Source: Halalkalirubrum salinum (GTDB taxonomy: Archaea; Halobacteriota; Halobacteria; Halobacteriales; Haloferacaceae). Taken from it: a stretch of DNA of 44,395 bases. The DNA is taken from NCBI RefSeq assembly GCF_005543295.1, contig NZ_SRSG01000057.1, forward strand, positions 1 through 44,395, written 5' to 3'. Below the pieces are notes generated by a model. That model was given only the letters and a program-made list of their open reading frames with translations. It had not been told where the DNA came from and searched no databases. The position numbers and the translations under genes are program-made. Positions 1-44,395 of the stretch are shown one piece after another (the stretch's first letter is position 1; every line of letters starts with the position of its first letter).

Positions 1-108
1 CTCGCTGTTGAAGAACGAGAGATGGAAAACCGTCCAAACAACTTTATCGTTAGCGGTGGTTGGTTGAGCCAGCAGAATTTCCATAGGTGAATACAGCGCG
101 CGAATCGG

Positions 109-1161
109 TTACTCGACAATCGTTCGGAGCGTCTCCTCGGTCAACAGCGTAGTAAATCCGAGCGCCTCAGTTGCCATCCAGCCGAGAAAACCGACGTACA
201 TTGCGAGGAGTATGTATCCCTCTTCGGTGCTGAGTTCGAAGTCCGTCGCAGCTAAAACCACAACGACGAGAGTGGTGTAGAACAAGAATAACAGCAACGG
301 CACCGACGTGAGGAAATCGATGGATACACCGCCGGCGAGGATGACGCCGATGGGCAGCGCCGCAACGAGATTGAATGTGTTCGTCCCGAATACATTCGCG
401 ATCGCCGCCCGCTGGTCGCCGGCCTCGCCCATCTTCACGCCGACGAGCAGGTCGGGAAACGAACTCATCGCTGACAGCACAGTCACGGATATCAGGAACG
501 GAGGCGCGCTGAGCGCGTCCGAGATCTGCAACGTCATGCTGACCATTGACTCGACACCAACGAGCACGATGACCAACCCGGCCACGAACAGCCCCACCTG
601 CTTTGGAACATTTGTCGACTCCGTCTTCTTTTCCCCCGATGTGCCGCTCTTGCCACCGACCAATAAGACGACGTATACGCCGTACAACACTAGCAGGCCG
701 ATACCCATCTGTGGGGTGATCTGCGCGCGTTGCTGTCCGGCGGTTCCGAGGACGCCGAGCGCGATCACGCCGAAAAGGCCGAGAACGGCGACCGTGTAGA
801 AGATGGCGTCGCGGTAGACGATTCCCTGTGTCGTCGTCGTGTCGCCGCTCGTGATCGCGACGGCACTCGGGATAACCAGGATATTGAACACCGCCGTCCC
901 AATGAGTGCTCCGGCGCCGACGCCAAACTCGCCGAGTACAAGCACCGAGATAATGATGATCGCGAGTTCGGGAAAGGATGTCGCGGCCGCGACGATGAGT
1001 CCACCCTGGACGGCCTGGGAGACACCGAAGTGGTCGCTGATCTTTGATGTTGTCGACTCGACGATGTTCGCGCCTCTCCAAGTCAGCAGGAACCCAATCG
1101 TGCCCAATACGATCCAAACAGCTAGCGACTGATCTCCGATGAGCTCCTGAAATACTGTCAC
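109..1161 (-). CDS. CaCA-family sodium/calcium exchanger-like membrane protein
   Basis: Integral membrane cation exchanger of the Ca2+:cation antiporter superfamily, expected to exchange Ca2+ or another cation against Na+ or H+ across the cytoplasmic membrane. About ten hydrophobic segments form two halves. Each half carries an alpha-repeat: the first has ATSFPELAI followed by GTAVFNI, the second has SAMSSFPDLLVG followed by ANVFGTNTFN. The acidic residue in the FPE/FPD motifs and the Asn residues are the usual ion ligands of the family. The reading frame is open back to a TTG at 1206. I prefer the GTG at 1161 because CAATAATC lies about 27 nt upstream and the hydrophobic core starts just after it. 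Its ion specificity cannot be read from the sequence. Confidence 0.85.
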   Translation of the reverse strand: MTVFQELIGDQSLAVWIVLGTIGFLLTWRGANIVESTTSKISDHFGVSQAVQGGLIVAAATSFPELAIIIISVLVLGEFGVGAGALIGTAVFNILVIPSAVAITSGDTTTTQGIVYRDAIFYTVAVLGLFGVIALGVLGTAGQQRAQITPQMGIGLLVLYGVYVVLLVGGKSGTSGEKKTESTNVPKQVGLFVAGLVIVLVGVESMVSMTLQISDALSAPPFLISVTVLSAMSSFPDLLVGVKMGEAGDQRAAIANVFGTNTFNLVAALPIGVILAGGVSIDFLTSVPLLLFLFYTTLVVVVLAATDFELSTEEGYILLAMYVGFLGWMATEALGFTTLLTEETLRTIVE

Positions 1162-1386
1162 GTTATGCTTCTGTGTTTGTGGGTGATTATTGCTTTCGGA
1201 GGGCAAAAGTACATCGCCCCTGATTCAGGAGAACCTGTTTTTTCGCATCGGAAGTGTTCTGGTAAACTCATCCTCTGAATCTTGCACGCTGATCCTGTCG
1301 ATTCTTAAGCACTTCAACAGAACCAAATCTGGATCTCGATCGCATATAATCCCGTATTTTTGTACCCGGAGACCGATCGATCGCGT

Positions 1387-1665
1387 ATGAAAGACCGCGT
1401 TCGTGCGCACGTGTTCGTCTCAGGCACTGTCCAGGGAGTGTTCTACCGCGTGTCAACCCGCGATGCCGCTCGCGACCGCAAAGTCGATGGATGGGTAAAA
1501 AACCTTCCTGACGGCCGGGTTGAGGCTGTTTTTGAAGGTACTCGTGAGGCCGTCGAGTCGATGATCGAGTGGTGTCACACCGGCAGCGATCGGGCGATCG
1601 TCCAAGATGTCGAGGTATCGTTCGAAGAGCCCGAAAAGATCGACGGATTCGAAATTCGCCGGTGA
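1387..1665 (+). CDS. acyP: Acylphosphatase
   Basis: Small cytoplasmic enzyme (92 aa) that hydrolyses the carboxyl-phosphate bond of acyl phosphates. The first motif SGTVQGVFYR contains the phosphate-binding Arg, and the second motif GWVKNLPDGRVEAVFEG contains the catalytic Asn. Length and order fit the family exactly. An upstream in-frame start at 1360 exists, but the ATG at 1387 gives the standard N-terminus (KDRVRAHVFVSG). It converges on the liv operon, with 31 nt between the two stop codons. Confidence 0.95.
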   Translation: MKDRVRAHVFVSGTVQGVFYRVSTRDAARDRKVDGWVKNLPDGRVEAVFEGTREAVESMIEWCHTGSDRAIVQDVEVSFEEPEKIDGFEIRR

Positions 1666-1696
1666 AACCAGTCCTCGTCCACCACAGGCGAGACCG

Positions 1697-2446
1697 TCAC
1701 CCGCCGAGGTACAGCTTCGAAACCTCGGGGTTGTCAAGCAACTCGTCGGCGACGTCCTCATAGCGGACGGTGCCCTGATCGAGCACGTAGCCGCGATCGG
1801 AGATTGACAATCCCTCCCGGGCATTCTGTTCGACCATCAGGATTGAGGTCCCGAGATCGTTGACCGTCCTGACGTTTTTAAACACGTCCTCGACGATCGA
1901 CGGCGCAAGCCCCGCGCTTGGCTCGTCGATTAGAAGCACATCTGGCTCCATCATCAACGCTCGCGAGAACGCGAGTACCTGCCGTTGGCCCCCAGAGAGC
2001 GTCCGTGCCTTTGCGGCCTGCTTCTCTTCGAGAATCGGGAACCGATCATATAGTTCCGCGATTCGATCGTCGACGCCGTCCTCGCGAGCGACGCCGCCCA
2101 TCTGGAGGTTCTCTTCGATCGACAGCGATGGAAACACGTTGTCCGTCTGGGGAACGTAGCCGACACCCATCCGCACGAGGTCTGCAGGTTCAGTCCCGCC
2201 AATCTCTTCGCCCCGAAGCGTGACCGAACCGGTCCACGGTTCGAGCAGCCCGAAGGCGGTCTTCAGCACCGTCGATTTGCCCGCGCCGTTCGGGCCGATC
2301 AAACAGACGATCTCACCCGCTTCGAGATGGAGGTTCAGATCGTCGAGGACCTGTATCTCTCCGTAGCCGCTGTCGACACCCGACAGCGACAACACCGGCT
2401 CTTTGGTCGGTTCTCGGTGAACGATCGTCGCGTCGTCTGCGCTCAT
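1697..2446 (-). CDS. livF: Branched-chain amino acid ABC transporter ATPase LivF
   Basis: Second nucleotide-binding subunit of a HAAT-type importer, last gene of the livJHMGF operon. It shows Walker A GPNGAGKST, signature LSGGQRQ, Walker B VLLIDEPSAGL and the H-loop region MVEQNAREG. The 249 aa length and the C-terminal Asp/Leu-rich tail are typical for LivF. Its ATG overlaps the end of livG by 4 nt, which indicates translational coupling. Partners are LivG (ATPase), LivH and LivM (permeases) and the frame-broken LivJ lipoprotein. The family carries branched-chain amino acids, other amino acids, amides or urea, so the substrate is not fixed by sequence. Confidence 0.95.
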   Translation of the reverse strand: MSADDATIVHREPTKEPVLSLSGVDSGYGEIQVLDDLNLHLEAGEIVCLIGPNGAGKSTVLKTAFGLLEPWTGSVTLRGEEIGGTEPADLVRMGVGYVPQTDNVFPSLSIEENLQMGGVAREDGVDDRIAELYDRFPILEEKQAAKARTLSGGQRQVLAFSRALMMEPDVLLIDEPSAGLAPSIVEDVFKNVRTVNDLGTSILMVEQNAREGLSISDRGYVLDQGTVRYEDVADELLDNPEVSKLYLGG

Positions 2447-3255
2447 GGGCTCCCTCCGAGATACGCCTCGATAACGCGTTCGTCTGATCTGACCGTCTCT
2501 GGCGTATCTTCCATCAATACTCGTCCCTGATCCAATACGATGATCGGATCGGCAATGCGCATGATGAAGCTCATGTCGTGTTCGATGATCAGGAAGGTCT
2601 GTCCCTCCTCGTTGAGCTCTTCGATGAACCCGGCGAGCTTCTTTGCGAGCGTCGGATTCACCCCTGCAACTGGCTCATCGAGCAGCAGAACGTCTGGCTC
2701 GGCCATCATCGCACGAGCCATCTCTACGAGTTTGAGCTGCCCGCCAGACAGCTCCGTCGAGGGTGCGTTTGCGAGATGATCGATCTCGAATCGTTCTAAC
2801 ATTCGCTGGGCATCCTCAAGGTTCGCGGTTTCCTCGGTTCTGACCTTCGAACCGCCGAAAAACAGCGGGAGAATTGACTCGCCTGATTGGCCCTGTGGAC
2901 CGACCAACATCGCCTCCCGAACGGTCATGCCTTCGAGACGCCGCGGCGTCTGGAACGTCCGCATTAGCCCTGATCGGGCGATTTCATAGGGTTTCATCCC
3001 CGAGACCTCGGTGTCGTTGACGTACACCGATCCCGAATCTAGCTCGTAGAAGCCCGAAATGAGGTTGAACAGTGTCGATTTACCTGCACCGTTCGGGCCG
3101 ATCATTCCGGTGATCGATCCGCGCTCGACGGCGATCGACACGTCATCGGTTGCGGTGAGCCCACCGAAAGACTTCTTGAGCGACTCCGTTCGTAACACAA
3201 CATCGTCTTTGTCCAGATCTGCGCCGTCGTACGTCAATGAGAGTTCTGCGCTCAT
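2443..3255 (-). CDS. livG: Branched-chain amino acid ABC transporter ATPase LivG
   Basis: First nucleotide-binding subunit of the Liv-type importer (270 aa). Motifs in order: Walker A GPNGAGKST, signature LSGGQLKL, Walker B VLLLDEPVAGVNP, and the H-loop IIEHDMSFIM. The Gly-Val-Asn-Pro after Walker B is typical of LivG and helps separate it from LivF. It overlaps livM and livF by 4 nt at each end, so the four membrane and ATPase genes form a tight translationally coupled run. Confidence 0.95.
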   Translation of the reverse strand: MSAELSLTYDGADLDKDDVVLRTESLKKSFGGLTATDDVSIAVERGSITGMIGPNGAGKSTLFNLISGFYELDSGSVYVNDTEVSGMKPYEIARSGLMRTFQTPRRLEGMTVREAMLVGPQGQSGESILPLFFGGSKVRTEETANLEDAQRMLERFEIDHLANAPSTELSGGQLKLVEMARAMMAEPDVLLLDEPVAGVNPTLAKKLAGFIEELNEEGQTFLIIEHDMSFIMRIADPIIVLDQGRVLMEDTPETVRSDERVIEAYLGGSP

Positions 3256-4442
3256 TCGTCAACACCTCGCTGTTCACGGGTCGCCTGCCGTTCGCGCGAT
3301 TGAGTATCATCTGACGCTGCGCCCGGCCAAATCAGTTCCTCTTTCGGCGGCAAGAGCCCCTGCGGTCGGAACCGGATGACGAAGATGATTAATAGCCCGA
3401 CTAACAGAAGCCTGACAGCCGAGACATTGAGCGTAATTCCCGGGATCGCTTCGAAGAGTGCAACGACGAGATCAATCTCGTTGAGGAACCGCGTCCCCTC
3501 CAAGATGGCAACGATCGTCACTGCACCGATAATCGATCCCCGATCGCTGCCGGTCCCGCCGAGGATGAGCGCGACCCAGACGTAGAACGTCTGCAGTGGT
3601 TCGAGTTCACCAGGATCGAGATACTGGAAGGCGTACATGTAGAACCAGCCCGCAACGGCCATCAGTACACAGCCGATCACGAACGCCTGCATCTTCATCA
3701 TGTACGTGTTCTTTCCGAGCGCCTTCGCGAGGTCCTCGTCACCGCGGATCGTTCTGACGACCCGTCCCCACGGCGAGCGGTGAATCCGACGAACGAGCAG
3801 ATACCCGACGAAGAGCATCCCCAAGATGACGATCGTGTTCCGCGCGGTTCCTATAGACGCCTCCGCTGAGAGCAGGCGGACGACTGGCTCAACCGGGAGC
3901 CACCCAAATAGCTCGGGCGCGCCGCTGATCCCTCTGCTGCCGGCGGTCCACTCTCGTTCGTTCAAGAACAACAGCCGGATAACTTCCGCAAATCCGAGAC
4001 TGGCGATCGCGAGGTAGTCCGCCCGAAGTCGCAGTGTCGGGATACCGATGAGCACCGCGACGATCGCGGCAACGACGATTGCGACGACGAGCGCGATGAC
4101 AGGCGACAAGAGGATATCGTGTGGCGATCCCGGTGAGGTGAGAAGCGCCGCAGCGTACGCGCCGATCCCCCAGAAGGCGATGACGCTGAAGTTGATGAGC
4201 CCGGCATATCCCCACTGGATATTGAGCCCGACGACCATGAAGCCGTACATGCCCACGAGTCCGAGGAGATACATCCCATAGTTGAGGCTCAATACGCCCA
4301 CGCCCACCAGCAGCAAGAGGAACAAGACGAACACGCCGACTGCGGTGAGATCTAGCACGGAAACCCCGAGGTTGCCCGGTTCGATCCGGAGTCGATCGAG
4401 GCGATCTGTCAATCCAATATCGTCTGATTGCTGTTCGCTCAT
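3252..4442 (-). CDS. livM: Branched-chain amino acid ABC transporter permease LivM
   Basis: Membrane permease (396 aa) of the Liv-type importer. An N-terminal cytoplasmic stretch of about 30 residues is followed by roughly ten membrane segments. The core segment WGYAGLINFSVIAFWGIGAYAAA carries the family hallmark G-x-x-N-F-x-x-x-x-F-x-G-x-G-A-Y. The EAA-type loop that docks the ATPase is visible around WGRVVRTIRGDEDLAKALGKN. The C-terminus has an extra charged tail rich in Arg, Glu and Gln. It overlaps livH and livG by 4 nt. Confidence 0.93.
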   Translation of the reverse strand: MSEQQSDDIGLTDRLDRLRIEPGNLGVSVLDLTAVGVFVLFLLLLVGVGVLSLNYGMYLLGLVGMYGFMVVGLNIQWGYAGLINFSVIAFWGIGAYAAALLTSPGSPHDILLSPVIALVVAIVVAAIVAVLIGIPTLRLRADYLAIASLGFAEVIRLLFLNEREWTAGSRGISGAPELFGWLPVEPVVRLLSAEASIGTARNTIVILGMLFVGYLLVRRIHRSPWGRVVRTIRGDEDLAKALGKNTYMMKMQAFVIGCVLMAVAGWFYMYAFQYLDPGELEPLQTFYVWVALILGGTGSDRGSIIGAVTIVAILEGTRFLNEIDLVVALFEAIPGITLNVSAVRLLLVGLLIIFVIRFRPQGLLPPKEELIWPGAASDDTQSRERQATREQRGVDE

Positions 4443-5398
4443 GTTGTATCATCCCCCAAGATACCGGTCGGTCTAACGAGCAAGATCGCGATCATGACAA
4501 TAAACGCAACCGCAGCGTTGTACTGGGTTCCGACGAACGGGAGCGCAGCAGTCATTTCGAAGGCCATGCCGATCGTGAACCCGCCGAGCATCGCGCCGTA
4601 GACGCTGCCGATTCCGCCGAGAATGACCGCAGAGAAGATCAATAACAACAGTTCGAATCCCATTCGCGGACGAATCAGTGTATCCAGGCCGAGGAACACC
4701 CCGCCGGCGGCGGCCAGCACCGCACCAATCACCCACATCGCGAGGATAATCTCGCCGGTTCGGATGCCGCTCACCCGTGCAAGATCGGCGTTGTCTGCCG
4801 TCGCGCGCATCTTCCGTCCAAGCGTCGTGTACTGTAACAGAAGGTGCAAGCCAACGACGAGGATCGCGGTTATTGCCACTGTCACAACATCTCGCGGCGT
4901 GATCGCGACGCCCAGCGACTCGCTGACCCAGTCGATCCGCCCACTTCGCCCGATGTCGTACGTCTGTGGATCCGAGCCGAACCCGAGGATAAGCAGCGCC
5001 CGGTATGCGAGCGCGACTCCGATGCTCGTAATGAGGAGTTCGATCGACCCCGTGTCGAGCGGCCGATACACCAGATACTCCGTGATTACGACGAGAATCG
5101 CCGCTGCAGCCATACCGACGACTAGTGCGACAAAGAACCAGATCGGAAGGCTAAACAGGGTCGTCTCTAAGATCGCGGCGATCGATGGCGACACAGACAC
5201 AGCTGTTTCGGGATTGAGCAGGTAGTCATTGACGCCGATCGCAACGACGAGCGCGCCGAATGCGCCCACGGCCATCGTATCACCGTGAGCGAAGTTTGCG
5301 AAGTTGCCGATGCTGTACACCAACGAGAGTCCGATCGATCCCAAAACGATCACGCTGCTGTAGACGATCCCGTTGACTACGAGTTGTAGTGTAGACAC
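4439..5398 (-). CDS. livH: Branched-chain amino acid ABC transporter permease LivH
   Basis: Membrane permease (319 aa) that pairs with LivM. The N-terminus GIVYSSVIVLGSIGLSLVYSIGNFANFAHGD is diagnostic of LivH. The ATPase-docking loop is visible around TTLGRKMRATADNADLARVSGI. It follows livJ by 43 nt, the largest gap in the operon. That gap may allow separate expression levels for the abundant binding protein and the membrane complex. Confidence 0.93.
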   Translation of the reverse strand: MSTLQLVVNGIVYSSVIVLGSIGLSLVYSIGNFANFAHGDTMAVGAFGALVVAIGVNDYLLNPETAVSVSPSIAAILETTLFSLPIWFFVALVVGMAAAAILVVITEYLVYRPLDTGSIELLITSIGVALAYRALLILGFGSDPQTYDIGRSGRIDWVSESLGVAITPRDVVTVAITAILVVGLHLLLQYTTLGRKMRATADNADLARVSGIRTGEIILAMWVIGAVLAAAGGVFLGLDTLIRPRMGFELLLLIFSAVILGGIGSVYGAMLGGFTIGMAFEMTAALPFVGTQYNAAVAFIVMIAILLVRPTGILGDDTT

Positions 5399-5441
5399 GT
5401 TTTAGCCTCCATATCCTGCATAAATGCCAGCCATCAGCGAA

Positions 5442-6548
5442 TTAGGTCGTGAGGTAGTCACCGAAGACGTACTCGTGGTCCTCAACGGTGTAAATTTGGT
5501 AGAATCCCGGCGGATCGCCGTTCTCATCGAGGTCGACCGGTCCGCTGACGCCCTCGTAGTTCAGATCTGATGGGCTCCCACCGTCGTCAAGGATTGCTTT
5601 CGCTTCCTCGAATGTAAACACATCTTCGCCATCTGGACGAGTCACATCACGGACAACCTCCGTTAGCGCCTCGGCGGTGAACTCGTCTGCGGCTTCGATC
5701 GCGATCGCCGCGATGTGTAACGCATCGTAGGTGTATGCCGACCAGACCGTTGGCTCCTGGTCGAATTCCTCTTCGAATTGATCCTGGTACGACTGGTAGT
5801 TCTCCTGATCTTCGGGTGCGCTCTCGGTGATGCCCTTGAAACCGTCTTGGCTGCCGGGTTCGGTGTTTTCGAGGATCGAATCGGCGATCGTCGATTCCGC
5901 ACCGTAGTATGCAACATCCTCGTTGTAGCCCGCATCGAAGGCCTGGTTGACCATCACCGAGACCTCGTCAGCGTACGTGAAAAACACCCACGCGTCCGCC
6001 TCGGTGTCGGCCATCTCTGAAAGCTCTCCGCGATACGAGGAGCCTTCCGGTTCGTGGGGTACGATGTATCGGAGATCGCCCTCGTACTCTTCTTCGAACA
6101 CCGTCGACAGCGAGTCACGGTAGTCGTTGTTGATCCACGTGACCGCACAGGATTCGTGGCCGTCTTCGTACACCATCTCCGCGATGGCCGCACCTTTTGC
6201 CGCACCGCTTGGACTGGTCCGAAGGAGATCTGGCTCGGTACTCAACACCGCGCCGGTACTGTTTTGGCTGATGTGGACAACGCCAGCCTCCTTTGTGACA
6301 CTGTTGTGAATTGCCATACTCGCTCCGGAGCCAACAGTGCCGATGAGCAGCGGTACCTCGTCTTGATTGACGAGTTTCTGTGCTGCGTTAACCCCGCCTT
6401 GATTCGACGTCTCATCGTCCTCGAGAAGCACTTCGAGTTCGTCTCCGTCGCCAGTACCAACCGCGTTGATGTCCGCCAAGGCGAGTGCCATCCCACGTTC
6501 GTTCCGTTCGCCGTACGGCGCGAGTGAGCCGGTGCGAGAGTCGATCAT
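5442..6548 (-). CDS. livJ: Liv-type ABC transporter substrate-binding protein, main reading frame
   Basis: Periplasmic-binding-protein type 1 domain (368 aa in this frame) that should capture the substrate outside the cell and pass it to LivHM. Recognisable parts are SRTGSLAPYGERNERGMALA at the N-terminus, TVGSGASMAIHNSVTKEAGV in the middle, and SAYTYDALHIAAIAIEAADE near the end. The first conserved strand (TYEIGMIDSRTG) is only complete when read upstream of this ATG. The true N-terminus, with signal peptide and lipobox, lies in another frame (6545-6766). The ATG at 6548 is therefore probably not the natural start. First gene of the liv operon. Confidence 0.85.
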   Translation of the reverse strand: MIDSRTGSLAPYGERNERGMALALADINAVGTGDGDELEVLLEDDETSNQGGVNAAQKLVNQDEVPLLIGTVGSGASMAIHNSVTKEAGVVHISQNSTGAVLSTEPDLLRTSPSGAAKGAAIAEMVYEDGHESCAVTWINNDYRDSLSTVFEEEYEGDLRYIVPHEPEGSSYRGELSEMADTEADAWVFFTYADEVSVMVNQAFDAGYNEDVAYYGAESTIADSILENTEPGSQDGFKGITESAPEDQENYQSYQDQFEEEFDQEPTVWSAYTYDALHIAAIAIEAADEFTAEALTEVVRDVTRPDGEDVFTFEEAKAILDDGGSPSDLNYEGVSGPVDLDENGDPPGFYQIYTVEDHEYVFGDYLTT

Positions 6549-6766
6549 TCCGATTTCGTAGGTCGTATCGTCATCACCGTTGCCGTTTCCGCCATTGCCG
6601 TTCCCGCCATCATCGTCGCCATTACCGTCGTCACCGCCGTTGCCACCGTTGCCACCGTTTCCGTTGCCACACCTTCGAGACAGCCGGCGATCGACAGCGC
6701 AAACGTGGTTCCTGCTGCCGAGAGCATTCGACGGCGGTTCACTGACTTCGTGTCATCATTAGACAT
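6545..6766 (-). pseudogene. livJ: Signal peptide and lipobox fragment of LivJ, out of frame
   Basis: The ATG at 6766 opens a haloarchaeal Tat lipoprotein signal: NRRRML twin-arginine motif, a hydrophobic stretch, then the lipobox SIAGC. Right after the Cys the frame slips. In this frame the linker reads as Val/Ala/Thr and stops at 6545. In the other frame the same DNA encodes a Gly/Asn/Asp-rich linker (GNGNGGNGGNGGDDGN) that runs into the binding domain. From this ATG to the downstream ATG is 218 nt, one short of a multiple of three. The simplest reading is a one-base loss in the repetitive linker. A sequencing error or a programmed slip are alternatives. Confidence 0.75.
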
Positions 6767-6795
6767 GTGTTACGAGCACTCATTATAAATTAGGG

Positions 6796-6804
6796 TCGAT
6801 ATAT
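6796..6804 (-). promoter_or_regulatory. Probable promoter of the liv operon
   Basis: On the minus strand CATATATCG is a TATA-like box about 30 nt before the livJ ATG. A second AT-rich stretch at 6781-6790 (TTTATAATG on the minus strand) is closer to the start and less well placed. The CCATGG palindrome at 6808-6825 lies immediately upstream of the first box, the usual place for an archaeal activator. Confidence 0.4.
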
Positions 6805-6807
6805 GTG

Positions 6808-6825
6808 CCCCCGTCCATGGGAGGG
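6808..6825. promoter_or_regulatory. CCATGG-centred operator-like palindrome, site 1 (liv promoter)
   Basis: CCC-GT-CCATGG-GA-GGG, symmetric around 6817/6818 and about 51 nt upstream of the livJ ATG. The same 16-bp arrangement recurs at 7634-7649 and 7565-7580. The shared pattern is CCY-GT-CCATGG-NA-SGG. This is an inferred binding site; the likely reader is the HTH_10 protein encoded next door. Confidence 0.5.
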
Positions 6826-6863
6826 TTCCGCCGTCTGGTGGTCTCGAGCAACGTACGAGCGCA

Positions 6864-7598
6864 CTAAGGGTCGAGAAGCTTTGCTTCGGCTTTTCGCAGG
6901 TGTTCGAGGAGCGTTGTCTTCGAGATATCGAGATCGGCAGCCAGTTCGCGCGTTGATGTCTCTCGGGGCCAGTTGTAATATCCCTCCTCGCGTGCGTGTT
7001 CAAATGCCTCCCGCTGGGCTGGCGTGAGCGAGTCGACCCGCTGTTTCCGACTTGACGACGTTGTGGTGTCGGCGGTCATGATCGAAGTGACAGTCACCTC
7101 AGCTGGAGCGTGTTCGCGCACCTGATCCAGAGACGGTTCGATCTCGCTGCGATCGCCCATGAAACACACTTGCCATTCTTCGGAGCCATCTTCAATCCGG
7201 ACGGGTTCGCTGTGGACAAAGCCGTTTTCTAAAAGCGTTGGACACACCATATCGTCGGGATCGTACTGCAAAAAGAACTCCCGGACGATGTTACCCGGAG
7301 CGTTTCTCGCCCGACCGAAGCGTTCCTGGAGTTCGTGGACCTCACCAGATCGATCGGAATCACGGATAATATCCAACAGCTGCTCGACCTCCTCGGTCGT
7401 CTCACCAAACGCAGTAAACAATCCGTTCACCTTCGTCTCGTTCTTTGGGGCACTCTTTGGGGTATTGTACACCGCGTGGGCCAAAATGCCGCCGTCCACC
7501 TGTTCTGTCGCCTCGATCGCCCAGCAGTTTGGGTGCCATAGATCAAGCGTCAATCGTGTCTGGCCCTGTCCATGGAACGGTTCCTGCGCCTTGCTCAT
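6864..7598 (-). CDS. HTH_10 (bacterio-opsin activator-like) transcription regulator
   Basis: DNA-binding regulator of 244 aa. The C-terminus is an HTH_10 domain: SLTPAQREAFEHAREEGYYNWPRETSTRELAADLDISKTTLLEHLRKAE, the fold found in bacterio-opsin activator and DmsR-type haloarchaeal regulators. The N-terminal about 150 residues (beginning RLTLDLWHPNCWAIEATE) resemble the sensor-like domain seen in HVO_0513-type proteins. I chose the ATG at 7598. It has a TATA-like ATTTGTATG about 25 nt upstream, and the longer open frame would run into the divergent aldehyde dehydrogenase promoter. A TTG inside RLTLDL is a less likely alternative. It sits between the liv operon and the aldehyde dehydrogenase and probably controls both. 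Confidence 0.85.
   Translation of the reverse strand: MSKAQEPFHGQGQTRLTLDLWHPNCWAIEATEQVDGGILAHAVYNTPKSAPKNETKVNGLFTAFGETTEEVEQLLDIIRDSDRSGEVHELQERFGRARNAPGNIVREFFLQYDPDDMVCPTLLENGFVHSEPVRIEDGSEEWQVCFMGDRSEIEPSLDQVREHAPAEVTVTSIMTADTTTSSSRKQRVDSLTPAQREAFEHAREEGYYNWPRETSTRELAADLDISKTTLLEHLRKAEAKLLDP
7565..7580. promoter_or_regulatory. CCATGG-centred operator-like palindrome, site 3 (start of regulator gene)
   Basis: CCT-GT-CCATGG-AA-CGG, matching the layout of the two neighbouring sites. It falls in the first dozen codons of the regulator gene, where a bound protein could block transcription and give feedback control. It is the weakest match of the three. Confidence 0.35.
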
Positions 7599-7631
7599 GT
7601 GTGGTGTGAAGTCGTCCCGCATACAAATCTG

Positions 7632-7651
7632 TTCCCGTCCATGGTAGGGAA
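7632..7651. promoter_or_regulatory. CCATGG-centred operator-like palindrome, site 2 (divergent promoter)
   Basis: TTCCC-GT-CCATGG-TA-GGGAA, the most symmetric copy. It sits almost exactly midway between two divergent starts: 43 nt from the regulator ATG (7598) and 44 nt from the aldehyde dehydrogenase ATG (7686). Each promoter shows an ATTTGT-containing AT-rich box between the site and its start. The geometry suits simultaneous control of both genes. Confidence 0.5.
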
Positions 7652-7685
7652 TGGGCATTTGTCTCTGACACGAAAACGAATGGGT

Positions 7686-9206
7686 ATGGCAGAAACCTTC
7701 ACACACTACATCGCAGGAGAATGGGACGACGGCGACGGCACAGAGACATTCGAGAGTGCGAACCCAGCGACGGGCGAGACGCTCGGGACGTTCGAACGTG
7801 GAACTGAATCTGACATCGATCGGGCAGTTGCTGCCGCCGAGGATGCGTTCGAGGAGTGGCGATCGCTCTCGTACATCGACCGCGCGGAATACCTGTGGGA
7901 CATCTACCACGAACTTCGCGATCGGACCGACGAACTCGGTGAGATCGTCACCAAAGAGTGCGGTAAAGAGATCTCGGAGGGTCGGGCCGACGTGATCGAG
8001 GCATACCACATGGTCGAGTGGGCCGCCGGCGACGCCCGCCATCCACAGGGCGACGTCGTCCCCTCAGAGATCCCGAGCAAGGACGCATACATGCGCCGAA
8101 AGCCTCGCGGCGTCGTCGGCTGTATCACACCGTGGAACTTCCCGGTTGCGATCCCGTTTTGGCACATGGCGGTCACGCTCGTCCACGGCAACACCGTCGT
8201 CTGGAAGCCCGCTGAACAGACACCGTGGTGCGGACAGATCATCGCCGAAATGTTCGATGACGCCGGGATCCCTGAGGGCGTGTTCAATATGGTTCAGGGC
8301 TTCGGCGACGCGGGCGCGTCGATCGTCGATGATGAGCGCATCGAGACGGTGCTTTTCACCGGTTCCGCAGAAGTCGGCCACGAGGTCGCCGCAAAAGCTG
8401 CCCAGCAGGGCAACAAGCTCGCTGCCTGTGAGATGGGCGGCAAAAACGGGATCGTGATCACCGCAGAAGCCGATATGGACACCGCTGTCCACTCGGCGGT
8501 GATGTCCTCATTTAAAACGACCGGCCAGCGCTGTGTGTCCTCCGAACGACTCATCGTGCACACGGACGTCTACGACGAGTTCAAAGCGCGGTTCGTCGAG
8601 GTCGCCTCAAACGTCGCGGTCGGCGATCCACTCGATGAGAACACGTTCATGGGGCCGCTCATCGAGCCCGAACACAAAGAGAAGGTCCGCTCGTACAACG
8701 ATCTCGCCCGCGAGGAGGATGTAAACGTCCTCGTCGATCGGACCGACCTCGATCCAGCAGAGATCCCTGACGGCCACGAGGATGGCAACTGGATTGGACC
8801 ATTCGTTTACGAGGCCGATCCGTACGCAGACCTCCGTTGTACTCACGAGGAGGTATTCGGCCCCCACGTCGCGCTGTTGGAGTACGACGGCGACATCGAG
8901 GAGGCTGTCGAGATCCACAACGACACCGAATACGGACTCGCAGGCGCGATTATTTCTGAGGATTACCGAGAGATAAATTACTACCGCGATCGCGCCGAGA
9001 TTGGTCTTGCCTACGGGAACTTACCGTGCATCGGTGCGGAGGTGCAGTTACCATTCGGCGGCGTCAAAAAGTCCGGCAATGGCTACCCATCCGCGCGTGA
9101 GGTGATCGAAGCCGTCACCGAACGAACCGCCTGGACGCTCAACAACTCCTACGAGATCGAGATGGCCCAGGGGCTGTCCGCAGACATCAAAACGAAAGAC
9201 GAGTAG
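7686..9206 (+). CDS. NAD(P)-dependent aldehyde dehydrogenase
   Basis: Aldehyde dehydrogenase superfamily enzyme (506 aa) oxidising an aldehyde to the acid with NAD(P)+. Visible motifs: PWNFPVAIPFWHMA at about residue 150, the cofactor-binding FTGSAEVG, the general base Glu in ACEMGGKNG (about 249), and the catalytic Cys in GQRCVSSERL (about 283). The C-terminal PFGGVKKSGNGYPSARE is also typical. The GQRC context resembles semialdehyde dehydrogenases of the ALDH7 type, but the substrate is not determined. Two ATGs lie 6 nt apart (7680, 7686). Divergent from an HTH_10 regulator and near an amino-acid importer, which points to amino acid or amine catabolism (inference). Confidence 0.92.
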   Translation: MAETFTHYIAGEWDDGDGTETFESANPATGETLGTFERGTESDIDRAVAAAEDAFEEWRSLSYIDRAEYLWDIYHELRDRTDELGEIVTKECGKEISEGRADVIEAYHMVEWAAGDARHPQGDVVPSEIPSKDAYMRRKPRGVVGCITPWNFPVAIPFWHMAVTLVHGNTVVWKPAEQTPWCGQIIAEMFDDAGIPEGVFNMVQGFGDAGASIVDDERIETVLFTGSAEVGHEVAAKAAQQGNKLAACEMGGKNGIVITAEADMDTAVHSAVMSSFKTTGQRCVSSERLIVHTDVYDEFKARFVEVASNVAVGDPLDENTFMGPLIEPEHKEKVRSYNDLAREEDVNVLVDRTDLDPAEIPDGHEDGNWIGPFVYEADPYADLRCTHEEVFGPHVALLEYDGDIEEAVEIHNDTEYGLAGAIISEDYREINYYRDRAEIGLAYGNLPCIGAEVQLPFGGVKKSGNGYPSAREVIEAVTERTAWTLNNSYEIEMAQGLSADIKTKDE

Positions 9207-9256
9207 TACCGATAGCGGCCACTCCAGTCACCACATGACTGCGGAGTGTCGCCACA

Positions 9257-10897
9257 TTATTTTTCTACGTACGGTGAAATCACGACGCGAAGCCCGTCGT
9301 CGTACGCCGTGTCGATCGATACGTCCCACCCCTGGGTCCGCGCCAGCGTACGGACGTTCGGCAGGATCATTCCCGCTTCGGCGTTCGGCACCGCGGCGTC
9401 GTAATCAAAGTAGCTCTCCGGATTGTTCTCCCCAATCGAGCCCCCGTCATACGTAATCAGTATCTCGTTGTCGTCGATTGTCAGATCTACTGACGAGGCG
9501 TTGTTGTACGGCGCGAACTCGAAGACGTACTCGAAGAGATCCTCAACGCGAGGTGGATTTACCGACACGGTTGCAGTGCCGTCGATCGAGAGCGAGACAT
9601 CGGCGGCGGTTTTTTCGAATGTCGATCGAGCAATTGCTGCCAGATCAACCGGCTGGGTCGAATCGGCACTTTGCCCGTATCGGGCGACCGTCTCGAGATC
9701 CTCAACGGTGTGTTCCATCCGACCGGCCGCAGTTGAGACAGTGCCGAGTGCTGTCTGCGCCTGCGGAACGTCGCCGCTGTCGAGTGCGTCACCGGCGACT
9801 GACACCCAGCCCTCGATGACCTGCAGACTGTTGAGTAACTCGTGGCGTAACGCGCCGGCGAAGCCCTCCAATTGGTCGTTGTGCCGCTCGAGTTCCCGGC
9901 GGTAGCGTTCGGATTCGGTCACATCGCTGAGGACGATGAGTTGGCCGATCGTGCTCTGTCCAAGCGAAAATGTGGTATCGCTGGCAAGGTAGTATCGAGT
10001 CTCACTATCGACGGACTTCGAGAGGATCGATCGCTCGGACCGACAGGCAGCGTACACCGCTGGAAGCGCGTCTTCGAGCGGCTCACCGATCGACTCTACG
10101 AGCTCCGGAAACAACGACTCAGCCTGGCCATTGTACTCACGGATGCGATCGTCTCTGTCCAGGTAGATAACCGGCTCGTCAACGTCCTTCGTGAGCTGTG
10201 CGGCGAAGAACCGATCGCTAAAAAAGTAGACGGTGCCGATCGCGAAGATGGCGACGCCGATCGGTTCGTAGTTGATATCAATAACCATGGGGCTCGCAAA
10301 GCCCGAAATGTCGAAGACGACTGGTAGTGCTGTCACGCCGACGAGCGCAGCGAGCGGCCGCGTGTCGTAATCGGCTTCGAGGAACAGCTCGTAGATCATA
10401 AAAAACCCGACGCCGGCGAAGACGTACGAGATACCCGTGATGATCCAGTGGAGCAATCCGTGCTGGACCGTCAGGTGCGTGAACGGCATCGTCGTGACCT
10501 CGGTCGTAAAGTATAGCCCATGGATTGGGTTTGTCAGCTTGATAGCCACGATGCCAAGATACAGCCCAACAGCAAACCGACGGTACATTGGCGAGGTGTG
10601 GAATGATCGGCCCGTATACGCCGAACAGAAGTACAACCACGCGCCGATCGTTGTGAGTCCGACTATTAGACTCAGCGAATATAGTGCATAAGCAACTCCT
10701 GAGTCGGAAGCTAATAAGAATCCAGTGAGAAGGCCAGCCCATCCACCACTTCCGACGAGCAGTCCGACAAATCCAATACGCGTATCGCGGTCCTCAATAC
10801 TGATCGCACGGCGCAGCGTAATCGCACAGGCTACAGTCGTCCCCGCAAATACACCGACATAGACCCAATATGAAATGACTCCTGATACGAGAGACAT
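9257..10897 (-). CDS. 7TM-PAS histidine kinase-like sensor protein with divergent ATPase domain
   Basis: Membrane sensor of 546 aa. Residues 1-235 contain about seven hydrophobic segments, the layout of the N-terminal 7TM region of haloarchaeal histidine kinases. A PAS-like domain follows (about 240-330, ending VLSDVTESERYRRELE). Then comes an H-box with ALRHELLNSL, His at about residue 352. The C-terminal ATPase-like region lacks clear N and G boxes: the N-box position reads FEYVFEFAPYNN and the G1 position reads YDGGSIGENN. It may therefore be a weak or inactive kinase. The start at 10897 (MSLVSG) is preferred over the open frame from 10915. It lies 23 nt after a small hypothetical gene and is probably cotranscribed with it. 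Confidence 0.8.
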   Translation of the reverse strand: MSLVSGVISYWVYVGVFAGTTVACAITLRRAISIEDRDTRIGFVGLLVGSGGWAGLLTGFLLASDSGVAYALYSLSLIVGLTTIGAWLYFCSAYTGRSFHTSPMYRRFAVGLYLGIVAIKLTNPIHGLYFTTEVTTMPFTHLTVQHGLLHWIITGISYVFAGVGFFMIYELFLEADYDTRPLAALVGVTALPVVFDISGFASPMVIDINYEPIGVAIFAIGTVYFFSDRFFAAQLTKDVDEPVIYLDRDDRIREYNGQAESLFPELVESIGEPLEDALPAVYAACRSERSILSKSVDSETRYYLASDTTFSLGQSTIGQLIVLSDVTESERYRRELERHNDQLEGFAGALRHELLNSLQVIEGWVSVAGDALDSGDVPQAQTALGTVSTAAGRMEHTVEDLETVARYGQSADSTQPVDLAAIARSTFEKTAADVSLSIDGTATVSVNPPRVEDLFEYVFEFAPYNNASSVDLTIDDNEILITYDGGSIGENNPESYFDYDAAVPNAEAGMILPNVRTLARTQGWDVSIDTAYDDGLRVVISPYVEK

Positions 10898-10920
10898 GTA
10901 CGGACAGGGTGTCAACCAAA

Positions 10921-11415
10921 TTATTTAGATGTTGTTTTTTCAGCAAATGCGATCGATTCGGCCGATCGATGTGGCGGGGTGTCGACCACATCGAGTTCTG
11001 CGAGTGCAAGCCCGATCACGATGGCTTCAACCATGTCTCTCGATTCTGTGTAGGGATCGTCCCGGTTTTCGATTACGCCCAGGCTCCGTTCGAGCAGCTC
11101 AGTTTCTTGTTTGGTTTGATCGGGTTCGTCTTTCGTCGCGCTCAAAAGCGCCTCGAAGTCCTCGCGCAGCGAGAACGACGCGTGGGCGACGTTACACCGC
11201 GACAACGGATGCATATCCATCTCCAAGGCGAGTTCAGTGACGAGTTCCCAGTCATCCGCACAAAACTGCAGGGTCACTGGGCCAACAATGTCGCGCCACG
11301 CGATCGGGCCGCTGTTTTTCATCAACGTGACCGCCCGGGGCGGCACCTCAAATCGGCTGACAGTGTCCTCATTTCCGCACAGACAACACGGCGTCTCAGT
11401 CCGCCCAGCGTACAT
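10921..11415 (-). CDS. Conserved hypothetical protein with N-terminal zinc-finger-like CxxC
   Basis: 164 aa, not recognised as a named family. The N-terminus has CCLCGNED, a knuckle-like Cys pair that could bind zinc with later Cys/His residues (QFCADDW, MHPLSRCNVAH). The rest is mixed alpha/beta and acidic, with a helical C-terminal half. It precedes the 7TM sensor gene by 23 nt on the same strand, so the two probably share a transcript. A 17-bp palindrome lies just upstream of its likely promoter. Confidence 0.7.
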   Translation of the reverse strand: MYAGRTETPCCLCGNEDTVSRFEVPPRAVTLMKNSGPIAWRDIVGPVTLQFCADDWELVTELALEMDMHPLSRCNVAHASFSLREDFEALLSATKDEPDQTKQETELLERSLGVIENRDDPYTESRDMVEAIVIGLALAELDVVDTPPHRSAESIAFAEKTTSK

Positions 11416-11456
11416 ACCAATAGTTGGGATTCGATGAATATGTGCCTTCGGTTTGC

Positions 11457-11473
11457 TGGACCGGATCGGTCCA
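11457..11473. promoter_or_regulatory. 17-bp perfect dyad TGGACCG-GAT-CGGTCCA
   Basis: Seven-base arms with a 3-base centre. It is about 50 nt upstream of the ATG at 11415 and just upstream of a TATA-like CATATTC (about 11435-11441 on the minus strand). It is also 30 nt downstream of the DUF429 stop codon on the same strand, so a hairpin at that transcript's end is an alternative reading. No T-tract follows it on that strand, which makes a terminator less likely. Confidence 0.35.
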
Positions 11474-11502
11474 AGCGACCCCTCCGTACTCGCTGTATCG
11501 GT

Positions 11503-12249
11503 TCACTCGTGCGCCCAAGCAGGTGCCTTGTCGGGGTGAACAATCTGCATCGGCAGTCCGGCGGCGTCGATCGGGGGATCGGCCGGAACCGATCGCTGCT
11601 CGTAGCTTCCAGCGGCAAGCAAACACAGTGAATCGACGATATCGTCGCGAGCGACATCCTTGCGATAGGTGCGGTCGATCGTGCGCTCGTAGGCGGTGTT
11701 CGCCTCCGAGAGGTGTGAGTCAACGACAAACAGCCGTGCGCGACGACCCCGATCGGTCGACTTCGAGAGCGCAATTGGAAACCAGCCGTTCAGCGCAGCA
11801 AATGCCAGTTCCGGGTGGCACTCGGCGATCGTTTCCCGAGCCCCCGCGATAGTGCGACATAGCGTATCGACCTCCGCGATCTTCGGCGCAATGTTCCACA
11901 CCTGTTTCTGGAGTCCGGTGTCGGCTTCAGTCTGTGACAGTTCGTTGGCTTCCTCGTAGGAAATCGAGCCGTCAGCGGCTGCCTCGACGACTGGACGGAT
12001 CGGCGCAGGAAACACCGAAACGCCGCGCGTTCCGAGCAACGATCGCGCCTGCACGTCACACTCTCGCTGGCCGTGCTCTGGGAGGCCAATCGGAATGTCC
12101 ACGAGTATTCGATCGGCCGATGAATGGGTCTCCCACAGCGCGTCGATTGTTGGATAGACAGCCGTCTCGATCCGCTCTGAATGGGATGGGGAGGTCCAAG
12201 CGGCGATCCAGCCGCCAGCGCAGCCGTCGACCCCGACGACGTCGCTCAC
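11503..12249 (-). CDS. DUF429 family protein
   Basis: 248 aa. The N-terminus VVGVDGCAGGWIAAW is the family hallmark, and the later motifs ILVDIPIGLPE and VDSLCLLAAGSYE fit an RNase H-like fold with conserved acidic residues, as proposed for DUF429. No biochemical role is established that I can cite. The GTG start overlaps the stop codon of the upstream hxlR-type gene by 4 nt, so the two are translationally coupled. Confidence 0.85.
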   Translation of the reverse strand: MSDVVGVDGCAGGWIAAWTSPSHSERIETAVYPTIDALWETHSSADRILVDIPIGLPEHGQRECDVQARSLLGTRGVSVFPAPIRPVVEAAADGSISYEEANELSQTEADTGLQKQVWNIAPKIAEVDTLCRTIAGARETIAECHPELAFAALNGWFPIALSKSTDRGRRARLFVVDSHLSEANTAYERTIDRTYRKDVARDDIVDSLCLLAAGSYEQRSVPADPPIDAAGLPMQIVHPDKAPAWAHE

Positions 12250-12590
12250 TGCTCAGGTTGTGGGGCTGCCAGCCACTCATCCGCCCAGCGTTCGATCTCG
12301 TCGAATACCGGACAGAGCGATCGGCCCTTTTTTGTGAGGCTGTAGTACGTCGCCACGGGCGCGTCTTCCTCGAGGCGGCGATTGACGAAGTCCATCTCCT
12401 GAAGATCATCGAGCACCCGCGAGAGTGTCCGCGAACTCGCATCGGTCGATCGTTTTAGTTCGTTGAATCTTTTTTCACCGTCCTGGAGGTCGTGGAGGAC
12501 GACCAGTCGCCACTGCGAACCGATTTGTCCGATGGAGTCGACAACCGCACACGGCCCGTCAGATTCTGCCTGCAGTTCCTGTGAAGACAT
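12246..12590 (-). CDS. HxlR family winged-helix transcription regulator
   Basis: 114 aa winged-helix protein. The family signature is present: IGSQWRLVVLHDLQDGEKRFNELKR, then TLSRVLDDLQEMDFV and the wing with YSLTKKGRSL. An N-terminal Cys (GPCAVVD) is in the place of the redox-sensing Cys used by some HxlR members such as HypR and YodB. It is divergent from a DoxX gene, with a 69-nt gap that contains a clear dyad. It probably controls the DoxX gene and perhaps itself. Confidence 0.9.
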   Translation of the reverse strand: MSSQELQAESDGPCAVVDSIGQIGSQWRLVVLHDLQDGEKRFNELKRSTDASSRTLSRVLDDLQEMDFVNRRLEEDAPVATYYSLTKKGRSLCPVFDEIERWADEWLAAPQPEQ

Positions 12591-12624
12591 GGGTGTTACC
12601 TGGTTACGCTATTGTCCGCAAAGC

Positions 12625-12633
12625 GATATATAG
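12625..12633 (+). promoter_or_regulatory. TATA-like box of the DoxX gene
   Basis: GATATATAG lies about 30 nt before the DoxX ATG (12660), the spacing of a leaderless haloarchaeal transcript. The dyad at 12636-12652 falls between this box and the start codon. Confidence 0.5.
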
Positions 12634-12635
12634 GT

Positions 12636-12652
12636 TCTGGTCGTATACCAGA
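12636..12652. promoter_or_regulatory. Operator-like dyad TCTGGT-CGTAT-ACCAGA
   Basis: Perfect 6-bp arms with a 5-bp spacer, placed between the TATA-like box and the start codon of the DoxX gene. A protein bound here would block RNA polymerase, so it suits repression by the divergent HxlR regulator. HxlR proteins bind as dimers to sites of this size. The assignment is inferred from position. Confidence 0.5.
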
Positions 12653-12659
12653 TTACACG

Positions 12660-13133
12660 ATGTTACCAGAAGTTGTGGTTACCGATGTATCGACCTCCGT
12701 TCACCTGCTCCAAAGCGGCTTCAATGCAGGACTCAGCGGAGAGGCGTTCCTCCTTGCGCGGTTGCTATTCGGTGGTGTCCTCGTGTTCACGGGACTGAAC
12801 CATTTCATGAACACCGATGCCATGGCTGGCTACGCGGAAATGAAAGGCATTCCCGCGCCGACGCTTTCGGTGGTTTTCACCGGCGGAATGCTCGTCTTTG
12901 GCGGGATCGGGATCGCCGTAGGAGCCCTTCCAACGCTCGCAGCAGGGGCTGTTATTGTCTTCCTATTGGTGACGACGCCAGCCATGCACGCCTTTTGGGC
13001 AGTGCCCGAAGAACAACAACAAGATGAAATGACGGCATTCCTCAAGAACGTCGCCATGCTCGCGGCGGCGGTCAGCTTCCTCGCAGTCAGCGGGGCTGCG
13101 TGGCCGTACGCGATCGGACTCAGCCTGCTCTGA
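12660..13133 (+). CDS. DoxX family membrane protein
   Basis: 157 aa with four hydrophobic segments. The segment RLLFGGVLVFTGLNHFMN and the following GIPAPTLSVVFTGGMLVFGGIGIAVG match the DoxX family. Family members are often tied to redox stress or quinone and thiosulfate chemistry, but roles differ. The ATG at 12660 is chosen because a TATA-like box precedes it by 30 nt; the open frame from 12612 would contain the promoter. It is divergent from and probably regulated by the HxlR protein, which supports a redox or electrophile response. Confidence 0.88.
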   Translation: MLPEVVVTDVSTSVHLLQSGFNAGLSGEAFLLARLLFGGVLVFTGLNHFMNTDAMAGYAEMKGIPAPTLSVVFTGGMLVFGGIGIAVGALPTLAAGAVIVFLLVTTPAMHAFWAVPEEQQQDEMTAFLKNVAMLAAAVSFLAVSGAAWPYAIGLSLL

Positions 13134-13165
13134 AACGGTATTGAGCCGACTACTGATTTTTACTA

Positions 13166-14587
13166 TTATGACCGAAAGAACCTCCCGTGAAACCCAAACG
13201 GCGTAACGTGCGGCAGCCTCGCTCTAGCGAGTTCGGTGAGTGACTCTGCGTCAAACACGAGGAGGATCGATCGCTCTGTCCGGGTGTCGAGCGCTGGTGC
13301 AAGCACAACGCCGTCGTCTTCGGCGGTCCCTTCAGGGCGCGGTACCATCCGTGGTTCTTCCACGTAGACGCCCCGCTGCCACCACTCAGTTGCAGTTTCG
13401 GCGTTCGCATCGATTTTGACGAGACCATTAGCACCCCGGCGATCGGTGGCCTGTGCGTACGCGTACTGGTACGGTTGTGCTCGGACAGTTTGGGGGACTG
13501 TCGGCAGTTCGAGGCCGCCGTCGTAGCGCCGCGATCGGGAGACGCTCACATCGCCGAGGGTGATTCGGAAGCGATCGAACCGGCCCTCTGGTGCCCCGGC
13601 GAACGCGTCTTTGGCCAACGACTCGAACGACAACGCCGAGACGATCTCGTCATCTTCGAAGGCAACAAGATCAACGACCAGCTCTTCGCCGTCCTCAAAG
13701 GCGTTGATATGGTGGAACACAAAGAACGGGTCAGTCCGGGGCTCGGCGACGACTGACCCGCTGTCGCGATCGACCACGATGAACCGAGTCTGGCGATCCT
13801 CGTCATAGTCGAGAAGGTCAAATAGGCCTGCAGAAAACGGCGATAGCGCGCGCCAGATTGCAATCCGAAGCGGTGTCTCAACGAGGATGATATGGTTCTC
13901 TGTGACCGCACAGTCGTGGATGTATCCCGGCCCCTCCGCGCGAATCGACGCGATCGGTTCACGGACAGCAGTCCCGTCAGGAACTCCATAAAGGTGATAC
14001 TGATGTGGACGGCCAAACGTTGTCGAGTAGCCGATCGTTTCCTCACGGAGGGGATTCCGTCGGAAGTGCGCGGTCGTCATGTGTTCGGCAATATCGTCGC
14101 GCCAGCGGAACTCCCCGATTGTCTCCAGCGTCTCCGGATCGAAGGCGATCCGCCGCGGCGCTTCCGTCAGCGCGACGTAGTGGTTGCCAAACTGCGCAAC
14201 GTGGACGTTCGCGTTGTCGGTCGATTCGGGCGGTCCCAGCGATCGGATCCACCGCGCAATCGTCCGGAGAGACCCTCCACTAGTAGCGAACTCGCCCGGT
14301 CCATCGGCTCGATCGGCGTTTTTGTAGGCGTCTGTCCGGAGAAATCGGTTCGTGTAGCGGACCGTTCCGTCTTCAAAGCCGTAGCGACGGATCATTGCGA
14401 GGCCGTCGAACCAGTGGGTTGCGCGCTCGCCGCCGAACTCGAAGCGCCCGGGACCGTTTCGGATTAACGCACCCGAGAGCCACTCAGGGATCGTTCCCTC
14501 AACGGGGAGAGGGCAATCGGTGACCTCCGCGTCTTCGTCGATCGATCGAAACCCGAGTTCGTAGGCGCTGTCCGTCGACTGGTGCAT
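13166..14587 (-). CDS. Carotenoid oxygenase (RPE65/CCD family)
   Basis: 473 aa non-haem iron dioxygenase of the carotenoid cleavage family. The N-terminus GTIPEWLSGALIRNGPGRFEFG and the segment HWFDGLAMIRRYGF are diagnostic. The four iron-binding His residues can be placed in MTTAHFRRN, PGYIHDCAV, FFVFHHINAF and the C-terminal FGFHGRFF. It may cleave carotenoids or apocarotenals to aldehydes, possibly for retinal or pigment turnover (inference; no bacteriorhodopsin or brp gene is in this window). I prefer the ATG at 14587 (HQSTDSAYELGF); the longer frame from 14656 would take up the divergent promoter. Convergent with the DoxX gene. Confidence 0.9.
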   Translation of the reverse strand: MHQSTDSAYELGFRSIDEDAEVTDCPLPVEGTIPEWLSGALIRNGPGRFEFGGERATHWFDGLAMIRRYGFEDGTVRYTNRFLRTDAYKNADRADGPGEFATSGGSLRTIARWIRSLGPPESTDNANVHVAQFGNHYVALTEAPRRIAFDPETLETIGEFRWRDDIAEHMTTAHFRRNPLREETIGYSTTFGRPHQYHLYGVPDGTAVREPIASIRAEGPGYIHDCAVTENHIILVETPLRIAIWRALSPFSAGLFDLLDYDEDRQTRFIVVDRDSGSVVAEPRTDPFFVFHHINAFEDGEELVVDLVAFEDDEIVSALSFESLAKDAFAGAPEGRFDRFRITLGDVSVSRSRRYDGGLELPTVPQTVRAQPYQYAYAQATDRRGANGLVKIDANAETATEWWQRGVYVEEPRMVPRPEGTAEDDGVVLAPALDTRTERSILLVFDAESLTELARARLPHVTPFGFHGRFFRS

Positions 14588-14659
14588 GATGGTTGTTGCT
14601 GGCGCCGAGACATGAATACGTCGCCGCAAGAAGCGAATCAGCGGCCGGTCGCTCAAACG

Positions 14660-14669
14660 AGGGTACCCT
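14660..14669. promoter_or_regulatory. Short palindrome AGGGTACCCT in a divergent promoter
   Basis: Perfect 10-bp dyad about 73 nt upstream of the carotenoid oxygenase ATG and 72 nt upstream of the VOC gene ATG. Its central position would allow control of both genes. It is short, so chance is not excluded. Confidence 0.25.
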
Positions 14670-14740
14670 TAGTAACATTCGTGTCACTACCAAACTGACA
14701 GGTTCCAAAGGGCTAACACCCGCAAGCGACAATATCGGAT

Positions 14741-15223
14741 ATGAGTGAGGCGCCACCCACGACCGGGCTGCACCACGTGACGAACATCACCCAGGACATG
14801 GACGAGGTCGTCTCGTTTTATGAGGACGTGCTCGGCTGGCACACCGTGAAACGAACTCAAAACTACGATGACCCCGGGACAAAACACTACTACTTCTCGC
14901 CAACTCCGGGCGGCGAGCCGGGAACAAACGTGACGTACTTCGAGTATCCAAACTCGCAGGGAACACCCGGCCCTGGTGCGAGTCATCACTTCGCCTTCGG
15001 TGTCGAAGACGAAGAGACGCTACAGGAGTGGCAAGACCACCTCCAAGCGCACGGCGTTCGGGTATCAGAAATCAAAGATCGGACCTACTTCAAGAGCATC
15101 TACTTCAGCGATCCAGACGGTCTCGTGTTCGAACTCGCGACGATGGGTCCCGGGTTTGGGTACGACGAGGACGAACCGGGCACCGCCGAGATTGACCCCG
15201 TTGAGAAAGGCTACGGGAACTAA
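14741..15223 (+). CDS. VOC family protein, ring-cleavage dioxygenase/glyoxalase-like
   Basis: 160 aa vicinal-oxygen-chelate protein. The start GLHHVTNITQDMDEVVSFYEDVLGWHTVKRT is typical of the N-terminal half of MhqO/LinE-type ring-cleaving dioxygenases. The second beta-alpha-beta module contains HHFAFGVED and the metal-ligand-like YFSDPDGLVFELAT. His in GLHHVT, His in SHHFAF and Glu in VFELAT are plausible metal ligands. It is followed with no gap by a flavin reductase gene, so the two form an operon. Such a pair fits oxidation of a quinol or aromatic compound, but the substrate is unknown. Confidence 0.88.
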   Translation: MSEAPPTTGLHHVTNITQDMDEVVSFYEDVLGWHTVKRTQNYDDPGTKHYYFSPTPGGEPGTNVTYFEYPNSQGTPGPGASHHFAFGVEDEETLQEWQDHLQAHGVRVSEIKDRTYFKSIYFSDPDGLVFELATMGPGFGYDEDEPGTAEIDPVEKGYGN

Positions 15224-15805
15224 ATGGACGGTCCACCAACCGCGTTCGGCTCGCCGTACCGCCTCCTGTCGACGGCCGTTACACCGCGACCGATCGGCTG
15301 GATATCCACGCGGAGTACCGACGGCATCGATAACCTCGCGCCGTATAGCTTCTTCAACGTCGTCGCGGTCGATCCACCAGTCGTCATGTTCGCGCCGGTT
15401 GGCAGCGACAAACTGAAAGACACTCCCAGAAACGTCAAACAGACCGAAGAGTTTGCGGTCAATGTCGTAACCGAACGCGTCGTTGAGGCCATGAACGAGA
15501 CGAGCGCGACGCTGTCGGCCGGCGAGAGCGAGTTCGATCGCACCGGGCTCGATCGCGGCGAGTCGGTCCGCATCGACGCCCCACACGTCGCCGATGCCGC
15601 TGTCGTATTCGAGTGCACCCTCTACGAGTGGCTTGAAGTCGGCAGCTCGGTGTTGATTCTCGGCGAGGTCGTACACGCCCACGTCGACGATGATCAGCTA
15701 ACGGACGGAAAGATAGATATCGACAAACTAGATACGATCGGACGGCTCGCTGGGAGTCTCTACACGAAAACCGGCGATCGGTTTGCTATCGAACGACCAC
15801 CCTGA
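15224..15805 (+). CDS. Flavin reductase-like FMN-binding protein
   Basis: 193 aa, flavin reductase-like split-barrel domain. The N-terminus AVTPRPIGWISTRSTDGIDNLAPYSFFNVVAVDPPVVMF matches the family; the PRPIGWIST stretch contacts FMN. It starts directly after the VOC stop codon (TAA-ATG), so translation is coupled. Family members supply reduced flavin to a partner oxygenase or bind FMN for other reductions. Confidence 0.9.
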   Translation: MDGPPTAFGSPYRLLSTAVTPRPIGWISTRSTDGIDNLAPYSFFNVVAVDPPVVMFAPVGSDKLKDTPRNVKQTEEFAVNVVTERVVEAMNETSATLSAGESEFDRTGLDRGESVRIDAPHVADAAVVFECTLYEWLEVGSSVLILGEVVHAHVDDDQLTDGKIDIDKLDTIGRLAGSLYTKTGDRFAIERPP

Positions 15806-15879
15806 CTGTATCTCCAACGATCGAAAATATATAAGGGACCTTGGTCGATATCGGTAATTAATATACGATCGCTGAAAGG

Positions 15880-15905
15880 TTTAAATCCGAGGGATGTGCT
15901 ACATC
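15880..15905 (+). promoter_or_regulatory. Promoter and dyad of a small-protein gene
   Basis: A TATA-like TTTAAATCC (15880-15888) is about 30 nt before the small ORF at 15914. Between them, at 15893-15905, is a perfect dyad GATGT-GCT-ACATC. It overlaps the expected transcription start, so it could be an operator. A second AT-rich box, AAATATATAAGGG at about 15821-15833, may mark another start. Confidence 0.4.
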
Positions 15906-15913
15906 GTGACAAG

Positions 15914-16021
15914 ATGGCTGATGATACCCGACCGACGATGAAAGAGGTTCGACACACAGCACCCGACGGCGTCTGCGCAGACAGCGTCTGGCAACGAGGC
16001 AAGAGACCGGCCGACGACTAA
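15914..16021 (+). CDS. Small 35-residue protein
   Basis: ATG at 15914, TAA at 16019-16021; the product starts MADDTRPTMKEVRHTAP and contains GVCADSVWQRGKR. A good TATA box about 30 nt upstream and a dyad at the start site support expression. The composition (MKEVxH near the start, WxRG near the end) reminds me of short conserved haloarchaeal proteins, but I cannot name a family. No membrane segment; one Cys. Function unknown. Confidence 0.55.
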   Translation: MADDTRPTMKEVRHTAPDGVCADSVWQRGKRPADD

Positions 16022-16078
16022 AACTGATCTTTGCCGCGTGTGTTTTGTTCGACCGCAGAGTGGTTGCTCTTGACCGGG

Positions 16079-16354
16079 CTAGAGTACGAGGATCTGTACC
16101 AAGACGAGCACTGTAAGCATAAGCGATAGGGCTGCAATCCCGTAGGCAAGCGGCCCATATGTGGCCGGATTGTCCGCTTCCAGCGCTGGATTGCGGAGCC
16201 GCAGTATCCCCGTCGCGACGATCGCGAGCCCAGTTCCCGCAAGCGCGATCGCTCCGATTGCAGAGCCATCACGGAATCCGATCGCGGCCTGGATGAGTAA
16301 GATTGTACCGCTGTACAAGAAACACGCGGTGACAAAGCGAGCGGGTGCTATCAC
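16079..16354 (-). CDS. Small membrane protein
   Basis: 91 aa from the GTG at 16354, or 110 aa if the frame is read from 16414. Three hydrophobic segments are visible: FLYSGTILLIQAAIGF, AIGAIALAGTGLAIVATGIL, and GIAALSLMLTVLVLVQILVL. A short polar loop (RLRNPALEADNPATYGP) separates the last two. I do not recognise the family. It is divergent from the ABC exporter operon, and the GTG start leaves room for that promoter. Confidence 0.6.
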   Translation of the reverse strand: MIAPARFVTACFLYSGTILLIQAAIGFRDGSAIGAIALAGTGLAIVATGILRLRNPALEADNPATYGPLAYGIAALSLMLTVLVLVQILVL

Positions 16355-16420
16355 AATGAGTATGTGATACTGGCAAAATACCCAGTAGTGCTTCCCAGAT
16401 CTGATAGCTGGCACCGCAGG

Positions 16421-16430
16421 CTTATTTATC
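16421..16430 (+). promoter_or_regulatory. TATA-like box of the ABC exporter operon
   Basis: CTTATTTATC is centred about 27 nt before the ATG at 16452, the textbook spacing for a leaderless haloarchaeal mRNA. This decides the start of the ATPase gene. Confidence 0.6.
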
Positions 16431-16451
16431 CCGACAGTGGATCGGCGTGTA

Positions 16452-17411
16452 ATGATTGCAGTCGATGGACTTCAGAAGGTGTACGGCGATTTTGCTGCCG
16501 TCGTTGGGAGCACCTTCTCGGTCGAATCTGGCGAGATTCTGGGTATCGTCGGGCCGAACGGAGCGGGGAAAACCACGACGCTCAAGATGATCGCCGGGCT
16601 GATCGAGCCAACTGAAGGAACCGCCACCGTTGCCGGCTACGATGCGAGCGATCCGGAGATGCGCCAGACCCTCGGCTTTTTGCCCGAGGAATCGCCGCTG
16701 TACGAGGACATGACGCCGCGATCGTACCTCCGGTTCTTCGCAGATCTCTACGATGTCCCGCGAGAGGCGGCGATCAATCGGGCGATGGACACCCTCGACA
16801 GACTGGAACTCGAACACCGCGACCGGCGGATCGGCGATATGTCGAAGGGAATGAAACGAAAGGTGGCGATCGCTCGATCGCTCGTGAACGATCCCGATGT
16901 TGTTATTTACGACGAGCCTGCAAGCGGGCTCGATCCGTTGACGACAAACACGGTCCTCAAGTTCACCCGTGAGCTCAAGGCGTCCGGGAAGACGGTGATA
17001 TTCAGCGCACACAACCTCTATCACGTTGAGAGTGTCTGCGATCGAGTCGTGATTATGAACGAAGGACAAATCATCGCCCGTGGAACCGTCCACGAACTCC
17101 GTGAGACCTATGGGAGCCGCGAGTACCAAATTCGAGCGGATGTCAGCCCGTCAGGCATCGAAGCGGCGGACACGACAATCCGTGGCGGCAGCCTCGAGCA
17201 CCTATTTACTGCCGACACGATAGCCAAAGCAGACCAGATCCGTGAAACGATTGACGCCGCCAACGGAACAGTACTCGATTTCCGAACTGAGGAGTCCACG
17301 CTCGAAGCAATCTTCCTCGAACTGACCGGTGAGCCGATGGCCGGCTCCAGACAGATCCAAGACACTGCCGCCGACCTGGAACATCGGGGGGCAGCCGGTG
17401 AGGCATCGTGA
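16452..17411 (+). CDS. ABC-2 type exporter ATPase (NatA/CcmA-like)
   Basis: 319 aa ATPase of a sodium- or drug-export-type ABC system. It shows Walker A GPNGAGKTT, signature DMSKGMKRK, Walker B VVIYDEPASGLDP and the H-loop IFSAHNLYHVE. The C-terminal 90 residues (after about 220) form the extra domain common in NatA-like ATPases. The start at 16452 is fixed by the upstream TATA box. It overlaps the following permease gene by 4 nt; the two downstream permeases complete the exporter. Confidence 0.93.
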   Translation: MIAVDGLQKVYGDFAAVVGSTFSVESGEILGIVGPNGAGKTTTLKMIAGLIEPTEGTATVAGYDASDPEMRQTLGFLPEESPLYEDMTPRSYLRFFADLYDVPREAAINRAMDTLDRLELEHRDRRIGDMSKGMKRKVAIARSLVNDPDVVIYDEPASGLDPLTTNTVLKFTRELKASGKTVIFSAHNLYHVESVCDRVVIMNEGQIIARGTVHELRETYGSREYQIRADVSPSGIEAADTTIRGGSLEHLFTADTIAKADQIRETIDAANGTVLDFRTEESTLEAIFLELTGEPMAGSRQIQDTAADLEHRGAAGEAS

Positions 17412-19282
17412 CGGACGTGCTCGATCGTCTCAAAAACGCAATTGGTAGTGCTCGTCGCCGCCTCGCGTCCGTGTGGCGGATCGCCCGCTGGGAGGCAAAA
17501 CGAAGCGTTGGGACGATCGATCGCCGGACCGCTGCGTTCGGTGCAATTATCATCGTGCTTACCGCCGCAGTCGTCGGCTCAGTTGCAGTCGCCGGCTCAG
17601 CCGGACTCGCGATCGACCGAGACATCTACCGGGTCGGCGTCGACGCTGACAATCCCTACTATCCAGTTGTTGCAGAGAGTAGCCAACTGGCGCCCGCAGA
17701 GCCGAACCAGGAAGCGCTCGCGACTGGCGATCTTGACGTGCTCATTAATCACCCTGGCGAGGATGTCGTAACGTGGTACGTCGCAGAGACTGAGAAGGGT
17801 TCGGCCGCACACAGCACCCTGGTGACTTCGATCGATCGGTACAATGAGCGGCGAATGGCCGACGAGCCGAACGAATCCGCAGCGTATCCGGTTCGCGTCG
17901 ATCTACAGTACGTCTCGCGACAAAGTGATGCCACGACACCGGGTGGATCAGACGACGGCACACAATCGGATCGCGCAGCCGAGGGCGGTTCTGCCGACAC
18001 GGCTGAGGGGACGGACACGTCGGACTCGTCCGGTGATGGGACAGCAGGTGCCGCCAGCGACGAGGATCGCTCGACCGATGATTCGACCGGCGGATCGATT
18101 CCCTCGATCGGCGGGCAGGCATTCGGCGGCTCTCAAAGCGGGTCGCCTGCGACGATTCAGCCGCCGTTTCCGTTCGGCTCACTGTTATTAGCGTTCATAT
18201 TTCTCGTTCCGATGAACTTCGTGATTCAGGCATACGGCGGAACGATGCTGAACGAGCGGATCAACCGACGCGGGGAGTTACTATTAGTCGCCCCCTTGGC
18301 ACGGACGACGATTATTGCGGGCAAGACGCTGCCGTACCTCCTCGCTGCGATCGTCCTGACTGCGATCATTGCCGCAGTTGTCGGTGGCGGATTGTTGTCC
18401 GTTCTTGCGGTGATTCCGATCGCGCTTGGGTTTCTCTCGGCGACATTCGTCGCAGCGATGATCGCCCGCTCGTTCAAAGAACTCACATTCGTGACCGTGA
18501 CGATCGCCGTGCTCGTGACAACGTACGCGTTCGTTCCGGCGATCTTCACGAACGTGACGCCGATCGCGTTGATTTCGCCGCTGTCGATCGTCGTAATGGA
18601 TCTCCAAGGTGAGGCGGTGTCGATCGGCGAGTACCTCTTTTCGACTGGCCCATTCTACGCTGGCTCGGCTGTCCTGTTCGTACTCGGGTCGGGGATCTAC
18701 CGCGAGGAGGATATGTTCACCCAAAAGCCGATCCCAGCGAAGGTCATCGATGCGCTCAACGCCCAGCTGTCAGGCTACGCCTCTGTCGGGCTGTGGACTG
18801 CGCTTTTCGTACCGTTCGTTTTCACAGCGGAATTGCTCGCAATTGCCATTCTCTACGTCGCGCCGATCGAGCTGTCGATTCCGGTGTTGTTGGTGACGAT
18901 CGCACTCATCGAAGAACTCGCAAAGAGCGTTCACGTGTACGCCGGCTACGCTCGATCGCGGTTCGAACGCCGACTGCCTGTCACGGTTGGACTCGGAATC
19001 GTGTCCGGTGTTGGCTTCTTTTTGGCCGAGAAATTCACGGCGATCGCCCAGGTCGTTGGGCTGCCAGAGCTCGCGATCGGGCAGGCAGCATTTGCGCCAA
19101 CTGGCCTCACGCCAACGCTCGCGGTTGGATTACTTGCCGCGCCATTGGTATTGCATACGGTTACCGCGACGATCACGGCGGTCGGTGCACGGGACGGTCG
19201 GCTCGTCTACGCCAGCGCACTCGTTATTGCGACGATTGTCCACGCGGCGTACAACTACGGCGTGGTGATGCTGTATGCGTAG
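17408..19282 (+). CDS. ABC-2 permease fused to a PrsW-like intramembrane protease domain
   Basis: 624 aa. Residues 1-460 look like a NatB/ABC-2 permease: an N-terminal cytoplasmic helix (WRIARWEAKRSVGTIDRR), one membrane segment, a large extracytoplasmic region, then about six segments with NERINRRGELLLVAPLARTT. The extracytoplasmic part carries an acidic Ser/Thr/Gly/Asp-rich linker (about 176-250). Residues 470-624 carry PrsW-like motifs: EELAK (about 502), GFFLAEKF (about 540), an intramembrane His in LHTVTATITAVG (about 581) and HAAYN (about 611). These match the family's EExxK, Glu and two His sites. Fusion of export and protease functions is unusual outside archaea. It overlaps both neighbours. 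Confidence 0.8.
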   Translation: MTDVLDRLKNAIGSARRRLASVWRIARWEAKRSVGTIDRRTAAFGAIIIVLTAAVVGSVAVAGSAGLAIDRDIYRVGVDADNPYYPVVAESSQLAPAEPNQEALATGDLDVLINHPGEDVVTWYVAETEKGSAAHSTLVTSIDRYNERRMADEPNESAAYPVRVDLQYVSRQSDATTPGGSDDGTQSDRAAEGGSADTAEGTDTSDSSGDGTAGAASDEDRSTDDSTGGSIPSIGGQAFGGSQSGSPATIQPPFPFGSLLLAFIFLVPMNFVIQAYGGTMLNERINRRGELLLVAPLARTTIIAGKTLPYLLAAIVLTAIIAAVVGGGLLSVLAVIPIALGFLSATFVAAMIARSFKELTFVTVTIAVLVTTYAFVPAIFTNVTPIALISPLSIVVMDLQGEAVSIGEYLFSTGPFYAGSAVLFVLGSGIYREEDMFTQKPIPAKVIDALNAQLSGYASVGLWTALFVPFVFTAELLAIAILYVAPIELSIPVLLVTIALIEELAKSVHVYAGYARSRFERRLPVTVGLGIVSGVGFFLAEKFTAIAQVVGLPELAIGQAAFAPTGLTPTLAVGLLAAPLVLHTVTATITAVGARDGRLVYASALVIATIVHAAYNYGVVMLYA

Positions 19283-20360
19283 CGACAGCAATCGCCGGCC
19301 GCCTCGACTGACGATTGCCCGCCGGGAGCTCCGGATGTTGACCGCAGAGAAAACGATCGTCCTCGCGCTTGCGATCCAACTGTTCGTCGCGGCATTTTCG
19401 TCGTTTCTCGTCGTCGGCCTGGTGTCGTTGTACGATCCAACCGGCGCAGACGGCTACCAGATCGAGGCTGCGGTAACCGGCGACGCCGCAGACGAATTAC
19501 TTGCGGCCGCGAGCGAGCACGAACGGATTGAACCGACTGCGTACAACGATCTCGCTGCCGCGCAGTCAGCGTTCCGAACAGGGCAGGCAGACGTCTTGTT
19601 CGTCGCAACATGGGAGACAGACCCAGATGCGACTGCCGATCGGCTCCGAGTGACAACGTCGGTTCCCGAATCAAACGTCGAAACGACGATCATCGTCGCA
19701 GAAACCCGGACGCTGCTGCAGACGGTCGAGCGCGATCTCCGCGACGATCGGGCAGCGTCCCTCGAAAGCCAGCCGCTACAGCCGCTCGGCGAGCGTGAAG
19801 GTAACCCGTATTACGACTTTACGTATACGGTGTTGGTCCCGCTATTAGTGCTGTTACCGGCGTTCATTAGCGGCTCGATCACGGTCGACTCACTCACAGA
19901 GGAGGTCGAACGTGGGACTCTCGACGTGCTTCGAGTTGCCCCGATCACACTCACACAGATCGTCGATGGCAAGGCCGCGGCGGCGATCGTGATCGCACCG
20001 CTCCAGGCGATTACGTGGCTGGTGTTGATCACGCTCAATGGCACGCCGGTCGCAAACCTCGGCTGGCTGTTCGTCCTCGCGAGCGCGCTCGCGATCGGGA
20101 TCGTCTCCATCGCCGTCGGGACAGCACTGCTGGCAGCCGATCGACGAAGCGCGCAGTTACTCTACGCGGTGAGCGCCATCGCGCTCTTTGCAGGGACGGC
20201 AGTACTCGCTGACGGGCCGACAAACGCCATCGCACGGCTGGCGATCGATAGCGCAGACACCACAATTTACGCCTCTGTTGCGGTGGTGGTGGCCGCGGCG
20301 ATCGTCGCGTACGGTGGGGTTCGGGTGATTGTCTCCAGAGTCGATCCAAACGAACTATGA
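19275..20360 (+). CDS. ABC-2 type permease (NatB-like)
   Basis: 361 aa membrane subunit, third gene of the exporter operon, overlapping the previous gene by 8 nt. It has an N-terminal membrane segment after TIARRELRMLTAEKTIVLA, an extracytoplasmic domain of about 130 residues, then five to six membrane segments. The conserved loop SLTEEVERGTLDVLRVAPITLTQIVDGK matches the NERE/RG motif of ABC-2 permeases. It probably pairs with the PrsW-fused permease to form a heterodimeric channel. Confidence 0.88.
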   Translation: MRSDSNRRPPRLTIARRELRMLTAEKTIVLALAIQLFVAAFSSFLVVGLVSLYDPTGADGYQIEAAVTGDAADELLAAASEHERIEPTAYNDLAAAQSAFRTGQADVLFVATWETDPDATADRLRVTTSVPESNVETTIIVAETRTLLQTVERDLRDDRAASLESQPLQPLGEREGNPYYDFTYTVLVPLLVLLPAFISGSITVDSLTEEVERGTLDVLRVAPITLTQIVDGKAAAAIVIAPLQAITWLVLITLNGTPVANLGWLFVLASALAIGIVSIAVGTALLAADRRSAQLLYAVSAIALFAGTAVLADGPTNAIARLAIDSADTTIYASVAVVVAAAIVAYGGVRVIVSRVDPNEL

Positions 20361-20489
20361 ATTTGCACTGCTGACGCTGTCTGCCAGTTGTCGATGTGTG
20401 GGGATTGTCGTCAAATAGTAGCGTCTGACGATCGCTGCAAGCGCCAGTGTGTGAAGTTTGCTGCAAACCGCAGCGTGTTGAGACAGCGG

Positions 20490-21404
20490 TCAGTCGGCGA
20501 TCTCGGGCGGCGCAGCCATCTCGACGTCCCCGCTGAGCGTGCGCTGTGGGAACGGAATCTCAATGTCTTCCTCGTCGAACCGCTTTTTCACCGAGGTGAC
20601 GTACTCCGCACGGATCTTGACGAAATCCGATCGGTTCGGATTGTCAACCCAGATTCGCGACTGGAGGCCGACCGAAGAGTCTGCAAGCTCTGTGAGTCGG
20701 ACCGAAGGTGCCGGATCTTCGAGGATCTCGGGGTGTGCTTCGGCCTCTTCGACGATAATTTCGCTCGCTTTGTCGATGTCGTCGCCGTAGCCGATGCCAA
20801 AGAGGAATTTCAGCCGGAGTGTCTCCTTTGCGACCGGGTTTTTGATGACGCCGTCGGTGAGATTCGAGTTTGGGACAGTGAGCAGTTCGTTGTCGAAGGT
20901 TCGAACGCGGCTGACGCGAAAGCTAATGTCCTCGACGATGCCAGAGTGGCCGTCCCATTCGATCCAGTCGCCGATCTTGAACGGCCGATCGGCGAAAATG
21001 AAGATACCCGCCACGAAGTTTTTGATCACGTCCTGCAGAGCAAAGCCGATCGCCAGTGTTGCCGCCGCGGCGATCGTCGCCACCGACTGCAAGAGGTTCC
21101 CGAAGCCGGCGGCGCCGAAGGCGATTCCGAGTCCAATGAAGACGACAATAACTGTCGTGATCTTCTGGAGCGGACGACGAGCGTGCGGCTCGAGACCGTA
21201 GCGGTTGAGGAATCGATCGACGATTGGAATGATAACGATTTTGCCGAAGAGGTAGATCGCAAACAGTACGACGAGGAACGTTACTCCAGCGCCGATAAGA
21301 TCCCCAAACGGGACACCGAACTCGAGTAACACCTCGCCGAGTGGTGTGCTTGCCGTCGACGGATCGACTTCCGTCGGGTCAACCTGCATCGGACTCCCGG
21401 CCAT
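20490..21404 (-). CDS. mscS: MscS family mechanosensitive channel
   Basis: 304 aa. Three N-terminal hydrophobic segments are followed by the pore-lining helix rich in Gly and Ala (ATIAAAATLAIGFALQDVIKNFVAGIFI), which is the MscS hallmark. The beta domain follows (KIGDWIEWDGHSGIVEDISFRVSRVRTFDN, VPNSNLTDGVIKN). Known members release small solutes when turgor rises, useful for a halophile facing dilution. The ATG overlaps the yhbY stop codon by one base (TAATG), so translation is coupled. An inner Met (QVDPTEVDP) is an alternative start. Confidence 0.93.
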   Translation of the reverse strand: MAGSPMQVDPTEVDPSTASTPLGEVLLEFGVPFGDLIGAGVTFLVVLFAIYLFGKIVIIPIVDRFLNRYGLEPHARRPLQKITTVIVVFIGLGIAFGAAGFGNLLQSVATIAAAATLAIGFALQDVIKNFVAGIFIFADRPFKIGDWIEWDGHSGIVEDISFRVSRVRTFDNELLTVPNSNLTDGVIKNPVAKETLRLKFLFGIGYGDDIDKASEIIVEEAEAHPEILEDPAPSVRLTELADSSVGLQSRIWVDNPNRSDFVKIRAEYVTSVKKRFDEEDIEIPFPQRTLSGDVEMAAPPEIAD

Positions 21405-21649
21405 TAGTGCAACACCGCCGTGTTGCCACGGGTTTCGATCAGTTCGGCACTGACTGCGTCGGCGAGCTCACTCGCCAGTTCATCAACAGTCGTTCCACCA
21501 CGGGCTGCCCGGAGGAACTTGACTTTCACGAGTTTGCGATCGTTCAGCTGGTCTTTCAGTTCGTCTGTAACCGCGTCGATGCCTGCCTTCCCGACCCAAA
21601 CGGTGACGTCGAGGTCGTGGGCCTCCTTGCGGAGTGCTTCCTTGGTCAT
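21404..21649 (-). CDS. YhbY/CRM-domain RNA-binding protein
   Basis: 81 aa single CRM domain. The motifs VTVWVGKAGIDAVTDELKDQLNDRKLVKVKFLRAARG and TRGNTAVLH agree with the YhbY family; the GKAGI loop corresponds to the GxxG RNA-binding loop. Bacterial relatives associate with pre-50S ribosomes. Its place next to the RNase P component 4 gene suggests a role in RNA processing or ribosome assembly. Confidence 0.92.
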   Translation of the reverse strand: MTKEALRKEAHDLDVTVWVGKAGIDAVTDELKDQLNDRKLVKVKFLRAARGGTTVDELASELADAVSAELIETRGNTAVLH

Positions 21650-21742
21650 ACACCACGATACTAGGCCGACGTTGTTGTACTTTCGGGATTTGTCTCGATC
21701 GCGAGGTGTTAGCCCGTAGCGATCGACACAGTACAGTTCGGT

Positions 21743-22021
21743 TTACACTCGATACGGGTACCGCTTCGTCGCACCGCAGTCACAGCGGACAACAACGTGG
21801 CCGTCTTGAAGCCGGATACGGGCGTTGCGTCCAGGCCGCAAAAAGACGTCACAGTCATCGCAGGTGAACCGCTTGAACCGCCGAGGGAGTCCGCAGCGGT
21901 TCCGTTCGGCCACCCGCCGTGCGAGTCGCACGTACTCGCGCGATCGATCGTACTCGCCGTCAATCGACGCTTGGCGGGCCAATTCGGCAAGCCGGTCTAT
22001 CCGCTCTTCGGCGATCGTCAT
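21743..22021 (-). CDS. rnp4: Ribonuclease P protein component 4
   Basis: 92 aa Rpr2/Rpp21-family protein, a subunit of archaeal RNase P, which trims tRNA 5' leaders. Two helices at the N-terminus (ERIDRLAELARQASI, DRSREYVRLARRVAERN) are followed by a zinc ribbon with CDDC and CDC ligands. LPRRFKRFTCDDC is characteristic. The open frame extends to 22237, but the ATG at 22021 gives the family's normal length and leaves a 43-nt gap to the upstream gene. YhbY follows after 93 nt. Confidence 0.93.
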   Translation of the reverse strand: MTIAEERIDRLAELARQASIDGEYDRSREYVRLARRVAERNRCGLPRRFKRFTCDDCDVFLRPGRNARIRLQDGHVVVRCDCGATKRYPYRV

Positions 22022-22064
22022 GCGCCCACACAGTCTGTAATCCACATCGGTACGTCCGATCGGA

Positions 22065-22529
22065 TCAGTCGTCTTCGAGTGCGTCGGCGATCCGGCGAAG
22101 CTCGCGGTTGGCGTCGCGGACCTCGTCGCGGAGCTGTCTGACCTCACGCACGAGCTCTTCGTTGTTAGAGCCGCCCTCCTCGGGGCCGCCTCTTCCGCCG
22201 GGACCGGCACCCATACCACCGGCTCCGCCTGGGCCACCGCCCATCATGCCGCTCATCATCTGTGCAAACGGATTGCCACCGCCACCCATGCCACCAGGAC
22301 CACCTGGACCGCCGCCCATCATTTCCTCGGGACTTGGCGAGCCGCCTTCGCCACCCTCCTCGCGTTCTTTGGCGCGTCGTTCGCGGATCTCCTCAACCCG
22401 CTCGCGGAAGGATTTCTCTTCGCCGTCGTCGGACTCTCCGGCAGTCTCTTCGGGCTCTGTAGAAGTATCCTCAGCTTCGCCAGTTGATGCGTCACCCTCG
22501 CGATCGTCAGCTGGATCGTCTTCAGCCAT
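22065..22529 (-). CDS. Gly/Met-rich protein with flanking charged helices
   Basis: 154 aa, no recognised family. Three zones are visible. Residues 1-45 are acidic and disordered. Residues 46-65 form a highly charged helix (SFRERVEEIRERRAKERE). The central 60 residues are Gly/Met/Pro-rich (MMGGGPGGPGGMGGG, then NPFAQMMSGMMGGGPGG). The C-terminal 35 residues form a coiled-coil helix (VREVRQLRDEVRDANREL). The layout suggests a self-associating or RNA-linked scaffold, but this is inference. It precedes rnp4 by 43 nt and probably shares its transcript. Confidence 0.75.
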   Translation of the reverse strand: MAEDDPADDREGDASTGEAEDTSTEPEETAGESDDGEEKSFRERVEEIRERRAKEREEGGEGGSPSPEEMMGGGPGGPGGMGGGGNPFAQMMSGMMGGGPGGAGGMGAGPGGRGGPEEGGSNNEELVREVRQLRDEVRDANRELRRIADALEDD

Positions 22530-22601
22530 ACGAGCGGGTTCGGCCGGTAGCCGGAAAACCGTTGTTCATCCGATCGCGACAGGTGCGCTGAAAAGGGTTC
22601 G

Positions 22602-23354
22602 TCACCCGAAAACGCCAAGACTTGACTGAAGCTGTTTGTGTTGTCGATCCTCAGTCACCTCGTAGCCGACGAGATCGCGCATGTCCACAGCGTACGTCGA
22701 ACCACCGCGTTCTAAGACCAACAGTCGACCCTGCGTGCCGACGACAGTTCCGGTTGCCATCGTCTCAGTCATCGGGCGTGTGTCGAGCACAAAGCCGTAA
22801 TCGAAACTGTAAGTATTAATCGACGAAAAGCCCGCCAACAGCGCGTTCCACGCATCGGTGTCGACTGATCGGTGCAACCCTCGTCGCTTTGTGGGAACTC
22901 GAACCCGATCGGGAACGGGAACTGTTTGGGAGAGTTCCGCTTCGATTTCGCGGGCGATTCGACCGTTCTCGACTGTTCGGATGTGAGCGGCCCGATCGGC
23001 GCCCTGCTCGCGTAGCCTGGTGTCGAGGCGCCACAGCTTTGTGACGCCGATCTTGAACTCGTCTGGCGCAAACGCCGCAAGGTAGATCGCGTGGTCGTCG
23101 TAACAGTCCATCTCGTCTTTGAGACACGTGCCGGTACACAGCGCACACACCCACCGATCGCGGTGATCTGCACAGTACGGGGCGTCGGCGTTCGAACAGG
23201 AGATATGGCGATCGTCGTGGATCGTCCCAGCACAGTGGCGCTCGCCAAGCGCGTAGGAAAGTTCGTCGCCGGCGTCGAGTGAGATGTATTCGAGTCCCTC
23301 CGCGCTGCTCAGATAGAGGCCGCCATCGAAGGTGTCGTAGCCGACGATCTGCAC
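22602..23354 (-). CDS. DUF2797 family protein with zinc-binding Cys/His cluster and GIY-YIG-like core
   Basis: 250 aa, GTG start. The N-terminal half has many Cys/His residues (HCAGTIH, HISCSNADAPYCADH, CALCTGTCLKDEMDC) able to bind one or two zinc ions. The core IYLAAFAPDEFKIGVTKLWRLDTRLREQGAD resembles a GIY-YIG nuclease strand-helix unit (Tyr and GVTK in place of GIY and YIG). The C-terminal part ends in a small beta domain. DUF2797 proteins have no established function that I know of; nucleic acid binding or cutting is a reasonable guess. Confidence 0.85.
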   Translation of the reverse strand: MQIVGYDTFDGGLYLSSAEGLEYISLDAGDELSYALGERHCAGTIHDDRHISCSNADAPYCADHRDRWVCALCTGTCLKDEMDCYDDHAIYLAAFAPDEFKIGVTKLWRLDTRLREQGADRAAHIRTVENGRIAREIEAELSQTVPVPDRVRVPTKRRGLHRSVDTDAWNALLAGFSSINTYSFDYGFVLDTRPMTETMATGTVVGTQGRLLVLERGGSTYAVDMRDLVGYEVTEDRQHKQLQSSLGVFG

Positions 23355-23449
23355 AAAAGCGGATAGGCGATCGGTCGGCTATTAGCTTGCGATTTCCCGA
23401 TAAAAATGAGCGAAACCGGCAACTTGGGCTTCAGAACCGACGGGACCGA

Positions 23450-23830
23450 TCAGGTCTCGATTGGGATCTCGGTGCCGAGGGTCGTCGCCTCGGGTTCGAG
23501 CGGAAGCGTCACCTCAAGCACGCCGTTTCTGTAGGAGGCGGCCACCTCGTCTTCGGCGATCGCCTTCGGGAACCGGAACCGTCGATGGTAGGTTTTGCGG
23601 CGATCGCGCTCCTCATCAACGTGCTCGGCAGCGACGTTCAACATGCCGTCGTCCCAGGCAACGGTGATCTCCTCGGGGTCAAACCCTGGCATGTCGATCG
23701 AGAGGACGAACTCGCCGTCCTCTTCGTACAGTTCGTAGTCGTCAAGTGAGTCGAACGCGCCTTCGAACAGTCGGCTTGGGGTTCCTTGTCTGCCGATCCA
23801 ACTGCTTGCTGGTGTTGTCGGGAGTGCCAT
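23450..23830 (-). CDS. Hsp20/alpha-crystallin small heat-shock protein
   Basis: 126 aa molecular chaperone. The alpha-crystallin domain spans most of the protein: EFVLSIDMPGFDPEEITVAWDDGMLNVAAEH, then ASYRNGVLEVTLPLE, containing the GVLxVxxP-type motif. It prevents aggregation of unfolded proteins in the cytoplasm. The short N-terminal arm is rich in Pro, Ser and Phe. Unlike most genes in the window it has a strong ribosome binding site. Confidence 0.94.
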   Translation of the reverse strand: MALPTTPASSWIGRQGTPSRLFEGAFDSLDDYELYEEDGEFVLSIDMPGFDPEEITVAWDDGMLNVAAEHVDEERDRRKTYHRRFRFPKAIAEDEVAASYRNGVLEVTLPLEPEATTLGTEIPIET

Positions 23831-23836
23831 TGCTGG

Positions 23837-23844
23837 TCACCTCC
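23837..23844 (-). promoter_or_regulatory. Strong Shine-Dalgarno site of the Hsp20 gene
   Basis: GGAGGTGA on the minus strand, 6 nt before the ATG, fully complementary to the 16S rRNA 3' end. Most neighbouring genes look leaderless, so a leadered heat-shock mRNA stands out. A TATA-like AATTTAATAA lies further upstream at 23873-23882. Confidence 0.7.
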
Positions 23845-23954
23845 GAACTCATCTCATAATTGTTTGCGGTTCTTATTAAATTTTGTGTGTTTTTTGGTGG
23901 ATTGTGACATTCTAGCAAATGCAATTAGCGAAAAACTCGGATACAATCGAAAAC

Positions 23955-24065
23955 TATAGTAACGTTTGCAACTCTTTGCAACAGCCATCTCGAAATGTAG
24001 TCCGAGAGAGCGTGAACCAGCAGTTCCTGAATCGAAGTGGGAAAATAATTGCAAACGCTACTATA
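23955..24065. mobile_element. MITE-like inverted-repeat element of about 111 bp
   Basis: The ends are near-perfect inverted repeats: ATAGTAACGTTTGCAA at 23956-23971 and TTGCAAACGCTACTAT at 24049-24064 (15 of 16 pair, with one more pair outside). The left end contains a 10-bp direct repeat, TTTGCAACTC then TTTGCAACAG. No full-length transposase is present and no clear target-site duplication is visible. It lies in the gene-poor stretch upstream of the Hsp20 gene. A non-autonomous transposon remnant is the best reading; a long RNA hairpin is an alternative. Confidence 0.5.
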
Positions 24066-24294
24066 ATGCCAAATGCGGGGCACTGCTCGATACACACAGT
24101 ACGTAGTCTCTTCGAGCCGATTGGATACCTGTGCATTATTGTGGGTCCGATCGGGAGCGACTGCGCTTTTGTGGATCAGACCTGTCCTACGAACAAATAA
24201 ACATCCACGGCTCTCAATAAAAACAGATCCAGTGAGCGATCGTGGGTGCGGATGCCACCAACTGTTATTCGAGCTGGCCGGGTAACATACTCGA
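24066..24294. other. Gene-poor intergenic stretch
   Basis: Apart from the inverted-repeat element next to it, I see no convincing gene, RNA or long repeat here. The short open frames lack family resemblance and good start contexts. The sequence just before 24295 should contain the promoter of the BsuPI-type gene, but only a weak TTATTC is visible at about the right distance. Confidence 0.5.
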
Positions 24295-24630
24295 ATGCTC
24301 GAACCGACACTGTCGGTCAGACCGATCGAAACTGGCTATGAGTTCGTCCTCACGATCGAAAACGTCGGCGAGACGGCCGAAGAACTCTCGTTTTCGTCGG
24401 GGAAACGAGCAGAGTTCACCGCCCAGCAAGACGGAGATATCGTCTGGCAGTGGTCAGAGGGGCGGATGTTCACAATGGCACTTTCGACAGACCGAATCGA
24501 TCCCGGTGAACGCCGATCGTACACCGGCACCTGGGAGGATCCAACGCCCGGCGAGTACGTGATTACGGGCCGTCTCGAAGCGACTACTCACGACGTCGAG
24601 GCCACGATCGAACTCACGATCGACGAATGA
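24295..24630 (+). CDS. BsuPI-type intracellular proteinase inhibitor-like protein
   Basis: 111 aa all-beta protein. The order FVLTIENVGETAEELSFSSGKRAEF, then DGDIVWQWSEGRMFTMAL, then PGERRSYTGTWEDPTPGEYVITGRL matches the BsuPI (PF12690) Ig-like domain. No signal peptide is visible, so it should be cytoplasmic. Protease inhibition is known for the Bacillus namesake; for archaeal members it is only presumed. Confidence 0.85.
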   Translation: MLEPTLSVRPIETGYEFVLTIENVGETAEELSFSSGKRAEFTAQQDGDIVWQWSEGRMFTMALSTDRIDPGERRSYTGTWEDPTPGEYVITGRLEATTHDVEATIELTIDE

Positions 24631-24665
24631 CGCTCAATCCGTTCGGCTACACTCTCGACACCGCG

Positions 24666-25592
24666 TTAGGCGTCCACGCCGAGCGGCCACTCGATTTCGC
24701 ACAACTCCTCGCTAATTTGCCACAGCCGATCGGCCGTCGCGTCGTCTCGAGCCTGCGGAGCTGGCGTCTCGATCGCACAGTCTTTGAAGTACTTCCCGGA
24801 AACCTCCTCGACCGCCGGCGACGCGGCAAGGTACACGGAGGTTTCTGCGCCTTCGACGACACTATCGACGCCTGGCACCGGGAGTTTAGCGGCGATCGAA
24901 CCGAACGCAGACATGAGTCCGCGGAGCGGCGCAAGTGCGTGTCGACCGAAGCCGCTGCCTGGGATCACGCCCGGATGGAGGGCGTTTGCAGTGATCGATT
25001 CGCCGGCAGCGTCGAGTCGATCGGCCAGTTCACGGGCGAACAACACATTGGCGAGTTTCGATCGTGAGTACGCATTCCAGCTACGGTAGTTCGAGACACT
25101 TCGGAGTCCAGTGAAATCCAGCGATCCCTGCCGGTGCGCCTCCGAGGAGACGATGACGATCCGCGCAGTCGGTGCGAGGGCCTCGAACAGTTCGTAGGTG
25201 AGCCGAAACGACGCGAGATGATTGACGGCGAAGGTGTACTCAATTCTGTCGCCGGTGAGTTGTCCGTCGGTGAACCAGCCACCGGCGTTGTGAACGAGAA
25301 TGTCGATCGTGCCTCCCTCCAGTTGCGCCCGTACATCTTCTGCCAGCCGCGTGACACCGGCTTGCGTGGCGAAGTCCGCAGGGATGAATGTGCCGTCGCC
25401 AGGGAGTTCATTGAGCACGGCCTCGCCGCGGTCCCGGTCTCGACCGTGAATAAACACCCGCGCACCAAGCCGTGACAGCGCGAGGGCTGTCTCGCGGCCG
25501 ATTCCAGCGGTTGCGCCCGTCACGAGTGCAGTCTGTCCATCAAGCGCTACGTCGGCGACACCGGCCCCAACCTCAGCTTTCGACGCTGTCAT
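24666..25592 (-). CDS. Short-chain dehydrogenase/reductase
   Basis: 308 aa NAD(P)-dependent oxidoreductase of the classical SDR family. Motifs: cofactor-binding VTGATAGIGRETA, the HNAGG variant of NNAG, the catalytic Ser in IVIVSSEAHRQG, and the catalytic YSRSKLAN. The C-terminal extension with KYFKDC resembles retinol-dehydrogenase-like and WW-oxidoreductase-like SDRs. The basic Arg after the first strand (HGRDRDRGE) suggests NADP(H). Substrate unknown. Convergent with the BsuPI-type gene. Confidence 0.92.
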   Translation of the reverse strand: MTASKAEVGAGVADVALDGQTALVTGATAGIGRETALALSRLGARVFIHGRDRDRGEAVLNELPGDGTFIPADFATQAGVTRLAEDVRAQLEGGTIDILVHNAGGWFTDGQLTGDRIEYTFAVNHLASFRLTYELFEALAPTARIVIVSSEAHRQGSLDFTGLRSVSNYRSWNAYSRSKLANVLFARELADRLDAAGESITANALHPGVIPGSGFGRHALAPLRGLMSAFGSIAAKLPVPGVDSVVEGAETSVYLAASPAVEEVSGKYFKDCAIETPAPQARDDATADRLWQISEELCEIEWPLGVDA

Positions 25593-25707
25593 TGCAATAG
25601 GTAGGTATCGGAGCCAAAAGAACCGACCGCCAAAACAGGCGAGGTGTACGGTGTGGCGGTGCCGTCCGGATCGAAAGCGCCAACCGATCGCCGTCTAACC
25701 CACAGGC

Positions 25708-26265
25708 ATGCAGACAGAACACGAGATCGTCGTCCTCCGATATGGCCACAGACCCGGCCGAGACGACAGGATGACGACACACGTCGGCCTCACCGCTCGA
25801 GCGCTGGGTGCCGATCGGGTAATTCTCCCGGACAACGCTGGCCAAGCCAAAGCGACTGTCGAGGATATTACCGATCGCTTCGGCGGCCCGTTCGACGTCG
25901 AACTGCGCGAGGGGATAGGGTCGATCGTCCGTGGATTCGACGGAACTGTTGTCCACCTGACGATGTACGGCGAGCCGATACAGACGGTCGAGTCGGGGAT
26001 TCGAAGCGACTGTCAAGAGGGGCCGCTACTGATTGTCGTTGGAGGCGAGAAGGTGCCCTTCGAGGTGTACGAGGCTGCCGACTGGAACGTTGCCGTGACG
26101 AATCAACCGCACTCGGAAGTCGCCGGGTTGGCTGTATTCTTAGATCGGCTCTTCGAGGGCGACGAACTCGATCGCGAGTGGGTCGACGCCGACCGTCGAG
26201 TGATTCCACAATCGACGGGAAAAAAGGTCGTTCCCACAGAGTCGACGAACCATACCGATCAGTAA
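25708..26265 (+). CDS. trm56: tRNA (cytidine(56)-2'-O)-methyltransferase
   Basis: 185 aa SPOUT-class enzyme that methylates the ribose of C56 in the T-loop of archaeal tRNAs. The start VVLRYGHRPGRDDRMTTHVGLTARALGA and the knot segment LLIVVGGEKVPFEVYEAADWNVAVTNQPHSEVAGLAVFLDRLF are typical of aTrm56. Length fits the family. It is followed by the 24-bp tandem repeat and then the TFE gene on the same strand. Confidence 0.93.
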   Translation: MQTEHEIVVLRYGHRPGRDDRMTTHVGLTARALGADRVILPDNAGQAKATVEDITDRFGGPFDVELREGIGSIVRGFDGTVVHLTMYGEPIQTVESGIRSDCQEGPLLIVVGGEKVPFEVYEAADWNVAVTNQPHSEVAGLAVFLDRLFEGDELDREWVDADRRVIPQSTGKKVVPTESTNHTDQ

Positions 26266-26283
26266 CCGGATTTCACAGCCGAG

Positions 26284-26417
26284 GATCAGCGCCGAGCAGT
26301 GGTGTATAGCCAGCGCCGATCTGTGGAGTAAAGCCAGCGCCGATCTGTGGAGTAAAGCCAGCGCCGATCTGTGGAGTAAAGCCAGCGCCGATCTGTGGAG
26401 TAAAGCCAGCGCCGATC
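26284..26417. repeat. 24-bp tandem repeat between trm56 and tfe
   Basis: Unit AGCCAGCGCCGATCTGTGGA plus GTAA. Four exact copies run 26308-26331, 26332-26355, 26356-26379 and 26380-26403; a 14-nt partial copy follows at 26404-26417. A degenerate copy (17 of 24 matches) precedes them at 26284-26307. The array ends about 38 bp upstream of the tfe TATA box. On the minus strand it would read as repeats of STDRRWLY, but nothing supports coding. Confidence 0.9.
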
Positions 26418-26454
26418 GATCCTCCGAGTGGTGTCAAACTGCACTTTCGGTGGG

Positions 26455-26460
26455 TTTAAA
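26455..26460 (+). promoter_or_regulatory. TATA-like box of tfe
   Basis: TTTAAA is about 27-30 nt before the tfe ATG at 26486, consistent with a leaderless transcript. It decides the start over the longer open frame from 26450, which would include the promoter. Confidence 0.55.
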
Positions 26461-26485
26461 CGAAACGACGGCCGTGAATATAACA

Positions 26486-27010
26486 ATGGCTTTTGAGGGT
26501 CTCTTGAACGATCCTGTCATCCAAAAGTACCTCCACGAACTTGTTGGACCGACAGGCATGCCGGTTGCGGCTGCGCCGCCTGACGGCGAAGTCACCGACG
26601 AGGAACTCGCCGAAAAGCTCGATCTCGAGCTCAACGCGGTGCGCCGGGCGCTTTTCATTCTGTATGAGAACGACCTGGCCTCCTACCGGCGGGTCCGAGA
26701 TGAAGATTCGGGATGGCTCACGTATCTGTGGACGTTCCACTACGAGAATATCCCGGAAAACCTCGAATCCGAGATGTATCGCCTCCTAGACGCGCTCGAA
26801 GCTCGCCAAGACTACGAGGAGACGAACGAATTCTACCTCTGTGAGGTGTGTTCGATTCGCTTCGAATTCGGTGAGGCGATGGACTTCGGCTTCCAGTGTC
26901 CTGAGTGTGGCTCGCCGCTGGAGTCGATGGATAACAGCATGCTCGTTGAGGCAATGGAGACACGGATCGACGAGCTTCGTGAGGAACTCAACGTGGACGT
27001 GACCGGCTGA
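26486..27010 (+). CDS. tfe: Transcription factor E, alpha subunit
   Basis: 174 aa general transcription factor that helps open promoters with TBP, TFB and RNA polymerase. The N-terminal winged helix (FEGLLNDPVIQKYLHELVG through TDEELAEKLDLELNAVRRALFILYENDLA) is followed by a zinc ribbon with two Cys pairs, CEVC and CPEC. The order and length fit archaeal TFE. The ATG follows a TATA box by the leaderless spacing. The stop codon overlaps the ATG of the DUF2110 gene. Confidence 0.95.
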   Translation: MAFEGLLNDPVIQKYLHELVGPTGMPVAAAPPDGEVTDEELAEKLDLELNAVRRALFILYENDLASYRRVRDEDSGWLTYLWTFHYENIPENLESEMYRLLDALEARQDYEETNEFYLCEVCSIRFEFGEAMDFGFQCPECGSPLESMDNSMLVEAMETRIDELREELNVDVTG

Positions 27011-27678
27011 TGGTCGTCCTCGCAACCAAGTGCTACGTCGAAGGGGACGCGCGCGATCGCGCGCTAAGAAGCCTCCAGTCGCTCGTAGACAACACTATCG
27101 GCGATCTCGATGTCGACTTCGATATCGGTGTTCGCCACGACGACTTTGTGTCGGTGACTCTTTCGGGGGAGGACGAAACGATCGCTCGCAATGCCCTCCG
27201 TGCAGAGTGGAGCGAAATCACCGACCACTTCGAGGCCGGCGAAACGTACGTTGGCACGCTCGAAGGGTGGTCTTCGGAGGGGTTTGTCCTCGACGCTGGC
27301 AGGGAAATTCTGATTCCAGCGAGTGAACTCGGTCTCGGAACAGGCAGTCCCGAGCAACTCAAAGAGCGGTTTGGACTCGTTCAGCACCTCCCAATGACGT
27401 TCGTCTACGGCGAGCCCTCGCGGCTGGCCGACGAAGAGCGCGATCGCCTCTTCGAGTGGACCCGCGGAACCGGCCGGGTGAACGTCAACAGCGCCACGCG
27501 CGGGGAAGTCCGCGCAACGGTCAACAAGGCTGGGCACGCACAGGACATCGTAACTGTCGAACGGCTAGGGCTCTTAGAACAGAGTATCGTGTGCACCGAA
27601 AGCACTGACCCGCCGGGGCTCTTAGCGTCGATCGGAGCGTACGTCCCTGCTGAACTGCGCTGTGTGATTGCCGACTGA
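27010..27678 (+). CDS. DUF2110 family protein
   Basis: 222 aa archaeal protein found next to tfe in many haloarchaea. The opening VVLATKCYVEGDARDRALRSLQSLVDN and the central segment GETYVGTLEGWSSEGFVLDAGREILIPASELGLG (a small S1-like barrel) are characteristic. The C-terminal half includes RVNVNSATRGEVRATVNKAGHAQDIVTVERLGLLEQSIVC. Its ATG overlaps the tfe stop by one base. Conservation of the pair suggests a role near transcription or RNA, but no function is established. Confidence 0.88.
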   Translation: MVVLATKCYVEGDARDRALRSLQSLVDNTIGDLDVDFDIGVRHDDFVSVTLSGEDETIARNALRAEWSEITDHFEAGETYVGTLEGWSSEGFVLDAGREILIPASELGLGTGSPEQLKERFGLVQHLPMTFVYGEPSRLADEERDRLFEWTRGTGRVNVNSATRGEVRATVNKAGHAQDIVTVERLGLLEQSIVCTESTDPPGLLASIGAYVPAELRCVIAD

Positions 27679-27736
27679 CACCCAGACAAAACCACCGAAA
27701 CCGACACCGACACCGACACTGATATCCCGCGTTCAC

Positions 27737-28537
27737 ATGTCCCCAAATAGACGCCTCGTGCTTGCGACGCTCGTCGTCGCGTTACTCGCCGTTAGTGCCG
27801 GCTGTCTCGGGTGGGCAACCGGCGGCGGCGAGGTTTCTCGTGAAGCGATCGATCGCGAGCCCGCCGAACCGTACAACTGGGACACCGATCGAGACGCCCA
27901 TATCACGGTTCAGGGCTCGTCGTTTCAGGCAGTGTATCAGGTCAACGCGAGCGATGAACTCCGGCTGTACCGTCCCGAAGAGTGGGGCACTGAGGGACCG
28001 CTCGATATCTCAGCCGTCCGGTACCGCTACGAAAACGGGACCGTACTCAATGGGACCGAGATCGAAGCCCACGGTGGTGAGTTCGAACAGACGACTGACG
28101 AGGTCTTTGTAACGGTTCCAGACAGTGACGGACAGCTTGGCATTACTGCCAGTGCGGTCCCTCGGCGGTTCAGTATCCCCGCATACGTCGAGGGATCCTA
28201 CGAGGTCGTTCTCCCTGAAGGCCACAGCCTCGATTTCTTCCTCTTCAGCAACGTCGTCCCTCGAAACTACGAACAAGAAGAGATCGACGGGCAGTTGCAC
28301 CTCTACTGGGAGGATGTCTCCGGCGGCTCGATCACGGTCCAATCCTACCGCGAGCGTGATCTGCTCATCTTTGGTGGGGCTGTGGTCTTGTTGACCGCGA
28401 TCGCCATCGTCGGCCTGTCGTACTACCGTCGGAAGATTGACGAACTACACGACATACGGGTCTCTATGGGTCTGAAGGTCAACGAAGATGACGAGGAAGA
28501 CGACGAGGACGACGAGCGCGATCCACCGTACCGCTGA
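27737..28537 (+). CDS. DUF5803 family membrane-anchored lipoprotein
   Basis: 266 aa. A lipoprotein-type signal (LVVALLAVSAGC) opens the protein, an extracellular beta-rich domain follows (about 30-215), then one membrane segment (LLIFGGAVVLLTAIAIVGLSYY) and an acidic cytoplasmic tail (NEDDEEDDEDDERD). The ATG at 27737 gives this layout; the open frame from 27668 would add a Pro/Thr-rich stretch encoded by a CCGACA triplication. It is conserved downstream of tfe-DUF2110 in haloarchaea. Function unknown. Confidence 0.82.
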   Translation: MSPNRRLVLATLVVALLAVSAGCLGWATGGGEVSREAIDREPAEPYNWDTDRDAHITVQGSSFQAVYQVNASDELRLYRPEEWGTEGPLDISAVRYRYENGTVLNGTEIEAHGGEFEQTTDEVFVTVPDSDGQLGITASAVPRRFSIPAYVEGSYEVVLPEGHSLDFFLFSNVVPRNYEQEEIDGQLHLYWEDVSGGSITVQSYRERDLLIFGGAVVLLTAIAIVGLSYYRRKIDELHDIRVSMGLKVNEDDEEDDEDDERDPPYR

Positions 28538-28595
28538 GTCGTCCAGTCGTCGATTCGGCCTGAACCTTTTTGCTGTCTGACGATAACCGAACCAT

Positions 28596-29174
28596 GTGCG
28601 CACCCTTCCGATCGACCTGAGTCGTGAATCGCTCCACGGGATCGAAACCCGGTCAGCGTTTGCTGTAGACGGCCCATTTACTGTTGAACTCATAAATCAC
28701 GGCGAAGCGGTCCACGTGCACCTCCACCTCGATGACCCGCTTTCACAGGTCGCCTCGATCGGGACAAACAACCACTTTTTGCCGGCAGGCGCAGAAAAAC
28801 AGCTGACGATCGACGTAACGCCGAAGGTCCACGAAGTGTCTGGTCAGCTCAAGGTTGTCTCCGGGCACGGTGCGGATGCGACGTATGTCAACCTCACAGT
28901 CGAGGCGAACGAGACCGCGGGCGATCGCATCCCGGTCGACGAGCGGCTCTCGAAGCCCAAACCAAAGCCAAAACAAACGGGGCGTTCGACCCCTGATGTA
29001 GGGATTTCCGAGCGCCTCGGTGGGATCTCTCCAGTTCTCCTTGGGTTCGCTGTTGTCGCCGTCGCGTTGGCGCTTTGGCTGGCACTCTCGATCGGCGGTG
29101 CGGTCGTGCTAGTCGGCGCAATCGTCGTGTTAGCTGGCGTTCTTGGAGCGATCGTACTGGCAACGACGTGGTGA
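28596..29174 (+). CDS. Conserved haloarchaeal membrane-anchored protein
   Basis: 192 aa, GTG start. The N-terminal 110 residues form a beta-rich domain (FTVELINHGEAVHVHLHLDDPLSQVASI), a proline/lysine linker follows (SKPKPKPKQ), and two membrane segments close the protein (GFAVVAVALALWLALSIGGAV, LVGAIVVLAGVLGAIVLATT). It resembles the haloarchaeal family I know as DUF7524, though I hold this loosely. Same strand as the tfe cluster, 58 nt after the DUF5803 gene. Confidence 0.72.
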   Translation: MRTLPIDLSRESLHGIETRSAFAVDGPFTVELINHGEAVHVHLHLDDPLSQVASIGTNNHFLPAGAEKQLTIDVTPKVHEVSGQLKVVSGHGADATYVNLTVEANETAGDRIPVDERLSKPKPKPKQTGRSTPDVGISERLGGISPVLLGFAVVAVALALWLALSIGGAVVLVGAIVVLAGVLGAIVLATTW

Positions 29175-29194
29175 CCGATTGGCCGAAACAGGCG

Positions 29195-30316
29195 CTACTC
29201 TTCTGACTCCTCTGGGTGCGTTGGTGTCCCAGAGAGGTTGCCGTGTTCGTCGATCCGTTTCTCGCGAAGGTACCGGGCTCGATATCGGTTTGCACCCTCG
29301 TATACATCCGCCTCGCGGATATCGTCGGTCCGATCGTCCGCAACAGCATCAATCAGTGCTTCCAGCTGTTCTTTCTCGCTCGGCGTGAGTTCAAACTCGT
29401 AGGTTTGCGGCTCTTCGCGTTCGAGTGTCGTCCACTTGCGGGCCGCCGCGACAACGAGCGAACACGGCTCTCGGCACGGGAAAACACCGCTACCGCCGTC
29501 AGCAGCGAGCTCGGTCTCAGCGTCGTACTCCCATTCGCGTCGTTTCAGACACTGGCTATCCACACAACAGGAGGCCGCGATCCGGTTGACTGCGGCCTCG
29601 TCGAGCTCGTCGATAATGCCGTAAATCCCGGTCTGGCGCTCGGCGGTGTCGCGCCAGTGATCGATATCGAGAGTTCCGTCTGACTCGCGATACCAGTTTG
29701 CGATCGTTGCGGGATAGAATGTGTCGACGGTTTCGCACACCTCGATCGCAGAGAGATCTGAAAAGACCCAGCCGGTCGGCAACGATGGGGCCGTCCGAAG
29801 CGGCCGGTATCGATCCCGCTCGTCAAACGTCCCAATCTCACGGGCGTCGAGCGGATTGCTGTGTGCGTCAAGCGAATCGGCCGACACGTTTGTGTCGTCT
29901 TCGTGGCGAAGCTCATAGGATCGGTCACCGAATTCGTCGATCGTTGCTGTGATGTGCAGTTCGCCCCACGAGCGGCTCACGCCCGAAGCGAGCGCGTCGT
30001 ACCGCGCTGGTACCGAATGCTCAGAGGCGGCCTCGAGCCAGCGAACAAAGCCAACCCGGTCCGGGGAGCGATCGTCGAGCACACTCGAGACGAACCACCA
30101 GTTGGTTATGTAAGAGGCGTACTCCTCGGCGGCCTCGTGGAGTCCGGCCTCCGAGAGCCCGGTTCGCGTGGTTTCTGTCGTTTCGAACTCGAAGCGCTCG
30201 GTTTCGTGGTCGTAACGGGCGTACAGATCGTCGAAGTCGATCGGGCCGTCGGCGATCGCCGTGCGGAACGCCTCAAAGACCTCAGCCGAAAGCACCACGT
30301 CGTCTGCAGTCATCAT
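29195..30316 (-). CDS. DR2241-family Fe-S protein (CbiX partner)
   Basis: 373 aa. The C-terminal part has the DR2241 4Fe-4S cluster motif: SCCVDSQCLKRREWEYD followed by FPCREPCS, giving the Cys ligands, then WTTLEREEPQTYEFELTPSEKEQLEALI. The N-terminal 250 residues match the DR2241 stabilising domain in position. In haloarchaea it accompanies the cobaltochelatase CbiX and is thought to act in cobalamin or sirohaem tetrapyrrole metabolism. It starts ATGATG directly after the cbiX stop codon. Confidence 0.85.
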   Translation of the reverse strand: MMTADDVVLSAEVFEAFRTAIADGPIDFDDLYARYDHETERFEFETTETTRTGLSEAGLHEAAEEYASYITNWWFVSSVLDDRSPDRVGFVRWLEAASEHSVPARYDALASGVSRSWGELHITATIDEFGDRSYELRHEDDTNVSADSLDAHSNPLDAREIGTFDERDRYRPLRTAPSLPTGWVFSDLSAIEVCETVDTFYPATIANWYRESDGTLDIDHWRDTAERQTGIYGIIDELDEAAVNRIAASCCVDSQCLKRREWEYDAETELAADGGSGVFPCREPCSLVVAAARKWTTLEREEPQTYEFELTPSEKEQLEALIDAVADDRTDDIREADVYEGANRYRARYLREKRIDEHGNLSGTPTHPEESEE

Positions 30317-31222
30317 TCAGTCCCCCATCGCCGGCTCGTTCGAGCCAGCCGAATCGCTCGTTCCAGTCGATCGCGTCCGCTCGCGGACGGCTTCCAGCGC
30401 ATTGCCGATCGACGCCCCAGCCTCCTCGGCACGCTCGAGGATCACGTCCGCCGTGAGGCCCTCCGTACCCACTGCACCCGCGTACCAGATTCGGTGGCCG
30501 TCAACCACCGCAGGGACGTCGTAGCCGGTTCGGTAATCATCGGTTAGCCCCATGTCCTCAGGAATATCTTCCTGTGTGTGGAAGCCGTCTGCAATAAAGA
30601 GCGGAACAACCACGACGTCTTCGCTCTCGAAGTAGTCGGTGACGTCGTCGACTTCGGGCTCTTCGTCCATGTACAGCGCCTGGACCTCGTCAAAGCGATC
30701 CATCTCGCGGATCCGATCGGCGTGGTACTCGATCGCCTTCGCGGAATTTTCGTTGCGCTCGGTCCCGTGGCCGACGACCGCAAAGCCGAATCCGTCGCCG
30801 ACATCTGGATCACCGGTGACCGACTCTGCGCGACGAACCAGCACGTCGGTCATTGCCTCGTGGGTCCCAACAGGACCACAGTAGTGAACCTCGCGGTCGA
30901 TATCTGTCGCGGTCAACACAGTGTGAGAAGCACTCAGCCCGTCAGAGTCCCACTCGGAAACGTCCCAACCGTCCAAGCGGAGTTCGCGGGGGATAACCTG
31001 TTCAGTGAAGTATCCCTCACTGATGAACAGCGGAACGACGTATATCTCATCGCCCTCGACCGTCCGCAACACCTCACGGAGGGAGGGCGCTTCCTTCCAG
31101 AAGCCGGTCCGTACCTCGTCAAACGCGCCGACTGCTCGAATTGTGTCTGCGTGGTTGTGTGTCGGTACGCTCGAATCTGGGTTCAAATGTGACCCATGTG
31201 CGACGATTACCAGCGATTGCAT
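30317..31222 (-). CDS. cbiX: Sirohydrochlorin cobaltochelatase CbiX
   Basis: 301 aa with two CbiX half-domains. The first opens with SLVIVAHGSHLNPDS, with the metal-inserting His in HGSH. The second has AVVGHGTERNENSAKAIEYHADRI, VVVVPLFIADGFHTQEDIPEDMG and a Ser/Arg tail of about 25 residues. It inserts Co2+ (or Fe2+) into sirohydrochlorin in cobalamin or sirohaem synthesis. Upstream lies a cluster of dyads shared with the TRAP operon promoter. Confidence 0.93.
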   Translation of the reverse strand: MQSLVIVAHGSHLNPDSSVPTHNHADTIRAVGAFDEVRTGFWKEAPSLREVLRTVEGDEIYVVPLFISEGYFTEQVIPRELRLDGWDVSEWDSDGLSASHTVLTATDIDREVHYCGPVGTHEAMTDVLVRRAESVTGDPDVGDGFGFAVVGHGTERNENSAKAIEYHADRIREMDRFDEVQALYMDEEPEVDDVTDYFESEDVVVVPLFIADGFHTQEDIPEDMGLTDDYRTGYDVPAVVDGHRIWYAGAVGTEGLTADVILERAEEAGASIGNALEAVRERTRSTGTSDSAGSNEPAMGD

Positions 31223-31273
31223 ACGCGTGGTTAGTCCGGCAACTGTTTAGGAACTTCGGCGTTGTGGATACGC

Positions 31274-31345
31274 TTGTGAATACATCACAAAACAACACTG
31301 TGACAGAAATTGTCATATCTTGTGGTTTTGGAACACAACGTTGTG
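31274..31345. promoter_or_regulatory. Cluster of three dyads between cbiX and the TRAP operon
   Basis: TTGTGA-N5-TCACAA at 31274-31290, TGACA-N5-TGTCA at 31301-31315, and CACAACGTTGTG at 31334-31345. The first and third share the half-site TTGTG, and the second has TGTGACA. They sit in the 223-bp divergent region, 52 bp from cbiX and about 100 bp from the TAXI gene. They may be binding sites for one or more regulators; the reader is unknown. Confidence 0.45.
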
Positions 31346-31410
31346 ATTGTCTGTTAGATATTACGTATCAATGCACGTAGTATCCAAGATATTCACTGAT
31401 TCGTAGAGAA

Positions 31411-31420
31411 GGCTTTATAC
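31411..31420 (+). promoter_or_regulatory. TATA-like box of the TAXI-TRAP operon
   Basis: GGCTTTATAC is about 30 nt before the ATG at 31446, giving a short leader. The AT-rich GTATATATC at 31431-31439 is too close to the start to be the promoter. Confidence 0.5.
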
Positions 31421-31445
31421 AACTGATGCAGTATATATCATCTGT

Positions 31446-32546
31446 ATGTCTACTGACGACACACTTACTAACGGACGGCGTCGTACCGTGCTCAAGTCGA
31501 TCGGTGCGGCCGGACTCATTGGCCTTGCGGGCTGTACCGGCGACGGTAACGGTAACGGCGGCAACGGCAACGGTGACGACGGAAACGGCAATGGCGACGA
31601 CGGAAATGGCAACGGAGACGACGGAAACGGCAACGGAGACGACGGAAACGGCAATGGTGACGACGGCAATGGCAACGGTGACGACGAAGGCGAGCGCATT
31701 GCGTGGCACGCCGGCGGCACCGGTGGGACGTACTACCCGCTCTCGAACGAGTTCAAGACGACCGTTGAAGAGAACACGCCACACACCCTGCAGGTCCAAT
31801 CAACGGGTGCATCCGTCGAGAACGTCGGCAGTCTTGAGTCTGGCGACGCCGATTTCGCGATGATTCAAAACGACATCGCGTACTTCGCACGCAACGGAGA
31901 ATCCCTTGACGTGTTCGAGGGTGCTCCCGTCGAGAATCTCCGCGGTGTCGCGACGCTGTACCCGGAGACGATTCACATCGTTATCAACCCAGACTCGGAG
32001 ATCTCCTCACTGTCGGATCTTGAGGGGGCGACGGTCAACACAGGCGACCTCGGATCTGGAACCCAGGTCAACGCGCTGCAGATCCTCGAAACCGTCGGAC
32101 TCACTACCGACGACTTCACCGAGCAGAACGACGGCTTCGACGGTGCGGCCGACCAACTTCGCGACGGCGATATCGATGCCGCGTTCGTCGTCGGTGGATG
32201 GCCAGTGGGCGCGATCGCCGATCTCGCCGAAACAGCCGAGATCGAGATACTCAACATCGACGAGGACACCCGAGGTGATCTCCTCGACAGCGCAGAGTGG
32301 TTTGCCGAGGACACGATCCCGGCGGGGACCTACGGTGACATCGACGAAGACGTGAACACAATCTCGGTGCAGGCGATGATTGCGACCCGCGAGGAGTACG
32401 ACGCCGATATCGTCGAGGAGGTTACCGCAGCGATCTTCGACAACACCGATAGTCTGTCCATCAAGACCGACTTCATCAACGTCGACACCGCTCAGGACGG
32501 GATGTCGATCGAACTGCACGACGGTGCAGCGCGCTACTTCGAGTAA
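31446..32546 (+). CDS. TAXI family TRAP transporter solute-binding lipoprotein
   Basis: 366 aa. Twin-arginine signal (GRRRTVLKS), hydrophobic stretch and lipobox GLAGC, then a Gly/Asn/Asp linker (about 35-80), then the TAXI binding domain: IAWHAGGTGGTYYPLSNEFKTTVEE, STGASVENVGSLESGDADFAMIQND, GDIDAAFVVGGWPVGAI. TAXI proteins bind C4- or C5-dicarboxylates, glutamate or other organic anions; the ligand here is unknown. The linker DNA is a 21-bp tandem repeat. First gene of the operon with DUF1850 and the fused permease. Confidence 0.93.
   Translation: MSTDDTLTNGRRRTVLKSIGAAGLIGLAGCTGDGNGNGGNGNGDDGNGNGDDGNGNGDDGNGNGDDGNGNGDDGNGNGDDEGERIAWHAGGTGGTYYPLSNEFKTTVEENTPHTLQVQSTGASVENVGSLESGDADFAMIQNDIAYFARNGESLDVFEGAPVENLRGVATLYPETIHIVINPDSEISSLSDLEGATVNTGDLGSGTQVNALQILETVGLTTDDFTEQNDGFDGAADQLRDGDIDAAFVVGGWPVGAIADLAETAEIEILNIDEDTRGDLLDSAEWFAEDTIPAGTYGDIDEDVNTISVQAMIATREEYDADIVEEVTAAIFDNTDSLSIKTDFINVDTAQDGMSIELHDGAARYFE
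31575..31691 (+). repeat. 21-bp tandem repeat encoding the DDGNGNG linker
   Basis: Five consecutive 21-nt units from 31575 to 31679, each starting GACGACGG and encoding DDGNGNG, followed by a partial unit. Silent differences (GGA/GGC, AAC/AAT) show it is not freshly duplicated. Changes of whole units would lengthen or shorten the linker without breaking the frame. Confidence 0.85.
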
Positions 32547-32569
32547 GAAATAGAGCGTCTGCGCATCTT

Positions 32570-33076
32570 ATGAGTACCGCTTTTCGAGCCGGGGTTACTG
32601 TTGTCGTGGTACTTATTGTCTCGATCGGTGCTGTGACTGCCGGCCCGTTTGCGATCGCGAGCCAAGAGATCGTTGTCGAGACGACGGATGGAGAACAACT
32701 CATTGTGGAGCCGGTTTTTGATGATACAGAAATCGAACTTCGGTATACCCACAGCGTCGAGCGATCGCTCGTAGTCGAGCGCTACGTCGTTAACGAGAGC
32801 GAACTCGTCAATACCGAAATCGTGTTCTCTTCGTATGGTGCTGGACTTCCCGCACAGGCAGACGTTACCCAAACCGACGACGGACAGTTTCGAGCGGAAC
32901 CGAACGTCCACCTCAAGGAGTTATACATCCAGCCGGGGTCATCAATCGCCGACCACGAACTCGAAATTAACGGCAATACCTACGAGCTCTCAGCGCACTC
33001 GGAAACAAAAACCGTACGCATATACGTTGTGGACCGAACAGTACCGATAGCGGTTACCATGATGGACGGAGCTTAA
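32570..33076 (+). CDS. DUF1850 family protein (TRAP-associated)
   Basis: 168 aa. An N-terminal membrane segment or signal (GVTVVVVLIVSIGAVTAGP) precedes a beta-rich domain with IELRYTHSVERSLVVERYVV, the DUF1850 hallmark, and later FSSYGAGLPAQA. The protein is typically encoded between the TAXI binding protein and the fused permease, as here (23 nt after TAXI, 4 nt before the permease). Role in transport is not established. Confidence 0.88.
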   Translation: MSTAFRAGVTVVVVLIVSIGAVTAGPFAIASQEIVVETTDGEQLIVEPVFDDTEIELRYTHSVERSLVVERYVVNESELVNTEIVFSSYGAGLPAQADVTQTDDGQFRAEPNVHLKELYIQPGSSIADHELEINGNTYELSAHSETKTVRIYVVDRTVPIAVTMMDGA

Positions 33077-33080
33077 TAGC

Positions 33081-35768
33081 ATGTCAACCGGGGACACATA
33101 CACTGATACCGACGAAGTCGACAGCGAACAACTGCTCGCAGAAATAGAAAAGAAACGGTCGCCTCGCGGCGTGCTCGCGGTTGCGATCGCGGTGATCGGC
33201 ATCATCTTTTCGCTTTTTCAAGTAATTATCGCCGCGCGAAGCACGACATGGCGGATCAACGTGCCGTTTCTCGATGTGCAGTACCAGGTGTTCTCACTGC
33301 AACCGCTGCAGGTCAATGCGGTCCACGTCGCCTTCGCACTCGTATTGGCGTTTTTATTGTTTCCCCCAACGTGGGGCGACGGCCCGATCTTCCGGCGCGG
33401 GGGCGTACTCGCCGATCGGATCGCCGAACGCGGAGGGAGTTCCGTCGAGCGGATTCTTGCTCGCATCCGTGGGGCAATTCGGTGGCTCGTCGTCGACACA
33501 ACCGGCTCGCGAATCACACCACTCGACTACGGATTCATTCTGCTAACGCTTTCGACGCCGCTGTACATGCTTCAGGAGTTCGATGAGATCCGTCGAATGC
33601 GCGCTCGCGGTATGCGGTTAGGTCGATCCATCGACGAGGTGTATCCGATCTTTGAACTCCCCGCAGCAGCAATTTCGGCGATCGGAATCCCGGTCACGGA
33701 GGTCCCCTACGCGATCATCATCGGGGCGATCGGTATCATCCTCGTGCTCGATGCGACCCGCCGTGCGCTTGGGGCGTTTCTCATGGCCATCGTGGCCGGA
33801 TTCATCGCCTACGCGCGGTGGGGATATCTTGTTCCCCGGGGAACGCCATACCTCGGGATCTTCTCCATCCCCGAACTCACGTGGTTCGAGATCATCCGTG
33901 ATCTGTGGTTTACCACCGTCGGAATTTTCGGAACACCAGTCTCAGTGAGCGTCCGATTCATCTATATTTTCATCCTCTTTGGGGCGTTCTTAGAGATGTC
34001 TGGTTCTGGGAAGTGGTTTATTGACTTTGCGTACTCACTAACAGGCTCACGCCGCGGCGGGCCCGCAAAGGCATCGGTCGTCTCCTCTGGCTTTATGGGA
34101 ATGCTTTCTGGATCGTCGATCGCGAACACCGTCACCACCGGCGCATTTACGATTCCGCTTATGAAACGATCGGGCTACTCCCCTGAGTTCTCCGGGGCAG
34201 TCGAGTCCTCGGCGTCCTCGGGCGGGCAAATCCTCCCGCCAGTCATGGGTGCCGCAGCGTTCCTCATTGTCGAGTTCACCGGCACTGCGTACAATGATGT
34301 GGTCGTTGCTGCAGCCGTTCCGGCGATCGCATTCTTTTTCGGAATGTGGGTGATGGTGCACTTCGAGGCGGGCCGACACGGTATTGGCGGCCTTGATCGA
34401 TCCGAACTCGATTCGCCAATAGCCCTCCTGAAAACCGGCTGGTTCTACTTGCTGCCGATCGCCCTCCTGTTGTATTACCTCGTTGGGCTTCGCTTATCTG
34501 TCGGTCGATCTGGGTGGTACACGATCGTCGCGGTCGTCGGCCTCATCGCGTTCATTACGGCATACAACGAGCGCACGAAAATTCCGTTGGTCGCATCGAT
34601 TGCCGCTGTGACCGCACTACAGGCAGCCGCGTACGCGACCGTCGGCGTCGGCGTGCTTGCGGCGATTACCGGCGATACAGGAACCGCACTTCCCATCACA
34701 GAAGCTGCTCGATCAGCTATTGGGAGCCTCGATCTGATCGTCCTTGGGGTCAGCCTCATCGGAGTTGCGGCGACCGTTCGTCAGGATGCGCCGCTGTTAC
34801 AGTTCGACGACGCAGTCACGGATGCGGCCAATTCGACGGCCGATCGGCTCGGTCGATCGTCGCTGGCGTCGAATAAAGTATACCAGTTCCTCCTGTTCAA
34901 CCTCAAGTCGCTCGAATCGGGCGCGAAAACCGCTGTCACGGTCGTCATCGCGGTCGCTGCGGCTGGCGTGATCCCCGGCGTTATCAGCGTGAGCGGGCTC
35001 GGCCCGAACCTCACGTCGCTTATCCTCACAGTGAGTGGTCAGTCGCTCGTAGTGATGCTGCTCTTAGCTGGCGTCTCAGCGATCGTTATGGGCCTTGGTA
35101 TGCCGACGACTGTGATGTACATCCTTCTCGTGTCGATGCTCGGCAGCGCCTTAGAGGAGTTCGGCGTGGCGATCCTCGCCGCACACCTGTTCATCCTCTA
35201 CTTCGGGCTGATGGCCGACGTGACTCCGCCAGTCGCGGTTGCGGCCTACGCCGCCGCTGGCGTCGCAAAGGCCGACGAATTCCAGACAGGCGTGACTGCG
35301 TTCCTCCTGTCGTTGAACAAAATAATGGTGCCTTTTGCGTTCATTTTCGCCCCCGGCGTGCTTTTGTTACGATACGTCGACGGTGAGTGGACCGTCATCG
35401 GGCTCTCCGATATGCTGGATATCGGCTTCTTTATCCCCGAGGTACTGATTCCGATTATCGGCGTCTTTGCGGGGGTCTGGGCGCTCAGCATTACGATCAT
35501 CGGCTACTACGACAGCGAAGTCTCAGGGATCGATCGGGCGCTGTTTTCTGTCGCGTCGATCTTGCTCATGGTACCGGCGCTCATCCTGTTGCCGACCCAG
35601 ACCACACTCGGGGTCGCTGGGGTTGATGTTGCGTTGAACACGCTTACATCCGATCTTGTTCTCCGGGGGGTTGGCGGAGCTCTGTTGGTCGCACTGATCG
35701 TGCGGAACCGGGGCCAAACGGCGACCGCGGGGTCGACGACTGACGATCGAGCGGTCGGGACGGAGTAG
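33081..35768 (+). CDS. TRAP transporter fused permease (DctQ-DctM)
   Basis: 895 aa, the large membrane subunit of a TAXI-type TRAP importer, driven by an ion gradient and not by ATP. The N-terminal 230 residues supply the DctQ-like segments, and the remainder is the DctM-like unit. Diagnostic segments are SGSSIANTVTTGAFTIPLMKRSGYSPEFSGAVESSASSGGQILPPVMGAAAF and GLGMPTTVMYI with FGLMADVTPPVAVAAYAAAGVA. The C-terminus adds several further membrane segments and a short acidic tail. It takes solute from the TAXI lipoprotein. Confidence 0.94.
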   Translation: MSTGDTYTDTDEVDSEQLLAEIEKKRSPRGVLAVAIAVIGIIFSLFQVIIAARSTTWRINVPFLDVQYQVFSLQPLQVNAVHVAFALVLAFLLFPPTWGDGPIFRRGGVLADRIAERGGSSVERILARIRGAIRWLVVDTTGSRITPLDYGFILLTLSTPLYMLQEFDEIRRMRARGMRLGRSIDEVYPIFELPAAAISAIGIPVTEVPYAIIIGAIGIILVLDATRRALGAFLMAIVAGFIAYARWGYLVPRGTPYLGIFSIPELTWFEIIRDLWFTTVGIFGTPVSVSVRFIYIFILFGAFLEMSGSGKWFIDFAYSLTGSRRGGPAKASVVSSGFMGMLSGSSIANTVTTGAFTIPLMKRSGYSPEFSGAVESSASSGGQILPPVMGAAAFLIVEFTGTAYNDVVVAAAVPAIAFFFGMWVMVHFEAGRHGIGGLDRSELDSPIALLKTGWFYLLPIALLLYYLVGLRLSVGRSGWYTIVAVVGLIAFITAYNERTKIPLVASIAAVTALQAAAYATVGVGVLAAITGDTGTALPITEAARSAIGSLDLIVLGVSLIGVAATVRQDAPLLQFDDAVTDAANSTADRLGRSSLASNKVYQFLLFNLKSLESGAKTAVTVVIAVAAAGVIPGVISVSGLGPNLTSLILTVSGQSLVVMLLLAGVSAIVMGLGMPTTVMYILLVSMLGSALEEFGVAILAAHLFILYFGLMADVTPPVAVAAYAAAGVAKADEFQTGVTAFLLSLNKIMVPFAFIFAPGVLLLRYVDGEWTVIGLSDMLDIGFFIPEVLIPIIGVFAGVWALSITIIGYYDSEVSGIDRALFSVASILLMVPALILLPTQTTLGVAGVDVALNTLTSDLVLRGVGGALLVALIVRNRGQTATAGSTTDDRAVGTE

Positions 35769-35842
35769 TCGCCGACCATCGGTCTCAACGCTCCTCAGTT
35801 TGTTCCCGTAACGTTCATGCGATCGCCACCCAACCGCCACGC

Positions 35843-36379
35843 ATGAATGTCGCAGCCGAAACACGATCGGCCGTCGAAAGCGCGCCGTTTCTGCACCGCG
35901 CGCTCAGGGCAGGAGTTGTGAACTACACCGCAGCCGCAGAGGTTCTCGATATCGACGGCGAATCAGAGGCGATCGCCGCTGCCCTCAGACGGTACGCAGC
36001 CGAACTCGATCCAATTGAACCGGACGAACGGTCCGTGACCGTTCGGATGCAGCGCGGAGTTTCGGTTGTTGATGCCGATCGTGACGAAGAATCCGAAGTC
36101 TCAGCGGACGCAACGCTTTGGGCGGTCGCTGGCACCGTCATCGATTCCTCTGGCGGAGACGCAACTGCGCTTGTGTGCACGGGTGCGATCGATTCAGCGC
36201 TCTTTGCAACGATCTTCTCGCGGCTCCACACAGCAGCGATCGAACCGATCGCGGCTGGCTTCGCGCATGCAGACACAACCGAAGCCACCGATGGGACCGC
36301 TGTCGTTGTGGTTGGGCGTCGGGAGGCGATCGATACGCTTCGACTCATCGAATCTGCGGCAGAAACCCACCAAACCTGA
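35843..36379 (+). CDS. Conserved haloarchaeal protein upstream of cysS
   Basis: 178 aa cytoplasmic protein, about half alpha and half beta. The N-terminus is an HTH-like helical unit (SAPFLHRALRAGVVNYTAAAEVLDIDGE). The middle contains SVTVRMQRGVSVVDAD, and the C-terminal part (ALVCTGAIDSALFATIFSRL through DGTAVVVVGRREAIDTLRLIE) resembles an ACT-like ligand-binding fold. I do not recognise a named family with confidence. It lies 82 nt upstream of cysS on the same strand. Confidence 0.75.
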   Translation: MNVAAETRSAVESAPFLHRALRAGVVNYTAAAEVLDIDGESEAIAAALRRYAAELDPIEPDERSVTVRMQRGVSVVDADRDEESEVSADATLWAVAGTVIDSSGGDATALVCTGAIDSALFATIFSRLHTAAIEPIAAGFAHADTTEATDGTAVVVVGRREAIDTLRLIESAAETHQT

Positions 36380-36461
36380 CCGAACGCACCTGGCGGCTGT
36401 GGTTGATCGAATCGACGAGAGACCGACGATTTATTCGGGATGCGGGCAGTACCGCTGGCTG

Positions 36462-37943
36462 ATGACGCAGTCCGTGACCAATACCCTGACGGGAGAACGC
36501 GAAGCCTTTGAGCCGGTAACTGACGACGCCGTATTGCTCTACGTCTGCGGACTGACGGTCTCGGATTACGCACACCTTGGTCACGCGCGGGTGTGGGTTC
36601 ACGCGGACGTGATGCACCGCTGGCTGGAGCACGAAGGCTATGACGTGACCCACGTGGAGAATTTTACTGACGTAAACGAGAAGATCGCCGCCCGCGCCGG
36701 CGAGGACGGCCTCGGCGAGACCGAAGCCGAGGTGGCAACCCACTTCACTGGGGCGACGATCGATGACATGCGTGGGCTCAACCTCAAGCGTGCCTCAGTG
36801 TATCCGCGGGTCTCAGAACACATCCCCGAAATTATCGAACTGATCCAAACGCTCGTCGATCGCGGCTACGCCTACGAGTCCAACGGCTCAGTCTACTTCG
36901 ATGTGACACAGTTCGATGCCTACGGGAATCTCTCGAATCAACAGGTCGAAGAACTCAAAGCCCAGGGAGAGCCAGACGAACGATCGGAAAAACGCAATCC
37001 AGCTGACTTCGCACTGTGGAAGGCTGGCGGCGTCTCACCCGATGCGATCCGCGAGCACGCGAAACATGACCACGGAGACGAACTTCCGACTGGAGAAATC
37101 TGGGACTCTCCCTGGAGTGAAGGCCGTCCAGGATGGCATATCGAGTGTTCGGCAATGTCGATGACGCACCTGGGCGAGACGATCGACATTCACGTCGGCG
37201 GTCACGACCTCGTCTTCCCGCATCACGAAAACGAGATCGCCCAGAGCGAGGCTGCGACCGGCAAGCAGTTCGCAAAGTATTGGTTGCACACCGGATTACT
37301 CGAAACGAAGGGCGAAAAGATGAGCTCCAGCCTCGGAAACTTCTTCACGGTCTCCGCGGCGCTCGAGGAGTTCGGTCCGAACGTCCTGCGAGCGTTTTAT
37401 CTCTCAACGGAGTACGGCTCAAAACAAACGTTCTCGATCGATGCAATGACCGAGGCAGAGGCGCGGTGGAAACGCCTCGAACGGGGGTACGAGGCTGCCC
37501 GTGAGGCACTCGATTCGGTTGATGCCCGAACAAAGGCTACCGACGAGACGCTACGGACTGCTGTCGAAGAGACACAATCGGACTTCCAGACAGCAATGTC
37601 CGATGACTTCAATGTGCGCGAGGCGATCGCGTCGCTACTCGAATTGACGACAGCGATTAATCGTCACGTCGACGAGAGCGACGCATACGATTACCGTGGG
37701 CTCAAGCGCGCTGTTGAGACGATCGAAACGCTGGGTGGAGCTGTCTTTGGGTTTCAGTTTGATCGCGTCACGGATGGCGACGTCTCGATCGTCGATGATC
37801 TCGTTGAACTCGTTTTAACAGTCAGAGAACAAGAACGGGAGGCCGGTAATTACGATCGCGCCGATGAACTGCGCGACTCGCTGTCAGACCTTGGCGTCGA
37901 GGTTCAAGACAGCGCGGACGGCCCGACATACCGACTCCCGTGA
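36462..37943 (+). CDS. cysS: Cysteinyl-tRNA synthetase
   Basis: 493 aa class I aminoacyl-tRNA synthetase that attaches Cys to tRNA-Cys. HIGH-type motif HLGHAR is at about 38-43 and KMSSS at about 286. The zinc site is formed by Cys in LYVCGLT, Cys in HIECSAM, and His/Glu in FPHHENE. The C-terminal helical domain ends with REQEREAGNYDRADELRDSLSDLGVEVQDS. The frame is open from 36066, but the ATG at 36462 gives the standard N-terminus and clears the upstream gene. Confidence 0.96.
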   Translation: MTQSVTNTLTGEREAFEPVTDDAVLLYVCGLTVSDYAHLGHARVWVHADVMHRWLEHEGYDVTHVENFTDVNEKIAARAGEDGLGETEAEVATHFTGATIDDMRGLNLKRASVYPRVSEHIPEIIELIQTLVDRGYAYESNGSVYFDVTQFDAYGNLSNQQVEELKAQGEPDERSEKRNPADFALWKAGGVSPDAIREHAKHDHGDELPTGEIWDSPWSEGRPGWHIECSAMSMTHLGETIDIHVGGHDLVFPHHENEIAQSEAATGKQFAKYWLHTGLLETKGEKMSSSLGNFFTVSAALEEFGPNVLRAFYLSTEYGSKQTFSIDAMTEAEARWKRLERGYEAAREALDSVDARTKATDETLRTAVEETQSDFQTAMSDDFNVREAIASLLELTTAINRHVDESDAYDYRGLKRAVETIETLGGAVFGFQFDRVTDGDVSIVDDLVELVLTVREQEREAGNYDRADELRDSLSDLGVEVQDSADGPTYRLP

Positions 37944-37968
37944 TCCGGCTGCAGCGTGGAATTCCTCG

Positions 37969-38253
37969 CTACGTTGTAAACAGTTCGGTGGTGGATGGAA
38001 TTTCAAATAACCCAAACCGGACGCCGGCATCGAGCCAGCCGTAGCCATACGAAAACGACGCGAGCGCGTTTACCGGATCGCCGCTCGATCGAAAGTGTCT
38101 CCCATCTTCAAGATACGACTCGGCCATCTCTCGACAGTCTGCCGCCGCGTCTCCGAGTGGTGTTCCCGAGGGAGCGACTGCGCTCGCCTGCGTCAGTGCG
38201 TCCGCAAGCATTGTCTCGTAGCGATCGGTCTTCTCGTCAAGTTCAGCGGGCAT
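37969..38253 (-). CDS. DUF357 family protein
   Basis: 94 aa helical protein. KTDRYETMLADALTQA, then MAESYLEDGRHFRSSGDPVNALASFSYGYGWLDAGVRFGLF, is the DUF357 signature (a TPR-like pair of helices). Function unknown. It converges on cysS, with 25 nt between the two stop codons. Confidence 0.88.
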   Translation of the reverse strand: MPAELDEKTDRYETMLADALTQASAVAPSGTPLGDAAADCREMAESYLEDGRHFRSSGDPVNALASFSYGYGWLDAGVRFGLFEIPSTTELFTT

Positions 38254-38367
38254 ACCTCACAGTAGCCACGGCGATCCAAAGGGAATATCGATTGGAAGAC
38301 GCTCCATAGAGAGTTGGCTAAGCGTCTCTGAATTCACCCGCTGGACTTCAAGATAGAACAAAGAATA

Positions 38368-38419
38368 CTCAAATAACTAAGAAAACGACATATCTCAAAT
38401 AATTAAGAAAACGACATAT
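38368..38419. repeat. 26-bp direct tandem duplication at the pilC-like stop codon
   Basis: CTCAAATAACTAAGAAAACG plus ACATAT (38368-38393) is repeated at 38394-38419 with one change (AACTAAG to AATTAAG). The second copy contains the stop codon and last codons of the PilC-like gene; the first lies just beyond it. It looks like a recent local duplication. Confidence 0.85.
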
Positions 38420-40446
38420 GTGCACACAAGCATAATTGTAGCATGTTTTGTGCCAGAGCGAATACTCCCTTCTCCTAATTGCCCCGCGATGAGGCCCGAA
38501 CAAATCGCCTGAATCGAGGAGACGTGATAGAATATTGTCAGGTACGACTCCGTATTCACATCCCCGAATGAGGGAGTGATCCCCACGCCAGTGGGCAGAT
38601 CAGATCCACCACTTAACGAACTCGATGCGCTTTCGACTGCAGGGATGAACGAAAGTGATAGCGTCGCAATAATCCCCAAGAAGACTAAAAACGAAATGTA
38701 AATTACCAGTAGATACGTCAGCATCTCCTGACGGCGCTCAGCTTCAAGCCGTTCTTTGGCTCTCGCTTGATCGGCGGCGATAGATACAACTGGGCCGATA
38801 TCACCGCTTGTCTCCATTGCGTTGCCAACGAGAGCCACAACCCGCGTCACCGCTGGCGAATTCGATCGGTGGTCGAGTCGATCAAGCGCAGATTTGATAT
38901 CCAAGCCCCACTGGATGTCATTCCACGTTTTTTGTAGCGCCGATTGAAGCGTTCCCAGGTCGCTGTGAGCGACACGTCGAAAGCTCTTGAGAATAGTCAT
39001 TCCGGCGTTGTTCGCGCTCGCGAGCCGATCGAGAAAATCAGGGATATCTGCCTCAAGCCGCTTGCGCTGCCGCTGTTTAATTTCGTATGTAATAGTGTAT
39101 ACTGCAAGGACCAGAATGCTCGCCTCAACGAGTGGCTGGTCAACCGCTGTAATGATCTCAAGCGATGACCACGTCAATGAATCTATATTTAACACCACCC
39201 ATAGAATCCCGATTGGCACGGTGAAAATTGTGGTCGTTAATGGGTGTCGTACGATTGTCTCCCCTGGCTGTCGGGCCAATTGAATAATGCGGATAATCGA
39301 ATCATATGCAGCCAGTTGTGCTCTCGCGTCAGCCCACCTTTCAGTACCGCTGCTAGTGTTTTGACTCCGTCTGTCAGCCGGGTTCTGTTCTCGTTTACGG
39401 GTAGAGTGAACCTCCATCGACTGGGTCACGCTGTCGACGTAGACCGCAAACGCGAGGGTGCCAAGCGGGATTCCGATGTATCCGATGGCGCGAACCAACG
39501 AGAGTGTATCCTCAAGGACAAGTCCAATCACTACAAGAATCGTAATAAGAAACAGCGGTCCAGCAACGAGCACAGTCACGTAGGCTTCCGCGAACGTCGA
39601 GAGTAAGTCCAAGTACTGTCGCTGCTGGGAGGCAGCCTCTTTTCGGTATGTTTCGTATTGCTGATAGAGAAATTCAGATAGGTTCCGACCACTGGCTAGC
39701 ACACTCGCGAGGTTATCTGCAAATTCTTCCATGTTTTCGGAAGGCGTGTACTGGGCCATGTTTTCTAATGCAGTGATCACGTCCGTTCCAAAGAGATTCA
39801 TATCCGCCACGACAATAGCCAGTTCGTTTGCAGCCTCCCCGTAGACATCACGATGTTCGGCCAGTATCTCTAGTACCTTCGGAATTGACATTCCACTTCT
39901 TGAGAGCGCATAAATAAACGCGACAGTTTGTGGGAGCGTCGCTTCGATCTCTGTGCTGCGAGCGTATGCCCGTTGGTCAAGCAGTTCCCACCGCAAGAAG
40001 TACGTTCCCGCAGCCAATACCGTTGCCCCCAGCGCACTCGCGAATACAAACAGGCCAAATAGCGATCGAGGCCGAAGCGAAGACAGTTGAAGATATGCAA
40101 TCGCGGGTGCGAACAGATCAGGAACTGCCGCAGCGAGCGGTTCGCCACCAAACTCCAACACCCAGAACACGCCGGCAGCGGCGTATACTCCAATGATACT
40201 TCCTGCAACACCAAGAATTACAGAAAAAAATAGCGTCTTCACGATGTACACATCGTGAGCGGTATCCACATGTGCGGCTCTCATCCGAAGCTGTTTATTT
40301 TGCTTGTGTGACCCCGATCGAACCTGATCGCCAAATACTGCAAGTGAGAATCGAGTCAGGAGCAGGTTCGCTTGATCGTGCATCGCTGGAACAATTAACA
40401 TACCGCATAACCCGAGTGCAAATACAAGTGGGATATATCGGATCAT
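38395..40446 (-). CDS. Type II/IV pilus secretion system F-family membrane protein (PilC-like)
   Basis: 683 aa inner-membrane platform protein. Two T2SS-F domains are visible, each a cytoplasmic helical bundle followed by membrane segments. The first is around IEATLPQTVAFIYALSRSGMSIPKVLEILAEHRDVYGE, the second around LEADIPDFLDRLASANNAGMTILKSFRRVAHSDLG. Such proteins anchor the assembly ATPase and build type IV pilus-like filaments. It follows the ATPase gene after only 3 nt. Base composition is visibly more AT-rich than the neighbours, which may signal transfer. Confidence 0.88.
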   Translation of the reverse strand: MIRYIPLVFALGLCGMLIVPAMHDQANLLLTRFSLAVFGDQVRSGSHKQNKQLRMRAAHVDTAHDVYIVKTLFFSVILGVAGSIIGVYAAAGVFWVLEFGGEPLAAAVPDLFAPAIAYLQLSSLRPRSLFGLFVFASALGATVLAAGTYFLRWELLDQRAYARSTEIEATLPQTVAFIYALSRSGMSIPKVLEILAEHRDVYGEAANELAIVVADMNLFGTDVITALENMAQYTPSENMEEFADNLASVLASGRNLSEFLYQQYETYRKEAASQQRQYLDLLSTFAEAYVTVLVAGPLFLITILVVIGLVLEDTLSLVRAIGYIGIPLGTLAFAVYVDSVTQSMEVHSTRKREQNPADRRSQNTSSGTERWADARAQLAAYDSIIRIIQLARQPGETIVRHPLTTTIFTVPIGILWVVLNIDSLTWSSLEIITAVDQPLVEASILVLAVYTITYEIKQRQRKRLEADIPDFLDRLASANNAGMTILKSFRRVAHSDLGTLQSALQKTWNDIQWGLDIKSALDRLDHRSNSPAVTRVVALVGNAMETSGDIGPVVSIAADQARAKERLEAERRQEMLTYLLVIYISFLVFLGIIATLSLSFIPAVESASSSLSGGSDLPTGVGITPSFGDVNTESYLTIFYHVSSIQAICSGLIAGQLGEGSIRSGTKHATIMLVCTYVVFLII

Positions 40447-40449
40447 CGA

Positions 40450-42099
40450 TCAGTCGGCCGTTGAAGAGGCTACCTCAACGTCAACGTCTGATTCAGTAAT
40501 TTGGGCCTGGATTCCTTCGGGATCCGCATAGTATTCGTTAATTAAGGCGGTAAAACGCTTGTAATCTGTGATCCCTTGTTTGCGGAGGAATCGGAGAAAC
40601 CGCTGTCGATTCCGGATCTCAGTGAGTAGTTTTGCCCGTGACCAGCCTCGTTCGTCTTGAATCTCATTTAAAATGAGACTATCGTTGCTCCGGAATTCGT
40701 CAGTTGCAGCGATCCACTGGTAGGCGGCCGAGTAGTCTAACTCGCCTGTCCGCTGGTCGATACCCCCAATTTCACCGATCGTCTTCGCCCGTCGAACACG
40801 CTTTTCACCCGATCGAGTAAGTGTCTGTACCGATAATAGATCGAGCGATTGCACCATCGGTCGGGGAACGTTGATTGGTTCGTTTTCGAGTCGGTTAATG
40901 ACCGTTTCAATCGAGTCCGCGTGCATCGTCGAAAATGTCGTGTGCCCCGTGTTCATTGCCTGGAATAACGTCACTGCTTCTTCGCCACGAACCTCGCCAA
41001 CGATGATGTACTCAGGACGATGTCGCAGCGCCGACCGTAAGAGATCGTACATATCGATGTCCGAACCCTCTTCACGGCGTTCGCGAGTCACACTCGAAAG
41101 CCAGTTGTCGTGATACAACGAGAGTTCGCGAGTGTCCTCGATGGTGAGAACTTTCGATCGCGGCGGAATGAACATCGATACCGCGTTCATCGACGTCGTC
41201 TTCCCAGACGCTGTACCACCGGCAAAAATGAGGCTCTTGTTGTGTTCAATACAGAGCCAAAAATACGCCATCTGTTCGACACTGAACGTACCATTTTCGA
41301 TGAGATCGATCGGGGTGAGTGGTTTCTCGGCATACTGTCTGATGGTGAACGCTGATCCACGCGGCGTCACTTCGCGTCCGAGCGCAATTTCGGCCCGCGA
41401 ACCGTCAGGCAGTGTTGCCTCAACCATTGGATCGCCGACACTGATGTGCTGGCCGGAACGTTGGGCCAACCGAATAACGTAGTTATCGAGTTCCGCCTCT
41501 TCGAACCTGATGTTCGTCTCAATGTCTGTGTACTCGTCGTGGTACACAAAGACCGGAAGATCGTAGCCGTCACACGAGATATCTTCGATGTGGCTATCTG
41601 ACAACAGCGGATCAATCTTGCCGTAGCCGCGAAAGTCTCGCAAGAGGTAGTACAATAGCGAATAAAACGTCCGCATATCAATCTCGAGACCATACGTCTG
41701 CAGCAGTGACGCAAGTTCAGATTTTATTGTCGCTTCGGCAGTATCTGGATCAACGTCACGGAACAACAACGGGTCTCGGATATCTTTGCGAACCCGATCA
41801 AGCAGATCTGACTGGAACTGATCCAAGTCTGGCTCGACAGCATAGTAGTATCGTTCGTTCGCTTCGGAGTCATGAGTGACCACGACGTACACATATGGGG
41901 CGTTCACCCAGTAGCGATCGATTTCGGTTTCAGTGTCTGGAATCGGGATTGACGATACCGGGCCATCGCGGACTGGATCGAATGGTGACACAGTGATATC
42001 AGACTTAACAACCACGGTAACAAATCGTGAAATAGCTGTCGCCGCCTGTTGGACCCGCTCTGACAGCGCCGTTGACAACTCAGATGTCTCCTGTGACAC
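40450..42099 (-). CDS. Type II/IV secretion system ATPase (PilB/VirB11-like)
   Basis: 549 aa assembly ATPase. Walker A GGTASGKTTS is at about residue 295, followed by LTIEDTRELSL, the Walker-B-like YIIVGEVRGEEA and the His box NTGHTTFSTMHADS. The N-terminal half (LLRDFRGYGKIDPLLSDSHIEDISCDG) is typical of archaeal PilB/GspE2. I set the start at the GTG at 42099 (SQETSELSTALSERV). A GGGGGGAGG ribosome binding site lies 8 nt upstream, with a TATA box about 50 nt upstream of the start. The frame continues to 42243, but that part is the divergent promoter region. Confidence 0.88.
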   Translation of the reverse strand: MSQETSELSTALSERVQQAATAISRFVTVVVKSDITVSPFDPVRDGPVSSIPIPDTETEIDRYWVNAPYVYVVVTHDSEANERYYYAVEPDLDQFQSDLLDRVRKDIRDPLLFRDVDPDTAEATIKSELASLLQTYGLEIDMRTFYSLLYYLLRDFRGYGKIDPLLSDSHIEDISCDGYDLPVFVYHDEYTDIETNIRFEEAELDNYVIRLAQRSGQHISVGDPMVEATLPDGSRAEIALGREVTPRGSAFTIRQYAEKPLTPIDLIENGTFSVEQMAYFWLCIEHNKSLIFAGGTASGKTTSMNAVSMFIPPRSKVLTIEDTRELSLYHDNWLSSVTRERREEGSDIDMYDLLRSALRHRPEYIIVGEVRGEEAVTLFQAMNTGHTTFSTMHADSIETVINRLENEPINVPRPMVQSLDLLSVQTLTRSGEKRVRRAKTIGEIGGIDQRTGELDYSAAYQWIAATDEFRSNDSLILNEIQDERGWSRAKLLTEIRNRQRFLRFLRKQGITDYKRFTALINEYYADPEGIQAQITESDVDVEVASSTAD

Positions 42100-42107
42100 A
42101 GTACAGT

Positions 42108-42157
42108 CCTCCCCCCTAGGGATTATATTATCTGTAACAAGTGAGCATATATAAATA
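42108..42157 (-). promoter_or_regulatory. Promoter and ribosome binding site of the PilB-like gene
   Basis: On the minus strand: ATTTATATATG (42146-42156) as TATA box, then a leader of roughly 27 nt with GGGGGGAGG at 42108-42116, then GTG at 42099. The pair of signals fixes the start and shows this mRNA has a true leader. Confidence 0.6.
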
Positions 42158-42258
42158 CCGCCGTCAGATAAGGTACCAATTACTGGCCGACCAACCGAGA
42201 TGGTTCCGATAGTGGGCGTTACGTTCATACCAGAGAAACCCAAAGGTGTGATTGTCTA

Positions 42259-42732
42259 ATGCGGCGAGAGGATTTCACCCTGACCGTCTCACATGTCAAA
42301 TGGGTATCGACGGGCGGTGCCCCCGAACAGCCACACGTCCGGATCGATTGTCACGGCGCAGACACCCAACTCGTCAACCGGCTAACTGGTTCCGACAACG
42401 AGTTGCTCACAAACGAGGAGACAGACGTTGCCTTCCGGCTCCATGATCCGATCGATGATGAGAATCCAGCGGGCGTCGTCAGCGTTACCAACCGAATCAC
42501 TGGGAGCTTCATACTCGAACTGAACGAATTTGTCGAAGACGTCCTCCAATTCATTCAGGCGACCCGCGAGTACGGCGCGAGTACTGAAAACGGCGATGGG
42601 ACCTATCAAGTCGAAATCTTCGTCGATGACGAACCGCTCGTCACGTACGAGAAGTCGACGTTTTTGATCTACGATCCAGATGGTAATCTCCTCCGTTCCC
42701 AGAGCTTGATCCCGTCAGGAATTGAATTATAA
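42259..42732 (+). CDS. DUF5793 family protein
   Basis: 157 aa haloarchaeal protein. The N-terminus REDFTLTVSHVKWVSTGGAPEQPHVRIDCHG and the segment EETDVAFRLHDPIDDENPAGVVSVTNRITGSFILELNEFVEDVLQFIQATREYG match what I know as DUF5793. No signal or membrane segment. Function unknown. Divergent from the PilB-like gene, with a 159-nt intergenic region. Confidence 0.8.
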   Translation: MRREDFTLTVSHVKWVSTGGAPEQPHVRIDCHGADTQLVNRLTGSDNELLTNEETDVAFRLHDPIDDENPAGVVSVTNRITGSFILELNEFVEDVLQFIQATREYGASTENGDGTYQVEIFVDDEPLVTYEKSTFLIYDPDGNLLRSQSLIPSGIEL

Positions 42733-42782
42733 AACAAGTGTCGATCGGGATCGGGTGATCGACAGAAATCGGACGACATTTT

Positions 42783-43433
42783 ATGACTGATCGCTCATAC
42801 CGTTGTGTGCAAAACGTAACGAATCGCATTCGGAATCCCTTTGGAATGGAACCGCCGTGTGAGCGGTACGTCCCCGGCTACGGCGACGCGAACGCGCACT
42901 TTCACGTGATCGGCGACCACCCGGGCATCCATGGCGGGATCGACTCCGGCGTTCCCTTCACCGAGACTGCACCGAGCGAGGCGCTTCAGGCGGCCCTCGT
43001 CGAGGCCGGATTGTTCAAATCAGCCGGCGACGAGCCGACCGTCGATCGGACCTTTCTCTCGTATCTGTATATGTGTTTTTCCGAGACCGAACCGACAGCA
43101 GCGGCATACGCAGATATGGAACGGTTCTTCGACGCCGAACTGCGGGCGATCGCCGCCCACGTGCTGTTGCCAGTTGGCGTCCGAGCGACCGAGCATGTGT
43201 TGTCCAACTACACCGCGCGGTCGGCCGACTCTCTCGACATGGCTCAACTGCACGGACAAGAAATCCGCGGAAGTGGCTTTCTTGTCGTCCCGATTGCCGA
43301 TCCAGCCAAGTGGGCTAATGATGAAGCCGATCGATTGGTCGACGCGCTTCGAACCCTCCAAGCAACCGACTATCGGCGTGAGAGTGATCTTGGGCGATTT
43401 ATTGCCGGATCGGAACCGTACTTTGTGCGGTGA
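42783..43433 (+). CDS. Uracil-DNA glycosylase superfamily protein
   Basis: 216 aa. The motif HVIGDHPGIHGGIDSGVPFT corresponds to the water-activating motif A of family 4/5 uracil-DNA glycosylases (GExPGxxED). The Cys pair upstream (RCVQN and PPCERYVPGYGD) is in the place of the Fe-S cluster ligands of family 4, though later Cys ligands are not obvious. The C-terminal LVVPIADPAKW stands where the HPS motif is expected. Repair function is likely but not certain, because motif residues deviate. Confidence 0.75.
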   Translation: MTDRSYRCVQNVTNRIRNPFGMEPPCERYVPGYGDANAHFHVIGDHPGIHGGIDSGVPFTETAPSEALQAALVEAGLFKSAGDEPTVDRTFLSYLYMCFSETEPTAAAYADMERFFDAELRAIAAHVLLPVGVRATEHVLSNYTARSADSLDMAQLHGQEIRGSGFLVVPIADPAKWANDEADRLVDALRTLQATDYRRESDLGRFIAGSEPYFVR

Positions 43434-43455
43434 TCGGTGACAGATCTGTCGACTG

Positions 43456-43559
43456 TATCTTTCAGAATAACTGGTAGGTTCGATCTTTCAGAATAACTGG
43501 TAGGTTCGATCTTTCAGAATAACTGGTAGGTTCGATCTTTCAGAATAACTGGTAGGTTC
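43456..43559. repeat. 26-bp tandem repeat between the UDG-like and COG1325 genes
   Basis: Unit GATCTTTCAGAATAACTGGT plus AGGTTC. Four copies: 43456-43481 (first base differs), 43482-43507, 43508-43533 and 43534-43559; the first four bases of a fifth copy follow. The copies are otherwise identical. A 26-bp unit cannot keep a reading frame, so the array is non-coding. It ends 40 bp before the COG1325 start codon. Confidence 0.92.
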
Positions 43560-43599
43560 GATCGCGCCGTTTTTGCCCGCGCCGCTCATTTCTCTCCCT

Positions 43600-44031
43600 A
43601 TGGCGAGTGTACCCTTTCACTACATTGATTTGCGGACCTTCTGTTATGCAACAGAGGATCAAAAGCGGGTTGAAGCCGCCCTCCGAAACGTGTTGCCTGA
43701 TGATTTTCCACTCGATCGCGTCGAAAACACCGGCCACCACGGCGATCGGATCGTAATCCTCTCTGCGCGCGTCGAGCGCGCCGACGAGATGCGGCATGTC
43801 CTGGACCGACTGAGCGAACTATCGAACATCGACACGATCATCGACGAACTCGACGAGCGGATCGACGACAACTGTTCGTTCTTTTTGCGGCTCGACAAAC
43901 AACAGGCCTTTTCAGATTCGATCGAACTCGGTGAGGGAATTACGCTCCGCGCGAAAGTCGAAGCCTACCCAGCAAAACACGAAAAGGCAGTCGCGAACGC
44001 GACGACGGCGCTCGAACAAACGAGTGTGTAA
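43600..44031 (+). CDS. RNA-binding protein, COG1325 family
   Basis: 143 aa. The start VPFHYIDLRTFCYATEDQKRVEAALRNVLP and the following HHGDRIVILSARVERADEMRHVLDRLSEL match the archaeal COG1325 RNA-binding family (PF01877), which has been linked to the exosome. The C-terminal part carries LRLDKQQAFSDSIELGEGITLRAKVEAYPAK. The ATG at 43600 fits the family length; the longer frame would run into the repeat-flanking promoter. Confidence 0.88.
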   Translation: MASVPFHYIDLRTFCYATEDQKRVEAALRNVLPDDFPLDRVENTGHHGDRIVILSARVERADEMRHVLDRLSELSNIDTIIDELDERIDDNCSFFLRLDKQQAFSDSIELGEGITLRAKVEAYPAKHEKAVANATTALEQTSV

Positions 44032-44052
44032 TGAGTGCGAATCGATCGTCAG

Positions 44053-44361
44053 TTAGGGCGTTTCTGTCCACTTGATCGAACACCCCTGCGAGGGTCGATC
44101 GGGGTGTTCGACCTGCGCACCGGCGAGGACAGCCTCGATCGCGTCGCGGACGTAGTACTCCGTGGCCTCCTCGTCAGGGCTGAGTGCGTCGTCAAGCTGA
44201 CCGTGGTACGCAAGTGTCCACTCACTGCCGGACTGTTCGAAGAGGAATGGATCCGGCGTACACACCGCGCCGTACTCGGCAGCGACTGACTGTGTCTCGT
44301 CAGATCTATCCAAATGAAGTGTGATCGTGGAAGCTACACAGAGACTCCTCTCAGAACTCAA
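44053..44361 (-). pseudogene. C-terminal remnant of a peroxiredoxin-like (PRX_like1) redoxin
   Basis: The frame reads DETQSVAAEYGAVCTPDPFLFEQSG through LAYHGQLDDALSP to AQVEHPDRPSQGCSIKWTE. These are the C-terminal hallmarks of thioredoxin-fold PRX_like1 proteins (AYGAxCTPDxFLFD and PSxGCSIKWK). The N-terminal half with the CxxxC-type active site is absent: an in-frame TGA stands directly before the TTG at 44361, and the residues before DETQ do not match the family. Truncation, frameshift or an insertion just beyond the window edge could explain this. Confidence 0.7.
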
Positions 44362-44395
44362 TCAGGAATACCGCGTTCTGCTAAAGAAATAACGG

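Follow-up and report, generated by a model that had tools for sequence, protein, structure and literature searches.

Genes and palindromes at the locus

The window is the whole analyzed stretch of 44,395 nt of contig NZ_SRSG01000057.1 from Halalkalirubrum salinum. An HTH_10 regulator of 244 aa (P0001) is encoded at 6864..7598 on the minus strand, and an aldehyde dehydrogenase (ALDH) of 506 aa (P0002; Pfam Aldedh, 471 bits) is encoded divergently at 7686..9206 on the plus strand. The genes of a Liv-type importer are also located on the minus strand: a substrate-binding lipoprotein (5442..6766; Pfam Peripla_BP_6), a LivH-like permease (4439..5398; an ORF with a homologous gene in relatives), a LivM-like permease (3252..4442; an ORF assigned by gene order), a LivG-like ATPase (2443..3255; an ORF that contains the Walker A and signature motifs), and a LivF/UrtE-like ATPase (1697..2446; NCBIfam LivF and UrtE matches, both under the curated cut-offs). 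The binding-protein gene has a 1-nt frameshift near 6665-6680, directly after the lipobox, in this assembly. The gene of the sister species is intact, and the frameshift is either an assembly error or a broken gene.

The HTH_10 regulator has an N-terminal alpha/beta domain and a C-terminal HTH. Residues 191-242 match Pfam HTH_10 (PF04967) with 72 bits (cut-off 23.1). In the AF2 model (mean pLDDT 75), sigma region 4 and LuxR-type domains can be aligned to residues ~183-244, with moderate Z scores of 5-6.7. A Foldseek search with the N-terminal domain gave one good match, Ta1207 of Thermoplasma (Z 10.0, 3.2 A over 143 residues), which names no ligand. No PAS or GAF domain was found in the 244 aa at E values up to 1.

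The original prediction described three palindromes centred on CCATGG. The first, operator 1 (CCCGTCCATGGGAGGG), is located in the liv promoter. Its 16-mer occupies 6810..6825, not 6808-6825 as first given (no strand is assigned to any of the three sites). The dyad, 6817|6818, precedes the start codon of the binding-protein gene (ATG, 6766-6764) by 51 nt, and the sequence is unchanged in the sister species. Operator 2 (CCCGTCCATGGTAGGG, 7634..7649, dyad 7641|7642; 20-nt form TTCCCGTCCATGGTAGGGAA, 7632-7651) is common to the divergent HTH_10 and ALDH promoters. From the dyad it is 43 nt to the start codon of HTH_10 (ATG, 7598) and 44 nt to that of ALDH (ATG, 7686), exactly the distances proposed; if ALDH begins at an alternative ATG at 7680, the latter distance is 38 nt. 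Site 3 (CCTGTCCATGGAACGG, 7565..7580) was also quoted correctly and is located within the first HTH_10 codons. Beside the operators are the TATA-like boxes ATATAT of the liv promoter (6799..6804, minus strand; positioned with respect to the dyad as it is in relatives), TTTGTA of the HTH_10 gene (7622..7627, minus strand; assigned by position), and CATTTG of the ALDH gene (7656..7661, plus strand).

In the 3.42 Mb genome, the predicted 16-bp pattern is matched exactly three times, and every match is at this locus. As the pattern was derived from these three sites, this number is by itself post hoc, and the independent test is whether the sites are conserved in other genomes. CCATGG alone occurs 7 times in the window (7.6 expected) and is not enriched. 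When two mismatches were allowed, the number of genome matches was equal to that of the reversed control. The one-mismatch genome match and one two-mismatch match on contig C17 were rejected, as they lie at corresponding codons of two paralogous hydantoinase-type genes and are therefore coding. Most of the other two-mismatch matches examined are inside long open frames; the match on contig C5 is a promoter at an HTH_10 paralog locus. On contig C17 (L013), the two paralogous hydantoinase-B-like genes are located on either side of a CapA-like gene, and a hydantoinase-A-like gene is near.

Conservation of the palindrome in related haloarchaea

Related haloarchaea have the palindrome, with the consensus CCCGACCATGGTCGGG, in front of HTH_10, of ALDH, and of the gene for the liv binding protein. 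In most cases 44 bp separate the dyad from the start, and a TATA-like box follows 15-18 bp downstream. The CCATGG palindrome of the original prediction was upheld, and its consensus CCY-GT-CCATGG-NA-SGG is replaced by this fuller palindrome. All 105 matches of the core CCnnCCATGGnnGG in 81 loci fell in promoter windows, which make up 7.5% of the DNA; for three control patterns, the numbers of matches were 1, 0, and 4. An analysis made independently of the predicted motif returned ATGGTCGG and CATGGTCG, each present in 56 of the 61 intergenic regions between HTH_10 and ALDH and absent from all 61 coding controls of equal length. The pattern CCSWMCCATGGKWSGG, whose columns were misplaced relative to the palindrome, gave no matches, and a CCGACCATGGTCGG match in L187 was rejected as an operator, since it is within coding sequence.

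A site was present in all 60 divergent HTH_10/ALDH loci, with the strict pattern in 55. The strict pattern was also found in 32 of 36 liv promoters, and the remaining four had 1-4 mismatches. In ALDH promoters, 47 of 55 sites had the dyad 43-45 bp before the start. Downstream of it, the ALDH promoters of relatives have TTT at +16 to +18, with which the CATTTG box of the window agrees, as well as a G-rich stretch, and their liv promoters have TTnA at +15 to +18. Conservation at a fixed position spans about 17 named genera, and all six copies of the perfect 16-mer in 292 genomes of the class are at this locus. Two sites are present in wide intergenic regions (L087, L089, L092, L097, L114, L158), the first ~48 bp from HTH_10 and the second ~44 bp from ALDH; in short regions, including that of the window, a single site is common to both promoters. 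On this sequence evidence, operators 1 and 2 are confirmed as real conserved regulatory elements, and their proposed position just upstream of the TATA-like boxes, where activators bind, is borne out by the conserved spacing of ~44 bp. Leaderless transcripts make up 72% of the protein-coding transcripts of Haloferax volcanii (PMC4983044). Because they predominate there, the start codon probably lies close to the transcription start, and the dyad would then be at about -44 and the TATA box at about -27.

The ALDH promoters of Natronococcus and Natrialba carry the variant GACCATGATCGGTGG (L086, L088, L090, L103, L109, L112). No obvious site was found in the HTH_10 promoters of these two genera.

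Site 3 had been proposed to belong to the same set. It is without the C at -6 and the G at +6, which nearly all promoter sites keep. Its matrix score is 3 bits, compared with 17 and 23 bits for sites 1 and 2, on a matrix that demands these two bases by construction. In the sister species it is CCTGCCCATGGAACGG, a synonymous change, and no equivalent was found in relatives beyond the genus. Because two conserved positions differ, the change in the sister is synonymous, and the site is absent elsewhere, it is probably a coding coincidence outside the system, judged by its sequence, and an autoregulatory operator at this place was rejected. The predicted link between the liv importer, the HTH_10 gene, and ALDH is strongly supported.

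Association of the palindrome with HTH_10

HTH_10 orthologs with 55-95% identity are present in about 70 of the 148 family genomes. They also occur in 80 named loci of many genera, most with the CCATGG palindrome in the HTH_10/ALDH and liv promoter regions. ALDH orthologs without a linked HTH_10 gene lacked the site in all loci examined, including those of the same genera; the sole apparent exception proved to have an adjoining HTH_10 gene. Family-wide, CCGWCCATGGWCGG was found in 46 of 71 genomes with an HTH_10 ortholog and in 8 of 77 without (Fisher p 4e-12, in a test that ignores shared ancestry), and its reversed control was found in 3 of 148. Fragmented assemblies or matches within coding sequence account for some of the eight genomes with CCGWCCATGGWCGG and no detected ortholog. 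Units of liv and proline dehydrogenase genes that are separated from HTH_10 retain the site (L196, L197). Because the site is conserved, keeps a fixed position, co-occurs with HTH_10, and is present as a separate copy for each promoter where space allows, the HTH_10 protein very probably reads the palindrome.

In one genome without an HTH_10 ortholog (L185 and L186, G026:C1), two distant copies of CCCGACCATGGTCGGC have the same immediate flanks and are perhaps part of a repeated element.

Probable link to proline utilization

Most relatives have a further gene in this cluster, a proline dehydrogenase gene (PF01619) that separates HTH_10 from liv. Of its 45 promoters, 44 contain the half-site TGGTCGGG, which in 31 of them is exactly 44 bp from the start. 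The ALDH reached no equivalog among the curated P5C dehydrogenase models (TIGR01237: 302.5 bits, cut-off 659.65). Because proline dehydrogenase is linked in relatives and its half-site keeps the same position, we believe that the ALDH is probably a P5C dehydrogenase and that the locus is probably a proline-utilization regulon. The single substrate that the original prediction had taken up and oxidized is thus probably proline.

In place of the left palindrome half, the proline dehydrogenase promoters (L085-L164) have a conserved A-rich stretch of the GAAA type adjoining the intact half-site.

The genus of the window has no clustered proline dehydrogenase, and its only one is unlinked. At 2350-2365 of L084 (G000:C10), 44 bp before the start of this gene, there is an imperfect operator, CCCGACCAAAGACGGG, and likewise in the sister species. 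A site of this type was absent from 19 unlinked homologs elsewhere. The sequence is suggestive of an operator for the unlinked gene. The idea that this gene is the relocated cluster gene was rejected; other genomes have both types, and it is therefore the other paralog.

Proposed regulation and alternative explanations

We believe, with a probability of roughly 0.8, that sites 1 and 2 serve as operators in a proline-utilization regulon and are read by the neighboring HTH_10 protein. The HTH_10 protein, probably as a dimer, would bind CCCGACCATGGTCGGG. With the dyad ~44 bp upstream of the starts (51 at liv), the site would stop just short of the BRE/TATA region, and the bound protein would help bring in TFB/TBP and RNA polymerase. 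One site would drive both divergent genes, HTH_10 (autoregulation) and P5C dehydrogenase, and the second would drive the importer. In relatives, the proline dehydrogenase promoter would enter the regulon through the half-site at the same position. The signal would be proline or P5C, and the importer would carry proline. The trigger may be nitrogen limitation instead of proline, because the H. volcanii enzymes rise on alanine compared with ammonium.

The palindrome could also be the operator of this regulon with HTH_10 as a repressor and the substrate as the derepressing signal. The autoregulatory placement fits repressors too; however, a dyad ~44 bp from the start with a site that ends before BRE/TATA is the usual position of an activator, while simple repression would predict overlap with the TATA box or the start site. 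The known HTH_10 regulators Bat, NarO, and DmsR are also described as activators, and we consider repression unlikely. It is less probable still that a different regulator, such as an Lrp-type general nitrogen regulator, binds the palindrome and that the HTH_10 gene is merely a target. Expression of the H. volcanii enzymes does depend on the nitrogen source, and for other induced genes an Lrp homolog has been suggested (PMC6801745). However, the motif in that study is AAAGACTAART, which is unrelated, and ALDH orthologs in genomes without HTH_10 lack the site. The restriction of the perfect 16-mer to this locus and the recurrence of the element beside an HTH_10 paralog also argue for HTH_10 as the reader. 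Finally, a chance cluster or a general promoter feature is scarcely credible for the three matches taken together: the unenriched CCATGG and the two-mismatch count equal to the control would suit it, but the fixed-position conservation across genera and the exclusive promoter placement of the core refute it for sites 1 and 2, and it is the best reading for site 3 alone.

Comparison with known systems

HTH_10 proteins are among the commonest haloarchaeal regulators, and target sites are known for few of them. Here, a precise operator, a fixed promoter position, target genes, and a likely substrate are combined across many genera. Bat, the activator of the bop cluster in Halobacterium salinarum, has the same HTH_10-type HTH and reads a short UAS common to a few co-regulated promoters. 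Unlike the protein studied here, Bat has PAS and GAF sensor domains, and its regulon concerns light and oxygen, not amino-acid catabolism. The haloarchaeal NarO and DmsR are HTH_10 activators of catabolic genes without PAS/GAF domains. However, they serve anaerobic respiration, and the motif of denitrification promoters, CGAAYATDKTYG, differs from CCCGACCATGGTCGGG; a NarO/DmsR-type site was not what the target promoters carried. The bacterial proline-use regulators PutR, PruR, and PutA likewise control proline dehydrogenase and P5C dehydrogenase genes, but they belong to other protein families and none is an HTH_10 protein.

The same enzyme pair is found in H. volcanii, where HVO_1189-HVO_1191 are P5C dehydrogenase, an unnamed gene, and proline dehydrogenase. 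These genes span 3,247 bp (PMC6801745), compared with ~3,249 bp for ALDH, HTH_10, and proline dehydrogenase in L057. HVO_1190 is not named as a regulator in that study, and it is probably the ortholog of the HTH_10 protein described here, which would place the ortholog in a genetic model. In H. volcanii, the proline enzymes are induced on alanine compared with ammonium, with the signal described as unclear and the regulator unnamed (PMC6801745). The HTH_10 protein is a candidate for the regulator of the induced proline dehydrogenase and P5C dehydrogenase genes that PMC6801745 left open. The literature, as far as it was covered, gave no account of a haloarchaeal HTH_10 proline regulator, of HVO_1190, or of this operator, and the regulator-operator pair is likely, although not certainly, new.

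A paralogous HTH_10 gene has genes for a proline racemase (PF05544) and for an SNF symporter (PF00209) as neighbors, and similar sites were found in 5 of 7 such loci, 44-53 bp upstream of the HTH_10 paralog, the symporter, or a binding protein. We tentatively suggest, at somewhat less than even odds, that the two paralogs (one for proline, one beside racemase and symporter) read a near-identical CCATGG palindrome and thereby couple or compete over proline-family amino acids, with proline dehydrogenase included through the TATA-proximal half-site. If true, this would define an operator code for an entire HTH_10 clade. At the paralog locus of the window's own genome (L079, G000:C5:249500-260000), the site is CCCGACCATGGACGCG, 49 bp before the symporter.
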